From positions 310,001 through 374,000 of the forward strand of contig NZ_JAGDYL010000001.1 of the NCBI RefSeq assembly GCF_017565705.1: a stretch of 64,000 nt of DNA. Reading direction: 5' to 3'. Of the stretch, positions 1 to 64,000 are shown piece after piece. Position 1 is the stretch's first letter. Every line of letters starts with the position of its first letter. The notes under the pieces are model-generated. The model made no database searches. It was not told the origin of the DNA and saw only the letters and a list, made by a program, of their open reading frames with translations. The stretch is from Leucobacter ruminantium (GTDB taxonomy: Bacteria > Actinomycetota > Actinomycetes > Actinomycetales > Microbacteriaceae). Both the position numbers and the translations under genes were made by a program.

Positions 1-2
1 CG

Positions 3-323
3 CACGGCGACCGCCTCTCGACCGAGGAGATCTTCGGCCCGGTCGTGTCGGTGATCCCGTTCGAGGACGAGGCCGACGCCCTGCGCATCGCCAACGACAC
101 CGAGTACGGCCTGAGCGGATCGATCTGGACGAGGGATCTCGCCCGCGGCATCCGGGTGGCGCGCGGTGTCGAGGGCGGCAATCTCTCCGTCAACTCCCAC
201 TCCTCGGTGCGCTACTCGACCCCGTTCGGCGGCTTCAAGCAGTCGGGCCTCGGCCGCGAGCTCGGCCCCGACGCGGCGGAGCACTTCACCGAGACGAAGA
301 ACGTCTTCTTCGCCAGCGAGTAA
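3..323 (+). CDS. Aldehyde dehydrogenase, C-terminal part (gene cut by window edge)
   Basis: This is the last 106 residues of an NAD(P)-dependent aldehyde dehydrogenase; the frame is open from the window edge. The segment EEIFGPVV (from about residue 9 of the visible part) is the conserved strand that precedes the C-terminal bridging region of the ALDH superfamily. The run SVRYSTPFGGFKQSGLGRE matches the PFGGxKxSGxGRE signature near the C-terminus, and the ending in a TKN-type motif is also typical. The nucleophile cysteine lies upstream of the window, so the substrate cannot be judged. An SDR follows 117 bp downstream on the same strand, suggesting a shared alcohol/aldehyde oxidation role. 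Confidence 0.93.
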   Translation, partial: HGDRLSTEEIFGPVVSVIPFEDEADALRIANDTEYGLSGSIWTRDLARGIRVARGVEGGNLSVNSHSSVRYSTPFGGFKQSGLGRELGPDAAEHFTETKNVFFASE

Positions 324-334
324 CCGCCGGCCCG

Positions 335-398
335 GCGAGCGAAGCGAGTCGAAACCCGGTCCCTCGACTTCGACTCATCCCCTTCGCTCACTCAGCAG
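335..398. repeat. Dispersed GCGAGTCGAAAC-type repeat, inverted pair
   Basis: Just after the ALDH stop codon, GCGAGCGAAGCGAGTCGAAA is followed by the near-complementary CGACTTCGACTCATCC...TTCGCTCACTCAGCA. The two arms form an imperfect hairpin. The same core occurs at about 14162, 28075, 30347 and 57270, so this is a dispersed intergenic repeat family and not a simple terminator, though it may terminate transcription here. Confidence 0.7.
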
Positions 399-440
399 AG
401 CATCCCTTCTCAACACCCCCACACTCTCAAGGAAACGACT

Positions 441-1232
441 ATGAGCGACATCACCCCCATCGACCTCACCCAGCGCCTCGCGGGCAAGGTCGCCGTCATC
501 ACCGGCGGCGCCAGCGGCATCGGCCTCGCGACCGCGAAGCGCATGCGCGCCGAGGGCGCGACCATCGTGATCGGCGATATGAACCCCGAGAGCGGCGAGG
601 CGGCCGCTGCCGAGGTCGGCGGCCTCTTCGTGCAGGTCAACGTGACCGACGAGGATCAGGTCAACAACCTCTTCGACACCGCGGCCCGCGAGTACGGCTC
701 GGTCGACATCGCCTTCAACAACGCGGGCATCTCGCCCGACGACGACGACTCGATCGAGACCACCGAGCTGCCGGCGTGGCAGAGGGTGCAGGACGTCAAC
801 CTGAAGAGCGTCTACCTGTGCTCGCGCGCGGCGCTGCGCCACATGACGAAGCAGGGCAGCGGTTCGATCATCAACACCGCGTCGTTCGTCGCGGTGATGG
901 GCTCGGCGACCTCGCAGATCTCGTACACGGCGTCGAAGGGCGGCGTGCTCGCCATGACCCGCGAGCTCGGCGTGCAGTTCGCCCGTCAGGGCATCCGCGT
1001 GAACGCGCTCTGCCCGGGACCGGTGAACACCCCGCTGCTGCAGGAGCTGTTCGCGAAGGACCCCGAGCGCGCCGCGCGCCGACTCGTGCACGTGCCGGTC
1101 GGCCGCTTCGCGAAGCCCGAGGAGCTCGCGGCCTCGGTCGCGTTCCTCGCGAGCGACGACGCCTCATTCATCACCGCGTCGACGTTCCTGGTCGACGGAG
1201 GCCTCTCGAGCGCGTACACGACGCCGCTCTGA
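441..1232 (+). CDS. SDR family NAD(P)-dependent oxidoreductase
   Basis: This 263-residue classical short-chain dehydrogenase has the cofactor motif TGGASGIG at residues 21-28, NNAG at 93-96, and the catalytic Tyr162/Lys166 in SYTASKGG, followed by the PGPVNTP loop typical of FabG-like SDRs. The acidic residue in GDMNP after strand 2 suggests NAD preference (inference). The start is set by an AAGGAA purine run 7 nt upstream. It probably oxidises an alcohol whose aldehyde product is handled by the upstream ALDH. A strong terminator follows directly, so it ends its transcription unit. The substrate is unknown. Confidence 0.93.
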   Translation: MSDITPIDLTQRLAGKVAVITGGASGIGLATAKRMRAEGATIVIGDMNPESGEAAAAEVGGLFVQVNVTDEDQVNNLFDTAAREYGSVDIAFNNAGISPDDDDSIETTELPAWQRVQDVNLKSVYLCSRAALRHMTKQGSGSIINTASFVAVMGSATSQISYTASKGGVLAMTRELGVQFARQGIRVNALCPGPVNTPLLQELFAKDPERAARRLVHVPVGRFAKPEELAASVAFLASDDASFITASTFLVDGGLSSAYTTPL

Positions 1233-1252
1233 GCCGGGCTAGACTCGCAGTC

Positions 1253-1290
1253 ACGGGGTCCGCAGGGCAACTCCTGCGGGCCCCGTTTCT
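1253..1290 (+). terminator. Intrinsic terminator after the SDR gene
   Basis: An inverted repeat, ACGGGG-CCGCAGG / CCTGCGG-CCCCGT, closes on a short loop and is followed by TTTCT. It lies between the SDR stop codon and the start of the GntR gene, separating the two transcription units. Confidence 0.85.
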
Positions 1291-1305
1291 CTTCGAGGAG
1301 GATAG

Positions 1306-2043
1306 ATGAGGCCGAATGGCGAAGGCGCCGAACTGCTCATCAAGGCGGTGCGGCCGACCAACGCCTACGAGGAGACGATGCAGCGGCTGCTGCAGTCGAT
1401 CAGGCTCGGCCTGATCCCTCCGGGCGAGCGGCTGCCCGCCGAGCGCGATCTCGCGGGCATGCTGAAGGTGAGCCGCGACACCGTGCGCGAGGCGATCTCG
1501 ACGCTCGCCGACGCGGGGTACGTGGTCTCGCGCCGCGGCCGCTACGGCGGCACCTTCGTGGTCGAGGAGCTGCCGAGCGCTCCCGTTTCGGGTGCCCGCG
1601 CCGTCGTCACCCCCGAGGAGGTCGCCGACGTGACGGTGCTGCGCCGGGTGCTCGAGATCGGGGCGGCTCGCGAGGCCGCGGCGAGGGATCTCACCTCCGA
1701 GGAGCGCTCCGCGTTGGCCCAGGCGCTCGACGCCTGCGCGAACGCTCCCGCGGGTGACCGCCGGCGCCTCGACTCGCGCCTCCACCTGCTCATCGCCGAG
1801 CTCTCGGGTTCCCCGAGCCTCGTACCGCTCGCCGCCAACATCCGCACCCGCGTGAACGCGCTGCTCGAAGAGATCCCCGTGCTCGAGCCGAACATCGCGC
1901 ACTCCGAGGAGCAGCACTCCGTCATCGTCTCGGCCATCCTCGAGGGGCGGCCCCAGGCTGCGGCTGCCGCGATGGCGGAGCACATCGAGGGATCGGCCGC
2001 GCTGCTGCGCGGCTTCCTCAGCGACACGCTCGACGCCGACTGA
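1306..2043 (+). CDS. GntR-family (FadR/FCD-type) transcriptional regulator
   Basis: This 245-residue regulator has an N-terminal winged helix at about residues 19-85, with the GntR signature GERLPAERDLAGMLKVSRDT and the wing RGRYGGTFV. A helical FCD ligand-binding domain covers about 105-235 and contains conserved metal/ligand histidines (HLLIAELSGS, EEQHSVIV, MAEHIEGSA). The ATG is preceded by GAGGAGG at good spacing. FCD regulators usually repress catabolic genes and are released by a carboxylate. Its neighbours suggest control of the ALDH/SDR unit or the M20/MFS pair. Confidence 0.93.
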   Translation: MRPNGEGAELLIKAVRPTNAYEETMQRLLQSIRLGLIPPGERLPAERDLAGMLKVSRDTVREAISTLADAGYVVSRRGRYGGTFVVEELPSAPVSGARAVVTPEEVADVTVLRRVLEIGAAREAAARDLTSEERSALAQALDACANAPAGDRRRLDSRLHLLIAELSGSPSLVPLAANIRTRVNALLEEIPVLEPNIAHSEEQHSVIVSAILEGRPQAAAAAMAEHIEGSAALLRGFLSDTLDAD

Positions 2044-2052
2044 CGCCGACGC

Positions 2053-3309
2053 TCAGGCGGCGAGCACCCGCGCGCAGAGCCGCTGCACCGCCGCGGCGAG
2101 CGCAGCCTCCCCGTTGACGAGGTCGACATCGCTCGTGAACTCGGCGGCGTTGTGCGTGATCCCGTCGTGGCTCGGGACGAACAGCAGCGTCGTCGGCACT
2201 CCGGCCGCGTTCATTACGACCGCGTCGTGCCCGGCGATGGTGGGCATGCGCTTCGTCGAGAGCCTGAGCTCCCGCACGGACCGCTCCACCTCGTCGGCGA
2301 GCGCGGCGTCGAAGCTCTCGGCACGCCGCTCCGACCACACGCCCACCTCGAACGCGACGCCGCTCTCGGCTGTGATCCCTCCGAGCAGGCCCAGCAGTTC
2401 GTCGCGCGTCCGTGCGAGCAGTTCCTCGTCGGGCCCGCGCAGCTCTACCTTGAACTCTACGGCCGAGGGGGTCGCGTTCGGAGAGTTCGGGGTGATCCGC
2501 ATCCACGCGACCGCGGTGTGCAACCTGCCGTCGGTGCGCGCAAGGCCGAGCTCGTGCACCGCGGCGATCGCACGCGCGGCGCCGTAGAGCGCGTCGATGC
2601 GTTTCGCCATCGGCGTGGGACCCGTGTGCGTCTGCACACCGCGCGCGACGACGTCGGCCTTGTAGGCGGCCCAGGTGCCGTCGACGACCCCGATGTCGAC
2701 GCCCTCCTCCTCGAGCCGCGGCCCCTGCTCGACGTGCAGCTCCGCGTAGCCGGCCACGCGGCCCGCCAGCTCGGCGTCTCCGGCGAGCGACAGGCGTTCC
2801 AGCTCATCGGCGACGCGCACCTCGCGGGTGTCGCTCGACGCGAGTGCCGCGTCGAGCGACAAGACCCCCGCGAAGACGCTGCTGCCCATGACGCTCGGCT
2901 GGAACCGCGCGCCCTCCTCGTTCGTCCAGTTCACCGCTCCCACGTTGACGCCGGATGGGATGAGCCCGCGATCCCTCATCCCGCAGACGACCGCGAGCGC
3001 GCCCAGCACACCCACCTGCCCGTCGAAGCGGCCGCCGTCGGGCTGGCTGTCGAGGTGCGACCCGACGAGCACGAGGGGCTTCGCGGAGTCGAGCGGCTGC
3101 ACGAGACCGAACTGGTTGCCGATGCGGTCGCGATAGACGTGCAGCCCGCGCTCCGCCCAGAGCGCCTGCAGCTCGCCGCGGGCGGTGGCGTCCAGGTCGC
3201 TCAGCGCGAGCCGCTCGATACCGGTGCCGTTCTTGCGCCCGATCTCCGAGAACCGTTCCAGCAATCCGGGCAGTTCGGCCCCGGTCCCGTCTTCTCCTGC
3301 GATCCCCAT
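2053..3309 (-). CDS. M20-family Zn-dependent hydrolase (allantoate amidohydrolase / N-carbamoyl-L-amino acid hydrolase type)
   Basis: This 418-residue amidase of the AllC/AmaB/HyuC group hydrolyses carbamoyl or ureido amides such as allantoate or N-carbamoyl amino acids. The di-metal signature VGSHLDSQPDGGRFDGQ contains the ligands His and Asp, NEEGARF supplies the Glu pair, and ELHVEQGP supplies the third His/Glu site. The length is normal. It starts 30 bp after the stop of the MFS transporter gene on the same strand, so the two are probably one operon for uptake and hydrolysis. The exact substrate cannot be read from sequence. Its 3' end converges on the GntR gene with a 9-bp gap. Confidence 0.92.
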   Translation of the reverse strand: MGIAGEDGTGAELPGLLERFSEIGRKNGTGIERLALSDLDATARGELQALWAERGLHVYRDRIGNQFGLVQPLDSAKPLVLVGSHLDSQPDGGRFDGQVGVLGALAVVCGMRDRGLIPSGVNVGAVNWTNEEGARFQPSVMGSSVFAGVLSLDAALASSDTREVRVADELERLSLAGDAELAGRVAGYAELHVEQGPRLEEEGVDIGVVDGTWAAYKADVVARGVQTHTGPTPMAKRIDALYGAARAIAAVHELGLARTDGRLHTAVAWMRITPNSPNATPSAVEFKVELRGPDEELLARTRDELLGLLGGITAESGVAFEVGVWSERRAESFDAALADEVERSVRELRLSTKRMPTIAGHDAVVMNAAGVPTTLLFVPSHDGITHNAAEFTSDVDLVNGEAALAAAVQRLCARVLAA

Positions 3310-3339
3310 CGATGCTCCCCTTCTCGAATCGGCGTGCGC

Positions 3340-4683
3340 TCAGCGGTCGTCGAGCGCCTTCCCCCGGTGCTCGACCAGGCCCCACGCGGCGCCGGCCGCG
3401 ACGACGAAGAACACGGCGAACACCGCGAAGGTCATCCCCGCTCCCCCGGCCGCGAGCATGACGGGAACGGCGAGCGGCGCGACGATCGAGGCGATGCGGC
3501 CGACACCTGCCGCCCATCCGGCACCCGTGGCGCGCAGCGAGGTCGGGTAGAGCTCAGGCGTCACGGCGTAGAGGGCGCCCCAGGCCCCGAGGTTGAAGAA
3601 CGAGAGCGCCATACCCGAGCCGATGATCGCGGGCACCGCGTGCACGGTACCGAAGGCGATGGCTGCTCCCGCCGAGCCGAGGAGGAACACCGACAGCGTG
3701 AGGCGGCGCCCCCAGACCTCGATCAGCCAGGCCGCCACCGCGTAGCCCGGCAGCTGGGCGAGGGTGATGAGCAGGGTGAAGCCGAACGACCTCACCAGAC
3801 CGAAGCCCGCGTCGACGAGGATGCTCGGGATCCAGATGAAGGCGCCGTAGTAGGCGAAGTTCACGCAGAACCAGACGACCCAGATCGACAGCGTGCGTAC
3901 GCGGAACTCCGACCCCCAGAGCGCGGCCACACGGTTGCCGCGGGCCGCGGGCCTCGCGGGCTCGAGTCGGATCGGCACGACGTTCACGATGCCCGCCTCG
4001 CGTTCGAAGCTCGCGATGATGCGCTCCGCCTCGTCCGCGCGCCCGCGGCCGGCGAGCCACCGCGGCGACTCCGGCATCCCCCAGCGCACCACGAGTGCGT
4101 ACACCGCTGGCACCGCGCCGAGTGCGAAGGCCCACCGCCACCCGTTCTCGCCGTGCGGCACGACGAAGTAGCCGATGAGCGCCGACGCCGTCCATCCCAC
4201 GGCCCAGAAAGCCTCCAGGATCACGATCAGACGACCGCGGATGCGCGCGGGCGCGAACTCGCTCACGTACGTGGAGGCGACCGGCAGCTCGGCGCCAAGA
4301 CCGAGGCCGACGAGGAAGCGCAGGGCGATCAGCATACCGATGCCCGCAGCGAGCGCGCTCGCTCCCGTCGCGATGCCGTAGACCAGCAGCGTCAGCGCGA
4401 AGACCTGGCGTCGGCCGACGCGGTCGGCGAGCAGCCCGCCGAGGCTCGCGCCGATCGCCATGCCTGCGAAGCCGACCGATGCGATGAGGCCGCTCTCGCC
4501 CTTCGTGATCCCCCAGTGCTCGACGAGCGCCGCGATGATGAACGAGATGAGTCCCACGTCCATCGCGTCGAGAGCCCAGCCGATTCCCGATCCGGCCAGC
4601 ACCCTGCCGTGCTTGCGGGTGAAAGGCAGCGCGTCGAGTCGCTCGGCGATCGACGGGGGCGTCTGCGTTTCCTGAGCGGTCAT
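3340..4683 (-). CDS. MFS transporter of the metabolite:H+ symporter (sugar/aromatic acid) type
   Basis: This 447-residue protein is predicted to have 12 transmembrane helices. It has the MFS loop 2-3 motif GGLLADRVGRR, and the equivalent position in the second half is VWGRRLTL. RFLVGLGLGAELPVASTYVSEF and PESPRWL are typical of the SP/AAHS-like MFS group. The start is placed at the ATG giving MTAQETQT, because the upstream extension looks like out-of-gene sequence. It is the first gene of a two-gene unit with the M20 hydrolase and probably imports that enzyme's substrate (inference). Confidence 0.92.
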   Translation of the reverse strand: MTAQETQTPPSIAERLDALPFTRKHGRVLAGSGIGWALDAMDVGLISFIIAALVEHWGITKGESGLIASVGFAGMAIGASLGGLLADRVGRRQVFALTLLVYGIATGASALAAGIGMLIALRFLVGLGLGAELPVASTYVSEFAPARIRGRLIVILEAFWAVGWTASALIGYFVVPHGENGWRWAFALGAVPAVYALVVRWGMPESPRWLAGRGRADEAERIIASFEREAGIVNVVPIRLEPARPAARGNRVAALWGSEFRVRTLSIWVVWFCVNFAYYGAFIWIPSILVDAGFGLVRSFGFTLLITLAQLPGYAVAAWLIEVWGRRLTLSVFLLGSAGAAIAFGTVHAVPAIIGSGMALSFFNLGAWGALYAVTPELYPTSLRATGAGWAAGVGRIASIVAPLAVPVMLAAGGAGMTFAVFAVFFVVAAGAAWGLVEHRGKALDDR

Positions 4684-4709
4684 ACGTTCATCGTAGAGGT
4701 CGGCGCGCC

Positions 4710-4955
4710 TCACTGCACCCGCGCCCAGCGCACCTCCGCCGGCTCGGTGAGGCGCAGCAGCTCGACGCATTCGCCGCCGTCGCAGCGCAGCAGTTCGACG
4801 ACCGCGGATCCCTCGCCCACCGAGGCCACCCGCCAGGTGCCGCCCGCGGTCTCCCAGCGCTCGACCGCCTCGGGCTGCGCGGGCGTCGCGTCGCCCGGGT
4901 GCGCGGGCGTCGCGTCACCGGGGTGCGGCGCGCGGGGGTCGGCTTCGTCGCTCAT
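4710..4955 (-). CDS. Small hypothetical protein with HPGDATPA repeats
   Basis: This 81-residue protein lies directly downstream of trmB on the same strand (54-bp gap). The N-terminal 30 residues are acidic and Pro-rich, with a tandem duplication of HPGDATPA. The rest (about 36-81) is a small beta-rich module, WETAGGTWRVASVGEG...VVELLRCDGGECVELLRLT, with two cysteines. I do not recognise the family. Its position and codon usage match its neighbours, which supports a real gene, but the tandem DNA repeat could be recent. Confidence 0.6.
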   Translation of the reverse strand: MSDEADPRAPHPGDATPAHPGDATPAQPEAVERWETAGGTWRVASVGEGSAVVELLRCDGGECVELLRLTEPAEVRWARVQ

Positions 4956-5009
4956 GCCTGCAACGCTACCCCGGGTGGTCCGCAGTTCGGAAGCCGGTCG
5001 GTTCGACGC

Positions 5010-5753
5010 TCAGAGCCTGCGGTAGGCGAGGTCGCGGATCGCCCGGCCCTTGTCGGCGCCCTTCTTCTCGAAGGCCGTGAGCACGCGACCCTCGAATCGC
5101 TCGGCCCACTCCCCCGCGAAATCCCGCTCGAAGCCGTCGGCTGCGTCGAGCACCTCGCGCATCTGCTCGGCGTAGTCCTCCCAGTCGGTGGCGAGGCGCA
5201 GTACGCCGCCCTCGCGCAGCGCCTGCCGCGCTATGCGGGCGAAGTCGGCGCTCACGAGCCTGCGCTTGTGGTGGCGCGCCTTCGCCCACGGATCCGGGAA
5301 GAACACCCAGATCTCGTCGACCGAGCCGGCCGGCAGATACTTCTCGAGCAGCTCAGGCGCGTTCACCTCGGCGAGCCGCAGATTCTCGAGGCCGGCGAGC
5401 TCGGCGCGGATCATCGTGCGTGCGAGCCCGGCGCGGAACACCTCGATCGCGAGGAAGTTCGTGTCGGGGCGCTGCTCCGCCGCGTGCAGGATGGCGTGAC
5501 CCTGGCCCGAGCCGACCTCCACCACGAGCGGCGCGCGTCTTCCGAAGATCTGCTCCGGATCGCCGTGGGCGCCGTCCGCGACGCTCGTCGCCGCGGGGCC
5601 GTGCGGGATGTCGAGCACATACTTCGCGTGGTGATCGTTCCAGGCGCGCTCCTGCGACGGGGTCATCCGGCCGCTGCGGCGCACGAACGAGACGGGCTTC
5701 TCGCGGAAGGTGCTCGGGTCGAAGCTCTTGTACGGGAGGGGTTGCTCGGTCAC
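5010..5753 (-). CDS. trmB: tRNA (guanine-N7-)-methyltransferase TrmB
   Basis: This 247-residue Rossmann methyltransferase makes m7G46 in tRNA using S-adenosylmethionine. The SAM motif is VEVGSGQGHA at about residues 75-84, and the family signature FFPDPWAKARHHKRRL lies at about 148-163. It starts at GTG. The length is normal for the family, with an actinobacterial N-terminal extension of about 60 residues containing SFVRRSGRMTPSQ. It is monocistronic or co-transcribed with the small gene downstream. Confidence 0.96.
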   Translation of the reverse strand: MTEQPLPYKSFDPSTFREKPVSFVRRSGRMTPSQERAWNDHHAKYVLDIPHGPAATSVADGAHGDPEQIFGRRAPLVVEVGSGQGHAILHAAEQRPDTNFLAIEVFRAGLARTMIRAELAGLENLRLAEVNAPELLEKYLPAGSVDEIWVFFPDPWAKARHHKRRLVSADFARIARQALREGGVLRLATDWEDYAEQMREVLDAADGFERDFAGEWAERFEGRVLTAFEKKGADKGRAIRDLAYRRL

Positions 5754-5803
5754 CCGTCTACGCTAGCCGATCCCTCGGCGCCCCGCGCGCCGCGCCGTTC
5801 CCT

Positions 5804-5874
5804 GCTGACCACGCCCTTTCCGTCCCAGTACACCCGCACTGTTCGGGAGTAGTGGGCCGGATCGGGCGTACTCG
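5804..5874. repeat. 71-bp quasi-palindromic element, left copy
   Basis: This sequence runs from GCTGACCACGCCC to GGGCGTACTCG. It is built from alternating ACACCCG / CGGGxGTAxT units, so it folds on itself. It aligns with 7077-7147 in either orientation at about 75% identity by eye. The pair brackets the AbiEi/DUF559 gene, giving the look of a small mobile or duplicated unit. The rest of 5754-6021 shows no coding feature. Confidence 0.75.
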
Positions 5875-6021
5875 CCGCACCGCGCCTCTCCCGTCCGGGA
5901 GCGCGCCGGTCTCCCTCCACAGGACGCCATTCTCGCCCTCCGTCAGGGGAACGAACGCCGCGTCATCCACAGGCCCCGTTCTCCCGCCCCGTTCGGACGC
6001 GATGCGTGTCACTCTCGTGCA

Positions 6022-7008
6022 ATGGACAGGCATGAGCGCTTCACGCGCGTGAACGGTTTGATCCGCCTCCGCGACGAGCTGGAGGCCGCGGGCTGGAGCA
6101 GGCGAGGGATCGCCACCGCAGTCCGGGCGGGTGAGCTCGTGCGCCTGTGCCGAGGCGCCTACATGCGCGGCTCCGATTGGGAACCGCTCTTCGCAGAGGA
6201 CCGTCTGCTCTCCAGAGTCATCGCAACGGCGCCGCTGCAGGGGCCCGGGCGCTTCGTCTGTTCGGAGTCGGCAGCGGCGCTGCACGGACTCCCGCTCTAC
6301 CGATCCCGGGTGGAACGGGTTCAGTTGCTGGTGCCCGATGCGACGACCGTGCACGGCTCAGCCTCCGTTCACCGCCGCATCGCCCCGCTGCCTCACAACG
6401 ACGCCGTCGATGTCGAGGGCATCCTCTGCACGTCGCTCCGCCGAACGGTCCTCGATCTCGCTCGCTTCTCGGCGCGCATGTCGGCGCTCGTCTGCGCCGA
6501 CGCAGCGGTCGCTGCGGTAGTGAGGGGACTCCCGCGTTCGCAACGCGCGGCGGCGGCAGACGAGTGGATCGCCGGCCTCCTCGCCGAACTCCGCCGCGGC
6601 GAACGCGGCGTCCGGCGTGCGGCCGAGCTGCTGGCGCGCGTCGACCACCGCTCGGAATCGCCGCTCGAGAGTGTCGCGCGGGCGCTCTTCGAGGAGCTGG
6701 GTTTCAGCGTCGACACCCAGATCGCCGTGCGGGCACCGAACGGCAGGAAGTACTACGTGGACCTCGAGCTGCGCGGCGTCGGAGTATTCTGCGAGGTCGA
6801 CGGCGCGGCGAAGTACCGGGACGGGGAGATGCTGAGGGGGCGGAGCGCCGAGGACGTCTTCCTGGAGGAGAAGCACCGCGAGAATTGGATCGAGGGCGTC
6901 ACGCAGAAGCGCGTCATCAGGCTGAACGCCGCGGACCTGCGGTCCATGCGGACGCTCGCCGAGAAGCTGCGCGCATTCGGCATCTCTATCCCGCGGCCTC
7001 CGCGCTGA
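6022..7008 (+). CDS. AbiEi-like N-terminal domain fused to a DUF559/VSR-like nuclease-fold domain
   Basis: This 328-residue protein has an N-terminal winged-helix/AbiEi-antitoxin-like region (about 1-140; RDELEAAGWSRRGIATAVRAG and RLCRGAY are typical). Its C-terminal domain (about 225-320) resembles DUF559/VSR endonuclease folds, with YVDLELRGVGVFCEVDGAAKY carrying the acidic residues. Such proteins are common singletons in Actinobacteria and are annotated as type IV toxin-antitoxin AbiEi family. No AbiEii nucleotidyltransferase partner is adjacent, so a working toxin-antitoxin pair is not supported here. Translation initiation looks weak. It is flanked by 71-bp repeats on both sides. Confidence 0.8.
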   Translation: MDRHERFTRVNGLIRLRDELEAAGWSRRGIATAVRAGELVRLCRGAYMRGSDWEPLFAEDRLLSRVIATAPLQGPGRFVCSESAAALHGLPLYRSRVERVQLLVPDATTVHGSASVHRRIAPLPHNDAVDVEGILCTSLRRTVLDLARFSARMSALVCADAAVAAVVRGLPRSQRAAAADEWIAGLLAELRRGERGVRRAAELLARVDHRSESPLESVARALFEELGFSVDTQIAVRAPNGRKYYVDLELRGVGVFCEVDGAAKYRDGEMLRGRSAEDVFLEEKHRENWIEGVTQKRVIRLNAADLRSMRTLAEKLRAFGISIPRPPR

Positions 7009-7076
7009 GGCCGACGAGTCGGGCCACGGAATCGGGCCGGGCTCAGCACGCCTGCTCCCCCGCGAGACCCCCATAG

Positions 7077-7147
7077 GCTGACTACGCCCGCTGTGTTCGA
7101 GTACACCCGGACAGAGCGGGCGTAGTGGGACAGAACGGGTGTAGTCG
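7077..7147. repeat. 71-bp quasi-palindromic element, right copy
   Basis: This is the second copy of the element at 5804-5874, running from GCTGACTACGCCC to GGGTGTAGTCG. Internal units ACTACGCCCG, ACACCCGGAC, CGGGCGTAGT and CGGGTGTAGT are inversions of one another. It lies between the AbiEi/DUF559 stop codon and aroQ. Confidence 0.75.
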
Positions 7148-7261
7148 GAAAGAGGGCGAGGCGAGGCGGGACGGGACCGCTGAAGGCGCACCGCGGAAGG
7201 ATCCCCTCGCGGCACCCCGGGTACCATGGAGGCAGAAGACCGCCGAGGAGAGGTGAGCACG

Positions 7262-7702
7262 ATGTCCAGAAGGATCCTGCTGGTGAACGGCCCCAACCTC
7301 AACTTGCTCGGCACCCGGGAGCCCGAGATCTACGGCGAGGAGACGCTCGCCGACGTCGAGGCGCTCGTCACCCGCGCAGCCGGCGACTTCGGTCTCGAGG
7401 TACGCGCCGTGCAGTCGAACCACGAGGGCGCACTCATCGACGCGGTGCACGAGGCCCGCGAGGACTGCTCGGCGATCATCATCAACCCCGGCGCCTTCAC
7501 CCACACCTCGATCGCGCTGCGCGATGCGCTCGCGGGCGTTGCCATGCCCGTCGCCGAGGTGCACATCTCGAACGTGCACGCGCGCGAGGAGTTCCGTCAC
7601 CACTCCTACATCTCCGGAATCGCGAACTGCGTGATCGTGGGCTGCGGAGTGCAGGGCTACGACTTGGCCGTGCGGCGCCTCGCGCACCTGCTCGCGGGCT
7701 GA
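7262..7702 (+). CDS. aroQ: 3-dehydroquinate dehydratase, type II
   Basis: This 146-residue enzyme converts 3-dehydroquinate to 3-dehydroshikimate in the shikimate pathway. The N-terminal signature [21 protein letters not shown] carries the catalytic Asn and Tyr. [16 protein letters not shown] and [20 protein letters not shown] carry the conserved His residues. The start MSRRILL is chosen because GAGGAGAGG precedes it; an in-frame ATG 36 bp upstream has no such site. It lies alone, away from other aro genes. Confidence 0.96.
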
Positions 7703-7729
7703 GCCCACCCGCTCGCGGGCCGAGTGGGC
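7703..7729. terminator. Hairpin between convergent aroQ and the CPBP gene
   Basis: GCCCAC...GTGGGC arms enclose a second small CCG/CGG stem, immediately after the aroQ stop codon and 4 bp from the stop of the opposing gene. There is no T run, so it is a probable bidirectional terminator by position only. Confidence 0.5.
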
Positions 7730-7733
7730 CCGG

Positions 7734-8651
7734 TCATGGTGCCGTCGGGAACACATCGAACAACTGCGGGTCGTGCGCGTGCACGAGCACGGCGAACACC
7801 ACAGCGTCGAACAGCAGGTGCACCGTCACCACATACGACAGGGATCGCGTGCGCAGGAAGATGAACCCCTGCACGAGCGCGAACGGGACCGTGAGCACGG
7901 GCCCCCACGCCCGATAGCCCAGCTCCCATAGGAACGAAACGAACACCGTCGCCTGCAGCAGGTTCGCGGCCCACGCCGGGAAGTGTCGCAGCAGCACCGC
8001 GAACACCGTGCAGATGAAGAACAGCTCGTCCCAGATGCCGACCGCGCCGACGCCGACGAAGAGCCTTCCGATGAGCTCGGGGGTGTCGACCACCGGCCAG
8101 TTGCGGTACACCCCCGAGCCGATGAAGTACCACGGCAGGATCAGCCAACCGAGCAGCAGCACCGCCCCGAGCCACGACCAGTGCAGCCGACCCCACCGCG
8201 GATTCGGTCGGCCGTCGTGATCGCGCAACCACGGGAAGCCGATCGCGCGGTCGCGGTAGACGAAGCGCGACACAAGGTAGGGCACGAGCACCGCTCCCCC
8301 GAGCGCCAGCGCGAAGCGCGCCATCGCCCAGTCGTCGAGCTCGGCCGCGAGCGGGATGATCCGCACGATCGCGAGCCCGGTCGCGATGAGCGAGAGGTCG
8401 CGCATCAGCGAGGGGTCGCGGCGCGACACTTCGGAGGCGGGCGAGGGATCCTGCCGCGCGGCTTCCCCGGGCACGGAGTGCAGGTGGCGCGAGGAGCGCG
8501 CCCCGCGTCGCTCCCCGACCCAGGCGACGGCGAGCCCGGCCAGCAGCAGCGCGAAGCCGACAGTCGCCCACTCGAGCACGAAGAACGCAGGCGCCGCGAG
8601 CACGACGAGCACCGCCGCGGTATATGCGACGACGCCTGACCGAGCGCTCAT
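7734..8651 (-). CDS. CPBP-family membrane protein (CAAX protease-like), atypical motif
   Basis: This 305-residue polytopic membrane protein has about eight predicted helices. The C-terminal half has the layout of CPBP/Abi intramembrane proteases: IWDELFFICTVFAVLLRHFP at the first motif position, a central VFVSFLWELGY helix, and a third motif at VVTVHLLFDAVVF. The usual EExxxR of the first motif is reduced to DE without the Arg, so protease activity is uncertain. Residues 55-75 are a charged cytoplasmic segment. It is convergent with aroQ and separated from prs by a repeat-rich gap. Confidence 0.75.
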   Translation of the reverse strand: MSARSGVVAYTAAVLVVLAAPAFFVLEWATVGFALLLAGLAVAWVGERRGARSSRHLHSVPGEAARQDPSPASEVSRRDPSLMRDLSLIATGLAIVRIIPLAAELDDWAMARFALALGGAVLVPYLVSRFVYRDRAIGFPWLRDHDGRPNPRWGRLHWSWLGAVLLLGWLILPWYFIGSGVYRNWPVVDTPELIGRLFVGVGAVGIWDELFFICTVFAVLLRHFPAWAANLLQATVFVSFLWELGYRAWGPVLTVPFALVQGFIFLRTRSLSYVVTVHLLFDAVVFAVLVHAHDPQLFDVFPTAP

Positions 8652-8676
8652 CCGTTCACCCCCTCATCAGAGGATA

Positions 8677-8778
8677 CGGGTACGAGAGCGCTGAGGGCCC
8701 CGCTCCGGCTCCCGTCCGATTCGCGACAGAGCGATGCGCGACAAGCGAAGCGGCGCATCGCGACGACGCGATTCTCGG
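8677..8778. repeat. 102-bp direct repeat, copy A
   Basis: This runs from CGGGTACGAGAGCGCTGAGG to GACGCGATTCTCGG. Copy B starts 141 bp later and differs at only a few positions. Inside the unit, GCGATGCGC and GCGCATCGC form a stem around a 13-nt loop. Confidence 0.9.
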
Positions 8779-8817
8779 CCCGAAACCGACACGTCACATC
8801 CCCACCAGGAGAACACA

Positions 8818-8919
8818 CGGGTACGCGAGCGCCGAGGGCCCCGCTCCGGCTCCCGTCCGATTCGCGACAGAGCGATGCGCGACAAGCGAAGCGGCGCATC
8901 GCGACGACGCGATTCTCGG
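8818..8919. repeat. 102-bp direct repeat, copy B
   Basis: This is the second copy of 8677-8778. Its left part (8827-8854) is also one arm of a 28-bp perfect inverted repeat whose other arm is 8922-8949, so copy B can fold into one long structured hairpin. Confidence 0.9.
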
Positions 8920-8949
8920 ATGGGAGCCGGAGCGGGGCCCTCGGCGCTC
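8827..8949. repeat. 28-bp perfect inverted repeat enclosing copy B
   Basis: The left arm 8827-8854 begins GAGCGCCGAGGGCC. The right arm 8922-8949 ends GGGCCCTCGGCGCTC and is its exact reverse complement. The 67-bp loop contains the smaller GCGATGCGC/GCGCATCGC stem. The architecture resembles a REP/BIME-like element. Confidence 0.85.
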
Positions 8950-8974
8950 AACGCTCCGCGTTTTTCTACGCCGC
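8950..8974. repeat. Degenerate copy of the prs 3' end and its terminator stem
   Basis: AACGCTCCGCGTTTTTCTAC matches 9041-9060, AACGCTCTGCGTTCTTCTAC, which contains the prs stop codon and the adjacent hairpin. The two copies lie 91 bp apart, which suggests local duplication of the gene tail. Confidence 0.65.
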
Positions 8975-9033
8975 CACCCGGCACGTCGCTCCGCTCCGTG
9001 CTCCATGGGCTGCCGCTGCAGCGGCACCGCGGC

Positions 9034-9056
9034 TTGAAAAAACGCTCTGCGTTCTT
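9034..9056 (-). terminator. Compact intrinsic terminator of prs
   Basis: Read on the minus strand just after the prs TAG, AACGC-AGA-GCGTT is followed by a run of T (the forward strand shows GAAAAAACGCTCTGCGTT). The stem is short, but the T tract and position are right for terminating the glmU-prs transcript. Confidence 0.7.
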
Positions 9057-10034
9057 CTACGCCGCGCCCTCGAACATCGACGTCACGGAACCGTCCTCGA
9101 AGACCTCGTGGATCGCCTTCGCGAGCAGCGGTGCGATCGACAGCACGGTGAGCTTGTCGAAGCGCTTCTCGGGCGGCAGGGGCAGGGTGTCGGTGACGAC
9201 GACCTGGTCGATGAAATCCTGCGAGAGGTGGTCGATCGCGCTGCCCGAGAAGATCGCGTGGGTGCAGGCGATCGTGACGCCCTTGGCGCCGTTGTCCTTG
9301 AGCGCCTGCGCGGCCTTCGAGATGGTGCCGCCCGTGTCGATCATGTCGTCGACCATGATGCACCAGCGGTCCTTCACGTCGCCGACGATGCCGTGCACCG
9401 ATGCCTGGTTCGGCACGCTCGGGTCACGGCGCTTGTGGATGATCGCGAGCGGCGCGCCCAGGCGGTCGCTCCAGACGTCGGCGACGCGCACGCGCCCCAT
9501 GTCGGGCGACACGACGGTGATGTCGTCGCGGTCGATCGTCTTCCTGAAGTGATCGAGCAGCACGGGCATGGCGAAGAGGTGGTCGACGGGGCCGTCGAAG
9601 AACCCCTGGATCTGCGGGGCGTGCAGATCGACCGACATGATGCGGTCGGCGCCGGCTGCCTTGAAGAGGTCGGCCACGAGGCGCGCCGAGATCGGCTCGC
9701 GGCCGCGGCCCTTCTTGTCCTGGCGGGAGTAGGGGTAGAAGGGCGCGACGACGGTGATACGCTTCGCGGAGGCGCGCTTGAGAGCGTCGACCATGATGAG
9801 CTGCTCCATGAGCCACTCGTTGATCGGGTTCGTGTGCGACTGGATGACGAAGGCGTCGGAGCCGCGCACGCTCTCGTCGAAGCGGGCGTAGAGCTCGCCG
9901 TTGGCGAAGGTGCGCGCGTCGGTGGGCACGAGTTCCGCACCGAGCTCCTCCGCCACCTGCTCCGCGAGTTCCGGATAGGCCCGGCCGGTAATCAAGACGA
10001 GCTTCTTCTGCCCCGCCATCTCGATCTTGCTCAT
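9057..10034 (-). CDS. prs: Ribose-phosphate pyrophosphokinase (PRPP synthase)
   Basis: This 325-residue enzyme transfers pyrophosphate from ATP to ribose 5-phosphate, making PRPP for purine, pyrimidine, histidine and NAD synthesis. The class I signature is present: APFYPYSRQDKKGRGREPIS (catalytic flexible loop), SVDLHAPQIQGFFDGPVDH (metal/ATP site) and the PRPP-binding loop VDDMIDTGGTI near residue 230. It starts 24 bp after glmU, in the usual actinobacterial glmU-prs order. Confidence 0.97.
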   Translation of the reverse strand: MSKIEMAGQKKLVLITGRAYPELAEQVAEELGAELVPTDARTFANGELYARFDESVRGSDAFVIQSHTNPINEWLMEQLIMVDALKRASAKRITVVAPFYPYSRQDKKGRGREPISARLVADLFKAAGADRIMSVDLHAPQIQGFFDGPVDHLFAMPVLLDHFRKTIDRDDITVVSPDMGRVRVADVWSDRLGAPLAIIHKRRDPSVPNQASVHGIVGDVKDRWCIMVDDMIDTGGTISKAAQALKDNGAKGVTIACTHAIFSGSAIDHLSQDFIDQVVVTDTLPLPPEKRFDKLTVLSIAPLLAKAIHEVFEDGSVTSMFEGAA

Positions 10035-10058
10035 CAGTGCTGATCCCTCAATCTGCTG

Positions 10059-11510
10059 TTACTGGTCGTCGCTCGGCGACGCTTCGGTGCCTGCGGCGCG
10101 TTCGGCCGCCTCGGCCGTGCTGGTGCCCGGCCGGTGCTCTGCCACCCATCCCGCGATGTTGCGCTGCGGTGCCACGTTCAGGGCGAGCGACCCGGAGGGT
10201 ACGTTCTTCCGCACCACCGTGCCGGCCGCCGTGTACGTGCCGTCCTCAATCGTAACCGGTGCGATGAGCACATTCTTCGACCCGATGCGCACGGCATCGC
10301 CGACGACGGTCTGGTGCTTCTGCACGCCGTCGTAGTTCGCGAAGATCGTGCCGGCGCCGATGTTGGTCCCGGTGCCGATGACGCCGTCGCCGACATAGCT
10401 GAGATGAGGGATCTTGCTGGCCGCGCCGACCTTGGCGTTCTTCGTCTCCACGAACGCGCCGATCTTGCCGCCCTCGCCGAGCTCGGTGCCCGGGCGGATG
10501 TAGGCGAAGGGTCCCACCTCGGCGCCGGCCGCGATCACCGCGAGGGTCGCCTCGCTGCGGCGCACGCGGGCGCCCTCCCCCACCTCGCAGTCGACGAGGG
10601 TGGTGTCGGGCCCGACGACGGCACCCGCCGCGATCGAGGTGGCGCCCTGCAGGAAGGTGCCGGGCAGGATCTCGACATCGGCCTCGATCGAGACATCCGC
10701 GTCGATCCAGGTGGTGCGGGGATCCCTGATCGTGACGCCGGCGCGCTGGTGCGCGCGCACGATGCGGGCGTTGAGCTCGCGCCCCGCCTCGGCGAGCTGC
10801 ACACGATCGTTGACGCCGGCGATGAGCCAGGGATCGTCGGTCGCGACGGCCTCGACGCCGCCGCCGCTCGCGAGGATGCGCGACGCCGCGTCGGTCAGGT
10901 ACTTCTCTCCCTGGGCGTTGTTCGTGTCGATCTCGGCGAGCGCGCGTTCCAGTGCGCGACGCGCGAAGACGTAGATGCCGCCGTTGATCTCGGTGATGCG
11001 GCGCTGGGACTCGCTCGCGTCCTTCTCCTCGACGATGCCGGTGACGGAGCCGCCCGAGTCGCGGAGGATGCGGCCGAGGCCCGTCGGGTTGTCGAAGATC
11101 GCCGAGAGCATGGTCATGCTGCGGCCCTGCTCGAGGTGCCCGCCGACGAGGCGCTCGAGCGTCGCGGAGTCGATCAGCGGAACATCGCCCGAGAGCACGA
11201 CGACGGATCCCTCGAAGTCGGCGGGCAGCGCCTCGAGCGCCTGCTCCACCGCCCTGCCGGTGCCGGGCACGTCGTCCTGGTCGACGATCACCGTGTCAGG
11301 GGCGTGGTCGAGGATGGCCGCGGCGACCCACTCGCGCTCGTGGCGCACGACCGAGAGCACGACCTCCGGCGACAGACCGGCCGCGGTGTCGAGCACGTGG
11401 GAGATGAGCGGCCGACCTGCGATGCGGTGCAGCACCTTCGGCAGCGAGGACTTCATCCTCGTGCCCTGGCCTGCGGCGAGGATGATGACTGCGATGTGAC
11501 GGTCTGACAT
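10059..11510 (-). CDS. glmU: Bifunctional UDP-GlcNAc pyrophosphorylase / GlcN-1-P acetyltransferase
   Basis: This 483-residue cytosolic enzyme makes UDP-GlcNAc for peptidoglycan. The N-terminal uridyltransferase domain (about 1-235) has LAAGQGTRMKSSLPK at residues 12-26. The C-terminal left-handed beta-helix acetyltransferase domain (about 255-460) shows hexapeptide repeats, GPFAYIRPGTELGEGGKIG and KVGAASKIPHLSYVGD. The last 20 residues are a variable Ala/Glu-rich tail. It is downstream of tRNA-Gln and upstream of prs on the same strand. Confidence 0.97.
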   Translation of the reverse strand: MSDRHIAVIILAAGQGTRMKSSLPKVLHRIAGRPLISHVLDTAAGLSPEVVLSVVRHEREWVAAAILDHAPDTVIVDQDDVPGTGRAVEQALEALPADFEGSVVVLSGDVPLIDSATLERLVGGHLEQGRSMTMLSAIFDNPTGLGRILRDSGGSVTGIVEEKDASESQRRITEINGGIYVFARRALERALAEIDTNNAQGEKYLTDAASRILASGGGVEAVATDDPWLIAGVNDRVQLAEAGRELNARIVRAHQRAGVTIRDPRTTWIDADVSIEADVEILPGTFLQGATSIAAGAVVGPDTTLVDCEVGEGARVRRSEATLAVIAAGAEVGPFAYIRPGTELGEGGKIGAFVETKNAKVGAASKIPHLSYVGDGVIGTGTNIGAGTIFANYDGVQKHQTVVGDAVRIGSKNVLIAPVTIEDGTYTAAGTVVRKNVPSGSLALNVAPQRNIAGWVAEHRPGTSTAEAAERAAGTEASPSDDQ

Positions 11511-11643
11511 GTGTTTTCCTTAGGCGGTATCGGAACGGTTCCCGGATCAGCGCCTTTCGGAGCCGTTCTCCGAGTGGGCTGCTGCTCCCCGCACACGGAG
11601 AAGCTGCGCTTCACTCATCTCTGCCTGCGCTTGTGAGCGCAGG

Positions 11644-11687
11644 GCGGAGCGGGCTTTCGATGCTCCGCATCGAAAGTTCCGCTCCGC
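11644..11687. terminator. Long nested hairpin at the tRNA-Gln 3' end
   Basis: GCGGAGCGG (11644-11652) pairs with CCGCTCCGC at the right end, and inside it CTTTCGATGC pairs with GCATCGAAAG around a 3-nt loop. The outer arm overlaps the last bases of the tRNA-Gln acceptor stem. It may act as a terminator or a processing structure between the tRNA and glmU. No long T run follows. Confidence 0.6.
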
Positions 11688-11753
11688 CCCTAGGACTCGA
11701 ACCTAGACCTCACAGCTCCAAAGGCTGTCGTGCTGCCATTACACCAAGGCGGA
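11682..11753 (-). tRNA. tRNA-Gln (anticodon UUG)
   Basis: This 72-nt cloverleaf reads on the minus strand. The acceptor arms TCCGCCT/GGGCGGA pair, with discriminator G. The anticodon stem ACAGC/GCTGT encloses the loop CTTTGGA, giving anticodon TTG. The T arm is CTAGG-TTCGAGT-CCTAG. CCA is not encoded. It lies upstream of glmU-prs, a neighbourhood common in Actinobacteria. Confidence 0.95.
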
Positions 11754-11840
11754 TCGTGCCCGGAGGCACGGCTACCAGTCTGCCAGATCCGGGCGCGCCC
11801 GCCGCACGGCGCACACGCGCACGGCGCGGGAAGCGGGATA

Positions 11841-12392
11841 ATGGTCCTCATGAAGCACGAGGACGAGGTCGACCGCATCCTGGCCGATTGGCATACCGCG
11901 AGACCGGATCTGGACCTCGCGCCCCTCTCCATCTTCTCTCGGCTCATGCGCATCGCGAAGCACCTCGACCGCGCACGGTCGCACGCCTTCGAGCGCTCGG
12001 GGCTGACGTCGTGGGAGTTCGACGTGCTCGCAGTGCTGCGCCGAGGCGGCCAGCCGTACCGGCAGAGCCCGAAGGTGCTCGTGCAGCAGACCATGGTGTC
12101 GAGTGGCACGATGACCAACCGCATCGACCGCATGACCGAGCGCGGACTCGTCCGCCGGCTCACCGACCCGAACGACGGCAGGGGCGTGCTCGTCGAGATG
12201 ATGCCGCTCGGGCAGACGCTCGTCGACGCCGCGATGACGCGGCTGAGCGATGCCGAGGAGCGCATGCTCGGCAGTATGCCGCGATCCGAGAGGGATCGAC
12301 TGGCTGCGCTGCTGCGTCGCCTCGCGTTGAGCATCGACCGCTTCGAGCCGGTCACCGGCCCGATCACCCTGCCCGACGCAGAGATGCTCTAA
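11841..12392 (+). CDS. MarR-family transcriptional regulator
   Basis: This 183-residue winged-helix regulator has a helix-turn-helix at about residues 55-95 (LTSWEFDVLAVLRRGG, then QQTMVSSGTMTNRIDRM) and the MarR wing RLTDPNDGRGVLVEM. Flanking N- and C-terminal helices form the dimer interface. Two ATGs lie 9 bp apart. The first (11841) has GGGAAG at normal spacing; the second (11850, MKHEDE) is the alternative. There is no obvious target gene beside it, as its neighbours are tRNA-Gln and a convergent serA. Its ligand is unknown. Confidence 0.9.
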   Translation: MVLMKHEDEVDRILADWHTARPDLDLAPLSIFSRLMRIAKHLDRARSHAFERSGLTSWEFDVLAVLRRGGQPYRQSPKVLVQQTMVSSGTMTNRIDRMTERGLVRRLTDPNDGRGVLVEMMPLGQTLVDAAMTRLSDAEERMLGSMPRSERDRLAALLRRLALSIDRFEPVTGPITLPDAEML

Positions 12393-12396
12393 CGCG

Positions 12397-12432
12397 GAGG
12401 GCCCGGGATCCCTCGCGGAATCCCGGGCCCTC
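12397..12432. terminator. Strong bidirectional hairpin between the marR-type gene and serA
   Basis: Perfect 13-bp arms GAGGGCCCGGGAT / ATCCCGGGCCCTC surround a 10-nt loop, between the convergent stop codons. The left arm and loop contain the over-represented GATCCCTCGC word. Confidence 0.85.
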
Positions 12433-12446
12433 CCCTCGCGAGCCTC

Positions 12447-14039
12447 CTACAGCTCGGCGATGTCGATGACGCTGATCTGCTCGGCGCCGATCGCGTCGCG
12501 CAGCTGCTCGACGAGCTCGTCGGCGATCGGCGCGTCGATCGAGAGCACCGACAGCGCGGTGCCCTTCTTCTCGTCGCGGGCGATCTGCAGGCCCGCGATG
12601 TTGACGCCGGCCTCGCCGAGCAGGCTGCCGTAGGCCGCCACGATGCCGGGGCGGTCGGTGTAGCTGAACACGATCAGGTGCTCGGGGATCGGCAGCTCGA
12701 CATCGTAGCCGTTCACCTCGACGATCTTCTCGATCTGCTTGGGGCCCGTGAGCGTGCCGGAGACGGAGATCTGAGTGCCGTCGGTGAGAGCGCCGCGCAG
12801 GGTGATGACGTTGCGGTAGCTCTCGGAGATCGAGTCGACGCTGAAGCGCACCTCGAGGTTGCGCTGCTCGGCGAGCAGCGGCGCGTTCACGTACGAGACC
12901 GGCTCGCTGACGATGCGGGCGAACAGGCCCTTGAGCGCGGCGAGGCGCAGCGCCTCGACCCGGTGCTCGGAGAGTTCGCCGTGCACCTCGATGTCGAGCG
13001 AGGCGATGGGGCCGTTCGCGAGGCCCGCGAAGACCTGGCCGAGCTTCTCGGTGAGGGGCAGGCCGGGGCGCACGTACTCGTCGATGCCCGCGCCCGCGAG
13101 ATTCACGGCGTCGGGCACGAGGTCGCCCGCGAGGGCGAGGCGCACCGACTTCGCGACGGCGATGCCCGCCTTCTCCTGGGCCTCCTCGGTCGAGGCGCCC
13201 AGGTGCGGCGTCACGTTCACGTTGGGCAGCCCCGTGAGCGAGGCGTCGGCCGGCGGCTCCTGCATGAAGACGTCGAGCGCGGCACCCGCGATCTGACCGT
13301 CCGCGAGCGCGGCCGCGAGCGCGGCCTCGTCGATGAGTCCGCCCCTGGCGACGTTCACGACATAGGCGGTTGGCTTCATGGCAGCGAGCTGATCGGCGCC
13401 GATCATGCCGAGCGTCTCGGGCGTGCGCGGCATGTGGATCGTGAGGAAGTCGGCGCGGGAGACGAGCTCCTCGAGGCTCACGAGCTCGACCCCGAGCTGC
13501 TGCGCGCGCACGGCGGTGACGTAGGGGTCGAAGGCGATGAGCTCGACGCCGAAGCCGCGGAGACGCTCGGCGACGAGGGCCCCGATGCGGCCGAGACCGA
13601 CGATGCCGACGGTCTTCTCGTAGAGCTCGATGCCGGTGAACGAGGAGCGCTTCCACTCTCCGGCCGCGAGGGATCCGTGGGCGCGGGGCAGGTGGCGGGC
13701 CAGGCCGAGGATATGGGCTACGGTGAGCTCGGCCGCGCTGATGATGTTCGAGGTGGGTGCGTTCACGACCATGACGCCCGCCTGGGTGGCCGCCTTGATG
13801 TCGACGTTGTCGAGGCCGACGCCCGCGCGGGCGATGACCTTGAGCTTCGGCGCCCAGCCGATGGCCTCGGCGTCGAGCTGCGTCGCCGACCGCACGAGTA
13901 CGGCGTCGGCGTTCGCGAGCGCGGCTCGCAGCGCCTCGCGGTCGGTTCCGTCGGCCTGCACGACTTCGAAGTCGGGGCCGAGTGCGGCGACGGTCGCGGG
14001 CGAGAGTTGTTCGGCGATCAATACGACCGGCGCAGTCAT
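12447..14039 (-). CDS. serA: D-3-phosphoglycerate dehydrogenase (long form with ASB and ACT domains)
   Basis: This 530-residue enzyme oxidises 3-phosphoglycerate to 3-phosphohydroxypyruvate, the first step of serine synthesis. The NAD-binding motif GLGRIG is at residues 148-153. The substrate/catalytic segments are ARAGVGLDNVD and NVARGGLIDE, and the His is near NVTPHLGASTEEA. Residues about 320-450 form the intervening domain, and 455-530 are an ACT domain (IPEHLIVFSYTDRPGIVAAYG), the usual serine feedback site. The start is at MTAPVVLI; the upstream extension is not family-like. Confidence 0.96.
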   Translation of the reverse strand: MTAPVVLIAEQLSPATVAALGPDFEVVQADGTDREALRAALANADAVLVRSATQLDAEAIGWAPKLKVIARAGVGLDNVDIKAATQAGVMVVNAPTSNIISAAELTVAHILGLARHLPRAHGSLAAGEWKRSSFTGIELYEKTVGIVGLGRIGALVAERLRGFGVELIAFDPYVTAVRAQQLGVELVSLEELVSRADFLTIHMPRTPETLGMIGADQLAAMKPTAYVVNVARGGLIDEAALAAALADGQIAGAALDVFMQEPPADASLTGLPNVNVTPHLGASTEEAQEKAGIAVAKSVRLALAGDLVPDAVNLAGAGIDEYVRPGLPLTEKLGQVFAGLANGPIASLDIEVHGELSEHRVEALRLAALKGLFARIVSEPVSYVNAPLLAEQRNLEVRFSVDSISESYRNVITLRGALTDGTQISVSGTLTGPKQIEKIVEVNGYDVELPIPEHLIVFSYTDRPGIVAAYGSLLGEAGVNIAGLQIARDEKKGTALSVLSIDAPIADELVEQLRDAIGAEQISVIDIAEL

Positions 14040-14161
14040 CAGGCAGTTCCTCCGAGGGCTCGACATGCGGGATCGGCCTCACGGGCCGGGTTCCAGTCTA
14101 GAGGCACGCAGGCGCGTGTTTCATTCCGTGAAGGCTGCGGCCGGTCGAGCGACGCGCGCCT

Positions 14162-14226
14162 CCGCTGGTCGAGCGAGCGAGGCGAGTCGAAATCGTCGAC
14201 GATTTCGACTCGCCTCGCTCAGGATG
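14162..14226. repeat. Dispersed repeat, inverted pair, overlapping a gene end
   Basis: CGAGCGAGGCGAGTCGAAAT is followed at once by its near-perfect complement ATTTCGACTCGCCTCGCTCA, giving a long hairpin centred on CGTCGACG. The right arm reads TGAGCGAGG on the minus strand and supplies the stop codon of the 140-residue membrane protein gene, so the element has been inserted at or has replaced that gene's end. Confidence 0.8.
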
Positions 14227-14641
14227 CGAAGAAGCTCGACTGAGGTACGAGGTGCATGATCTCGAGCTGCACGGCTGCGACGGCGCACAGGCCGACCGCG
14301 AGCACGAGCAGGCGCAGCGGCGCCGAACGCCTCCGCCCGAACAGCAGGGCGAGCGCGTAGGCGATGACGGGCAGCGCGACCCCGAATCCGAGCCACCACC
14401 AGCCCACGGGAGTGATCCCATAGCCGATCGCCGCCCCCATCCTGGGCAGCATGACGAGGTTGCCCACGGCCGCGACGACCGTGTATGCGTACAGCAGCGT
14501 GAGCAGAACGCCGACGACCCAGGCGACGACGACGCCCGCCGTGAGCCGCCGCGCGGAGGGAGGCGCGGCTCCGGGGCTCTCGCCAGCTTCTGCCGATCCC
14601 GTGGTCACGGTTTCGACGGGTCCGGTGGTCTCAGCGCTCAT
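14219..14641 (-). CDS. Hypothetical membrane protein, about three helices
   Basis: This 140-residue protein has a 35-residue Thr/Ala-rich cytoplasmic leader, then predicted helices at about 35-60 (AGVVVAWVVGVLLTLLYAYTV), 75-98 (WWWLGFGVALPVIAYALALL) and 105-128. Its ATG overlaps the stop of the upstream gene (ATGA), so the two are translationally coupled. The final residues FFAS end on a TGA provided by a dispersed repeat, and the natural C-terminus may have been different. I do not recognise a family. Confidence 0.75.
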   Translation of the reverse strand: MSAETTGPVETVTTGSAEAGESPGAAPPSARRLTAGVVVAWVVGVLLTLLYAYTVVAAVGNLVMLPRMGAAIGYGITPVGWWWLGFGVALPVIAYALALLFGRRRSAPLRLLVLAVGLCAVAAVQLEIMHLVPQSSFFAS

Positions 14642-15156
14642 GAGGCTCCCCCTCCCCCGAAGACGGGCAACGGCAGCAGCACGATCGCGCCGATGACGAT
14701 CCAGAGCGCGAGGCGGCGGATGCCCGCTCCGCGATTCAACAGCACCGCCGCGAGGAACCACAGGATCGGCGCCAGCGGCGCGGCCCAGAACACGAGCTGC
14801 TGCAGCGCACCGCCCAGCGAACCGCTCGCCGACGCGACCTCCGCGTTCGCGCTCGCGTAGAACTGCGCCCAGCTCAGCCACACCCATGCGTAGAGCAGAT
14901 ACAGGCCGCCGAACACGCCGAGCAGCACGAGCGCGGCGTTCGAGAGCTGCCCCCGCTGCTCCTCGGCTTCACTCGCGAGAGCATCCCCGGCCGCGGCGTC
15001 GGCGACCGGAGCGGCGTCGCTCTCGGGTGCGCTCTCGGCCGCCAACGGCACCGCGCCCTCGGGTTCGGGGTCCGCGTCGCCCTGCACCGTCCATCCGCTC
15101 GCGAGCGCGCTCGCGCGGGACTCCTCCCGTGCGCGGTCTCCGCTCTTCTTTCGCAT
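14638..15156 (-). CDS. Hypothetical membrane protein with acidic N-terminus
   Basis: This 172-residue protein has a basic first dozen residues (MRKKSGDR), a Pro/Ala/Glu-rich disordered region to about 70, and three predicted helices at about 75-100 (ALVLLGVFGGLYLLYAWVWL), 118-142 and 148-168. It is coupled by ATGA overlap to the membrane protein gene downstream. Both lie after the SPFH/zinc-ribbon genes on the same strand and may be part of that membrane-associated set. The family is unknown to me. Confidence 0.75.
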   Translation of the reverse strand: MRKKSGDRAREESRASALASGWTVQGDADPEPEGAVPLAAESAPESDAAPVADAAAGDALASEAEEQRGQLSNAALVLLGVFGGLYLLYAWVWLSWAQFYASANAEVASASGSLGGALQQLVFWAAPLAPILWFLAAVLLNRGAGIRRLALWIVIGAIVLLPLPVFGGGGAS

Positions 15157-15242
15157 CCCCTCAGACTAGCGAGCGCAGGCTTCGAGACCGCAGTGAGCGG
15201 GGAGCCCGAGGCTCGTCGGCGGCATATCGGAAGGGATCCCCG

Positions 15243-15557
15243 TCACTGCACCCGCTGCACCCGCTCGCGATGCTTGCGCACGTTGTTCCCCTCGATGGAG
15301 GTGCGTTTCGTTCCGTGCACCTCGCCCACCTTGGCGTCGCCGCCCGTCACCGGCTGCGACTGGATGAGCGTCTCGCGCTCGAACTGGTGCGACTTGTCGG
15401 TGTTGCGGTAGTAGCGGAACAGCGCCCAGTAGATGGCGGCTCCGCCCGTCGGGCCCGCGAGCAGCAGCCAACCGGTGCCGTCGGAGTCCGAGGAGGCGAG
15501 CACCTGCGCGAGGTGGGGTTGCACGAGGCCGGCCAGGCCGATCAGCAGCGGGATCAC
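15243..15557 (-). CDS. Small membrane protein coupled to the zinc-ribbon gene
   Basis: This 104-residue protein starts at a GTG overlapping the preceding TGA (GTGA). Two hydrophobic segments lie at about 2-18 (IPLLIGLAGLVQPHLAQVL) and 28-48, and a basic, soluble C-terminal tail covers about 50-104. The tight overlap with the zinc-ribbon membrane protein gene argues that the two proteins act together, probably as accessory subunits of an SPFH-type membrane assembly. I do not know a named family. Confidence 0.75.
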   Translation of the reverse strand: MIPLLIGLAGLVQPHLAQVLASSDSDGTGWLLLAGPTGGAAIYWALFRYYRNTDKSHQFERETLIQSQPVTGGDAKVGEVHGTKRTSIEGNNVRKHRERVQRVQ

Positions 15558-16927
15558 ATCGTCACCACCAGGAAGCCGATGGCGAGCGCTTCGATCACGG
15601 TGCCCGCCGTGATCGCCGCGAGCAGCAGGCGCCCCTGGGAGACCGGCACGCTGCCCATCGTCTCGCCCGTGCGCCCGTTCACCGCGATGTAGTGCACCAT
15701 GCCGCGCCCCCGCTCGACGTGGTAGTAGGAGTAGAGCCACACCGGCAGATACATCGATACCCAGCGGGTGCCTTTCACCTCGAGCCGCTCATGCTCCCAG
15801 CGCACGCCGCGACCGTAGCCGGACACCGAGGCGGCGACCTCCGATCGCCCGATCGAGAGCAGTTGGTGCTCGAGCACCGGCTGGATCGCCGAGACATCCT
15901 GGTCGCGCCGCTCCGACGTGAAGCCCGTGAGGTAGCTGGCGTTCCACCGCACCGCGTTCTTGGTGTCGAACGGCAGGATCGTGTTGATGATGTTGTTGGT
16001 GTTGACGAACGCGTTCATGTCGGCCCGCTCCGCCGAAGACTCGATGGTGAGGTCGTCGACGGTGAAGTCGACGTGCCGCTGCACCTGATAGACGTCGGCG
16101 TCGTAGTAGGTCTCCTTGTCGTCGCCGCTCCCCCGGGTGTATCGGCGGGTCTCCACCTCGCCGTAGCCCCACACATCGGCGGAGGCGTTGCCGTCGACGA
16201 CCATGTAGGGCAGGTAGACCCCCACGACGTTCTCGGGAGTGAACTCGCTCTTGAAGCGCCGGTGCGCGAACATGCGGCGCTTGCCCGCGAACTCCCTGAT
16301 GCGCTCCACGGCCTGCGCGTGCGTGAGGGCGAACGGCAGCACCGCATCGGGCACGGCCCCGTTGGGGACCTGATCGTTGACGGTGAGCACGTGCCTGCAC
16401 CAGTGGCAGCGCGCCGACATGGCCTGCGCCGTGTTGACCACGACCTCCGCTCCGCAACCCCCGCACTTCAGCGTGAGCACCCCGGAGACGGCCGGGTCGA
16501 TATCGGCTGCACCCGAGGCGATGATCGTGCCGCTCAACTGCGAGAGGTCTCCGTCGCCGGAGATGACGGGGTCGATCTGCGCCTCGGCCCACTCGTAGCG
16601 GCAGAAGAGGCAGATGAGCATCCCCGTCGCCGGGCGCAGTTGGATCTCGGTGGATCCGCACCGCGGGCAGCGGTTCACGCCGTCGTCCAGCCGTCTGTTC
16701 TCCGTGTCGATGGTAGCCGGCTGCGGCGGAGCGAGCGCCTCCGGCAGTTGCGCGGCGGAGGGCGAGGGATCGGCACCGGCCGGCTGCGTCCCCGCGTTTG
16801 CCGGTGCGGCGCCGACTTCGATGGGCGGCACGGCGGAAGCCGGCACCTGCGGCGCGGCGGGCTGGGGAAGGGGCGGCGGAGGGGCTCCCTCGCCGCCGAT
16901 CCCCGCTCCCTCGGGCGACTCGTTCAT
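15554..16927 (-). CDS. TFIIB-type zinc-ribbon membrane protein (YdjG-like)
   Basis: This 457-residue protein has a Pro/Ala-rich N-terminus (1-75) and two zinc ribbons: Cys87/Cys90 with Cys106/Cys109, and Cys155/Cys158 with Cys174/Cys177. A long soluble domain follows (about 185-420), then a C-terminal transmembrane segment (about 432-455, LLAAITAGTVIEALAIGFLV). It resembles the TFIIB-zinc-ribbon protein family represented by Bacillus subtilis YdjG, encoded beside the SPFH protein YdjI. Here too an SPFH gene lies 16 bp upstream. It is probably a membrane-stress or membrane-organisation partner; the biochemical role is not known. Confidence 0.85.
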   Translation of the reverse strand: MNESPEGAGIGGEGAPPPPLPQPAAPQVPASAVPPIEVGAAPANAGTQPAGADPSPSAAQLPEALAPPQPATIDTENRRLDDGVNRCPRCGSTEIQLRPATGMLICLFCRYEWAEAQIDPVISGDGDLSQLSGTIIASGAADIDPAVSGVLTLKCGGCGAEVVVNTAQAMSARCHWCRHVLTVNDQVPNGAVPDAVLPFALTHAQAVERIREFAGKRRMFAHRRFKSEFTPENVVGVYLPYMVVDGNASADVWGYGEVETRRYTRGSGDDKETYYDADVYQVQRHVDFTVDDLTIESSAERADMNAFVNTNNIINTILPFDTKNAVRWNASYLTGFTSERRDQDVSAIQPVLEHQLLSIGRSEVAASVSGYGRGVRWEHERLEVKGTRWVSMYLPVWLYSYYHVERGRGMVHYIAVNGRTGETMGSVPVSQGRLLLAAITAGTVIEALAIGFLVVTM

Positions 16928-16943
16928 CGGGATCGGCGTCGCG

Positions 16944-18161
16944 TCAGAGACCCAGCAGCTTCGCCTTGGCCGCGTTGTAGTCGTCCTCCGTGATGAGCCC
17001 CGCGTCGAGCATCGACTTCATCTGGGTGAGCTTGGCCACGGGATCCTCGGCCGCGGGAGCGGCTTCGGCCGGTGCGGCGGGCGGAGCCGCCGTTGCGGGT
17101 GCGGCCTGCTGCGGCGCCGACTGCGCACCCACGCCGGGAACCGGCTGCTGCAACCCGCCCAGACCGGCGGTCCCCGCGGCCATGCCCATCCCGAAGATGC
17201 CGCCGGCACCCGCGTTCTCGCCCGCGGCCTCGAAGCCCGCTGCCACCGAGGCCTGCAGATTCGAGTTGCCCCGCGCCCCCGAGAGCGCGTCCGCGCGCTG
17301 CACGTTCTTCAGCAGCTCGCGCGTGTTCTCGTCGTACTCGATCGCGATGATCGCGGTCGCCGCGATCTCGAGGCCCCGGGCCGAGCTCCACTGATAGTTC
17401 TGCTCCACCGCGGCCGACAGACTCTGCGCGAACCCCACCGAGTCCTGCTGGATCTTCGTGATCCGGTTCCCCTTCGCAGGATCGTTCGTGTACATCGAGA
17501 ACGCCGGGGCGAGCGACCCGACGACCTCGTTGAACAGCTGCGACGCCGCATCGTTGTCGATGTCCGTGAAGTCGAAGACCTGTCCGGGCTCGAGATACTT
17601 CGCCGGCACGAACGCCTTGACGAACAGGATCGGATCGGAGATCTTCAGCGTGTACGTGCCGCGGGTGATCGCGCCCACCTGCGCGTTCAGGTAGGCGTCG
17701 TCCCAGTAGATCTCCGACTGCGTGCCGAAGCGGTTGTTCGGCAGCTCCTTCAGCGCGACGAAGTATGCGCGCTGCTGGGCGCCGGGGCGGCCGCCGAACT
17801 TGAAGCGCTCCCAGGAGGTCGTGATGAGCGGGCTGACGATGCCGTTGCCCGCGAAGATCGACTGCGAATCCTGCGCCTCGGAGTTCCACTCGTAGGCGCC
17901 CGCCTCGGCGGCGAAGCCCGTGATCGCGCCATCCTGCATCAGGATCAGCCCGTACCCCTCGGGCACGAGAATCCTGCTGCCGTTCGTGATCACGCCGTCG
18001 GAACCCCGGGTGTTCGACCCGCGCCCCGCGTTCTGCCCCTGCGGCACCGCGGAGAACAGCGCCGCCGTCGGCGCGAGACCGCTCGGCACCGTGTAGAAGT
18101 CTTTCCACTGATCGGCGAGCGTGCCGCCGATCGCCCCGACCGCAGCCTGAATCAGTCCCAT
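16944..18161 (-). CDS. SPFH-domain (virion-core/YdjI-like) protein with C-terminal SHOCT module
   Basis: This 405-residue protein has an SPFH/band-7-like domain at about 40-280 (GITNGSRILVPEGYGLILMQ-type strands, then a helical region). A flexible Gly/Ala/Pro linker (about 300-375) follows, then a C-terminal SHOCT helix pair, KLTQMKSMLDAGLITEDDY. There is no transmembrane segment, so membrane association is peripheral. The start MGLIQ is preferred over an ATG 12 bp upstream because GGAG sits 6 nt before it. Family members in Bacillus (YdjI) work with PspA-type and zinc-ribbon proteins; no PspA gene is seen here. Confidence 0.88.
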   Translation of the reverse strand: MGLIQAAVGAIGGTLADQWKDFYTVPSGLAPTAALFSAVPQGQNAGRGSNTRGSDGVITNGSRILVPEGYGLILMQDGAITGFAAEAGAYEWNSEAQDSQSIFAGNGIVSPLITTSWERFKFGGRPGAQQRAYFVALKELPNNRFGTQSEIYWDDAYLNAQVGAITRGTYTLKISDPILFVKAFVPAKYLEPGQVFDFTDIDNDAASQLFNEVVGSLAPAFSMYTNDPAKGNRITKIQQDSVGFAQSLSAAVEQNYQWSSARGLEIAATAIIAIEYDENTRELLKNVQRADALSGARGNSNLQASVAAGFEAAGENAGAGGIFGMGMAAGTAGLGGLQQPVPGVGAQSAPQQAAPATAAPPAAPAEAAPAAEDPVAKLTQMKSMLDAGLITEDDYNAAKAKLLGL

Positions 18162-18292
18162 CGCACACTCCATCGTCGTAGCCGAGATTCTGGCTCACAG
18201 TGTAGCGACGTGACCGACCCGGGGCTAGTGGGCGGGTCGGCCGGATGCCTCCGACGGAATATGCTGAATAGGCGATGAACGAAGGAGCAGAG

Positions 18293-19147
18293 ATGAGCGA
18301 GACGCCGAAGAAGAAGGTCGTGCGCGTCGAGAGCGCCAAGGCATCGACGACCGAAGGGACCGGCACCGATGAGCCTGTCTGGACCCCCGAGCCGGAGGCC
18401 AAGGCGAAGGCGACCCGGCTCCGCTGGATCTCCTGGGCCGCGTGGGCCGTCGCGATCGGCCTCGAACTGTTCGCCATCTTCTGGGTGCTCAAGCAGGTGC
18501 CGGTGAACCTCTGGCTGCTCATCGGCATCATCGTCGTGACCGGCGCCCTCTCGGTCGCGGGCTCGCTGTGCTGGAAGCAGGCGAACCGCCTCGACCCCGC
18601 GTCCAAGCGCGACGCGGTTCGATTCTTCGTGCAGAACCAGCTCGGAGCGATCGTGGCGATCGTGGCCTTCCTGCCTCTCATCATCCTGATCTTCCTGAAC
18701 AAGAACATGGACGGCAAGCAGAAGGCCATCGCCGGCGGCATCGGCATCGTGGTGCTGCTCATCGCCACCGCCTTCGGCATCTCCTACCAGTCCCCCTCGC
18801 AGGAGCAGTACGCCGAGGAGACCAACATCGTGCAGCAGCTCACCGGCGAGGACCGCGTGTTCTGGGTGAAGGGCGGCTCGGTGTTCCACGTCTGCGAGGC
18901 CGTGCCCGACGTGAACAAGGAGTCCCAGGACGGGCAGATCTACGAGGGCACCGTCGCCGCGGCCCACGAGTCGGGCAAGGATCGCCTCACCAAGCGCTGG
19001 CAGAGCGAGGCCGTGAACTACTGCGGGTACACGCAGGCGCAGGTCGACGAGGTCGAGGCCGTGCTCTCGGGCGAGGCACCGGCGAGCGATGTCATCCGCG
19101 ACACCGGCGAAACGGACCCTTCTCCGGCGGCAGGCGACTCGGAATAG
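18293..19147 (+). CDS. Hypothetical four-helix membrane protein
   Basis: This 284-residue protein has a basic cytoplasmic N-terminus (MSETPKKKVVRVES), four predicted helices between about 45 and 165 (WISWAAWAVAIGLELFAIFW; LWLLIGIIVVTGAL; AIVAIVAFLPLIILIFL; GGIGIVVLLIATAFG), and an exposed 120-residue C-terminal domain with two cysteines (VFHVCEAVPD, VNYCGY). The start at 18293 has AAGGAG at ideal spacing; the ATG at 18275 has none. It is divergent from the SPFH operon. I do not recognise a named family. Confidence 0.8.
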   Translation: MSETPKKKVVRVESAKASTTEGTGTDEPVWTPEPEAKAKATRLRWISWAAWAVAIGLELFAIFWVLKQVPVNLWLLIGIIVVTGALSVAGSLCWKQANRLDPASKRDAVRFFVQNQLGAIVAIVAFLPLIILIFLNKNMDGKQKAIAGGIGIVVLLIATAFGISYQSPSQEQYAEETNIVQQLTGEDRVFWVKGGSVFHVCEAVPDVNKESQDGQIYEGTVAAAHESGKDRLTKRWQSEAVNYCGYTQAQVDEVEAVLSGEAPASDVIRDTGETDPSPAAGDSE

Positions 19148-19204
19148 ACCGGCCACCCGCACGCCGGGATCTTCGCGTATCCCGCAAACCCCACTTCATA
19201 TGAT

Positions 19205-19223
19205 GAAGGTGAGGGTATCCTGA
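19205..19223 (+). promoter_or_regulatory. DtxR/IdeR-like iron box before irtA
   Basis: GAAGGTGAGGGTATCCTGA matches the iron-box consensus TTAGGTTAGSCTAACCTAA at 13 of 19 positions, including the core AGGTxAGGxTAxCCT. It overlaps a possible -10 (TATCCT) 48 bp before the irtA start. This supports iron-dependent repression of the siderophore transporter genes (inference; not tested). Confidence 0.6.
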
Positions 19224-19271
19224 TCTGGTGAGCGCGCACGCGCTCACGGATCGAGAGCGGAGGGGTGCGCG

Positions 19272-21983
19272 ATGGCGAAGCGCGGCTTTCAGGGGGCCAT
19301 GATGCGCACCATGCAGGTGCGGGATCACACGGTGACGGTCGTCTCCAAGGAGTTCCTCACCCCGAGCTTCCTCCGGGTGCACCTGCACTCCGACACGATC
19401 TTCGAGGACGCCGAGCTGGTGCCGACGGCATGGCTGCGCGGCTGGTTCCCCGACCACACCGGGCGCGACACCGAGCATCAGCGCGGCTACACCATCAGCT
19501 CGGGCGACGCCGAGACGGGTGACCTGGCGATCGACTTCGTGCTGCACGAGCCGGCCGGTCCCGCCTCCGCGTGGGCGCAGCGCTGCGAGCCGGGCGACGA
19601 GCTCTCGATGAACACGCTCGGCTCCTCGAAGTTCGAGCTGCCGGAGGAGCGGCCTGCCGGCTATCTGCTCGTGGGCGATGCGGCGGCCATTCCGGGCCTC
19701 GCCGGCATCATCGCCGCTCTGCCCGCCGACGTGCCGGTCGAGCTCTACCTCGAGCAGCACCACGACGACGACCGTCTCATTCCCATCCCCGAGCACCCGC
19801 TGCTGCGCACCCACTGGACGCCGCGCACGGGCCCGGATTCGCTCGCCCAGGCGATCGAGACGCGCGACTGGTCGGACTGGTACGTCTGGGCGACACCCGA
19901 GAGCGCCTCCCTCAAGCAGCTCCGATCCCGGCTGCGCGACGAGTTCGGCTTCCCGCGCAGCGAGATCCACGCGCAGGCCTACTGGATCGAAGGGCGCGCA
20001 ATGGGCAAGCTCCGCGGCAAGGACACCGAGCCGCAGAGCGCGGAGGCGGCCGGGCCCCCAGGGCCCGATCCCTCGCCGGCCGAGGAGCCCGCCGAGGCGG
20101 GGGCGGATCTCTCGACCGCGATCGGGGCTCCCCCGGCCGAGACGCCGACGACCGACGCCCCCGCAGCGGCGCAGGCGCCTGCCGGAACGACTCAGCAGCC
20201 GCCGAGGGGCGAGTGGCGAGCGGCCGCAGGATCGCGCCTGCTCGCTCCGCTGAAGCCCGTGTTCATCGCGGCCGGCGTGCTGCAGGCCGTGGTCACGCTG
20301 ATCGAGCTCGCGCCGTTCTTCCTGCTGATCGAGCTGTCGCGGAGGCTGCTCTCCGGCGGGTCGGACGGCGCCGGGCTGTGGGCGATCGGCGTCTGGGCGC
20401 TCGTGCTCGTCGGCCTCGGAGCGCTGCTGGGCGCCGCGCTGCTGCTGTGGCTGCACGCCGTCGACGCGCGCTTCGAGCGGGACCTGCGGGCGCGCCTGCT
20501 CGACAAGCTCGCCCGGCTGCCGCTCGGCTGGTTCGCGGCGCGCGGCTCGGCCCAGGTGAAGCGCGTGGTGCAGGACGACACCCTCGCGCTGCACTACCTC
20601 GTGACGCACGCGGTGAGCGACGCGGTCGCCGCAGTGGTCGCCCCGGTCGCCGTGCTGGTGTACCTCTTCGCAGTCGACTGGCGCCTCGCCCTGCTCATGT
20701 TCGTGCCGGTGCTCGTGTACGCCTTCACGATGTACCTGATGATCCTGCGTTCCTACGACGACACCCCGCGTGCGCTGAAGTGGGCCGAGCGCATGAACAC
20801 CGAGGCCGGCGCCTACCTCGACGGGCAGCCGGTGGTGCGCGTGTTCGGCGGGGCGGCGGCGTCGACGTTCCGCGCGCGCCTCGGCGAATACGTTGCGTTC
20901 CTGAACGCCTGGCAGCGGCCGTTCACCGGCCTCAAGACCCTCATGGATCTCGTGACGCGTCCGACCACGTTCCTGCTGCTCATCTGCGTGTTCGGCACGC
21001 TGTGGGTCGCGGGCGGCTCGATGGATCCGCTCGACCTGCTGCCGTTCCTCCTGCTCGGCACGACGTTCGGCTCGCGCCTGCTCGGTATCGGCTACGGCCT
21101 GTCGGGCCTCCGCGACGGCCTGCTCGCGGCGAAGCGGGTGCAAGTGGTGCTCGAGGAGCCGGAGCTCGCGGCGGCCCGTTCCGGCGCGGAAGAGAGGCCC
21201 GCGGGCGAGGGATCCGGGTCAGGCGCCCGCGGCGCCGTGCGGTTCGAGGGTGTCGGCTTCGCCTATCGCCGGGGATCTCCGGTGCTCCAGGACGTATCGC
21301 TGGCGCTCGAGCCTGGCACCGTGACGGCGCTCGTCGGCCCGTCCGGTGCGGGCAAGTCGACGCTCGCGGCGCTGCTCGCCCGCTTCCACGACGTCGGCGA
21401 GGGATCGATCAGTGTCGACGGCACCGACATCCGCGCCCTCACCGCTGACGAGCTCTACTCGAGGGTCGGCTTCGTCTTCCAGGAGACGCAGCTCGTGCAG
21501 GGCACGGTGCGCGAGAACATCGCGCTCGCCGACCCCGGCGCCGGCATGGAGCTCGTCGAGCGCGCCGCCCGCGCCGCGAACATCCACGAGCGCATCCTGC
21601 GTCTGCCGCAGGGCTACGACACCCCGCTCGGCCCTGACGCCGCGCTCTCGGGCGGCGAGCGGCAGCGGCTCACGATCGCCCGCGCCATCCTCGCAGACAC
21701 CCCGGTGCTCGTGCTCGACGAGGCCACGGCGTTCGCCGATCCCGAGTCGGAATTCCTCGTGCAGCAGGCGCTGGGCAGGCTCACCGCCGATCGCACCGTG
21801 CTCGTGATCGCGCACCGACTGCACACGATTGCCGGCGTCGACCGCATCGTCGTGCTCGACGGGGGCCGCATCGCCGAGAGCGGCCGCCACGACGAGCTGC
21901 TCGCGCGCGGCGGCAGATACCGGCAGCTCTGGGAAGCCGGGCAGCACGCCCGCCCCACCGCAGAAACGGAGACCATCCGATGA
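19272..21983 (+). CDS. irtA: IrtA-like fusion: siderophore-interacting FAD domain + ABC exporter-fold half-transporter
   Basis: This 903-residue membrane protein has a siderophore-interacting/ferric reductase domain at about 1-255 (flavin motif [21 protein letters not shown] for NAD(P)H). A low-complexity linker runs to about 315, then six transmembrane helices to about 610, then an NBD with Walker [10 protein letters not shown] (about 690), signature LSGGERQRL (about 792), VLVLDEAT and the H-loop. This is the architecture of mycobacterial IrtA, which imports ferric mycobactin/carboxymycobactin and reduces the iron at the membrane. It is coupled to irtB by ATGA. GGAGGGG precedes the start. 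Confidence 0.9.
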
Positions 21984-23710
21984 TCCGCGCCGTCCTCTCG
22001 CTCATGCCGGCCGGCAGCACCGGCCGCATCCTCGCGCACCTCGCCCTCACCGTCGTGAGCGTCGCCCTGCGGGCGGCGAGCGCCGTGCTGCTCCTGCCGC
22101 TGGTCTCGGCACTCTTCGGCGCGGCGCCTGCCGAGGCCTGGCCCTGGGTCGGATGGCTCGCGCTCGCCATCTCGGCCGGCTGGCTGATCGACTGGCTGAT
22201 CACGAGGATCGCCTTCGATCTCGGATTCGGCCTGCTCGACCACGGCCAGCAGGGCATCGCTGAACGGTTGAACCGCATCGGCCTCACGTGGTTCGACGCC
22301 GAGCGCACCCCCGTCGCTCGGCAGGCGGTGGCTTCGATCGGGCCCGAGCTGGTCGGTCTGTTCGTCTACCTGGCGACGCCGCTGCTCTCGGCGACGCTGC
22401 TGCCCGTCGGGATCGCGATCGCGCTCATGCCGATCTCATTGCCGCTCGGGCTCGCCGCGCTGGCCGGGGTGCCCGTGCTGCTCGGCGCGTACTGGCTCGC
22501 CGCGCGCCTGAGCCGCGCTGCCGATCGGGCGGCGAGCGAGGCCAACAGCGCACTGACCGAGCGGGTCATCGAGTTCGCCCGCACGCAGCAGGCGCTGCGC
22601 GCCGCCCGACGCGTGGAGGTCGAGCACAGCCACGTCGGCGCCGCGCTCGAGGCTCAGCACGGCGCGACCATGCGGCTGCTCACGATGCAGGTGCCCGGCC
22701 AGCTGGTGTTCAGTCTGGCGAGCCAGCTCGCGCTGCTGCTGCTCGCGGGCACCACCGTGTGGCTCGCGACGAGCGGCGGCATCGGCGCTCCCGAGGCGGT
22801 CGCGCTCATCGTCGTGATCGCGCGCTACCTCGAGCCGTTCACCGCGCTCTCCGGCCTCGCCGCCGCAACGGAGGGCACGCTCACCTCGCTGCGCCGCGTC
22901 CGCACCGTGCTCGAGGCGCCCGTCGTCGGCTCCGGCGACGTCGCTCTCGCCCCAGCCGCCCCGCCGCGGCTGGAGCTCCGCGGCGCCGCCTTCGCCTACG
23001 GCGAGGGATCGGCGCCCGTGCTCGACGACCTCGACCTCGTCTTCGAGCCGGGCACCACGACGGCCATCGTCGGGCCATCGGGATCGGGCAAGAGCACGAT
23101 CCTCGCCCTGCTGGCCGGGCTGCATCTGCCGACCGCAGGGACCGTGCTCGTCGACGGAGTGGACGCGGCCACCCTCGACGAGGACTCGCGCCGGGCGCTC
23201 TCCACCTTCGTGTTCCAGCACCCCTATCTCTTCGACACGAGCCTGCGCGAGAACCTGCTGGTCGGCGATCCGGGGGCCGACGAGTCGCGGGTGGAGACCG
23301 CCGCCGGTCTCGCGCGGGTCGACTCCATCGTCGACGGCCTGCCGGGCGGCTGGGACTGCCCGGTCGGCGAGGGCGGCTCCTCGCTCTCCGGAGGCGAACG
23401 GCAGCGCGTGTCGATCGCGCGGGCCCTGCTCAAGCCGGCGCCGGTGCTGCTCGTGGACGAGGCCACGAGCGCGCTCGACACGGAGAACGAGGCCGCGGTC
23501 GCCGCGGCGCTCGGAGGCGACCCGTTCCCTCGCACACGGGTGGTCGTGGCCCATCGGCTGTCGAGCATCCGGACGGCCGACCGGGTGGTGTTCGTCGATG
23601 ACGGCCGTGTCGTCGAGCAGGGCGGCTACGACGAGCTGCTCGCAGCCGGCGGTCGCTTCGCCGAGTTCCACGCGCAGCAGTACGCGGCAGCCGAGTGGCG
23701 CCTGCGCTGA
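21980..23710 (+). CDS. irtB: IrtB-like ABC half-transporter
   Basis: This 576-residue partner of the preceding protein has six transmembrane helices (about 10-310) and an NBD with [10 protein letters not shown]-loop (VFQHPYLFD), signature [22 protein letters not shown] and H-loop VVAHRL. It is expected to form the IrtAB heterodimer that imports iron-loaded siderophores although it has an exporter fold. The start codon overlaps the irtA stop. Assignment as IrtB rests on the partner's SIP fusion and the iron box; alone it would be called a generic ABC exporter. Confidence 0.88.
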
Positions 23711-23834
23711 GCCTGACCGAAGCCGGTGGCCGCGCACTGCGCGCAGCCGCCTCGCAGCCGGCAGTCACCGTGTTTCGCGGGCGTATCGGAATCATCAGAC
23801 GCCGCCGCAACACGGCGTGCGCTGAGCTGGGGGC

Positions 23835-24512
23835 ATGCACCACGAAACGCTCCCCGTAGAACCAGCCGCCGTGCAGGGCCGGCCGTCCAGGCAGTCCTCC
23901 TCTCGGCCGTACCCGGTCGACGGCGCGGCAGCGCGCCGGCGTCAGCTGAGGCTCCTGGCCGTGCTGTTCGCGGTCTACCTGGCGCTCCTCGTGTGGGTCG
24001 TGCTCTGGAAGCTCGAGGCGCCGCACGTCGGTCGCGGCGGCCTCCGCCCCGTCAAGCTGATCCCGTTCGTCGCGGCCGGCACCGACGCCGCGAGCGACCC
24101 GTTCGAGGTCGCCGCCAACCTGATGCTCTTCCTGCCGTTCGGCGCCTACCTGAGGTGGCTGGCGCCGTCGTGCTCGTGGTGGGGTGCGACCGCTCTGGCC
24201 GCGGCGGCGAGCCTGCTCCTCGAAAGCGCGCAGTTCGCCCTGGCGATCGGCAGCTTCGACATCACCGATGTCATCGTCAACGCACTGGGCGGGCTCACCG
24301 GCTTCGCGCTCGCCTCGGTGCTGTCATGGCGCGCCCGTCGCACCCGCGCGGAGCGGGGCGGGCGGCGGGGCGGATCTCTCGCCTCCGCTGTGCGCTGGTG
24401 CGCCGTCGGCACGTGCGCGGCCCTGCTCGCCGTCGGCGCATTCGTCGCGTCCCCGGTGCACCTCGTGCGGCCCGACACCGGACCGCTCGTCGCACCGACG
24501 CAGGAGCGCTGA
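23835..24512 (+). CDS. VanZ-like membrane protein
   Basis: This 225-residue protein has a cytoplasmic N-terminus of about 35 residues, then helices at about 38-60 (LRLLAVLFAVYLALLVWVVLW), 98-118 and 122-180. The VanZ-family segments are LKLIPF-like (VKLIPFVAAG), ANLMLFLPFGAYLRWL and ESAQFALAIGSFDITDVIVNALGG. VanZ confers low-level teicoplanin resistance in enterococci, but most actinobacterial homologues have no proven role. A VanY-like gene and a two-component system lie nearby. Confidence 0.88.
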   Translation: MHHETLPVEPAAVQGRPSRQSSSRPYPVDGAAARRRQLRLLAVLFAVYLALLVWVVLWKLEAPHVGRGGLRPVKLIPFVAAGTDAASDPFEVAANLMLFLPFGAYLRWLAPSCSWWGATALAAAASLLLESAQFALAIGSFDITDVIVNALGGLTGFALASVLSWRARRTRAERGGRRGGSLASAVRWCAVGTCAALLAVGAFVASPVHLVRPDTGPLVAPTQER

Positions 24513-24557
24513 CCGCGGAGGTGATGTGACCGCGACCAGCGTCACCGGACATCCGCC

Positions 24558-25637
24558 TCAGTGTGCGGCCGGGAGCTCCACCGAGACCCGCAGACCGCCC
24601 TCGGAGATGGCTTCGAGACGCAGCCTCCCGTCGTGCGCGCGCACGATGCTCTGCACGATCGCGAGCCCCAGGCCGACCCCCGCGTGGTCGCTGCGCAGCC
24701 GGTCCGTGCCGCGTTTGAAGGGCTCGGTCAGGGTCGACAGCAGTTCCTCGCCGAGCCGTTCGCCGCTGTTCTCCACCGCGACGACGGCGACGCCGCCCTC
24801 CGACCCCGTGCTCACGCGCACGAATCCTCCGCTGGGCAGGTTGTGGACGATCGCGTTGTGGAGCAGGTTCGCGGTCATCTGCAGCAGGAGCGGCGGCGAG
24901 CCGGGCGCCCGCGTGATGTCGCCGGAGACCTCGACGTCGACCCCGTGCTTCTCGGCGAGCGGCAGCAGCGTCTCAGCGGCCTCCTCCGCGACGAGCGAGA
25001 GGTCGACGGGTTGCCTCGCGAACGACCGCTGCTCGGCCCGGCTCAGCAGCAGCAGGGCTTCGGTGAGCTCGATGGCGCGCGCATTGACCGCGCCGAGGCG
25101 CTCGATCAACTCGCCGCTGTCGCGCCCCGGATCCTTGCGGGCGACGTCGAGCAGGGTCTGGGTCACCGCGAGCGGCGTGCGAAGCTCGTGCGACGCGTTC
25201 GCGGCGAACCGCCGCTGCTCGGCGACGTGAGCCTCGAGCCGCTCGAGCATGGCGTCGAAGCCGTCGGCCAGTTCGCGGAACTCGTCGCGGCCGCCCTCCA
25301 GCTCGATCCGGTGCGAGAGCGACCCGGCCTCCGCCTTGCGCGTGGCCGCGGTGATGCGCCGCAGCGGCGCGAGCATGCGGCCCGCGAGGATCCAACCGCC
25401 GAGCAGTCCGAAGAGCAGCAGGAAGAGCACCGCCCACGCGGCGGCCGGCACGAAAGCCCGGATCAGGTCGAAACGGCCGGGGAAGAAGCCTTCGGCGCTG
25501 TGGGTCGCGTTCGGCGGCACGTAGCGCAGCAGGAACACCCAGACCACCGCGAGCAGCAGCGTGCCCGCGAGCAGCAGGAAACCGGCGTAGCTGAGGGTGA
25601 GCTTGAGGCGCACGCTCAGACCGGGCCGCCTATCCAC
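24558..25637 (-). CDS. Sensor histidine kinase (HAMP, HisKA, HATPase)
   Basis: This 359-residue inner-membrane kinase has transmembrane segments at about 15-37 and 62-88 flanking a very short extracellular loop (about 25 residues). A HAMP-like linker follows, then the phospho-acceptor His150 in NASHELRTPL and an ATPase domain with N-box LLHNAIVHN and G-box GVGLGLAIV. The chosen GTG start overlaps the end of the response-regulator gene by 8 bp; longer in-frame starts inside the regulator gene are less likely. The tiny sensor loop suggests sensing within the membrane. It pairs with the regulator directly upstream. Confidence 0.9.
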   Translation of the reverse strand: MDRRPGLSVRLKLTLSYAGFLLLAGTLLLAVVWVFLLRYVPPNATHSAEGFFPGRFDLIRAFVPAAAWAVLFLLLFGLLGGWILAGRMLAPLRRITAATRKAEAGSLSHRIELEGGRDEFRELADGFDAMLERLEAHVAEQRRFAANASHELRTPLAVTQTLLDVARKDPGRDSGELIERLGAVNARAIELTEALLLLSRAEQRSFARQPVDLSLVAEEAAETLLPLAEKHGVDVEVSGDITRAPGSPPLLLQMTANLLHNAIVHNLPSGGFVRVSTGSEGGVAVVAVENSGERLGEELLSTLTEPFKRGTDRLRSDHAGVGLGLAIVQSIVRAHDGRLRLEAISEGGLRVSVELPAAH

Positions 25638-26388
25638 GGTCGGCGCCCTCGCGTGCGCCCGAACCGGATCCCTCGCCCGAACCGACCCCGGATCCCGCAT
25701 CAGCACCCGCCAGGGATCCCTCGCCCTCGCCCGTGTCGATGCGGTAGCCGACGCCGGGCACGGTCGCGATCACCCACGGCTCGCCGAGACGCTTGCGCAG
25801 CGCCGAGACCGTGATGCGCACGGCGTTGGTGAACGGGTCGGCGTTCTCGTCCCACGCCTTCTCGAGCAGTTCCTCGGCGCTGATCACCCCGCCGTCTGCG
25901 GCGACGAGCACCTCGAGCACCGCGAACTGCTTGCGGGTGAGCGCGACATAACGGCCGTCGCGATAGACCTCGCGGCGGAAGGGATCCACGCGCAGGCCCG
26001 CGATCTCGCGAACCGGCGGGCGACTGCGAGCGCGCCTGCGGTCGAGCGCCCGGAGCCGCAGCACGAGCTCCCGCAGCTCGAACGGCTTGGTGAGGTAGTC
26101 GTCGGCGCCGAGCTCGAAGCCCGAGGCCTTGTCGTCGAGCCGATCCGCCGCAGTCAGCATCAGGATCGGCATGCCGCTCCCCGAGGCGACGATGCTCTTC
26201 GCGATCTCATCGCCGGAGGGACCGGGAACGTCGCGATCGAGCACGGCGATGTCGTAGTCGTTGACGCTGAGCAGTTCGAGAGCCGTATCCCCGTCGCCGG
26301 CGATATCCGCGGCGATCGCCTCGAGCCTCAGGCCGTCGCGGATCGCCTCCGCCAGATAGGGTTCGTCCTCGACGATCAGCACGCGCAT
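25630..26388 (-). CDS. OmpR-family response regulator
   Basis: This 252-residue regulator has a receiver domain at 1-118 (acidic pocket VEDEP, phospho-acceptor Asp51 in VLDRDVPG, LTKPFELRELV with the conserved Lys). A winged-helix DNA-binding domain covers about 127-222 (ALTRKQFAVLEVLVAADG, RITVSALRKRL, VPGVGYRI). The last 30 residues are a Gly/Ser/Glu-rich tail. An alternative ATG lies 9 bp upstream. It is divergent from the VanY-like gene with an 87-bp gap, so that gene is a natural target (inference). Confidence 0.93.
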   Translation of the reverse strand: MRVLIVEDEPYLAEAIRDGLRLEAIAADIAGDGDTALELLSVNDYDIAVLDRDVPGPSGDEIAKSIVASGSGMPILMLTAADRLDDKASGFELGADDYLTKPFELRELVLRLRALDRRRARSRPPVREIAGLRVDPFRREVYRDGRYVALTRKQFAVLEVLVAADGGVISAEELLEKAWDENADPFTNAVRITVSALRKRLGEPWVIATVPGVGYRIDTGEGEGSLAGADAGSGVGSGEGSGSGAREGADRG

Positions 26389-26475
26389 GCGATCCATGCT
26401 ACGGAGCGCGGCATATGGTGCGCGTATCGAGAATCGCATACGGCGCCGCAACCGGGCCCGCGCTTCACTGGACCC

Positions 26476-27153
26476 ATGACCGACATGATCCCCGTTCCTC
26501 CCCGGGCGACGACGGCCCTCATCGTCGCGGCGATCGGCCTGGCCGGAGCCGTCGCGCTCGCGGCGTTCGCCGTGCTCGCCGCCGCGGATCCCTCGCCCGC
26601 GACCGCGGCCCCCGAGGGCGCCCGGCACGACGCGGCGCGCACCGCGGAGACGGGGGCACCGGCCGCACCGGCCGCTGCAGCCGCTCCGGACGCGAGCACC
26701 GAGCCCGGACCCGCCGACGGCACGCTGCCCGACGGCTCGACGGTCGACACCGAACTGCCGGGCATCACGGGGCTGCGGCCCGAGCTGCTCGCGGCGCTGC
26801 GGGCGGCCTCGGCCGATGCGTCGGCGGAGGGCGTCGCGCTCGGGGTGACGAGCGGTTGGCGCTCCACGGCCTACCAGGAGCGGCTGCTGCAGGACGCGAT
26901 CGGACAGTACGGCTCGGCCGAGGAGGCCGCCCGCTGGGTCGCGGAGCCGAGCGCATCGGCGCACGTCTCCGGCGACGCCGTCGACATCGGCCCGGCAGAG
27001 GCCGCCGCCTGGCTCTCCGAGCGCGGGGCCTCATACGGCCTGTGCCAGATCTACGCGAACGAGGCCTGGCACTTCGAGCTGCGGCCCGGGGCCGAGACCT
27101 CCGGTTGCCCCGGCATGTACGCCGACGCCTCGCAGGATCCGGGGATGCGCTGA
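26476..27153 (+). CDS. M15 (VanY-type) D-alanyl-D-alanine carboxypeptidase
   Basis: This 225-residue exported enzyme has an N-terminal signal/anchor helix (about 12-38), a Pro/Ala-rich spacer to about 90, and a zinc carboxypeptidase domain at 95-210. The VanY motifs are complete: SGWRS (126-130), SAHVSGDAVD with ligands His163 and Asp170, and NEAWHFE with Glu196 and His199. Two cysteines may form a disulfide outside the cell. It trims the terminal D-Ala from peptidoglycan peptides. It is divergent from the two-component system, recalling vanRS-vanY, but no VanHAX genes are present. Confidence 0.92.
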   Translation: MTDMIPVPPRATTALIVAAIGLAGAVALAAFAVLAAADPSPATAAPEGARHDAARTAETGAPAAPAAAAAPDASTEPGPADGTLPDGSTVDTELPGITGLRPELLAALRAASADASAEGVALGVTSGWRSTAYQERLLQDAIGQYGSAEEAARWVAEPSASAHVSGDAVDIGPAEAAAWLSERGASYGLCQIYANEAWHFELRPGAETSGCPGMYADASQDPGMR

Positions 27154-27230
27154 ACCGTCCTCCGTGCTGACGGCGAGGGATGCGGGTTCGGGCGCGACTC
27201 GGGGGCGGGCCGCGCTCCTAGGATGAACTG

Positions 27231-29900
27231 GTGACCTCGCACCGCTTCGACCTAGACGCGATCGGCGCCGGCCTGCCGGTTGCGGCTACCCGTGCCGAGC
27301 TCGAGCGCGCGGCGACGACCGGCGCCGCGGTCGTCACCGCCCCGCCGGGCACGGGCAAGACGACGTTCGTGCCGCCGCTCGTCGCGAACCTCGTCGCGGC
27401 ACGGGGCGGCGGCACGACGCTGCTCACCCAGCCGCGTCGCGTCGCGGTGCGCGCAGCGGCCTCGCGCATCGCGAGCCTCGACGGCGGTGCGGTGGGCGAC
27501 ATCGTCGGCTTCACGGTGCGCGGAGAGCGGAAGGTCGGGCCGGGCACCCGCATCGAGGCGCTCACCCCCGGCGTGCTGCTGCGCCGGCTCATCGCCGATC
27601 CCGGCCTCGACGGCGTCGGCGCAGTGATCCTCGACGAGGTGCACGAGCGCTCTGTCGAGGGCGATCTGCTGCTCGGCATGGTCGCCGAGGTGCGTGCGCT
27701 GCGCGACGACCTGCTGGTGGTCGCGATGTCTGCGACGCTCGATGCCGAGCGCATCGCCGAGATCCTGGGCGAGGGATCCTCCCCTGCCCCCGTGGTCGAC
27801 GTCCCGTCGCCGCTGCACCCGCTGCGGGTCGACTACCGCCCGTTCGACGGGGCGCGGCTCACGGAGCGCGGGGTCTCGCGCGACTACCTCGCCCACCTCG
27901 CGGCGACCGCCGCGAAGGAGCAGGCCGCGGCGGCGGCGCACGACCCGGACGCCTGCGACGCGCTCGTCTTCGTGCCGGGCGCCCGCGAAGTCGATGAGGT
28001 GGTCCGACTGCTCCGAACCGAGACGGCGCGGGAGGCCGCCTGCACCGACGGCGAGCACCGACGCGTCGAAGTGCCTATCCTGAGCGAGCGTCAGCGAGTC
28101 GAAGTGCTCCCCCTCCACGGACGCATCCCGGCCCGCGAGCAGGACCGTGCGGTGCGGGGCCGCGCGCCCGGTGATCCGCCGCGCATCGTCGTGAGCACGT
28201 CGCTCGCGGAGAGCTCGCTCACGGTGCCCGGCGTGCGGCTGGTGATCGACTCGGGCCTCGCGCGCGAGGTGCGGCGCGACCGCGCGCGCGACATGACGGG
28301 GCTCGTCACCGTGAGCGCATCGCGGGCGAGCGCGGAGCAGCGCGCCGGCCGTGCGGCCCGACAGGGGCCGGGCCGCGCGGTGCGCGTCTACTCCGAGACC
28401 GACTTCGCGCGCATGCCCGCCGCGGCCGCCCCGGAGATCGCCTCGGCCGACCTGGTCGACACAGCGCTGCTGCTCGCCGCGTGGGGCACGCCGGGCGGCG
28501 AGGGGCTCGCGTTGCCGACCCCTCCCCCGCCGCAGGCGATGGCGCGGGCGCAGGCCGTGCTGCACACGCTCGGGCTCACCGACGCCGCGGGGCGCGTCAC
28601 CTCCGACGGAGCCGAGGTCGCGCGCATGCCGGTCGGTGTGCGCGAGGCCCGCGCGCTGCTCGAGGGCGTCAGGGAGCTGAGGGATCCGACCAGCGTCTCC
28701 GAGGTCGTCGCCGCCGTGTCGGACGACCACCGCGAACCGGGCGCCGACCTCCCGCGCTTGCTGCGTGAGCTGCGCTCGGGGCGCGCACCGGGTGCCGAGC
28801 GGTGGCGGAGAGAAGCGCGACGGCTCGCCCGCCTGGTGCCGCCCCCGACCGCATCGGACCCCGAGGCGGAGGGCCCGGGTCTCGCCGACGCGTCGGGCGC
28901 GGTGCTCGCGCTCGCCAGGCCCGAGTGGATCGCCAGACGAACGGGCGAGGGATCGCGCAGCTACCTCTTCGCGAGCGGCACCCGTGCCGCCCTGCCGGAG
29001 CGCAGCGGCCTGATCGGCGTCGAGTGGTTGTCGGTGCGCGAGGTGCAGCGCGCCGACGGTCGCGCAGCCGACGGCACCGGCGCCGTCATCCGGCTCGCCG
29101 CGCCACTGCCGGAGGAGGATGCGCTGCGCTTCGGCGACGCCCTGACGACGCACGAGCGCGTCGCGCGCATCGTGGATGGCCGCGTGCGGGTGCGCGAGGA
29201 ACGCCGACTGGGCGCGATCCCTCTCGCTTCCGCCCCCGCGTCTCCCACCCGCGACGACACCGGCCCCGCACTCGCGGCCCACCTGCGCGAGACCGGCCTC
29301 GCCGCGCTCGACTGGCGCGAGGAGGCGATCCGGCTGCGCGCCCGACTCGCTCTGCTGAGGCGCGAGCTCGGCGATCCCTGGCCCGCCGTCGACGACGACG
29401 CGCTGCTCGACGGGCTCGAGCGCTGGCTCGGCCCCGACCTCGACCGGATGCGCCCCGACGCCTCCCTCGGAGGCATCGACGTCGCCGCGGCCCTCGCCAG
29501 GCTGCTCCCCTGGCCCGAGGCCACCCGCCTCCTCGAGCTCGCGCCCGAGCGGCTCGCCGTGCCCTCCGGCTCGCACATCCGCATCGACTATCCGCGCCCG
29601 GGCGACGACGACGCGCTGCCCGTAGTGGCCGTCAAACTCCAGGAGGCGTTCGGCCTCGCCGACACGCCGCGGCTCGTCGACGGTCGCGTGCCGGTGCTCT
29701 TCCACCTGCTCTCACCGGCCCGCAGACCTCTCGCCGTCACCGCCGACCTGTCCTCGTTCTGGAACGGCCCCTACCGCGAGGTGCGCAAGGAGATGCGCGG
29801 GCGCTACCCGAAGCACCCCTGGCCCGAGAACCCCTGGACCGCGCAGGCGACCGCGCGCACGACGCGGGCCTCCCGAGCGGCCGGAACCGAATCGAAATAG
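27231..29900 (+). CDS. hrpB: ATP-dependent helicase HrpB (DEAH box)
   Basis: This 889-residue DExH helicase of the HrpB family starts at GTG. Motif I is APPGTGKTT at 37-45, motif II DEVHERS at about 137, motif III MSATLD, motif VI QRAGRAARQGPG. HA2/OB-like domains are followed by the HrpB C-terminal domain ending GPYREVRKEMRGRYPKHPWP. The target RNA/DNA is not established for HrpB. Odd feature: nucleotides 28065-28097 look like an 11-codon in-frame insertion derived from a dispersed repeat, just before VEVLPLHGR. No frame disruption results. Confidence 0.95.
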   Translation: MTSHRFDLDAIGAGLPVAATRAELERAATTGAAVVTAPPGTGKTTFVPPLVANLVAARGGGTTLLTQPRRVAVRAAASRIASLDGGAVGDIVGFTVRGERKVGPGTRIEALTPGVLLRRLIADPGLDGVGAVILDEVHERSVEGDLLLGMVAEVRALRDDLLVVAMSATLDAERIAEILGEGSSPAPVVDVPSPLHPLRVDYRPFDGARLTERGVSRDYLAHLAATAAKEQAAAAAHDPDACDALVFVPGAREVDEVVRLLRTETAREAACTDGEHRRVEVPILSERQRVEVLPLHGRIPAREQDRAVRGRAPGDPPRIVVSTSLAESSLTVPGVRLVIDSGLAREVRRDRARDMTGLVTVSASRASAEQRAGRAARQGPGRAVRVYSETDFARMPAAAAPEIASADLVDTALLLAAWGTPGGEGLALPTPPPPQAMARAQAVLHTLGLTDAAGRVTSDGAEVARMPVGVREARALLEGVRELRDPTSVSEVVAAVSDDHREPGADLPRLLRELRSGRAPGAERWRREARRLARLVPPPTASDPEAEGPGLADASGAVLALARPEWIARRTGEGSRSYLFASGTRAALPERSGLIGVEWLSVREVQRADGRAADGTGAVIRLAAPLPEEDALRFGDALTTHERVARIVDGRVRVREERRLGAIPLASAPASPTRDDTGPALAAHLRETGLAALDWREEAIRLRARLALLRRELGDPWPAVDDDALLDGLERWLGPDLDRMRPDASLGGIDVAAALARLLPWPEATRLLELAPERLAVPSGSHIRIDYPRPGDDDALPVVAVKLQEAFGLADTPRLVDGRVPVLFHLLSPARRPLAVTADLSSFWNGPYREVRKEMRGRYPKHPWPENPWTAQATARTTRASRAAGTESK
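28065..28107 (+). repeat. 33-bp in-frame repeat fragment inside hrpB
   Basis: GTCGAAGTGC occurs at 28065-28074 and again at 28098-28107. Between the copies lies CTATCCTGAGCGAGCGTCAGCGA, which resembles the CTGAGCGAGC...GCGAGTCGAA core of the dispersed repeat seen elsewhere. The unit length is 33 bp, so the reading frame is kept; it encodes VEVPILSERQR before a second VEV. Confidence 0.7.
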
Positions 29901-29921
29901 AGAGTCGATAAGCTGCGGCGT

Positions 29922-30353
29922 ATGGGAAACGCACGCCAGAACGACTCGATCAACTTCTACACCCGCAAGTGGGTCAAGCCCGAGGATCTGAACGCGAACG
30001 GCACCCTCTTCGGCGGCAGCCTGCTCCGATGGATCGACGAGGAGGCCGCGATCTACGCGATCATCCAGCTCGGCAACCATCGCGTCGTCACCAAGTTCAT
30101 CTCGGAGATCAACTTCGAGGCGTCGGCCAGGCAGGGCGACCTGCTCGAGATGGGCCTCGTCGCCACGCACTTCGGCACCACGTCGATCACGATGCGCGCG
30201 CAGGTGCGCAACATGATCACGCGCAAGACGATCCTCAGCATCGAACGCCTCGTCTTCGTGAACATCGGTGAGGACGGCGAACCCGCTCCCCACGGCTACT
30301 CCACCATCACCTTCGACAGGGATCGCATGCCCACAACGCAGCCCGCCGGTTGA
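29922..30353 (+). CDS. Acyl-CoA thioesterase (YciA-like hotdog fold)
   Basis: This 143-residue single hotdog-domain enzyme hydrolyses acyl-CoA thioesters. The family segment NANGTLFGGSLLRWIDEEAAI (about 26-46) contains the catalytic Asn/Asp region, followed by HRVVTKFISEINFEASARQGDLLEM, typical of YciA/BACH thioesterases. It starts 21 bp after hrpB and may be co-transcribed. The stop codon TGA lies within a copy of a dispersed repeat (GGTTGAGCGAGG), so the C-terminal few residues (THNAAG-like PTTQPAG) may have been reshaped by it. Confidence 0.9.
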   Translation: MGNARQNDSINFYTRKWVKPEDLNANGTLFGGSLLRWIDEEAAIYAIIQLGNHRVVTKFISEINFEASARQGDLLEMGLVATHFGTTSITMRAQVRNMITRKTILSIERLVFVNIGEDGEPAPHGYSTITFDRDRMPTTQPAG

Positions 30354-30500
30354 GCGAGGAGCCCGCGACGAGTCCCGCTGGTTGAGCGAGGAGCTTGCGA
30401 CGAGTCGAAACCGTCGGCTCGGCACGCTCGGCCCGGGTTTCGACTCGCTCCGCTCGCCGGGCCAGCGGGCCCTCGCTCCGCTCGCGGGGCCAGCGGATAC
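30347..30500. repeat. Cluster of dispersed GGTTGAGCGAGG...CGAGTCGAAAC repeats
   Basis: Two direct copies of GGTTGAGCGAGGAGC(TT/CC)GCGACGAGTC (from 30349 and 30381) are followed by an inverted relative, GGGTTTCGACTCGCTCCGCTCGC, and then CCTCGCTCCGCTCGCGGGGCC. Together they can form a long branched hairpin. The first copy supplies the stop codon of the thioesterase gene. With the ilvC terminator this accounts for all of 30354-30577, which holds no gene. Confidence 0.85.
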
Positions 30501-30505
30501 GCGAA

Positions 30506-30535
30506 GGAGGGACCCGGGCGGACCCGGATCCCTCC
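30506..30535 (-). terminator. Hairpin downstream of ilvC
   Basis: GGAGGGACCCGG / CCGGATCCCTCC pair with one mismatch around a short loop, 42 bp past the ilvC stop codon on the minus strand. It contains the GATCCCTC word. It is likely the operon terminator. Confidence 0.65.
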
Positions 30536-30577
30536 TCGCTCAGCCGATCGGCGAACGCCGACCGACAGTCGCCGATA

Positions 30578-32192
<1,615 letters not shown>

Positions 32193-32194
32193 GC

Positions 32195-33988
32195 TTACTC
32201 TCCCTCCCACTCGGGGCTGTGATCGAGTGCGTACTGAATATCGCTGTTGGACGTGCCCTGGCGCACCATCGGCCACACCATGGCGTCGGCGCTCACGACG
32301 AAGTCGATGACCACGGGGCGGTCGTTGGTCTCGAGCGCGAGCTTGATCGCGTCGTCGACCTGGTCCTCCCGCTCGACGCGGATCGCGAGGCAGCCGTAGG
32401 CGTCACCGAGCTTCACGAAGTCGGGCACGCGCTGCGAGCCGTGGCCCGTGTTGAGCTCGGTGTTCGAGTAGCGGCCCTCGTAGATGAGGGTCTGCCACTG
32501 GCGCACCATGCCGAGCGACGAGTTGTTGATGACCGCGACCTTGATGGGGATGTTGTTCACCACGCAGGTGGCGAGCTCCTGGTTCGTCATCTGGAAGCAG
32601 CCGTCGCCGTCGATCGCCCACACGACACGGTCGGGCTGGGCGACCTTCGCGCCCATGGCGGCGGGAACCGAGTAGCCCATCGTGCCCGCGCCGCCGGAGT
32701 TGAGCCAGGCGTTCGGGCGCTCGTAGTTGATGAACTGGGCGGCCCACATCTGGTGCTGGCCGACACCGGCGGCGTACACGGCCTCGGGCCCGCTGAGCTC
32801 GCCGATGCGCTGGATCACGTGCTGCGGGGAGAGCAGGCCGTCGCTCGTCGGCTGGTAGCCGAGCGGGTACTTGCGCTGCAACTCGCGGAGGCGGGCCCAC
32901 CAGTCGCCGAGGTCGGCGAACTCTCGACTGAGCTTCGCCGTCGAGACGGCGGCGATCAGGTCTGCGATCACCTCGGCCGCGTCGCCTACGATGGGCACGT
33001 CGGCCGAGCGGATCTTGCCGATCTCGGCGGGGTCGATGTCGGCGTGAATCACCTTGGCGTCGGGCGCGAAGAGTGCGGCCTTGCCGGTCACGCGGTCGTC
33101 GAAGCGGGCACCGAGGGTGATGAGCAGGTCGGACTCCTGCAGCGCGAGCACCGCGGGCACGGTGCCGTGCATACCGGGCATGCCGAGGTGCTGCGGGTGC
33201 GAGTCGGGGAACACGCCGCGCGCCATGAGGGTCGTCACGACCGGGGCGCCCACGAGCTCGGCGAGCTGCAGCAGTTCCTCGGAGGCGCCGGCGCGGCCGA
33301 CTCCGCCGCCGACGTAGAACACCGGCCGCTCGGATTCGGCGATCAGCTCGGCCGCGGCCTGGATCTGCTTGCTGTTCGCCTTGGTGATGGGACGGTAGCC
33401 CGCGAGCTCGACGCGGGGATCCCACACGAAGTCGACGAGGCCCTCCTGCGCGTCCTTCGTGATGTCGACGAGCACCGGACCGGGACGGCCGGTCGATGCG
33501 AGGTGGTAGGCCGCAGCGATGGCGCCGGGCACGTCCTCGGGGCGCTTCACGAGGAAGGAGTGCTTGGTGATCGGCATGGTGACGCCGACGATGTCGGCCT
33601 CCTGGAACGCGTCGCTGCCCATCAGGTGCGAGAACACCTGGCCGGTGATCGCGAGCAGCGGCACCGAATCCATGTAGGCGTCGGCGATCGCGGTGACGAG
33701 GTTCGTCGCGCCGGGGCCCGAGGTGGCGATGCAGACGCCGACCTTGCCGCTCGCGGCGGCGTAGCCCTCTGCGGCGTGGCCGCCGCCCTGCTCGTGCCTG
33801 ACGAGGATGTGACGCAGATGCTCGTCGCCCATGAGGGTGTCGTAGAGCGGCAGCACCGCTCCGCCCGGCAGACCGAACACGTCGGTGACGCCGAGCGCCT
33901 CGAGGCTGCGGACGACGGCCTGGGCACCCGTCATGCGCTCGCCTTGCGGGGCGTTCTTCGGGGGAATTGCACTCGATTCCGAGGTCAT
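32195..33988 (-). CDS. ilvB: Acetolactate synthase large (catalytic) subunit
   Basis: This 597-residue TPP-dependent enzyme joins pyruvate with pyruvate or 2-oxobutyrate. The N-terminal TPP domain has [15 protein letters not shown] and the activating Glu in [15 protein letters not shown]. The central FAD-binding domain covers about 220-370. The C-terminal Mg-TPP motif is [21 protein letters not shown]-like (split here for length). The start [10 protein letters not shown] is chosen because the upstream extension is not conserved. It follows ilvD by 88 bp containing a GC-rich hairpin. Confidence 0.97.
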
Positions 33989-34034
33989 TGCTTGCTTTCT
34001 ATGGCTCGATGGTGATCGCGGTTCACGCGTGAAT

Positions 34035-34061
34035 GCGCGGGGCAGGGGTCTGTCCCGCGCG
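34035..34061 (-). terminator. Hairpin between ilvD and ilvB (possible attenuator)
   Basis: GCGCGGG and CCCGCGC pair around an 11- to 13-nt loop in the 88-bp ilvD-ilvB gap. Just beside it, TTCACGCGTGAA (34022-34033) is a perfect palindrome. No leader peptide rich in branched-chain codons is visible, so classical attenuation is not supported. It may be partial termination or an mRNA-processing site. Confidence 0.4.
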
Positions 34062-34076
34062 TGTCGGAGGCGGAGG

Positions 34077-35768
<1,692 letters not shown>

Positions 35769-35852
35769 GCGGTCCAGTCTATGCCCTCGCCCGCGCGCAG
35801 CGGCGGATACTAGGCTGGGTCGCACGGCTAGAGCAAGAACGAAGGAGGAAGC

Positions 35853-36068
35853 GTGTCGATCGGCAAGTACGTCACCAACCCCGGAGTGATCGGCTCCGCA
35901 CTCGGCGCCCTGAGCACGGCGCGCCGTACGCAGTCCATGCGCAAGGATTGGCGTCGACTGCTCGTGTGGGGGGTCTGGCTCGCGGGCCTCGCACTCTCCG
36001 TCGCCACGGTCGCGATGCAGGAGCAGGACGACGAGTTCGAGGAGCGGCGCAAGCTCGAGAAGAAATAG
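35853..36068 (+). CDS. Small single-helix membrane protein
   Basis: This 71-residue protein starts at GTG behind a strong GAAGGAGGAA site. It is basic to about residue 35 ([14 protein letters not shown]), has one predicted helix at about 36-54 ([20 protein letters not shown]) and a charged C-terminal tail rich in Glu/Lys ([16 protein letters not shown]). The family is unknown to me, though the ribosome-binding site and helix support a real gene. It is divergent from ilvD and upstream of nhaA. Confidence 0.8.
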
Positions 36069-36100
36069 AGACGAGGGATCGCGCTACGGCCCCGGAGGCG

Positions 36101-36172
36101 TATACTCGCTAGCGGTGTGTCGGGAAGTCTGGTCGACGAAGCCATCAGCCGCGCCCGTCGAAGGGGACTCCC
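36101..36172 (+). promoter_or_regulatory. Structured leader upstream of nhaA, SD inside stem (candidate riboregulator)
   Basis: A -10-like TATACT lies at 36101-36106. The predicted 60-nt leader can fold so that GGGA (36122-36125) and GTC (36127-36129) pair with GAC (36166-36168) and TCCC (36169-36172), right against the ATG. An inner stem TCGACG (36133-36138) / CGTCGA (36156-36161) is nested inside, leaving the AAGGGG SD (36161-36166) largely occluded. A link to the ion-sensing nhaA-I/nhaA-II RNA classes is possible but unverified. Confidence 0.5.
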
Positions 36173-37435
36173 ATGAACGCCGTCGATCCCTCACCCATGC
36201 ACGAGCCGGGAGCCCCGAGCACCCGCACCCGCACCATCCGCGTGCTGTCCCTCGTCAACAAGCGCGAGAGCGCCCGCGTCGCCCGCCTGCTGCGCGCCGA
36301 GCTCATCGGCGGCGTCATCATCATGGTGGCGGCCCTCATCGGCTTCATCGCCGCGAACTCCCCCGCGTCCGAGTGGTACTTCTCGCTGCGCGACCTGCGC
36401 TTCGGCCCCGAGGCGCTGCACCTGAATCTGTCGGTCGGTCACTGGGCCTCCGACGGCCTCCTCGCCATCTTCTTCTTCATGACGGGACTCGAGCTGAAGC
36501 GCGAGTTCGTCGAGGGCGCGCTCAGCAGGTTCTCGACCGCGGTCGTGCCGGTCGCAGCGGCGTTCGGAGGCGTCGCGGTGCCCGCGCTCATCTACGTCGC
36601 ATTCAACGCCGGCGGGCCGTGGATGCACGGCTGGGCGATCCCCACCGCCACCGATATCGCCTTCGCCGTCACGGTGCTCGGCCTCATCGCGCCAGGGGTG
36701 CCTCCCGCCCTGCGCATGTTCCTGCTCACCCTCGCGGTCGTCGACGATCTCATCGCGATCGCCATCATCGCCGTGTTCTACACGGGCGGCGTCGAACTGC
36801 TGCCCCTGCTGCTGTCGCTGATCCCGATGGCGGCCTACGCCGTCGTCGCGCGCCGTTTCCCGCAGCAGCTCGCGAAGACCGTGTGGGGCCCGTGGCTCGT
36901 GCTGCTGCCGCTCGGCGTCATCGCCTGGGCCCTGTTCCACGCCTCGGGCATCCACGCGACGATCGCCGGCGTGATCCTCGCCTTCCTGGTCCCGGTGCGC
37001 GGCAAGGGCGTCGCCCTCGCGGAAACGCTCGAGCACCGTTTCCGGCCGCTCTCGACCGGCATCGCGGTGCCCGTCTTCGCCTTCTTCGCGGCAGGCGTGG
37101 CGATCGGCGGCGAGTCGAGCTTCCCGCTCAGCCCGATCGCGCTCGGCATCATGTTCGGCCTCGTGCTCGGCAAGCCCATCGGCATCACCCTCACCACCTG
37201 GCTCGTGACGAAGTTCACCCGCGCCGAGCTCGACCCGGCCGTGCGCTGGCGCGAACTGATCGGCGTCGCCGCGCTCGCGGGCGTGGGTTTCACGGTGGCG
37301 CTGCTCGTAGCCGAGCTCAGCTTCGCCGACGAGGCCGACGCCGATACGGCCCGCCTCGCGGTGATGGTCGGATCCCTCGTCGCCGTCGGCGTCGCGGCCG
37401 CCCTGCTGGTGCGGCCTCGCAAGAAGCGGGGCTGA
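36173..37435 (+). CDS. nhaA: Na+/H+ antiporter NhaA
   Basis: This 420-residue inner-membrane antiporter with about 12 helices exchanges sodium for protons in pH and salt homeostasis. Family segments are HWASDGLLAIFFFMTGLELKRE, PTATDIAFAVTVLGL (unwound helix IV region) and the paired aspartates in LAVVDDLIAIAII that bind the ion. The N-terminal 30 residues are cytoplasmic and basic, ending in an amphipathic stretch. The ATG sits directly after a hairpin that contains its SD, so translation is probably controlled by leader folding. Confidence 0.96.
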   Translation: MNAVDPSPMHEPGAPSTRTRTIRVLSLVNKRESARVARLLRAELIGGVIIMVAALIGFIAANSPASEWYFSLRDLRFGPEALHLNLSVGHWASDGLLAIFFFMTGLELKREFVEGALSRFSTAVVPVAAAFGGVAVPALIYVAFNAGGPWMHGWAIPTATDIAFAVTVLGLIAPGVPPALRMFLLTLAVVDDLIAIAIIAVFYTGGVELLPLLLSLIPMAAYAVVARRFPQQLAKTVWGPWLVLLPLGVIAWALFHASGIHATIAGVILAFLVPVRGKGVALAETLEHRFRPLSTGIAVPVFAFFAAGVAIGGESSFPLSPIALGIMFGLVLGKPIGITLTTWLVTKFTRAELDPAVRWRELIGVAALAGVGFTVALLVAELSFADEADADTARLAVMVGSLVAVGVAAALLVRPRKKRG

Positions 37436-37511
37436 GTCGGGGAGGGGCCGGGGCGCTGGCCAGTCGCGGCGGCCGACGGCCCCGCGACTCGCCCGGCGAT
37501 CCCTCGCCGAT

Positions 37512-37541
37512 TTGAACAGCCGCGTCCGATCGTGCTAACTT
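37512..37541 (+). promoter_or_regulatory. Promoter for tRNA-Lys
   Basis: TTGAAC at 37512-37517 and TAACTT at 37536-37541 are separated by 18 bp, 25 bp before the mature tRNA. Both hexamers are close to the housekeeping sigma consensus, in a locally AT-richer stretch. Confidence 0.55.
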
Positions 37542-37566
37542 ATATCCGTTGCTCAGCGAGCAGCAC

Positions 37567-37639
<73 letters not shown>

Positions 37640-37643
37640 CGAT

Positions 37644-37676
37644 AGGCCCGGGATCATCGAGATCTCGGGCCTTTTC
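37644..37676 (+). terminator. Intrinsic terminator of tRNA-Lys
   Basis: AGGCCCGGGATC / GATCTCGGGCCT form a stem around a 5-nt loop, followed by TTTTCT, 5 bp after the tRNA. Confidence 0.85.
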
Positions 37677-37702
37677 TGTTGCAGCCGACGATTGGAGTGC
37701 CG

Positions 37703-38518
37703 ATGTCCGAGCAGCCTCCCGCCCCCTCCGCCGACCTCGCGTTCGCGCTCGAGCTGGCGGATCTCGCGGATTCGATCTCGCTCCCCCGCTTCCGCGCGGC
37801 CGACCTCGCCGTGGCGACGAAACCCGACCGCACCTTCGTCACCGACGCCGACACGGCCGTCGAGCGGGCTCTGCGCGCGCGCATCGAGGCCGAGCGCCCG
37901 GGCGACGGCTTCTTCGGCGAGGAGTCGGGCCGCGCCGAGAGGGGCGACCGCCGCTGGATCATCGATCCGATCGACGGCACCTCCAATTTCCTGCGCGGCG
38001 TGCCCAACTGGGCGACGCTCATCGCGCTCGAGGTCGCGGGCGAGCAGCGGGTCGGCGTCGTGTCGGCCCCGGCGTTCGGCGCCCGCTGGTGGGCGGAGAC
38101 CGGCTCGGGGTCGTGGGCCGTCGACGCGGGTCAGGCGCCCCGCAGGCTCCGTGTCTCCGGCATCTCCGAGCTCGAGCACGCGTCGCTGAGCTTCCAGAGC
38201 ATCGCGCAGTGGCGCGACGCGGGCTATCTCGCCCCGCTGCTGGCGCTCGGCGAGCGCGTGTGGCGCGACCGAGCCTACGGCGACATGTGGTCGTACATGC
38301 TGCTCGCCGAGGGCCTCGTCGACATCGTCGCAGAGTTCGACGTGAAGCCCTACGACCTCGCCGCGCTCGTGCCGATCGTGCGCGAGGCCGGCGGCCGCTT
38401 CACCGATATCGAGGGATCCGAGAGCGCTTGGAACGGCAGCTCGCTCGCCACGAACGGCGCCCTGCACGAGGCGGTCGTCGCGGTCGTGGAGGCGGCTCGC
38501 GAGGAGGAGGCGCGATGA
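37703..38518 (+). CDS. hisN: Histidinol-phosphatase (inositol-monophosphatase fold)
   Basis: This 271-residue Mg-dependent phosphatase of the IMPase superfamily matches the HisN-type used for histidine synthesis in Actinobacteria. The metal sites are FFGEESG (Glu), WIIDPIDGTSNFLRGVPNW (Asp/Asp) and the C-terminal AEFDVKPYDLAALVPIV. TFVTDADTAVE near residue 45 is also conserved. The start MSEQPPA is chosen because TTGGAG precedes it. The stop codon overlaps the next ATG (ATGA). Assignment as HisN over a generic inositol phosphatase is by family resemblance only. Confidence 0.88.
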   Translation: MSEQPPAPSADLAFALELADLADSISLPRFRAADLAVATKPDRTFVTDADTAVERALRARIEAERPGDGFFGEESGRAERGDRRWIIDPIDGTSNFLRGVPNWATLIALEVAGEQRVGVVSAPAFGARWWAETGSGSWAVDAGQAPRRLRVSGISELEHASLSFQSIAQWRDAGYLAPLLALGERVWRDRAYGDMWSYMLLAEGLVDIVAEFDVKPYDLAALVPIVREAGGRFTDIEGSESAWNGSSLATNGALHEAVVAVVEAAREEEAR

Positions 38519-38919
38519 GCGCGTCGTCGGTCTCCGTGGCTCCCAGGGGCGCTCGGGTGCGCACCGCGGTGCTCGCGCTGCTCGGCGACGCGGCGCTCGT
38601 GCTGCTCTTCGCCGGCCTCGGCCGCAGCAGCCACGCGCGCGACGCGACGGTGCTCGGGCTGCTCGAGACGGCGTGGCCGTTCCTCGCCGGCCTCGCGATC
38701 ACCTGGATCTCCGCGCGCATCTCCCGTCGCCCGCTCGCGATCGTGAAGTCGGGCATCCCGGTGTGGCTCGGCTCCGTCGCGATCGGCATGATCCTCCGGG
38801 CGCTCGCGGGGCAGGGTACGGCGCTCGCATTCGTCATCGTGGCGACGGTGACGCTGGGGGTCTTCCTGCTCGGATGGCGGGCGCTCGTCGCGCTCTTCGG
38901 CCGCCTGCGCCGCAGCTGA
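38515..38919 (+). CDS. DUF3054-family membrane protein
   Basis: This 134-residue protein with four predicted helices (about 18-37, 48-65, 78-100, 103-126) contains the DUF3054-like segments LLGDAALVLLFAGLGRSSH and TAWPFLAGLAITW. The family is widespread in Actinobacteria and has no known function. Its ATG overlaps the hisN stop codon, so it is translationally coupled. The C-terminus is basic (RLRRS). Confidence 0.85.
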   Translation: MSASSVSVAPRGARVRTAVLALLGDAALVLLFAGLGRSSHARDATVLGLLETAWPFLAGLAITWISARISRRPLAIVKSGIPVWLGSVAIGMILRALAGQGTALAFVIVATVTLGVFLLGWRALVALFGRLRRS

Positions 38920-38941
38920 TCGGTCGCCTGCGCCGAGCGCG

Positions 38942-39721
38942 TCAGTGCCCCGGAACCTCCGCGCCGCGACCGTCCTCGCGATCCCTCACGTATCTGAGCA
39001 GGAGCTCGTCCGAGGCCCGTAGCACGGCAGCAAGTCGCATGCGCTGGGGCGCCGCCTCGGGACCCGTTGCGATGCGGCGCGCGTCGCCCGACTCGAGCGA
39101 CGGCGCCACGGTGAGGCAGAGCTCGTCGACGACGTCCGCCGCGATGAACGATCCGAAGAGGCTCGGGCCTCCCTCGCTGTGCACGTGCGTGTGCCCGCGG
39201 GCCGCGAGGTCGTCGAGCACGCGAGCCGGCTCGACGTCGCGCTCGCCCGCATCGACGACATCGGCGACGGCGGCGAGCGCGGCCCGGCGCTCGGCGGGGG
39301 CCGCCGCGACGGTGTAGACGACGGGGCGCACCGGCGCGTCGGAGAACACGTCGGACTCCGGGTCGAGGTCGAGGCTGCGGGTGACTATCGCGAAGGCGGG
39401 CTGGGATGCCAGGCCGTGTGCGGCGCGCCAGGCCGCCGCTTCCTCGTCGAGGCGCATGGCGTCGTACCCCTCGATGCGCACGGTTCCCGCGGCTACCAGC
39501 ACCGCGTGGGCGTGACGGCGCAGCAACTCGAAGACCCTGCGGTCGGCCGCGTCGCCGAGACCGCCCGACTTCCCCTCGCGCGTGGCGGCGCCGTCGATGC
39601 TCGTCACGAAGTTCATGCGGAGCCAGCGGCGCTCGGTCGGAACCGCGTAGTGCGCGAGCAGCCGCTCGTCGTCCAGGTCCTGCTCCGGCTCGGGCCAGAG
39701 ACGATCGATGCGCGCGCTCAT
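38942..39721 (-). CDS. RibD C-terminal domain (pyrimidine/dihydrofolate reductase-fold) reductase
   Basis: This 259-residue NADPH-dependent reductase of the RibD_C superfamily shows RRWLRMNFVTSIDGAA at about 31-46, a glycine-rich VLVAAGTVRIEGY turn, and SEGGPSLFGSFIAADVVDELCLTVAP, the family signature. It lacks the deaminase half of RibD. It is the last of four overlapping genes (folE, FAD reductase, folP, this gene). In that setting it may reduce a pterin or folate, a DHFR-like role that is inference. The start overlaps the folP stop (ATGA). Confidence 0.88.
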   Translation of the reverse strand: MSARIDRLWPEPEQDLDDERLLAHYAVPTERRWLRMNFVTSIDGAATREGKSGGLGDAADRRVFELLRRHAHAVLVAAGTVRIEGYDAMRLDEEAAAWRAAHGLASQPAFAIVTRSLDLDPESDVFSDAPVRPVVYTVAAAPAERRAALAAVADVVDAGERDVEPARVLDDLAARGHTHVHSEGGPSLFGSFIAADVVDELCLTVAPSLESGDARRIATGPEAAPQRMRLAAVLRASDELLLRYVRDREDGRGAEVPGH

Positions 39722-40593
39722 ACGTTCCTCGTGGGGTGCATGTTGTGCTCCATCCGGGTCGGGGTGCGCAGTCCGAGCACCGCCTCGGTCATCCGTGCTG
39801 CGTCGACCGCGGCGGCCACGTCGTGCATGCGTACGATTCGCGCACCGCGCTCGATGCAACTGGTCATCGCGGCAAGGGATCCCGCGAGGCGCCGCCCCTG
39901 CTCGCGGTCCGTCGACTCGCCGATGAAGTCCTTGTTCGAAACGGCGACGAGGAGCGGCAGCCCGATCGCGGCGATCTCGCCGAGACGGCGCGTGAGTTCG
40001 AGCGAGTGCATCGTGTTCTTGTCGAGGTCGTGCCCAGGGTCGATGATGATGCGTTCGCGGTCGACTCCGGCGGAGACAGCGCGCTCGATCCGGTCCTCGA
40101 GGAATCGGCGCACCTCGTCGACGACGTCGTCGAAGCGCGCGGGCGGCTTCTCCTCCCGCGGCGGGCCGACGCTGTGCGTGATGACGACGTGCGCTCCGGA
40201 CCCGGCGACCACCTCGGCCATCTCGGGATCCCCGAGACCGCTGGTGTCGTTGATGACGGCCGCGCCGGCCGTCACCGCTGCCGCCGCGACGGCGGCCCTG
40301 TTCGTGTCGACCGAAACGACGACATCGCTGACCTCGGCGATCGCCGCGATCACCGGAACGACGCGGTCGATCTCCTCTGCGGTGGAGACGGCGGGTCCGC
40401 GCCCGAACGGCACTCCGCCGATGTCGACCCAGTCTGCGCCCAGACTCGCGGCCCCGACCGCCGCCTCCACCGCACGGTCGAGGGCGAAGGTGCGGCCCCG
40501 GTCGTAGAACGAATCCGGCGTCCGATTCACCACGGCCATCACGGCGACCCGGCGTGCGAAGTCGAACTCCCGCTCGCCGATGCGCCGGATCAC
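39718..40593 (-). CDS. folP: Dihydropteroate synthase
   Basis: This 291-residue TIM-barrel enzyme joins p-aminobenzoate to the pterin pyrophosphate. The conserved loops are present: MAVVNRTPDSFYDRG (loop 1), ADWVDIGGVPFG, AVINDTSG, and IIIDPGHDLDKNTMHS (pterin site), ending with ARIVRMHDVAAAVDAARM. The loop-1 Arg replaces the more common Val/Leu and IGGVPFGRG replaces the usual xGGESTRPG, so it is a divergent member. It starts at GTG overlapping the upstream TGA (GTGA). No folK or folB lies beside it. Confidence 0.88.
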   Translation of the reverse strand: MIRRIGEREFDFARRVAVMAVVNRTPDSFYDRGRTFALDRAVEAAVGAASLGADWVDIGGVPFGRGPAVSTAEEIDRVVPVIAAIAEVSDVVVSVDTNRAAVAAAAVTAGAAVINDTSGLGDPEMAEVVAGSGAHVVITHSVGPPREEKPPARFDDVVDEVRRFLEDRIERAVSAGVDRERIIIDPGHDLDKNTMHSLELTRRLGEIAAIGLPLLVAVSNKDFIGESTDREQGRRLAGSLAAMTSCIERGARIVRMHDVAAAVDAARMTEAVLGLRTPTRMEHNMHPTRNV

Positions 40594-41810
40594 GCGATCT
40601 CCCTCAGGTCGACGCCCGCATCCGCGAGCCGAGCCCGGTCGACCGCGACGCGATCCCTGATGAGCCGCTGCACCTGGTCGTTGACCTCCCACACGTTGAC
40701 ATTCATCCCGGCGACCACGCGCCCGTCTGCAACCCAGAACGCGACGAACTCGCGCGCCTCCAGGTCTCCCCTGATCACGAGTTCCGCCTCATCGGCCGAC
40801 GAGGCGTACCCGGAGTACTCCATGCCGAGGTCGTACTGATCGGTGTAGAAGTAGGGGATGTCGTCGAGCACCGCGTCGCCCCCGAGCATGTTCGCGCCCG
40901 CGACCTTACCGCCCGCGATCGCGTTGGCCCAGTGCTCGCTGCGCAGGCGCGCGCCGAGCACCGGGTGGAACGCGTTCGCGACGTCGCCGGCGGCGTAGAT
41001 CGCAGGAGCCGACGTCCGCAGGTGCTCGTCGACGAGCACTCCCCCGTCGATCTCCAGTCCGGCGGTCTCCGCCAGCGAGGTGTCGGGCACGGCGCCGATC
41101 CCCACGATCACGACGTCAGCGGGAACGGAGCGGCGGTCGGTGATCACGCCTGATGCCGCGCCCGACTCGTCCGTATCGATCCCCGTCACGGCCTCGCCCA
41201 GCAGGAACTCGACTCCGTGCTGCTCGTGCAGTCCCCGGAACATCGAGCCCATCTCCGGGCCCACCGCCTTCACGAGCGGGATCGGATCGGGCGACACCAC
41301 GGTGACCTCGTTGTCGTAGCCGCGGGCCGCCGCGGCCAGCTCGAGGCCGATCCAGCCCGCACCGACGAGCACCACGCGCCTGCCGCCCGCGGAGAGCGCC
41401 GCGCGCAACCGGTCCGCATCGTCGAGCGTGCGGAGCACATGGAGACCGTGAGCATCGCCCCCGGGAACCGCGAGCCGTCGCGGCTGCGCGCCCGTCGCGA
41501 GCAGCAGGCGGTCGAAGGGCAGCACCGCCCCGTCCGCGAGCTCGACGGAGCCTTCGGCGATGCGCACGGCCGGGTTGCCGACGTGCAGGGCGATGTCATG
41601 CTGTGCTTCCCAACCATCGGGGTGAGCGTACACGGCGTCGAGCCCCTCCTTCCCCGCGAGGTAGCCTTTGGAAAGCGGCGGACGCTGATAGGGACGGTGC
41701 TGCTCCGCCGTGACCAGGTCGATGCTTCCGCTGTGGCGGCGGGCGCGCAGCTCCTCGGCCGCGGTCGCGGCGGCGAGGCCCCCTCCGACGATCACGATTC
41801 GGGTGGACAT
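40590..41810 (-). CDS. FAD/NAD(P)-dependent ferredoxin-reductase-like oxidoreductase
   Basis: This 406-residue pyridine-nucleotide oxidoreductase of the BphA4/rubredoxin reductase type has an N-terminal FAD motif IVIVGGGLAAATAAEELR, PYQRPPLSK (FAD loop), a central NAD(P) motif VVLVGAGWIGLELAA at about 149-163, the C-terminal FAD site PAIYAAGDVA, and a dimer/reductase domain. No ferredoxin or oxygenase gene lies alongside. It sits between folE and folP with overlaps on both sides, so it probably serves a pterin-linked redox step (inference). Confidence 0.9.
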   Translation of the reverse strand: MSTRIVIVGGGLAAATAAEELRARRHSGSIDLVTAEQHRPYQRPPLSKGYLAGKEGLDAVYAHPDGWEAQHDIALHVGNPAVRIAEGSVELADGAVLPFDRLLLATGAQPRRLAVPGGDAHGLHVLRTLDDADRLRAALSAGGRRVVLVGAGWIGLELAAAARGYDNEVTVVSPDPIPLVKAVGPEMGSMFRGLHEQHGVEFLLGEAVTGIDTDESGAASGVITDRRSVPADVVIVGIGAVPDTSLAETAGLEIDGGVLVDEHLRTSAPAIYAAGDVANAFHPVLGARLRSEHWANAIAGGKVAGANMLGGDAVLDDIPYFYTDQYDLGMEYSGYASSADEAELVIRGDLEAREFVAFWVADGRVVAGMNVNVWEVNDQVQRLIRDRVAVDRARLADAGVDLREIA

Positions 41811-42397
41811 GGTGCCTCTCCTCTCCTCGGCGGATCGGTCTCCAGGCTCGTCAGCTCTCCCCGGAACGCGCTCGTCCTGAGCGTGGTGGAGCGGTCCCCG
41901 ATGCCGCGGAACGACATGCAGAAGTGCTCGGCGCGAACGACGACGCCGACGCCGCGTGCCGGCAGCCGATCGGCGAGCCAGTCGGCGATCTCCTCGGTCA
42001 TGCGCTCTTGGAGCTGCAGTCCGCCCGAGAAGTGGTCGACGACCCGCACGGGCAGCGAGACCCCGACGATCCGTCCGTCGGGCAGGTATCCGATGTCGAC
42101 CGTGCCCCTGAACGGCAGCAGGTGGTGCTCGCAGAGCGACTGGAACGGAATGCCCTCGATCGCGATGAGCTCGCGCGATCCCTCGTTCTCCAGGAAGGCG
42201 ACTTCCGGGAGTTCGGGGCGCCGCAGGGCCTGACTCAGCGCGTTCGCGACGCGCGCGGGCGTGCCGCGCAATCGCTCCTCGTCGGGGTCCTGTCCGAGCG
42301 CGCGCAGCAGTTCGGCGACGGAGCGCTCGGCGCGTTCGAGACTCGCATGTGCGGGCGCGAGATCCGGTCGAGCGAGTGAGGAGCGCATTGCGGCCAC
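41792..42397 (-). CDS. folE: GTP cyclohydrolase I
   Basis: This 201-residue zinc enzyme forms dihydroneopterin triphosphate from GTP. Zn ligands are Cys89 in CEHHLLPFRG (with the His pair) and Cys160 in AEHFCMSFRG. GTPARVANAL and VDHFSGGLQLQERM are family segments. The start is taken as the GTG with AAAGG 5 nt upstream and about 20 nt after a predicted promoter; an ATG three codons later is the alternative. It is first in the folE/FAD-reductase/folP/RibD_C unit, and its 3' end overlaps the next gene by 19 bp. Confidence 0.93.
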   Translation of the reverse strand: MAAMRSSLARPDLAPAHASLERAERSVAELLRALGQDPDEERLRGTPARVANALSQALRRPELPEVAFLENEGSRELIAIEGIPFQSLCEHHLLPFRGTVDIGYLPDGRIVGVSLPVRVVDHFSGGLQLQERMTEEIADWLADRLPARGVGVVVRAEHFCMSFRGIGDRSTTLRTSAFRGELTSLETDPPRRGEAPCPPES

Positions 42398-42428
42398 ATC
42401 AGCCTTTCTGCATCGGGTGATGTGCCTC

Positions 42429-42458
42429 ACCCTAGCCTCGCGCCATCTCTAACGTCAA
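42429..42458 (-). promoter_or_regulatory. Promoter of the folE operon
   Basis: On the minus strand TTGACG (42458-42453) is followed after 18 bp by TAGGGT (42434-42429). The implied start of transcription leaves a leader of about 25 nt before the folE GTG, which supports the shorter folE start. Confidence 0.5.
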
Positions 42459-42478
42459 GATTCACCAATGATAGAAAA

Positions 42479-42514
42479 GGGGTCTTCCTCACGAATATCC
42501 GTGAGGAAGACCCC
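42479..42514 (-). terminator. Strong intrinsic terminator of gap (distal)
   Basis: Perfect 15-bp arms GGGGTCTTCCTCACG / CGTGAGGAAGACCCC close on a 6-nt loop. On the minus strand the stem is followed by TTTTCTAT. Confidence 0.9.
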
Positions 42515-42538
42515 TCCCCGAGAACGCGCAGAGAACGC

Positions 42539-42568
42539 GCAGAGGCCGCCCGAATGGACGGCCTCTGC
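42539..42568 (-). terminator. Proximal hairpin after gap
   Basis: GCAGAGGCCG / CGGCCTCTGC (10 bp) lies 36 bp past the gap stop codon, before the main terminator. A short AGAACGCGC tandem duplication separates the two hairpins. Confidence 0.75.
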
Positions 42569-42603
42569 GGGAGCGGCGGAGCGTGGCTCGCCGAGCGGGT
42601 GCC

Positions 42604-43605
42604 TCAGGCGGAGAGCTTCTCCAGCATCTGCGCGGCGCGGTTCGAGAAGCCCCACTCGTTGTCGTACCAGGAGACGACCTTCACATAGCGGCCGCCCGCC
42701 TGCGTGAGAGCGGAATCGAAGATCGACGAGTAGGGGTTGCCGACGATGTCGGACGAGACGAGCGGATCCTCCGAGTACTGGAGCACGCCGACGAGCGAGC
42801 CCTCCTCCGAGGCCTTCCGGTAGGCGTCGAGCACCTCGTCGAGCGTCACGTCGCGCGAGACGGTCGCGTTGAGCTCGACGATCGAGCCGACAGGCACGGG
42901 CACGCGGATCGAGGTGCCCTCGAGCTTGCCGTCGAGCTGCGGCAGCACGAGGCCGATCGCCTTGGCGGCGCCGGTCGTGGTGGGCACGATGTTGAGCGCG
43001 GCGGCGCGAGCGCGGCGGGGGTCGCTGTGCGGGCCGTCGATCAGGTTCTGATCCTGGGTGTAGGCGTGCACGGTGGTCATGAAGCCGTGCTCCACGCCCG
43101 CGAGCTTGTCGAGCACGTCGGCGAGCGGGGCGAAGGCGTTCGTGGTGCACGAGGCGTTCGAAACGATGAAGTGCTGCTCGGGATCGTAGAGATCGTCGTT
43201 GACGCCGTAGACGACGGTGAGGTCGGCGCCCGTCGCGGGGGCGCTGATGAGCACGCGGGTGGCACCGGCGTTGATGTGCTTGCGAGCGGCCTCGGCCTTG
43301 GTGAAGTGACCGGTCGACTCGAGCACCACGTCGACGCCGAGCTCGCCCCAGGGCAGCGCCTCGGGATCGCGCTCCGCGAAGACCTTGATGCGGCGGTCGT
43401 CGACGCGGATCTCGCCGTCTGCGAAGGAGATGTCGTGGCCGAGGCGGCCGTAGACGCTGTCCCACTCGAGCAGGTGCGCCAGCGTGGCACCGTCGGTGAG
43501 GTCGTTGACGGCGACGACCTCGAGGTCGCTCTCCTGGGAGAGCAGAGCGCGGAGCACGCCGCGCCCGATGCGTCCGAAGCCGTTGATTGCTACGCGACCG
43601 GTCAT
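42604..43605 (-). CDS. gap: Glyceraldehyde-3-phosphate dehydrogenase, type I
   Basis: This 333-residue glycolytic enzyme has the NAD motif INGFGRIGRGVLRA at residues 7-20, the catalytic Cys153 in SNASCTTN (149-156), and C-terminal DNEWGFSNRAAQML. A full-length typical GapA, it is not in a gap-pgk-tpi operon. It stands alone between two terminators and an opposing-start regulator gene upstream. A 17-bp palindrome lies in its upstream region. Confidence 0.96.
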   Translation of the reverse strand: MTGRVAINGFGRIGRGVLRALLSQESDLEVVAVNDLTDGATLAHLLEWDSVYGRLGHDISFADGEIRVDDRRIKVFAERDPEALPWGELGVDVVLESTGHFTKAEAARKHINAGATRVLISAPATGADLTVVYGVNDDLYDPEQHFIVSNASCTTNAFAPLADVLDKLAGVEHGFMTTVHAYTQDQNLIDGPHSDPRRARAAALNIVPTTTGAAKAIGLVLPQLDGKLEGTSIRVPVPVGSIVELNATVSRDVTLDEVLDAYRKASEEGSLVGVLQYSEDPLVSSDIVGNPYSSIFDSALTQAGGRYVKVVSWYDNEWGFSNRAAQMLEKLSA

Positions 43606-43694
43606 GAATTCACGTTCCTTTCAGATGCACGTTCACACTGTCTGGAAACAAGCCTGTCGCACTCGCGCAACAGAGTCCAGTGGCTGCAATGCCA

Positions 43695-43711
43695 TAGATC
43701 GAAACGATCTA
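43695..43711. promoter_or_regulatory. 17-bp palindrome between gap and the GlxA-like regulator gene
   Basis: TAGATCG-AAA-CGATCTA is a perfect inverted repeat 90 bp upstream of the gap start and 23 bp past the regulator stop codon. It may be an operator for gap or a weak terminator of the regulator gene; no T run follows in either direction. Confidence 0.45.
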
Positions 43712-43733
43712 GCCAAGCTTATTCGGGCCGCAT

Positions 43734-44672
43734 TCACCCGTCCGAGAAGGTGCGACGGTACTCGGTCGGCGTGGTGCCCAGCACACGCCGGAAATAGCGG
43801 CGCAGATTGGTCGCCGTGCCGAGGCCGACGGTCGCCGAGATCTCCTCGACGCCCAGGTCGGTCTCCTCGAGCAGCTCCCTCGCCCGGTCGAGGCGCGAAC
43901 GCATGATCCACTGCATCGGCGTATACCCCGTCTCATCGCGGAACCGCCGCGAGAAGGTGCGCGAGGAGACCCGGGCGTGCGCCGCGAGCTGCTCGATCGT
44001 GATCGGCTCGCCGAGATGCTGCAGCGCCCAATCGCGCGTGCGGGTGAAGCGCTCGCCGTGCGACTCGGGTACGCTCTGCGGCACGTACTGCGCCTGCCCG
44101 CCGCTCCGGTAGGGGGCGGCCACGAGCCTGCGGGCCGCGTGGTTCGCGACCGCCATCCCCGCCTCCTTGCGGAGGATGTGCAGGCACAGGTCGATCCCCG
44201 AGGCAGCGCCCGCGGAGGTCAGCACGGATCCCTCGTCCACGAACAGCACGCGCTCGTCCACCTGCACGCGCGGGAATCGGTCGGCCAGGATCCGCGAGTA
44301 GTGCCAGTGCGTCGTCGCGCGGCGGCCGTCGAGCAGCCCGGCCGCGGCGAGCGCGAACGCGCCCGTAGAGATGGCCGCGATGCGGGCTCCGCGCGAGTGC
44401 GCCTGCCGCAGCGCCCGAGCCAGCTCCTCGGGCGGGGACTCGCTGTCGGGGCGGCGGTAGCCGGGCACGAAGATCAGGTCGGCGAGCTCCAGCGCTTCGA
44501 GCCCGTGCTCGACGTGGTACGACAGCCCGTCTCCCCCCGCGATGAGGCCGGGGCGCACGCCGCAGACATCGACCGAGTAGGGCATGCTCGTGCGCGTCGT
44601 GAACACCTGGGCGGGAATGCCGACGTCGAGGGGCTTCGCCCCCTCCAGCACCACCACAGCAACGCGCCTCAC
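43734..44672 (-). CDS. GlxA-like regulator: DJ-1/PfpI domain + AraC helix-turn-helix
   Basis: This 312-residue protein has an N-terminal DJ-1/PfpI-like domain (about 1-175; VVVLEGAKPLDVGIPAQVF, LIFVPGYRRPD, GARIAAISTGAFALAAAGLLDGR) and a C-terminal AraC DNA-binding domain (about 210-305; ITIEQLAAHARVSSRTFSRRFRDE and the second HTH VEEISATVGLGTATNLRRYFRR). The position that carries the nucleophile-elbow Cys in many relatives reads Ser-Thr-Gly, so the domain is probably a non-catalytic sensor. The target is unknown; chrA is divergent 86 bp away and gap is downstream. Confidence 0.9.
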   Translation of the reverse strand: MRRVAVVVLEGAKPLDVGIPAQVFTTRTSMPYSVDVCGVRPGLIAGGDGLSYHVEHGLEALELADLIFVPGYRRPDSESPPEELARALRQAHSRGARIAAISTGAFALAAAGLLDGRRATTHWHYSRILADRFPRVQVDERVLFVDEGSVLTSAGAASGIDLCLHILRKEAGMAVANHAARRLVAAPYRSGGQAQYVPQSVPESHGERFTRTRDWALQHLGEPITIEQLAAHARVSSRTFSRRFRDETGYTPMQWIMRSRLDRARELLEETDLGVEEISATVGLGTATNLRRYFRRVLGTTPTEYRRTFSDG

Positions 44673-44758
44673 AGTGCTTCAGCCTACCTCCGCATCGACC
44701 GCTCGGCGGCGGAGATGCGCCTTGCGGGCCGGCGGACGCCTCCGTCACGATAAGAGCG

Positions 44759-45997
44759 ATGAGCGCGGCAGAGGAGCGGACGAGGACGGGGCCCGAGGGA
44801 TCGCCTTCGGAGGTGTTCCGCGTCTTCCTGAGACTCGGCCTCACATCGTTCGGCGGCCCCGTCGCGCACCTGGGCTATTTCCGGGAGGAACTGGTCGAGC
44901 GCCGGAGGTGGTTGAGCGAGACGGGGTACGCCGAACTCATCGCACTCTGCCAGTTCCTCCCCGGTCCCGCCTCGAGCCAGGTCGGCTTCGCGCTCGGTCT
45001 CCTCCGGGGCGGCCCGCTGGGAGCCGTCGCCGCATGGGCGGCGTTCACGCTTCCCTCTGCGACGCTGCTCGTGGTGTTCGCGCTCGGCGCGGTATCTCTC
45101 GAGGGTGCCGTCGGGCACGGGATCCTCACGGGCCTCAAGGCGGTCGCCGTCGCCGTCGTCGCCCACGCGGTCTGGGGCATGGCGGGGACGCTGACGCCCG
45201 ACGTGCGGCGAAAGCTCATCGCCCTGCTCGCCGCCGGGCTCGCACTGCTGCTGCCGGGCACGCTCGGACAGCTCGCGGCGATCTCGGTCGGCCTCGCCGC
45301 CGGCACGGTGTGGTGCCGCCACACCGCTGCCGCGCGGGCGGAACCGTTCGGCATCCGCATCTCGCCTCGCATCGGGGCGATCGCGCTCGCCTCGTTCAGC
45401 CTCCTGCTCGTCGCACTCCCCATCGCCGCATGGATCACCCGGAACTCGTGGATCGGCATCGCGGACGCGTTCACGAGAGCAGGAGCCCTCGTCTTCGGCG
45501 GCGGTCACGTCGTGCTCCCGCTGCTGCAGGCCGAACCGGCGATCTCGGGCTCCGTGACCCCCGATCAGTACCTCGCCGGGTACGGAGCGGCACAGGCCGT
45601 GCCGGGACCGCTGTTCACCTTCGCCGCATACCTGGGCTTCGAGATGCATCCGGGGCCCGCAGCTCCGCTAGCGGCGCTCCTCGCGCTCATCGCGATATTC
45701 ACGCCCGGGCTCCTGCTCCTCGTCGGAGTACTCCCATTCTGGGCCCGGCTCCGCGAGAGTCGAGCGATCCGATCGGCGATGGCGGGCGCCGGCGCCGCCG
45801 TGGTCGGGGTCCTCGCCGCCGCGCTCTGCACGCCGATCGGCACGTCGGGCCTCACCGGGCCTGCTCCGCTCGTCATCGCCGCCGGATGCCTGCTCATGCT
45901 CGCGACGCGGAGGACACCCGCCTGGGCGACCGTGATCCTCGGCGCCGCAGCCGGAGCGCTGGCAGGCGCACTCGACCTCGGTCTCTCCTGGATATGA
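44759..45997 (+). CDS. chrA: Chromate transporter ChrA (two-domain long form)
   Basis: This 412-residue membrane protein of the CHR superfamily has two homologous halves. Each begins with the family motif: FGGPVAHLGYF at about 31 and FGGGHVVLPLLQ at about 246. The partner motifs CQFLPGPASSQVG and AQAVPGPLFTFAAYLG follow. It has about 10-12 predicted helices and effluxes chromate. The ATG lies 86 bp from the divergent GlxA-like gene. No ChrB regulator is visible. Confidence 0.93.
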   Translation: MSAAEERTRTGPEGSPSEVFRVFLRLGLTSFGGPVAHLGYFREELVERRRWLSETGYAELIALCQFLPGPASSQVGFALGLLRGGPLGAVAAWAAFTLPSATLLVVFALGAVSLEGAVGHGILTGLKAVAVAVVAHAVWGMAGTLTPDVRRKLIALLAAGLALLLPGTLGQLAAISVGLAAGTVWCRHTAAARAEPFGIRISPRIGAIALASFSLLLVALPIAAWITRNSWIGIADAFTRAGALVFGGGHVVLPLLQAEPAISGSVTPDQYLAGYGAAQAVPGPLFTFAAYLGFEMHPGPAAPLAALLALIAIFTPGLLLLVGVLPFWARLRESRAIRSAMAGAGAAVVGVLAAALCTPIGTSGLTGPAPLVIAAGCLLMLATRRTPAWATVILGAAAGALAGALDLGLSWI

Positions 45998-46156
45998 ACG
46001 CCGCCCATCTCTGAGCACGCCCGAGCACCCCGGAACGCCGGATCGGCTCGATCCCGGATGCCGCGAAACGTCTCTTCGCCCACACCAACGCGGTCAGGCA
46101 GAGGTTCGAACGTGCCGCCGCGCTCCTCGGACCCGCATGGGCGGAGGGCTCTCACC

Positions 46157-46185
46157 TTGGCAGACTGCGACGTCGGTGGTATTCT
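46157..46185 (+). promoter_or_regulatory. Promoter of ssrA
   Basis: TTGGCA (46157-46162) and TATTCT (46180-46185) are separated by 17 bp. The implied transcript has about an 80-nt 5' leader before mature tmRNA, with a GGGCCGGGCGATGCCCGG hairpin. A second TTGACA at 46208 lacks a good -10. Upstream, 45998-46156 shows nothing else. Confidence 0.6.
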
Positions 46186-46270
46186 GGAGGGCCGGGCGAT
46201 GCCCGGTTTGACAATTCCACAGCGTGATGCGAATGCCCCGACAGGGATCCCTCGCGGATTCCATCGATAC

Positions 46271-46639
46271 GGGGCCGATCGGTTTCGACACGTCGATTTG
46301 AGACTGTGAGAAGCGAGCCGAGGACGCGGAGTTATCTCGTAAACGCCCTTCGCAAATCATAGGTGCCAACGCTAAGCGCACCGACTTCGCTCTCGCTGCC
46401 TAAGCACGAGACCGAGTCCGTCAGGTCGGGTGGGCCTCCGCCCCGGTTTCCTGGCGTCATCTAGGGGGCTTGCTGATGCGTCGCGTCTCAGGGCGCATCG
46501 GGACTTTCACTGAGACTGGGCCTGTCACCCTAGGTGTTCGTGACAAAGGATGGGGCCGAGCAGAACGTCTGCACGAACTACGCTCGTAGAAGGCACGGAA
46601 TCGTCGAAGTGGACCGGGGTTCGATTCCCCGCGGCTCCA
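46271..46639 (+). ncRNA. ssrA: Transfer-messenger RNA (tmRNA)
   Basis: The 5' end GGGGCCGATCGGTTTCGACA and the 3' end GGTTCGATTCCCCGCGGCTCCA form the tRNA-Ala-like domain (GGGGCCG with CGGCTCC). The tag reading frame encodes ANAKRTDFALAA and stops at TAA (46401-46403). The ALAA C-terminus is the protease-targeting end. The CCA tail is not fully encoded. It works with SmpB, encoded 12.7 kb downstream, to rescue stalled ribosomes. Confidence 0.97.
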
Positions 46640-46660
46640 CCGGAGCACTCGCATCACGCG

Positions 46661-46715
46661 CGCAATCATCAGCGAAGGGAACGCCCGGTGGGCGTTCCCT
46701 TCGCCGATGATTGCG
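46661..46715. terminator. Hairpin after ssrA, shared with the convergent gene
   Basis: CGCAATCATC-GCGAAGGGAACGCCC pairs with GGGCGTTCCCTTCGC-GATGATTGCG, with small internal loops. It lies between the tmRNA 3' end and the stop codon of the opposing gene. A long stable stem with no T tract. Confidence 0.8.
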
Positions 46716-46725
46716 ACGGGCCGGA

Positions 46726-47670
46726 TCAATACGGGATGTCGAGCGCGAGGAAGGCGTCGAACTCCGCGTCCTCGGGGATCTTGACGTCACCCTCGGGAAC
46801 CTCGTCGTTCGCAGCGTAGTCGAGCCTGCACGACGCCGTGAACGCCCCGTTCGCGGGCACGTCGGGCCAGTCGGAGCAGACGGCGAAGATCTCGTCGTCG
46901 ACATAGCCGACGATGTAGAGGTACGGGTACTGCACCGCCTGGCTGAGCGACGAGGTGAACTCTCCCTCGACGTATCCGCTGTCGCTTCCCGCAAAACCAT
47001 CCACCGCGATCCCTCCGGTCATCGCCGGGGTCGCGAATTCGAGCGAGGTCTGCTCGATCTTGATCATCTCCGCCGCGAGCATGTCGCTCGAGATGATGCC
47101 TTTGAAGATCGACTGCTGCTCGGGCAGCAGGTACATGCTCGCCGGGTTGCGCCCGATGACGCGACCATCCGCGTCGTAGGCCGTCAGATCGAAGAAGACC
47201 TCGGCCGCCTGCTCGGCATCCTCATTGGTCACGTGGGAGTAGAGCGCCAGAAGCCCCTGCGAGTCGGGGGCGGTTCTGACGAACTCCGAGAACGAGATGT
47301 CCGAGACGATCACCAGTTCGAGATCCCCGAGAGTCTGAGTCGTTCCGACGTCGAGGTCGGCCAGTTCCTTCTCCGCCGCGGCGAGAGCGGTGTCCGCCTT
47401 CGCACGCTCGTTCCACAGCCATGCGGCGGCACCGCCGAAGCCGATCGTCGCGAGCAGCAGCACGCCGCAGGCGACGGCCAGCCCGATCACCAGGGGGGAC
47501 GCGCCCCGCTTGCGCACGATCGGAGCGGGCACGCTCGCCTCATCGAGATGGGGGGCGACCGGCCCCCCGTGAACCGGGGTGCCTTGTTCGCCGGGGGCTC
47601 GGCCGCCCGGCTCGCCGGCGCCCTGAGCGCTGTAACCACCGTAATCGCCCTGAGGCTCGGAACCCGTCAT
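46726..47670 (-). CDS. Membrane-anchored hypothetical protein
   Basis: This 314-residue protein has a Gly/Pro-rich cytoplasmic N-terminus (1-55, GDYGGYSAQGAGEPGG), one transmembrane helix at about 59-85 (SPLVIGLAVACGVLLLATIGF), a short coiled segment (about 90-105), and an extracellular beta-rich domain (110-314) with two cysteines (AVCSDW, ASCRLDY). The layout is that of actinobacterial DUF4352/FxLYD-type surface proteins (YSHVTNEDAEQAAEVFFDLTAYD resembles an FxLYD strand), but I cannot assign it firmly. It stands alone, convergent with ssrA. Confidence 0.75.
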   Translation of the reverse strand: MTGSEPQGDYGGYSAQGAGEPGGRAPGEQGTPVHGGPVAPHLDEASVPAPIVRKRGASPLVIGLAVACGVLLLATIGFGGAAAWLWNERAKADTALAAAEKELADLDVGTTQTLGDLELVIVSDISFSEFVRTAPDSQGLLALYSHVTNEDAEQAAEVFFDLTAYDADGRVIGRNPASMYLLPEQQSIFKGIISSDMLAAEMIKIEQTSLEFATPAMTGGIAVDGFAGSDSGYVEGEFTSSLSQAVQYPYLYIVGYVDDEIFAVCSDWPDVPANGAFTASCRLDYAANDEVPEGDVKIPEDAEFDAFLALDIPY

Positions 47671-47787
47671 CTCCCCGCCCTCGCATCTGGGCCGGAGGTC
47701 CGCTCCGCCAGCGCAGAACCGCGCCCCGATCGCGTTTCCCTGCGACGAAGTGTAGCAGCGGAGACGCGAGGCGCGGCGGCGGTTCCG

Positions 47788-48546
47788 CTAGATCGCCATC
47801 TCGCCGGATTCGAGACGCTGCTTGACGAGGCTGAGGAAGCGGCCGGCGTCGGCCCCGTCGATCAGGCGGTGGTCGTAGCTCAGTGAGAGATACATCATGC
47901 TCCGCACCTCGACGACCTCGCCGCGCTCGGGATCCTGCACCGCCACCGGTCGGCGCACGATCGCGCCGGTGCCGAGGATCGCGGCCTGCGGCTGGTTGAT
48001 GATCGGCGTGTCGATCAGCGTACCGACCGAGCCGTAGTTCGTGACGGTGAAGGTGCCGCCCGAGAGGTCTTCGAGCCCGACCTTTCCGGTGCGCGAGCGC
48101 TCCGCGAGGTCGCCGATGCTCCGGGCGAGTTCGGCGACCCCCATCGTCCCGGCGTCCTTGATCACCGGCACCAGCAGGCCCCTCGGGGTATCGACGGCGA
48201 CGCCGATGTGCTCCCCGTCGGGGTAGCGGATGAGCCCCGCGTCGAGGTCGATCGTCGCGTTCATCTTCGGGTGGGCCTGCAGCGCCTCCACCGCAGCCCT
48301 GATGATGAAGGGCAGGTAGCTCAGACCGACACCCTCGCGCTCGCGAAATGCGTCCTTCTCCTGCGCCCGGTAGGCGGAGATCGCACTGAGATCGACCTCC
48401 ACCGTGGCGGTGAGCTGCGCGGACCCCTGGAGGGATTCCGTCATGCGCCTGGCGATGGTCGCCCGGATGCGGGTGACCTTCTCGGTAGTGCCGTAGAGGG
48501 CTTCGGCGGGCGTAGCGCCCTCGTGCGGAGCGGAGTGGGTGTTCAT
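47788..48546 (-). CDS. Stand-alone 2-oxo acid dehydrogenase E2 catalytic core (no lipoyl or E1/E3-binding domain)
   Basis: This 252-residue protein corresponds only to the acyltransferase core of dihydrolipoamide acyltransferases. It starts at [13 protein letters not shown], continues through [20 protein letters not shown] and [14 protein letters not shown], and ends with the active-site motif [16 protein letters not shown] (His226, Asp230). Normal E2 proteins carry one to three lipoyl domains plus a peripheral-subunit-binding domain before this core; here only about 20 extra residues precede it. It may use the free lipoyl protein at 55036-55263. It is divergent from an AEC transporter gene. 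Confidence 0.9.
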
Positions 48547-48664
48547 CGCTGCGGTATCTCCATCGATATCGGGTGCGGCTCCCGGGGTGGCGGAGCGCGC
48601 TCTGGTCCAACCAGGGTAGCATCCTGGGGAGACTCCGACGCGGCAGACTCCGAGGGGACCACGA

Positions 48665-49648
48665 ATGCTTGAAGTGATACCGACCATCGCGCCGCTCTTC
48701 GTGCTCCTCGGCGTCGGCATGGCGGCCGGATTCTCGCAGCGCTTCCGCAGCGCCCAAGCGGGACTCAACGCGTTCGTCTTCACCTTCTCGCTGCCGGCGT
48801 TCCTCTTCACCGCGCTCTCCAAGGCTCCGATCGCCGAGGGCATTCCCCTGCCGTTCGTCGTCGTCTCGTTCGCGCTGCCCGGGGCCGTCGCCCTCGTCGT
48901 CTACGCCGCCGCGCTCATCCGGCGGCGCTCCTCGCGCGGCGACTCGGGGCCGATTCTCGCGGGGCCCCTGGCGGTCGCCGCCACCTACGGGAATGTGGGC
49001 TACCTCGGCGTGCCGATCGCGATGAGCATCGTCGGGCCGGGCGCCGCACTCGCTGCGGCGCTCGGACAGCTGCTCCACAACGTGCTGTTCATGGTGGGGT
49101 ACCCGCTGCTCAAATCGATCGGCAGCGGCGCGCCGGCAGCGGGCTCGGCGCTCAGCCGTCTGCTCTCGGTGCTCTGGACCGTGCTGAAGCGCTCGGTGCT
49201 GCTCAACCCCGTGGTGCTCGGCGTCGTCGCCGGCGTGCTCGCGGGCGCCCTGCCCGTCGAGATCCCCGAGGTGATCGACGCGAGCATCACGATGCTCGGA
49301 CAGGCGGCGGTTCCCGCGGCGATGTTCGCGGTCGGTCTCTCGATCAAACCCGCCTTCGAAGGAATGCGGTCCGGGAGCGTGCCCCTCGGAGCCGTCCTGC
49401 TCGCCTCAGCTGTGAAGCTCCTGGCGCTGCCCCTGCTGACGATACTGGCGCTACTCCCTCTCGGCGGATCCCTCGCACCCGAGTGGGTCGCGACGGCGGT
49501 GATCATGGCCGCCGTGCCCGTCTCCTCCACCGCGAGCATCATCGTCTTCGAGTACGACGGGGACACCCGGCTCACGAGTGCGACGACCCTGCTCACGAGC
49601 GTCGCCGCGATCGTCACGGTGCCGCTGATGATCGCGCTCACCCCCTGA
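48665..49648 (+). CDS. AEC-family transporter (auxin efflux carrier-like)
   Basis: This 327-residue membrane protein has about ten predicted helices in two halves, with the AEC signatures [31 protein letters not shown] and the C-terminal [16 protein letters not shown]. Bacterial members export or import dicarboxylates and related acids (for example MdcF, malonate). It is close to the TRAP cluster on the same strand, so it may handle a related carboxylate. The substrate is not determinable here. Confidence 0.9.
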
Positions 49649-49837
49649 CGCGAAAGGCGACGCGAAGGGCCCGGACGAACGCCTCCCGCGCCGCATGACG
49701 GGCTCGAAACCGGCGGACCCGGGCCTCCCACACCCGCCAGCACGAAGAGCCCCGAAACGCGAACGTCACGTTTACGTAACGGATTGTGCGGAGGAAAAGC
49801 GCAGCTCAGAACCGAGTTCGCAGCCGATCACCGACGC

Positions 49838-49850
49838 CTGGACCAACCAG
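49838..49850. promoter_or_regulatory. Operator-like site 1 (CTGG-N5-CCAG)
   Basis: CTGGACCAACCAG resembles the TGGT...ACCA operators of FadR/FCD-type GntR regulators, with weaker symmetry than site 2. Its centre lies 43 bp (about four helical turns) from that of site 2. Confidence 0.4.
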
Positions 49851-49880
49851 AGATGCCCGCCGTGAGGCTCTCGCGCTTGC

Positions 49881-49893
49881 CTGGTTCTACCAG
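49881..49893. promoter_or_regulatory. Operator-like site 2 (CTGGT-N3-ACCAG) in the promoter spacer
   Basis: CTGGTTCTACCAG has 5-bp perfect arms and overlaps the end of the -35 and the spacer of the predicted promoter. This is a classic repressor position. FadR (CTGGTCNGACCAG) and LldR sites share this form. The likely binder is the FCD-type GntR protein encoded at 58328-59062 (inference). Confidence 0.5.
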
Positions 49894-50026
49894 AGTGTGC
49901 ATACTGTTCCGAGGCGTTTCCCCGCTAGCACGGTGGAATCGCCGAGAGAGCGAAACCACCAAGCTTGCTCACCGCTACACCTGGGCGGAGACAACCATCC
50001 AACCAGTCACACGTCTCAAGGAGGAG

Positions 50027-51049
50027 ATGAACTTGAAGAAGAAAACCACCCTCGTCGCAGCGGCCATCGCCGCTTCGGCTCTCGCCCTCACCGCGTGCTC
50101 CGGCGGCGCCTCCGGCGGCAGCGGCGCAGACGGCGAGACCTACAACTGGGACATGACGATCACCGTCTCCGAGACCTCGACCTGGTGGGCCGGCGCCGAG
50201 AAGTTCGCGGAACTGCTCGACGAGAAGTCCGACGGTCGCATGACCCTCAACCTCTTCGCGAACGAGCAGCTCTCGGGCGGCGACCCCGCGGCCGGAGTCG
50301 AGATGCTCGCCAACGGTGACAAGGCCTTCTCCTACAACTCCCCCATCATCTACTCGGGCATCGACCCCCGCTTCTCGGCGATCACCGCACCCTTCCTGTA
50401 CGCCGACTACGAGCAGGCCGACGCCGCGATCGAGGGCGGGGCCGCAGAGGCCTACGAGGGCCTCACCGAGGAGATGGGCATCAAGATGCTCGGCTTCGGC
50501 GAATCGGGCTTCCGCCAGATCACGAACAGCAAGCACGAGATCGTCGAGCCCGCCGACGTCAAGGGGCTCAAGCTGCGCGTCGCCGGCTCCGACCTCTTCC
50601 TCGACATCTACAAGGAGCTGGGCGCCGACCCCGTCTCCATGAACTTCGCCGAGGTCTTCACCTCGCTGCAGACCGGCGCCATCGACGGCCAGGAGAACCC
50701 CTTCGACGTCATCTACTCGAACGGGCTCATGGAGGTGCAGGACTACCTCACCGTGTGGAACTACGTCTACGACCCGCTGATCCTCGGCATGAACCTCGAG
50801 CAGTACGAGAGCCTGAGCGACGAGGACAAGAAGATCGTCGACGAGGCCGCTGCGGAGGCGAACGAGTACCAGATCAACCTCAGCCGCGAGCGCGAGGCCG
50901 AGCAGCTCGCCGAGATGCAGGACCAGATGACGGTCACCGAGCTCACGCCCGAGCAGCTCGAAGCGTTCCGCGATGCCATGCAGCCGGTGTACGAGAAGTA
51001 CACCGACAAGTGGACCCCCGAGCTCGCCGAAGCGGTCCAGCCGAAGTAG
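50027..51049 (+). CDS. TRAP transporter solute-binding lipoprotein (DctP family)
   Basis: This 340-residue exported lipoprotein has a basic start (MNLKKK), a hydrophobic signal and the lipobox LTAC, so it is anchored outside the membrane. The DctP fold shows LKLRVAGSDLFLDIYKELGADP, where the Arg normally salt-bridges a substrate carboxylate, and FTSLQTGAIDGQENPFDVI. The substrate is therefore probably an organic acid. The SD lies only 2-3 nt from the ATG; a TTG two codons later has ideal spacing and could be the true start. It is first in the P-Q-M transporter genes. Confidence 0.93.
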   Translation: MNLKKKTTLVAAAIAASALALTACSGGASGGSGADGETYNWDMTITVSETSTWWAGAEKFAELLDEKSDGRMTLNLFANEQLSGGDPAAGVEMLANGDKAFSYNSPIIYSGIDPRFSAITAPFLYADYEQADAAIEGGAAEAYEGLTEEMGIKMLGFGESGFRQITNSKHEIVEPADVKGLKLRVAGSDLFLDIYKELGADPVSMNFAEVFTSLQTGAIDGQENPFDVIYSNGLMEVQDYLTVWNYVYDPLILGMNLEQYESLSDEDKKIVDEAAAEANEYQINLSREREAEQLAEMQDQMTVTELTPEQLEAFRDAMQPVYEKYTDKWTPELAEAVQPK

Positions 51050-51063
51050 TCCGACTCCGCCGC

Positions 51064-51093
51064 GGAGGGCGGTGCCGACAGGCCCCGCCCTCC
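51064..51093 (+). terminator. Intercistronic hairpin between P and Q genes
   Basis: GGAGGGCGG / CCGCCCTCC arms enclose a 12-nt loop in the 62-bp P-Q gap. Its likely role is partial termination or 3'-end protection, so that the binding protein is made in excess over the membrane subunits, as is common for solute-binding protein genes. Confidence 0.6.
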
Positions 51094-51111
51094 CGAGAGT
51101 TCGAAACGCTC

Positions 51112-51708
51112 ATGTTCGATCTGATCCTGCGCAGGCTCGAGAACACGATCATCGCGGTCACCTTCCTGTTCATCACGCTGTTGGCCTTCGCCAACGTGGT
51201 GGCGCGATACGTCTTCCATGCCTCTTTCTCGTTCACCAGCGAGTTGCTCGTCAACCTCGCTGTGCTGCTGACCATGGTCGGCGCCTCCGCCGCGACGCGG
51301 CTCGGCACCCACCCCAGCTTCAGCCTGCTCCGCGACTCCACCCGCGGAGCCCTCCACAAGCTCATCATCGTGGTGGTCTGCCTCGCGATGCTGGCCTTCT
51401 ACGCGGTCTTCCTCTGGCTCGGGTGGGACACCGCCATGAAGCAGTTCGAATCCGGCCGCCTGACCCCGGCCCTGCAACTGCCGCAGGGGCTCTTCTCGCT
51501 CGCGCTGCCCCTCGGCGCGCTGCTCGGCACGATCCGCACCATCCAGGTGGCCGTCATCGAGCTGCGCGGCGGCGAGGCGTTCAAGGGCGAGGAGGCCGAA
51601 GCGCTCGAAGCAGTGGCGGTCATGCAGGCCGTCGAGCAGCCCACCGACGCGTCGCAGAGCGACGATCCCGTAGACACGACCGACACGAAGGCAGGTGACC
51701 GCTCATGA
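51112..51708 (+). CDS. TRAP transporter small permease (DctQ family)
   Basis: This 198-residue protein has four predicted helices: about 10-33, 45-67 (with WARYVF-like ANVVARYVFHASFSFTSEL), 88-110 and 128-150. The rest is a 45-residue acidic cytoplasmic tail (GEEAEALEAVAVMQAVEQP...) that is longer than usual. It pairs with DctM to form the sodium-driven permease. The stop codon overlaps the start of the large permease gene (ATGA). Confidence 0.92.
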   Translation: MFDLILRRLENTIIAVTFLFITLLAFANVVARYVFHASFSFTSELLVNLAVLLTMVGASAATRLGTHPSFSLLRDSTRGALHKLIIVVVCLAMLAFYAVFLWLGWDTAMKQFESGRLTPALQLPQGLFSLALPLGALLGTIRTIQVAVIELRGGEAFKGEEAEALEAVAVMQAVEQPTDASQSDDPVDTTDTKAGDRS

Positions 51709-53183
51709 TCGAGCTCGTACTCTTCGGCACCTTCCTGGTCTGCCTGTTCATCGGCGTGCCGATCGCGATGTCGATGGGACTCTCGGCGTTCGCCACGATC
51801 ATCTACGCGAGCGGTTTCAAGGCGCTCGCTCCCGCATCGGCGATCCTCTACGCGGGCATGTCCTCCGAGACTCTGCTCGCGATCCCGTTCTTCATCCTCG
51901 CAGGCGTCATCATGGAGCTCACCGGCATATCGAAGAGACTGGTCGAACTCGCCGACGCCGCCTTCGGGCACATGAAGAACGGCATCGCCCTCACGACGAT
52001 CCTCGTCGCTCTCGTGTTCTCCTCCATCTCGGGGTCCGGTCCCGCGACGGTCGCCGCGATCGGCGGCATCCTGATCCCCGCGCTCGCCAAGCACGGCTAC
52101 ACGAAGCGGCACGCCGCCTCGCTCGTCGCGACCTCGGGCGAGCTCGGCATCATCCTGCCCCCGAGCATCGCCTACATCGTGTTCGCGGTGGTCGCGGCCG
52201 ACTACGCCGGCCCGGGGGTCGATCGCGTCACCATCGGCCGCCTCTTCATGGCGGGCGTCGTGCCCGGTCTCATCCTCGTCGTGGTGCTCTACATCATCGC
52301 CCGCTTCCTGCCCCGCGACATGGAGCTCGCGAAGGCGAACGCGGCGGCGCATCTCAGCTCGGCGATGGGCAAGAGCCCGCGCACCAGGGGTGCCACGGTC
52401 ACCGCGACGGGCGCCGTCGCGAACACCTCGGACAACACCGGCCTGCTCACGATCGACGAGGTGACCCCCGAGAACGCGGCCGCGGGCGGCGGTATCGGCA
52501 TGCGCACCAAGCGCGCACCGGCCTCCGTCGTGCTCAAGGCGTTCGCACGGGCGATCCCCGGCCTGCTCGTGCCCGTGATCATCCTCGGCGGCATCTACGG
52601 CGGCATCTTCACGCCGACCGAGTCGGCCGCGGTGGCGTCGGTCTACGCCCTCGTCGTCGGCCTCGTCTCGCGCGAGCTGAAGCTCGGATCCCTGTTCAAG
52701 ATCTTCACCTCGGCCGGCGTCATGTCGGGCCGCATCATGCTGATCATCGCGTCGGCGACCCTGTTCGCCTACGTCATCACGCGCAACCAGATCGCACGGC
52801 ACGTCGCCGACTGGATGCTCAACCTGACCGACAGCATGGTGCTGCTCGTGCTGATCATCAACCTGGCGCTGCTGATCGCGGGCATGTTCATGGACGCCAT
52901 CTCGGCGTTCTACCTCTTCATCCCGCTCTTCGTGCCGGTACTGCTCGAATTGGGCATGGATCTCACGACGATCGGCGTCATGATGACGATGAACCTCGCG
53001 ATCGGCCTCATCACGCCGCCGGTGGGCATCGACCTCTTCGTGGCGGCGAGCATCGCCAAGATTCCGTTCGGAGAGGCCGTGAGAGGCATCGCGCCGTTCG
53101 TCGTATCGGGCGTCGCCGTGCTCATGCTCGTCACCTTCATCCCGGCGCTGAGCAACTGGCTGCCCGACCTGCTCGGCCTCTGA
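51705..53183 (+). CDS. TRAP transporter large permease (DctM family) with loop insertion
   Basis: This 492-residue membrane subunit has about 12 helices. Family segments are ISGSGPATVAAIGGILIPAL, SGELGIILPPSIAYIVF, TPTESAAVASVYALVVG and NLAIGLITPPVGIDLFVAA. Most DctM proteins are about 425-440 residues; here about 55 extra residues (roughly 208-265, MGKSPRTRGATVTATG...IDEVTPENAAAGGG) form a polar, Thr/Ala/Gly-rich cytoplasmic insertion between two helices. The insertion keeps frame and composition. Confidence 0.93.
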   Translation: MIELVLFGTFLVCLFIGVPIAMSMGLSAFATIIYASGFKALAPASAILYAGMSSETLLAIPFFILAGVIMELTGISKRLVELADAAFGHMKNGIALTTILVALVFSSISGSGPATVAAIGGILIPALAKHGYTKRHAASLVATSGELGIILPPSIAYIVFAVVAADYAGPGVDRVTIGRLFMAGVVPGLILVVVLYIIARFLPRDMELAKANAAAHLSSAMGKSPRTRGATVTATGAVANTSDNTGLLTIDEVTPENAAAGGGIGMRTKRAPASVVLKAFARAIPGLLVPVIILGGIYGGIFTPTESAAVASVYALVVGLVSRELKLGSLFKIFTSAGVMSGRIMLIIASATLFAYVITRNQIARHVADWMLNLTDSMVLLVLIINLALLIAGMFMDAISAFYLFIPLFVPVLLELGMDLTTIGVMMTMNLAIGLITPPVGIDLFVAASIAKIPFGEAVRGIAPFVVSGVAVLMLVTFIPALSNWLPDLLGL

Positions 53184-53202
53184 GCCGGGAAAGGACCCTC
53201 AC

Positions 53203-53970
53203 ATGTCACAGGAACTCTCCGGCAAGGTCAGCGTCGTCACCGGCGCCGCCGGCGGTATCGGCGCGGCCATCGCGCGCGAGCTCGCCGCCCGCGGATCGGA
53301 CGTGCTGATCATCGACGTCACCGACGGCGCGCAGACCGTCGAGTCCATCCTGACGCAGACGGGCGGTTCGGTGCGTGCGCGCAGCGAGATCGTCGACATC
53401 AGGGATCGCGACGCGGTGCGCGCGTGCCTCGACGGCCTGGTCGCCGACTGGGGATCCCTCGACGTGCTCGTGAACAACGCGGGCACCGCGGGTCGCCTCA
53501 GTCTCGAGGACATGACCGATGAGATCTGGGATCGGGACATCGAGACCAACCTCAAGGGCACCTTCCTCATGACCCAGTGCGCGGTCTACCCGCACATGCG
53601 GGCCGCAGGATCGGGCGCGATCGTCAACGTGAGCTCGATCTCCGGGATCATCGGCGGAGCGAACTCCGGCGGCGACGGCGCGGCGCGCACCGGCCCGGCC
53701 TACGCCGCGTCGAAGGGCGGGGTCATCGCCTTCACCAGGTGGGTGGCGAAGGAGGTGGGGCCGCTCGGCATCACCTGCAACACCGTCGCCCCCGGCCCGG
53801 TCGAGACGCCGATGACGCAGGGCGTGCCCTATCCCGTCGAGGCCCAGCCGATCCAGCGCATCGGACAGCCCGAGGACATCGCGTCCGCGGTGGCGTTCCT
53901 CGCCTCTCCCGGAGCGAGCTACATCACGGGCGAGACCCTCAAGGTGTGCGGGGGTACGGCTATCGGCTGA
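53203..53970 (+). CDS. SDR-family dehydrogenase in the TRAP cluster
   Basis: This 255-residue classical SDR has TGAAGGIG at 13-20, NNAG at 91-94, catalytic Ser in NVSSISG and Tyr167/Lys171 in YAASKGG, then PGPVETPMTQ. The Asp after strand 2 (IIDVT) suggests NAD. It starts 19 bp after the large permease gene with GGGAAAGG upstream, so it is in the transporter operon. It probably oxidises the hydroxyl of the imported compound. A strong hairpin follows. Confidence 0.93.
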   Translation: MSQELSGKVSVVTGAAGGIGAAIARELAARGSDVLIIDVTDGAQTVESILTQTGGSVRARSEIVDIRDRDAVRACLDGLVADWGSLDVLVNNAGTAGRLSLEDMTDEIWDRDIETNLKGTFLMTQCAVYPHMRAAGSGAIVNVSSISGIIGGANSGGDGAARTGPAYAASKGGVIAFTRWVAKEVGPLGITCNTVAPGPVETPMTQGVPYPVEAQPIQRIGQPEDIASAVAFLASPGASYITGETLKVCGGTAIG

Positions 53971-53992
53971 TCCCTCGCCGCACACCCCCTTC

Positions 53993-54025
53993 GCCTGTGC
54001 GCTCCCCACCCCGGAGCGCACAGGC
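53993..54025 (+). terminator. Hairpin between the SDR and PPC genes
   Basis: Perfect 13-bp arms GCCTGTGCGCTCC / GGAGCGCACAGGC enclose a 7-nt loop. No T run follows. It may separate the transporter/SDR message from the PPC-lipoyl-E1 message, or stabilise it after processing. Confidence 0.65.
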
Positions 54026-54093
54026 GCCGCCCCCAACAGGGGCGCCGGGAAGAACTCCCACCTCTCGAAGTCACAAGCTGATAGGAGGCTGCG

Positions 54094-54969
54094 ATGCGAC
54101 CGCTGGTACATCCAGGCCCGAAGACCCAACCGAGAATCATCTCCGTTCCGGTGCGCACTGAGCGCGCGATCTGCGAGCTGCAGCCCGGACGCCCCCTCGC
54201 CGAGCAGTTGCACGAGACGCTGTCGCAGCTCGGCTCCGACAGCGGGTTCGCCGAGATCCACGGCGGCGACTACTCACCGCTGAGCTACTGCGTGCCCGAC
54301 GTCGCGACCGCGGAGAAAGCGCTCAGCTTCTCCGAGACCCGCGGGCACGACACCGCCCACCTCGTCTACGGCTCGGTCACGCTCGGCCTGCGCGAGGGAT
54401 CGCCCTACATGCACAGCCACTGCTGCTGGCAGGCGGCGGACGGCGCCCTCGAGGGCGGGCACGTCTGGCTCGAGACCGAGCCGGGATCCCCTCCCCCGTT
54501 CGCCGTCGTCACCGCCGTCCACGGGGCGCGGTGGAACAGCGCGACCGACCCGGAAACCCAGATGCCGGTGTTCACGCCGACGGAACGGAGTATCGACATG
54601 CCCGATCACGAGACCCTGCAGCCCGACACTGTGATCGCCCGCGTGCTGCCGGGAGAGGACATCACGGAGGCACTGCTCGAGGTCTGCCGCGAGGCCGGCT
54701 TCGAGCGGGCGACGGTGCGCGCCGGGCTGGGCAGCTTCGTCGGCGCGACCTTCGTCGACCGCGCGAGCGGCGAGCACCGCACCGCCGACGGACCGGCGAC
54801 CGAGGTGATCGCGCTCATCGGCGACGTGCGCACCGTCGACGGAGAACCCGAGACGCGGCTCAGCTGCACGCTCGTCGACCGCCACGGCGTCGTCCACGCC
54901 GGCGAGCTCGTGCCCGGCGAGAACCCGGTCGCCGCGACGTTCGAGCTCACCGTGCAGCGCATCGGCTGA
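54094..54969 (+). CDS. Tandem PPC (DUF296) domain protein
   Basis: This 291-residue protein appears to hold two PPC/DUF296 modules, about 18-145 and 168-290. The first has the metal-site-like PYMHSHCCWQ (about 109-118); the second has RATVRAGLGSFVGATFVDR and TEVIALIGDV, typical of the PPC core. It lacks the AT-hook found in plant PPC proteins, so DNA binding is not implied. AGGAGG precedes the start. It is placed between an SDR and the lipoyl/E1 genes, which suggests a metabolic role with the dehydrogenase. Function unknown. Confidence 0.8.
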   Translation: MRPLVHPGPKTQPRIISVPVRTERAICELQPGRPLAEQLHETLSQLGSDSGFAEIHGGDYSPLSYCVPDVATAEKALSFSETRGHDTAHLVYGSVTLGLREGSPYMHSHCCWQAADGALEGGHVWLETEPGSPPPFAVVTAVHGARWNSATDPETQMPVFTPTERSIDMPDHETLQPDTVIARVLPGEDITEALLEVCREAGFERATVRAGLGSFVGATFVDRASGEHRTADGPATEVIALIGDVRTVDGEPETRLSCTLVDRHGVVHAGELVPGENPVAATFELTVQRIG

Positions 54970-55035
54970 CCGCCCGCCGCGCACCACCGCACCCGACCAG
55001 ATCAGAGAACCCCACCCAACCGAAGGAGAACCACC

Positions 55036-55263
55036 ATGGACGTCAACCTCACCCAGGACCTGCTCGGCGAAGAGACCGAGGCCGACATGGGCGAGTGGCT
55101 CGTCGAAGACGGCGCGACCGTCGCCGAGGGCCAGGTCATCGGTTCGATCGAGACCTCCAAGCTCGTGAACGAGCTCGTCGCGCCGGCTGCCGGCGTGATC
55201 TCGCTCAAGAAGGAGGCCGGCGACCTCGTCGAGCTCGACGAGACCCTCGCCACCATCGACTAG
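55036..55263 (+). CDS. Free-standing lipoyl (biotinyl/lipoyl) carrier protein
   Basis: This 75-residue protein is a single complete lipoyl domain. The hairpin carries the modification site Lys42 in IETSKLVNELVAP, with flanking WLVEDGATVAEGQ and AGDLVELDETL. In most 2-oxo acid dehydrogenases this domain is the N-terminal part of E2; here it ends after the domain and no acyltransferase follows. It lies 8 bp before E1 alpha, behind GAAGGAG. Biotinylation is unlikely because the site lacks the MKM motif. Confidence 0.92.
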   Translation: MDVNLTQDLLGEETEADMGEWLVEDGATVAEGQVIGSIETSKLVNELVAPAAGVISLKKEAGDLVELDETLATID

Positions 55264-55271
55264 GGAGCACC

Positions 55272-56252
55272 ATGACTCAGTATCAAGCAGCAGAACAGGG
55301 CCTCGCGGGCCTGAAACTCATGGCGAAGATCCGCGAGTTCGAGCGCCGCATGCCCCTCCTCTCGGACGAGGGACTCATCCGAGGCTCGACCCACCCGTCG
55401 CTGGGCATGGAGGCGATCGCCGTCGGCGTCTCGCTCGCGCTCACCGACGAGGACGCGATCGCGAGCACGCATCGCGGACACGCGCACACGCTCGCCAAGG
55501 GCGCCGATTTCGGGCGCACCATGGCCGAGATCCTCGGCCGCTCCACCGGCTACTGCGGCGGCAAGGGCGGTTCGATGCACATCGGCGCCAAGGAGATCGG
55601 CGTGCTCGGCACCAACGGCATCGTCGGCGCAGGGATCGGTCTCGCGACCGGCGCGGCGCTCGCCTCGAAGCAGAAGGGCGACGGCACCGTCGCCGTCTCC
55701 TACTTCGGCGACGGCGCGTCCAACCAGGGCGTGCTCGCCGAGGCGTTCAACCTCGCGGCCATCTGGAAGCTCCCGGTCATCTTCGTGCTCGAGAACAACC
55801 ACTACGCGCAGTCGGCGTCCATCGACGACATGGTGGCCCAGACCGATCTGAGCCGGCGCGGCGAGGCCTACGGCGTGCCGTCCTTCAACGGCAACGGCAT
55901 GGACCTGCAGGAGGTGTTCGAGCTCGCCACCGCGGCGGTCGAGCGGGCCCGTGCGGGAGAGGGCCCGAGCTTCCTCGTGCTCGACACCTACCGCTACCTC
56001 GGCCACATGGCCGGGGACACCGAGATCTACCGCAGCGCCGACGAGGTGGAGGCTGCGAAGGGCAACGACCCCATTCAGAAGCTGCTCGCCCAGCTCATCG
56101 AGCAGGGCGTCATCACCGCAGAGGAGTGGGAGGCCACCACCGGGGAGATCTTCGCGGAGGTCGAGGCCGCGGAGCAGTTCGCCCGCAACTCGCCCTACCC
56201 GGAGGTCGCCGAGGCCTTCACCGATGTCTACGCGAAGGGAGCGAACGCATGA
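55272..56252 (+). CDS. TPP-dependent dehydrogenase E1 alpha subunit (acetoin/pyruvate type)
   Basis: This 326-residue subunit has the Mg-TPP motif from GDG (146-148) to NN (175-176), SYFGDGASNQGVLAEAFN. THRGHAHTLAKG and GRSTGYCGGKGGSMHIG are typical of acetoin and pyruvate dehydrogenase alpha subunits. Its length is nearer to acetoin dehydrogenase (AcoA) than to branched-chain E1. With E1 beta it would decarboxylate or cleave the substrate and reductively acylate the adjacent lipoyl protein. The stop codon overlaps the E1 beta start (ATGA). Confidence 0.93.
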   Translation: MTQYQAAEQGLAGLKLMAKIREFERRMPLLSDEGLIRGSTHPSLGMEAIAVGVSLALTDEDAIASTHRGHAHTLAKGADFGRTMAEILGRSTGYCGGKGGSMHIGAKEIGVLGTNGIVGAGIGLATGAALASKQKGDGTVAVSYFGDGASNQGVLAEAFNLAAIWKLPVIFVLENNHYAQSASIDDMVAQTDLSRRGEAYGVPSFNGNGMDLQEVFELATAAVERARAGEGPSFLVLDTYRYLGHMAGDTEIYRSADEVEAAKGNDPIQKLLAQLIEQGVITAEEWEATTGEIFAEVEAAEQFARNSPYPEVAEAFTDVYAKGANA

Positions 56253-57238
56253 ACGCGGAGACGAAGGACATGGTGACGTGGCGCGCGCTGAACGCGGCGA
56301 TGCACGACATCATGGAGACGCTGCCCGAGTCGTTCGTGCTCGGCGAGGACATCACCACCTGGGGCACGGGAGGCGGCACCTACGGCGTCACCCGCGGTCT
56401 GAAGAAGAAGTTCGGCGCGGATCGCGTGCTCGACACCCCGATCAGCGAGGAGGTGCTGCTCTCCGCGGTGTCCGCGGCAGCGGCACGCGGCACCCGGCCG
56501 ATCCTCGAGATCATGTATTCCGACTTCTCCTTCCTGGGCTTCGACGGCATCATCAACCAGGCGGCGAAGGCGCGCTACATGTTCGGCGGCCAGTTCGACA
56601 CCCCCCTCGTGATCCGCAGCAACGGCGGTTCGGGCATCGGCAAGGCGGCCCAGCACTCGCAGTCGCTCGAGACGCTGTTCGCCCACATCCCGGGCCTCGA
56701 GGTGGTGGTGCCGGGCACGCCAGGCGACGCCTACGGTCTGCTGCGCACGGCGGCGCTCTCCGACAACCCGACGATCTTCCTGGAGCACAAGAACCAGTAC
56801 TACGATCGCGGACCCGTCGGCCGAGAGCCGATCCCCTTCGGTCAGGCGCGCATCGCCCGGGAAGGCGCGCACGCCACGGTCGTGGCGACGCAGCAGATCC
56901 TCGCCTACTCCCTGCAGGCAGCCGAGGAGCTGGCAGCGGAGGGCATCGAGATCGAGGTCGTCGACCCGCGCACGCTCTACCCGTTCGACATGGACGCCGT
57001 GTACGCGTCGGTCGGCAAGACCCGCCACCTCGTGGTCGGACACGAGGCCGTGCGCGACTACGGCTGGGGCGCCGAGTTCGTCGCCCAGACGGTCGAGGCC
57101 GCGTGGGACAAGCTCGACGCCGCCCCGGTGCGCGTCGGCGGCGCGCGCACGCCGATCCCCTATTCGCAGCCGCTCGAGGAGGCTGTGATCCCGTCGAAGG
57201 ACGACATCGTCCGGGCGGTCAAGCGCACCCTCGCCTAG
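56249..57238 (+). CDS. TPP-dependent dehydrogenase E1 beta subunit
   Basis: This 329-residue subunit has the pyrimidine-binding domain (LGEDITTWGTGGGTYGVTRGL, DTPISEEVLLSAVSAAAARGTRPI) and the transketolase C-terminal domain (about 195-325; EVVDPRTLYPFD, GHEAVRDYGWGAEF). GIGKAAQHSQSLETLFAHIPG is the family signature. It forms the alpha2beta2 E1 with the preceding protein. A dispersed-repeat hairpin of about 115 bp follows before the next gene. Confidence 0.93.
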   Translation: MNAETKDMVTWRALNAAMHDIMETLPESFVLGEDITTWGTGGGTYGVTRGLKKKFGADRVLDTPISEEVLLSAVSAAAARGTRPILEIMYSDFSFLGFDGIINQAAKARYMFGGQFDTPLVIRSNGGSGIGKAAQHSQSLETLFAHIPGLEVVVPGTPGDAYGLLRTAALSDNPTIFLEHKNQYYDRGPVGREPIPFGQARIAREGAHATVVATQQILAYSLQAAEELAAEGIEIEVVDPRTLYPFDMDAVYASVGKTRHLVVGHEAVRDYGWGAEFVAQTVEAAWDKLDAAPVRVGGARTPIPYSQPLEEAVIPSKDDIVRAVKRTLA

Positions 57239-57269
57239 GAGCCGCGCGGAGCGAGGCGGAGCCCTCTCC

Positions 57270-57385
57270 CGCTGGTTGAGCGAGGAGCTTGCGACGAGTC
57301 GAAACCGAGCAGCGGTTCCTCGATTTCGATACTTCGACTCGTCGTTGCGCTCCTCGCTCAGCACGGCGCTCGCTCGATCAGCGGA
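57270..57385. repeat. Dispersed repeat, long inverted pair between E1 beta and SDR genes
   Basis: GCTGGTTGAGCGAGGAGCTT plus GCGACGAGTCGAAAC is mirrored by TTTCGATACTTCGACTCG plus TTGCGCTCCTCGCTCAGC, with GATCAGCGG at the far end matching CCGCTGGT. The hairpin can span nearly the whole E1 beta-SDR gap, so it may shape 3' ends inside the operon. Confidence 0.85.
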
Positions 57386-57413
57386 ACCACACACATCACG
57401 AGAAAGGCCCCCC

Positions 57414-58244
57414 ATGAACCGGCTCCAGAACAAGACCTGCCTGATCTTCGGCGGCGGCTCCGTCGGAGGCGAGATCACGAACGGTCTCGCGGCGGCGATC
57501 GTCTACGTCCGCGAGGGCGCGAACGTCGCGATCGTAGACCTGAGCGAGGACGCGGTGCGCGACGGGCTGAGCCGGATCCGCACGGAGTGCGAGGCGCCTG
57601 GCATCGACGAGCGGCTGCTCGGCGTCGTCGGCGATGCGACCGAGGACGCATCGGTGCGAAACGCGGTCGAGCGGACCGTCGCTCGCTTCGGCCGCATCGA
57701 CGTGCTGCACAACAACGTCGGCATCGCCCGCATGGGCGGCCCCGTCGAGCAATCGATCGACGAGTGGAACCTCGTGATGAACGTCAACCTCACGAGCATG
57801 TTCCTCAGCTGCAAGCACGTGCTGCCCGTGATGCTCGAGCAGGGTTCGGGCAGTATCGTCAACATCGGCTCGATCGGCGGCATGCGCTACATCGGATACA
57901 ACTACCCCAGCTACTCGGCGAGCAAGGGGGCGGTGACCCAGTTCACGCAGAACCTCGCGCTCGAGTACGCATCGCGCGGCATCCGCGCGAACACGATCGC
58001 CCCCGGCTACATCAACACCCCGATGATCTACCGCCAGATCAGTTCGGCCTACGAGACGGTCGAGGAGATGGTCGCCGCGCGCGACGCGCTCTCCCCGACC
58101 GGCAAGATGGGCGACTCCTTCGACGTCGCGAACGCCGCTCTGTTCCTGGCGTCCGACGAGTCGCGCTACGTCAACGGCATATGCCTGCCCGTCGACGGCG
58201 GCCTCGTGCAGAGCGCGGCGCCGCCCTCGGCCGACCGCTCGTGA
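57414..58244 (+). CDS. SDR-family dehydrogenase with unusual cofactor loop
   Basis: This 276-residue SDR has catalytic Tyr167/Lys171 (SYSASKGAV) and PGYINTPMIY, but the cofactor loop reads FGGGSVGGEITNG (12-24) in place of TGxxxGIG, with Val at the sixth position and about five extra residues before the helix. NNVG (100-103) replaces NNAG. It starts after GAGAAAGG. It ends the gene run of the TRAP/E1 cluster and faces the GntR gene. Substrate unknown. Confidence 0.9.
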   Translation: MNRLQNKTCLIFGGGSVGGEITNGLAAAIVYVREGANVAIVDLSEDAVRDGLSRIRTECEAPGIDERLLGVVGDATEDASVRNAVERTVARFGRIDVLHNNVGIARMGGPVEQSIDEWNLVMNVNLTSMFLSCKHVLPVMLEQGSGSIVNIGSIGGMRYIGYNYPSYSASKGAVTQFTQNLALEYASRGIRANTIAPGYINTPMIYRQISSAYETVEEMVAARDALSPTGKMGDSFDVANAALFLASDESRYVNGICLPVDGGLVQSAAPPSADRS

Positions 58245-58246
58245 GG

Positions 58247-58278
58247 GAGGAGGGATCCCGGCTCCGGGATCCCTCCTC
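58247..58278. terminator. Bidirectional terminator between SDR and GntR genes
   Basis: GAGGAGGGATCCCGG / CCGGGATCCCTCCTC are perfect 15-bp arms with almost no loop, placed between convergent genes. Both arms carry the AGGGATC word. Confidence 0.8.
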
Positions 58279-58327
58279 CTCATCCCGCGACCCGCGCCAG
58301 CAACTCTCGCCGCGCGGCCCGCGCTCC

Positions 58328-59062
58328 TCAGAGCTCGTCTGCGAGCTCCCGCTCCCGCAGCTCGCGCAGCCACTCGAAATGCGCGTCGATCGCGACCGTG
58401 GCGGCCTCGGCGTCGCGCGCCTCGACCGCGCGCAGCACGTCGGCGTGCACGCGGCGCATCGTACGGAAGTCGCGCTCGAGCGTCAGGTGCCGCAGGGTGC
58501 CCTGGAGCACTCCGTGCAGCATCTGCGAGAAGAACAGCAGCGCGGGCGAGGCCGATGCCGTGAACAGTGCCTTGTGGAACGCCCAGTCGGCGACGAGCAG
58601 CCCGTGTCCGTCCTCGGTGCTCTGCATGCTCTCGATGGCCGCTGCGATGGCGCCGAGCGCCTCGGGCGTCGCATTGCGGCACGCCTCGATCGCGGCCTGC
58701 CGTTCGAGGGCGTGGCGAACGGAGATCAGCGATTCGAAGGTCATCTGGTGGAACATGAGGCCGAGGATCAGCACGCTGCCCGCCTGCTCCGCCTGCAGCC
58801 CCGAGTAGAAGGTGCCCTGGCGTTCCTTGCGCGTCAGCACGCCGATCGACTCGAGCTTGCCGATGCGGTCGCGGAGGGTGTTCCGGCTGATGCTCAGCTG
58901 CTGCGTGAGCTCGCGCTCGCTGGGCAGCCGATCCCCGGGCTGCATGTCGACGAGCAGCCCGACGAGTGAGCCGAGCGCCGAATCGTTGAACAGGCTGGCG
59001 TAGAACTGGTGGTTCTTCAGCACTTCAGTCGAAACCAGCTTCTGCCGACCCAGCTCCTCCAT
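58328..59062 (-). CDS. GntR-family (FCD-type) regulator of the TRAP/E1 cluster
   Basis: This 244-residue regulator has a winged helix at about 25-90 (GDRLPSERELTQQLSISRNTLRDRIGKLESIGVL) and an FCD domain at about 105-235, with ligand/metal positions around DWAFHKALFTAS and RRVHADVLRAV...AIDAHFEWL. The start MEELGRQK has a GGTGG site upstream; longer versions are not supported. It ends the catabolic cluster and is the best candidate to bind the CTGGTTCTACCAG site before the TRAP genes. Upstream, 59063-59301 shows no feature. Confidence 0.93.
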   Translation of the reverse strand: MEELGRQKLVSTEVLKNHQFYASLFNDSALGSLVGLLVDMQPGDRLPSERELTQQLSISRNTLRDRIGKLESIGVLTRKERQGTFYSGLQAEQAGSVLILGLMFHQMTFESLISVRHALERQAAIEACRNATPEALGAIAAAIESMQSTEDGHGLLVADWAFHKALFTASASPALLFFSQMLHGVLQGTLRHLTLERDFRTMRRVHADVLRAVEARDAEAATVAIDAHFEWLRELRERELADEL

Positions 59063-59301
59063 CGAGCCACCTTTCCGTCCAGTCGCGCCCGCCTTCGGAC
59101 CGCTGCCGAGCGGCCGCACGACTGGGGTCGCGCGACACCGACGCTGCACCGTCCGCCGAGCACGGGGCTCGGTCCGGAGGCACGCACGGCACCCGCCGTG
59201 CAACCGCTCTCAGCTTAGTGGAACGGCGTCGTTCGGCCGGGCACCACTCGGGGCCGCGCACGCATCCCTGCGAGGAGCGGCGCTTCACGGGCGCGACGCG
59301 G

Positions 59302-59781
59302 CTACTCCCCCATGCGGTTGCGGGTGCGCATGGCCCGCTCGGCCTCGCGCTTGTCCTGCCGCTCACGCAGGGTCTGGCGCTTGTCGTACTCCTTCTTGCC
59401 CTTCGCCAGGGCGATCTCGACCTTGGCGCGACCGTCGAGGAAGTACAGGCGCAGCGGCACGATGGTCATGCCGCCCTCGCGGGTCTTCTGGTAGAGCTTG
59501 TCGATCTGCTGGCGGTGCAGCAGCAGCTTGCGCTTGCGCCGCGGAGCGTGGTTCGTCCACGAGCCGTTGAGGTACTCCGGGATGTAGGCCGCATCGAGCC
59601 AGGCCTCGCCGCGCTCGATGAACACGTAGCCGTCGACGAGCGAGGCCCGCCCCATGCGCAGCGACTTCACCTCGCTGCCGGTCAGCACCATCCCCGCCTC
59701 GTAGGTGTCGAGGATGTGGTACTCGTGCCTGGCCTTCTTGTTGGAGGCGATCAGCTTCTCGCCGGTCTCCCTGGGGCTCAT
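59302..59781 (-). CDS. smpB: SsrA-binding protein SmpB
   Basis: This 159-residue protein binds the tRNA-like domain of tmRNA in ribosome rescue. Family segments are [29 protein letters not shown] (8-36), [21 protein letters not shown] and [27 protein letters not shown], with a basic C-terminal tail [17 protein letters not shown] that enters the ribosomal mRNA channel. It follows ftsX on the same strand, the conserved actinobacterial order. ssrA itself is 12.7 kb upstream. Confidence 0.97.
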
Positions 59782-59814
59782 GTCACATCCTCTCTCTGAC
59801 GGGTACGGGCGTCA

Positions 59815-59842
59815 GGATCCCTCGCGGAGGAGCGAGGGATCC
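59815..59842. terminator. Hairpin between ftsX and smpB
   Basis: GGATCCCTCGC / GCGAGGGATCC are perfect 11-bp arms with a 6-nt loop. Each arm is a copy of the over-represented GCGAGGGATC word in opposite orientation. No T run. Confidence 0.65.
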
Positions 59843-59900
59843 GCGCCGGCGCGCGAAAGACAAGCTTATCGCGCCCGGCGCGCGGCCGCCTCGCGCTGCG

Positions 59901-60815
59901 CTAGACCCGCAGGTATCTCGTGATCGCGATCTTCGCCGCGATCGCGGAGAGCGCGACGCCCAGCAGCACGAGGATCGGCGGCACGATGAGCGACTGCTCG
60001 ACTGTGATGTAGCTCGTGAACGGCACCTCGTGCGCCAGGAAGTCCTGCACGAAGAACTTCACGATCGCGACCGATGCCGCGCTCGCGAGCACCGCGCCGA
60101 CGAGGGACGCGATGATGCCCTCGATGATGAAGGGCGTCTGGATGAACCGGTTCGAGGCGCCCACCAGCCGCATGATGCCGATCTCCCTTCTGCGCGAGTA
60201 CGCGGAGAGCCGGATCGTGGTCGAGATGAGCAGCATCGCCGCGACGAGCATGAGGCCCGCGATCGCGATCGCCGTGTAGCTCGCGACGCCGAGGAACAGG
60301 AAGATGCGGTCGAGCAGGCTGCGCTGATCGGAGACGCTCTGCACCCCCGGGATACCCGAGAACGTCTCCTGGATGATGTCGGAGCGCGAGGGATCCTTGA
60401 GTTTCAACCAGAAGGTCTGGTTGAGCTGCTCGGGTCTCGTGATGTCGACGATCGGGTTGCCCTCGAACTGCTTCTTGAACTCCTCGTACGCCTGCTCGTG
60501 GTCGACGAAGAAGTAGTCGTCGATGTAGGGCTTCAGCGTGTCGGAGTTCAGCGCGTCGTCGACCGCCGAGATCTCCTCCTCGCCGGCGTCGGCACCGGAG
60601 CAGGTCGCGCTCTCGTCGTACTCCGTGCACAGGTAGATCGCGACCTGGGCTCGGTCGTACCAGAAGGTCTTCATCTGCTGGATCTGCAGCTGCATCAGGA
60701 TAGCGGCGCCCACGAAGGTGAGCGACACGAAGGTGACGAGCACGACGGAGATGACCACCGACATGTTGCGGCGCAGGCCGTTCCAGACCTCGCCGAGCAC
60801 CAAACCGAACCTCAT
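59901..60815 (-). CDS. ftsX: Cell-division protein FtsX
   Basis: This 304-residue inner-membrane protein has helices at about 20-45, 178-205, 225-255 and 270-298, with an extracellular domain between the first two (about 46-175; two cysteines, CTEYDESATCSG). MRFGLVLGEVWNGLRRNMSVV is the conserved N-terminus. It transmits FtsE ATP hydrolysis to periplasmic peptidoglycan hydrolases. Its ATG overlaps the ftsE stop (ATGA). Confidence 0.96.
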   Translation of the reverse strand: MRFGLVLGEVWNGLRRNMSVVISVVLVTFVSLTFVGAAILMQLQIQQMKTFWYDRAQVAIYLCTEYDESATCSGADAGEEEISAVDDALNSDTLKPYIDDYFFVDHEQAYEEFKKQFEGNPIVDITRPEQLNQTFWLKLKDPSRSDIIQETFSGIPGVQSVSDQRSLLDRIFLFLGVASYTAIAIAGLMLVAAMLLISTTIRLSAYSRRREIGIMRLVGASNRFIQTPFIIEGIIASLVGAVLASAASVAIVKFFVQDFLAHEVPFTSYITVEQSLIVPPILVLLGVALSAIAAKIAITRYLRV

Positions 60816-61957
60816 CGCACGGGCCCCACATCCGTCTGATCGTCGTCGTTCTTGCGATTGAGGCCGAGGGCTTCGGCGAGATTGCCGGTCTCGGACATGC
60901 GCACGGGGTCCATCGGCTCCGCCGGCTGCCGTTTCTTGGGCGCGGGCGGGGCGGGTTCGCGCGGCTCGAGGAACGCGGGGATGCTGCGACCCTCGCCCGC
61001 GCGTTGCGTGTCATCGGGGTCCTCGTCCTCGTCGCCGAAGGGGTGGGGTTCCTCGAAGATGGTGGCCTCGCGCAGCTCCTCGGGCTGCGGTTCCGGCGCG
61101 GGAGCAGCTGCCGACGGCGCCGGGGCGTCGGGGAGACCCGGGGCGTCGGGCCGCGATGCGGGCGAGGGATCGGCCTCCCCCGGCTCGGGCGCGAGCGCCG
61201 CGCGCACGACGGCCTCGGTGGTGCGCAGCACCTGCATGCCCTCCTCGGAGAGATCGGCGACCGGGATCGACGCGGTCTCGCCGTAGCCGCCTCCGACCTC
61301 GTCGCGCACGACGACGCCCTGCGACAGCTCGACGACACGCTGCTGCATGATGTCCACGAAGGTGGCCTCGTGGGTGGCCATGACGACCGTGGTGCCCGAG
61401 GCGTTGATCGCGCGCAGCAGCTGCATGATGCCGAGGCTCGTCGCGGGGTCGAGGTTGCCCGTCGGCTCGTCGGCGAGCAGGATGGCGGGCTTGTTGACGA
61501 TCGCGCGGGCGATCGCGACGCGCTGCTGCTCACCGCCCGAGAGCTCGTGCGGGAAGCGCTTGGACTTGTTCGCGAGGCCGACCATCTCGAGCGTGTCGGG
61601 CACGGCCTCCTGGATGAAGCCGCGCGACTTGCCGATCACCTGCAGAGTGAAGGCCACGTTGTCGTAGACGGTCTTGTTGGTGAGCAGCCGGAAGTCCTGG
61701 AAGACGGTGCCCAGGTTGCGGCGGAAGTAGGGCACCTTGCGGGAGGAGATCTTGCTGAGATCCTGCCCCAGCACATGCACCTTGCCCACGCTCGGCTGAT
61801 CCTCGCGGAGGATCAGGCGCAGGCAACTCGACTTGCCGGAACCGGACGCGCCGACGATGAAGACGAACTCGCCGCGATCGACCCTGAGGTCGATGCCGTC
61901 GAGCGCCGGCTTCGCGGTGCCCCGGTATTTCTTGGTGACGTTCTCGAAGAGGATCAT
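60812..61957 (-). CDS. ftsE: Cell-division ATPase FtsE with long C-terminal extension
   Basis: This 381-residue protein has the ATPase at 1-220: Walker A GASGSGKSS at 36-44, signature LSGGEQQRV, Walker B ILLADEPTGNLD and H-loop ATHEATF. Typical FtsE is about 225-230 residues. Here about 150 extra residues follow: a conserved-looking bridge (ETASIPVADLSEEGMQVLRTTEAVVRA) and then a Pro/Ala/Glu-rich disordered tail ending near MSETGNLAEALGLNRKNDD. It is the first of ftsE-ftsX and cytosolic at the membrane. Confidence 0.95.
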   Translation of the reverse strand: MILFENVTKKYRGTAKPALDGIDLRVDRGEFVFIVGASGSGKSSCLRLILREDQPSVGKVHVLGQDLSKISSRKVPYFRRNLGTVFQDFRLLTNKTVYDNVAFTLQVIGKSRGFIQEAVPDTLEMVGLANKSKRFPHELSGGEQQRVAIARAIVNKPAILLADEPTGNLDPATSLGIMQLLRAINASGTTVVMATHEATFVDIMQQRVVELSQGVVVRDEVGGGYGETASIPVADLSEEGMQVLRTTEAVVRAALAPEPGEADPSPASRPDAPGLPDAPAPSAAAPAPEPQPEELREATIFEEPHPFGDEDEDPDDTQRAGEGRSIPAFLEPREPAPPAPKKRQPAEPMDPVRMSETGNLAEALGLNRKNDDDQTDVGPVR

Positions 61958-62269
61958 GACGACACGACCCTACGCCCGACTGCTGTGGGAACGCCCGAGG
62001 CGCGCTGTGTCTCGATTCTTTTGCGTGCGGTTCGGTCGGCGCGGCGACGAGGTTTCAGCGAGACCGACTGTTTCAGCGAGACCGACGGTTTCAGGAGTGC
62101 CAGAACCATCGGTCTCGCTGAGACCGTCGTGTTCGGTGCGGGGCGGCGACCCCGATCGTCGCAACGCGGGGCGCACGGCAGCCGGGTAGGGGCGACGACC
62201 GGTGCGAGTGCGCGGCGCTGAACACCCCGGATGCCCGGGCGGGCCTGGCCGAGAAACGTGTGCCGGCGC
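61958..62269. other. 312-bp gap between prfB and ftsE with short repeats
   Basis: No gene is supported. It contains three copies (two direct, one inverted) of a 15-17-bp unit at 62052-62123. Small frames across the repeats give ETVGLAETVGLAET-like peptides and are rejected as coding. It is expected to hold the ftsE promoter, but I see no convincing one. Confidence 0.7.
62052..62123. repeat. Short repeat array GTTTCAGCGAGACCGAC
   Basis: The 17-bp unit occurs exactly at 62052-62068 and 62070-62086, with a truncated GGTTTCAG at 62087-62094 and an inverted copy TCGGTCTCGCTGAGA at 62109-62123 (14 of 15 matching). Direct plus inverted copies can form a hairpin in RNA, or sites for a dimeric protein. 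Confidence 0.8.
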
Positions 62270-63379
62270 CTACTCGCCCTTGGAGAGGGATCGCCACCGG
62301 ATACCGGCAGCGATGAAGCCGTCCAGGTCTCCGTCGAACACCGCCTCCGGGCGCGACGACTCGTGCCCCGTGCGCAGATCCTTCACGAGCTGCTGACCGT
62401 AGAGGAAGTAGGAGCGGATCTGGTCGCCCCAGCTCGCGGTGACGGAGCCCGCGAGTTCCTTCTTCTTCGCGGCCTCCTGCTCCTGCTGCAGCAGGAGGAG
62501 CCGGGTCTGCAGCAGGCGCATGGCCGCGGCGCGGTTCTGGATCTGCGACTTCTCGTTCTGCATCGAGATGACGATGCCGGTCGGGAGGTGCGTGATGCGC
62601 ACCGCGGAATCGGTCGTGTTGACCGACTGGCCGCCGGGGCCCGAGGAGCGGAAGACGTCGACGCGGATGTCGCTCTCGGGAATGTCGACCTCGGTGGCCT
62701 CCTCGAGCAGAGGGATCACCTCGACGCCCGCGAAGCTCGTCTGCCGCTTGTCGGCAGAGCCAAAGGGGCTGATGCGCGCGAGGCGGTGCGTACCGGCCTC
62801 GACCGAGAGCGTGCCGAAGGCGTAGGGGGCGTCGACTTCAAAGGTGGCCGACTTGATGCCCGCGCCCTCGGCGTAGGAGGTGTCGAGCACCTTCGTCGCG
62901 TAGCCGTGCTGCTCGGCCCAGCGCAGGTACATGCGCAGCAGGATCTCGGCGAAGTCGGTCGCGTCGTCGCCGCCCGCGCCGGAGCGGATCGTGACTACGG
63001 CGGCGCGCTCGTCGTACTCGCCCGAGAGCATCGTCTGCACCTCGAGATCCTGCAGCGTCGCCTCGAGCGATTCGAGCTCGGAGGCGGCCTCGGCGGCCGA
63101 ATCCTCGTCGTTCATCTCCTGCGCCAGCTCCACGAGCACCTCGAGATCGTCGATGCGGCGCTCCACACCGCGCAGACGCTTCACCCGAGCCTGGCGGTGG
63201 CTGAGGCCGCTCGTGACCTTCTGGGCGGCCGCGGGATCGTCCCACAGGCCGGGCGCGGCGGCCTGCTCCTCGAGATCGGCGATCTCGCGATCGAGTCGGG
63301 GCAGGTCGGTGACCGCCGCGATGTCGGCGTAGGTGGCGCGGAGCGACTTGATGCGGGCGCTGAAATCGAGATCGAGCAT
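62270..63379 (-). CDS. prfB: Peptide chain release factor 2
   Basis: This 369-residue class I release factor recognises UGA/UAA. SPF, the codon-reading tripeptide, is at 204-206, and GGQ, the peptidyl-hydrolysis motif, at 249-251 in [15 protein letters not shown]. The reading frame is continuous from the ATG, without the programmed +1 frameshift used in E. coli prfB, as is usual in Actinobacteria. It precedes ftsE-ftsX-smpB on the same strand. Confidence 0.97.
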
Positions 63380-63563
63380 GATCCCTCAAGCCTACCGCCC
63401 CGACCCTGCGCTCTCTCGACCGCCGGAGCCCATTTGCGACGAGGGCTTGGTCTCGGGCCGCGGATGTGGAAGGCTTCAGGGGTCGGCAGCGATGCCGGCG
63501 GCAATTCGCTCTCACTACGGATCGTCCGGCACGTACCTGCCGGTGGAACGAAAGGAAAACTCA

Positions 63564-64000
63564 ATGGCGAGCGTCGTCTACGAAGACATCACCCTGCAAT
63601 ACCCCGGAACCGATCGTCCGGCGGTCTCGAATCTCCAGCTCGACATCGCGGACGGCGAGTTCCTCGTACTCGTCGGCCCCTCGGGCTGCGGCAAGTCCAC
63701 GGCGCTGCGGATGCTCGCCGGCCTCGAGGAGGTCACGAGCGGCCGGATCCTGATCGGCGGCGAGGACGCCACAGAGGTCTCGCCCAAGGACCGCGACATC
63801 GCGATGGTGTTCCAGAACTACGCGCTCTACCCGCACATGTCGGTCGCCGAGAACATGGGATTCGCGCTCAAGATCGCGGGCGTGAGCAAGGAGGAGCGCC
63901 GCAAGCGCGTCGAGGCGGTCGCCGAGCAGCTCGACCTCACCGAATACCTCGACCGCAAGCCGAAGGCGCTCTCGGGCGGTCAGCGGCAGCGGGTCGCCAT
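63564..64000 (+). CDS. ABC transporter ATP-binding protein, MsmK/UgpC type (cut by window edge)
   Basis: The first 145 residues of a sugar/glycerol-phosphate importer ATPase are visible. Walker A is [16 protein letters not shown] (about 38-53), the Q-loop is [13 protein letters not shown], and the signature SGGQRQRVA is just before the window end. The MsmK/UgpC/MalK group has a C-terminal OB/TOBE regulatory domain, which would lie beyond this window. A multitasking ATPase serving several sugar importers is likely, because no permease is adjacent upstream. AAAGGA precedes the start. Confidence 0.93.

Follow-up and report, generated by a model that had tools for sequence, protein, structure and literature searches.

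The window, a stretch of 64,000 nucleotides of the Leucobacter ruminantium genome, contains the following genes and features:

47788 to 48546, minus strand: E2 core, a free 2-oxoacid dehydrogenase acyltransferase domain of 252 aa (PF00198, E 1e-76)
48665 to 49648, plus strand: AEC-type membrane transport protein, divergent from the E2 core (PF03547, E 1e-23)
50027 to 51049, plus strand: TRAP solute-binding protein DctP (PF03480, E 3.5e-79)
51112 to 51708, plus strand: TRAP small permease DctQ (PF04290)
51705 to 53183, plus strand: TRAP large permease DctM (PF06808)
53203 to 53970, plus strand: SDR1, a short-chain dehydrogenase (PF13561; motifs TGAAGGIG and YAASK)
53992 to 54026, plus strand: inverted repeat between the SDR1 and PPC genes (14-bp perfect arms, 7-nt loop)
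54094 to 54969, plus strand: tandem-PPC (PCC/DUF296) protein (PF03479)
55036 to 55263, plus strand: free single-domain lipoyl carrier of 75 aa (PF00364; Lys42 in ETSK)
55272 to 56252, plus strand: TPP-binding E1 alpha (PF00676, E 6e-79; GDG...NN at 146)
56249 to 57238, plus strand: E1 beta (PF02779, PF02780)
57414 to 58244, plus strand: SDR2, a short-chain dehydrogenase (PF13561; unusual cofactor loop GGGSVGGEITNG, YSASK)
58328 to 59062, minus strand: GntR/FCD regulator (PF07729, PF00392)

All genes named in the original prediction were recovered by the ORF and Pfam analysis at their predicted positions and in the predicted order. Eleven genomes carrying the module were read; in all nine with contigs spanning the run, the gene order from the TRAP solute-binding protein to SDR2 is identical, and the remaining two contigs stop inside the PPC neighbourhood. 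The possibility, raised in the original prediction, that the genes are a random neighbourhood is ruled out by this kept order, and the module is a conserved unit. It is held by 8 of the 54 genomes of the genus (nine matched, and G604, a partial match at 29%, was left out). A separate search matched 5 of 199 genomes and gave four, the source genome included, after the removal of G032 (31%, one domain).

The AEC-type gene lies beside the module in 11/11 genomes, and the FCD regulator, which presumably regulates the module, occupies the same place in seven of the nine genomes with contigs reaching there. The inverted repeat between SDR1 and the PPC gene has no T run and may be a processing site or a partial terminator; repeats with arms of 11-16 nt and loops of 6-7 nt were found in 4/7 other intergenic regions tested (L030, L051, L049 and L025).

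The TRAP transporter is complete, with P, Q and M components. By sequence and by fold alike, the solved binding protein nearest to DctP is 4p8b, whose ligand we take to be a methylated dihydroxybutanoate; this ligand carries no weight in the substrate reading, and the TRAP model is mediocre (pLDDT 71.8). Residues R163, R184 and N224 of DctP are spaced like the carboxylate-binding residues of TRAP binding proteins given in PMC11668362, which supports the prediction that the genes form one coherent module for organic-acid catabolism. Among TRAP ligands, a review names 2-acetolactate and pantoate/D-erythronate (PMC5812351).

Pfam matches and motifs bear out the proposed pairing of an E1 with a free lipoyl carrier. 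In the carrier, PF00364 is the only family over the cut-off, accompanied by a weak Biotin_lipoyl_2 match, and the motif ETSK with the putative attachment lysine is intact. The E1 alpha/beta pair carries the signatures of TPP-binding enzymes (PF00676, PF02779/PF02780 and GDG-(x)-NN), and its best solved relatives are PDH-type E1. As was also predicted, there is no local E3: the only match to pass the curated cut-off is encoded on a different contig (C16) beside the housekeeping E2, two lipoamide dehydrogenase paralogues below the cut-off are also outside the module, and within the window only a weak match of 73 bits was found, at about 40.9-41.6 kb.

The 75-residue carrier had been thought to stand alone for E2. 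This proved wrong, because a free catalytic core lies about 1.5 kb upstream of the module interval, past the AEC-type permease gene. PF00198 is the only Pfam match in this protein, and no lipoyl or peripheral-subunit-binding domain was matched in its 252 aa (start ATG 48546, picked among candidate starts); its DHRLIDG motif, of the DHRxxDG type, is intact. Thus, the lipoyl and core domains, which with a subunit-binding domain make up a one-chain E2, are found here in separate proteins, and the core and the 75-aa carrier together appear to form a split E2. Of the 54 genus genomes, exactly the eight that hold the module have close copies of the core (at least 67% identity), and none was found at E 1e-60 in the 46 genomes without it, four of which, all fragmented, gave no E2 match whatever. 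Common descent accounts for part of this co-occurrence, since all copies represent one locus. The lone core adjoins the module in 9 of the 11 genomes read. G121 and G051 lack it there, and their best match at another place is a long-frame E2 (50%); both genomes possess a paralogous run of lipoyl carrier, E1 alpha, E1 beta, E2 core and FCD genes, which supports the split E2 as an architecture. It is very probable that the split-E2 reading and the module, taken together, are correct.

Known systems resemble this arrangement only in parts. GcvH is a single lipoyl protein unfused to E2, and we know of no case where it or LbpA serves a TPP-dependent E1 with a free E2 core. LbpA of the Hdr-like sulfur oxidation system is, according to PMC6067878, likewise a lipoyl protein unfused to E2. 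The aco-type acetoin dehydrogenase operon of Acinetobacter (L146; genes named by eye from ORFs, the record being unannotated there) shares E1 alpha and beta, a lipoyl-bearing E2 and a nearby SDR gene with the module, and its E1 alpha is 45% identical to that of the module. There, however, a single long E2 chain includes the lipoyl domain, the genes are preceded by one for a lipoyl-synthase-like protein and followed by one for E3, and neither TRAP nor PPC is present among the ORFs read. In the phylogenetic tree, the module E1 and the Acinetobacter E1 fall into one 19-row group (support 90/94, not starred; stem 2.14, with a long-branch warning), which does not firmly tie the module E1 to acetoin dehydrogenase. 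The open-access literature search found no paper describing this gene composition, in agreement with the original statement that no named pathway has it.

The tandem nature of the PPC protein was borne out by the comparison of family profiles, where the N-terminal half aligns with the C-terminal one (hhalign 90.9%, E 1e-6, 113 columns), while Pfam PCC matches the C-terminal half only. The N-terminal domain, and not the second one, contains a putative metal motif HxH...GGH (HSHCCWQAADGALEGGH, residues 107-123) and also E154; the histidines are presumably metal ligands. Such a motif is characteristic of PPC proteins in general. H107, H109, H123 and E154 are invariant in 16/16 aligned PPC rows. 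The AF2 model of the protein is confident (pLDDT 90.1), and Foldseek matched it to single PPC domains, among them 3hwu, 2dt4 and 2h6l (E 7e-8 to 6e-6). These share the domain fold, and 2h6l (AF0104) is titled metal-containing, but the module protein has two domains per chain and belongs to a catabolic cluster.

Among the 50 Foldseek matches listed, the best-supported after eight single PPC domains were five acetolactate decarboxylases (probability 0.85-0.96, E 9.0e-3 to 8.4e-2, TM 0.26-0.33). Sequence-level kinship with these enzymes (BudA/AldC, PF03306) was sought by hhalign and not found, with 1.8% for the whole profiles and 17% for the best pair of halves; the relation therefore rests on fold and motif. 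PCC was the only Pfam match in the PPC protein, with none to PF03306, and no PF03306 decarboxylase was found in this genome. The HxH...GGH motif is also present in 13 of the 16 acetolactate decarboxylase loci cut (L123-L138), a likeness that is partly circular, since a script picked the 13 proteins by requiring HxH, GGH and a suitable frame; no such decarboxylase came from L135, L137 or L138, and L139 was left out. The spacing from the first to the last histidine is 16 in the PPC protein versus 13 in the decarboxylases, and the motif lies in the C-terminal half of the latter. The fold points weakly to an acetolactate-decarboxylase-like enzyme.

The original prediction regarded the PPC protein as filling the vacant slot of the complex. 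This is contradicted by the recurrence, in Pseudomonadota and other actinobacteria, of tandem-PPC genes beside genes for TRAP, SDR, acyl-CoA synthetase and thiolase, and PPC is therefore probably a member of the core pathway. Fifteen other tandem-PPC loci were compared with the 11 E1-type loci (L031/L026, L029/L053 and L030/L054 each counted once). An acyl-CoA synthetase is present in 13 of the 15, a thiolase in 11 and a TRAP transporter in 11. For all 26 loci, gene absence refers to the stretch read (about 7-20 kb), and the genome beyond may differ: within it, lipoyl, E1 or E2-core genes occur in 0/15, and thiolase or IclR in 0/11 E1-type loci. In G458, whose PPC locus is of thiolase type, a different contig encodes a PDH-type E1 alpha. 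The clusters of TRAP, SDR, IclR, thiolase (PRK07516), acyl-CoA synthetase (PRK07470) and DUF296 genes share SDRs, tandem PPC and mostly TRAP with the module. The binding proteins of three actinobacteria with such clusters show 56-63% identity to the one in the window. In place of lipoyl, E1 and E2-core genes, these clusters have synthetase and thiolase, and their regulator is IclR where the module has FCD. It seems that two unlike acyl-CoA-forming solutions serve one pathway. A PPC match was also obtained in 64 plasmid records, 10 of which were viewed; several plasmid annotations label the PPC proteins 'DNA-binding protein'.

From the gene anatomy, we infer the substrate and the chemistry of the PPC protein. 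The TRAP transporter would take up a small hydroxy-carboxylate, which the SDRs would oxidise to a 2-hydroxy-3-oxo acid of the acetolactate type. The tandem-PPC protein, as an acetolactate-decarboxylase-like metalloenzyme, may decarboxylate (or rearrange) this acid to an acyloin. E1 would split the acyloin and load its acyl group onto the free lipoyl carrier. Transfer of this group to CoA would fall to the free E2 core, and reoxidation of the carrier to the housekeeping E3. In other bacteria, acyl-CoA synthetase and thiolase would perform the acyl-CoA-forming cleavage instead. As a whole, the best explanation, at about even chances, is that the module degrades a small hydroxylated carboxylate by an acetolactate-type pathway; the acetolactate/acyloin chemistry as such is tentative and somewhat less than probable. 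Against this chemistry, the synthetase of the thiolase-type clusters would find no carboxylate on a decarboxylated acyloin, except where PPC catalyses a different step in those clusters or the substrate carries two carboxylates. It is rather doubtful, if conceivable, that the tandem-PPC proteins constitute a novel family of metal-dependent decarboxylases distantly related to acetolactate decarboxylase and central to an undescribed hydroxy-acid pathway with two interchangeable endings. One ending would use thiolase with acyl-CoA synthetase, the other a TPP enzyme whose E2 is fully split into a diffusible lipoyl carrier and a free acyltransferase core, with no binding domain.

Direct cleavage of the 2-hydroxy-3-oxo acid (or a 2-oxo acid) by E1, with PPC acting upstream as an isomerase, racemase or hydrolase in both cluster types, is possible but on the unlikely side. 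It explains why PPC, SDR and mostly TRAP are kept while E1, lipoyl and E2 genes are swapped for synthetase and thiolase, and a 2-hydroxy-3-oxo acid, being both an acyloin and a beta-keto acid, would suit either chemistry; the decarboxylase-like fold match of the model, however, lends a hydrolase no support. It is improbable that E1, carrier and E2 core are an ordinary 2-oxoacid dehydrogenase for an SDR-made 2-oxo acid and PPC is a regulator or DNA-binding protein. The PDH-type relatives of E1 and the plasmid annotations agree with this, but the PPC gene adjoins enzyme genes within a catabolic run, its H107, H109, H123 and E154 are invariant, and most loci have a separate regulator gene, FCD or IclR, nearby; a plain DNA-binding role is held unlikely on the same grounds. 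Very improbable is an E2 core that is an unrelated neighbour, on the other strand, past the AEC gene and missing in G121 and G051, with the carrier served by the housekeeping E2, against which stand its distribution in the genus and its presence in an uncultured Microbacterium contig.

TPP-dependent dehydrogenase complexes are swinging-arm machines with the lipoyl domain and the core in one chain. If the split E2 of the module is real, a free carrier with a free core would test the need for a covalent arm. An enzymatic role would be gained for the PPC/DUF296 domain, for which DNA-binding is a frequent annotation in bacterial proteins, and direct tests would become possible for a pathway that seems to occur in the two phyla Actinomycetota and Pseudomonadota.

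All ten genes that the original prediction placed at 50027-59062 (TRAP transporter P-Q-M, SDR1, tandem-PPC protein, lipoyl carrier, E1 alpha, E1 beta, SDR2 and the GntR/FCD regulator) were found in that order and at those coordinates. The tandem nature of the PPC (PCC/DUF296) protein was borne out by a comparison of family profiles, where its two halves match each other (90.9%, E 1e-6, 113 columns); Pfam PCC is matched by residues 179-289 only. The lipoyl carrier had been taken to be all there is of an E2, and this must be corrected, because a separate catalytic core is encoded nearby:

47788-48546, minus strand: free E2 acyltransferase core, 252 aa, beyond an AEC-type permease gene

A Pfam search of this protein revealed neither a lipoyl nor a subunit-binding domain. 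The catalytic motif DHRLIDG is intact in the core, as is ETSK in the lipoyl carrier. Of the NCBIfam models, that of actinobacterial SucB matches best, in the core region and with a score under the model's cut-off. Since long-frame E2 proteins are its next relatives in module-bearing genomes, at about 47-54% (47-55% genus-wide), the free core is probably a stripped paralogue of the housekeeping E2. No E3 gene is present in the module operon, as predicted; the only lipoamide dehydrogenase of the genome over the curated cut-off is encoded on contig C16, directly ahead of the housekeeping E2, with two weaker paralogues at other places in the genome. A predicted protein at 46726-47670 has no Pfam match at E 0.001. 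In SDR2 (57414-58244), TGxxxGxG is replaced by an atypical cofactor loop, GGGSVGGEITNG, and the SDR2 relatives in loci L032 and L033 have a loop that looks similar by eye.

The PPC protein was found at full score in 8 of 54 genomes of the genus draw (one weak partial match excluded), in 4 of 199 of the family draw (one partial match excluded) and in at least 4 of 394 of the class draw, own genome counted in the latter two; two peptide patterns scanned against a GTDB-based collection hit at least six loci. The co-occurrence of PPC, TRAP and lipoyl/E1 genes, suggested earlier as a check, was examined in eleven genomes with the E1-type module: eight from the genus draw, L028 (a contig of an uncultured Microbacterium), G121 and G051. 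The order TRAP P-Q-M, SDR1, PPC is identical in all eleven, and it continues to SDR2 in 9/9 genomes whose contigs extend that far. The AEC gene accompanies the module in 11/11 genomes, the E2 core in 9/11 and the FCD gene in seven of the nine with sufficiently long contigs. The lipoyl carrier is present in seven of the eight module-bearing genus genomes, the eighth contig stopping short of its position; G626 gave a partial carrier match (49%). The set of genus genomes with close E2-core copies (at least 67% identity, cut-off 1e-60) coincides exactly with the module holders, 8 of 54; of the remaining 46, four lacked any E2 match. The probability of this overlap by random draw is 1e-9, and because the genes share one locus it shows that they are gained and lost together, not independently.

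Between SDR1 and PPC lies a perfect 14-bp hairpin (53992-54026). Among seven other loci tested, four (L030, L049, L051, L025) have hairpins of different letters, with arms of 11-16 nt and loops of 6-7 nt; none was found at this position in L024 and L029, and that of L050 is loopless.

In G121 and G051 the module is flanked by genes that look by eye like purM and purF, and no E2 core was found near it. Both genomes contain elsewhere a second, distant run comprising a lipoyl carrier, E1 alpha, E1 beta, a free E2 core and an FCD gene (gene families checked in G121):

L090:8915-15209 (G121) and L091 (G051): second split run, free E2 core of 220 aa

This run lends further support to the split E2 as an architecture. 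Its neighbours encode a family III CoA-transferase and an acyl-CoA dehydrogenase that by eye resembles glutaryl-CoA dehydrogenase; the run is possibly a split 2-oxoadipate dehydrogenase. Another cluster with a free lipoyl protein lies outside the window on contig C13 of the own genome (L114:4950-12985) and consists of ABC transporter genes, a TIM-barrel isomerase, an SDR, the lipoyl protein, E1 beta, E1 alpha and an SDR; the combination of SDR, short lipoyl protein and E1 recurs in L121. In plasmid clusters L055-L059, E1 alpha/beta and E2 are encoded together with a sugar ABC transporter or a sorbitol-type PTS, and in four of the five clusters also with an NAD(P)H-dependent oxidoreductase; these clusters may represent another acyloin pathway.

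Reading was extended to fifteen further PPC loci (ten of the 64 plasmid records, L032, L033, L038, L039 and L040), using synthetase, thiolase and IclR queries from L019. Acyl-CoA synthetase is encoded in 13 of them, and thiolase, IclR and TRAP genes in 11 each; L016 and L040 have none of the four. Lipoyl, E1 and E2-core genes were found in 0/15 of these stretches, and thiolase or IclR in 0/11 E1-type stretches; weak synthetase matches (25%) in L024 and L053 were taken as unrelated ligases. The TRAP binding proteins of L032, L033 and L039 are 56-63% identical to that of the window, and their substrate is therefore probably the same; those of the plasmid loci show 28-39% identity. The NCBIfam names, PRK07516 for the thiolase and PRK07470 for the synthetase (the L032 synthetase being under the latter's cut-off), specify no substrate. 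Matches are split between two frames in L033 (PPC, synthetase) and L050 (DctM), which may reflect sequencing errors or decay.

Among solved proteins, a PDH-type one comes closest to E1 alpha, and E1 beta is at roughly the same distance from PDH E1 as from the Thermus 2-oxoacid E1 1um9. In the E1 alpha tree (34 rows, 32 different), the module protein sits on a long stem, with a long-branch warning from the tool, in a 19-row group (support 90/94, not starred) that includes E1 of an Acinetobacter acetoin-type operon (named by eye) and a second E1 of the own genome; the tree does not settle the substrate. The solved protein nearest to the TRAP binding protein is 4p8b. In the TRAP binding protein of the module, R163, R184 and N224 are spaced (21 and 40) like R152, R173 and N213 in 4P47, described as carboxylate-binding in PMC11668362. 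TRAP ligands named in a review include 2-acetolactate and pantoate/D-erythronate (PMC5812351).

The predicted PPC model is confident (pLDDT 90.1, pTM 0.88), and its top eight Foldseek matches are single-domain PPC structures (E 7e-8 to 6e-6). SCOP unites the PPC and acetolactate decarboxylase families in one superfamily. Among 42 further matches listed, only acetolactate decarboxylases reach high probability (4bt3 0.95, 4bt2 0.94, 6inc 0.96, 6inb 0.90, 6j92 0.85; remainder at most 0.18). Their E-values lie between 9.0e-3 and 8.4e-2 and their TM is near 0.3; a profile comparison of the two families gave no relation (1.8%). The motif HxH...GGH is present in 13 of 16 loci of decarboxylases cut from actinobacterial genomes by a script that itself selected for it. 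Its counterpart in the PPC protein is HSHCCWQAADGALEGGH, and H107, H109, H123 and E154 are invariant in 16/16 alignment rows. An acetolactate-type route seems to us somewhat improbable.

The most economical chemistry would start from a dihydroxy acid, oxidised to a 2-hydroxy-3-oxo acid. Decarboxylation of this acid by the PPC protein ahead of cleavage is a candidate step; the thiolase-type clusters speak against it for a monocarboxylic substrate. The 2-hydroxy-3-oxo acid would be an acyloin and a beta-keto acid at once, so that either TPP cleavage, or thiolysis after CoA activation, would be possible.
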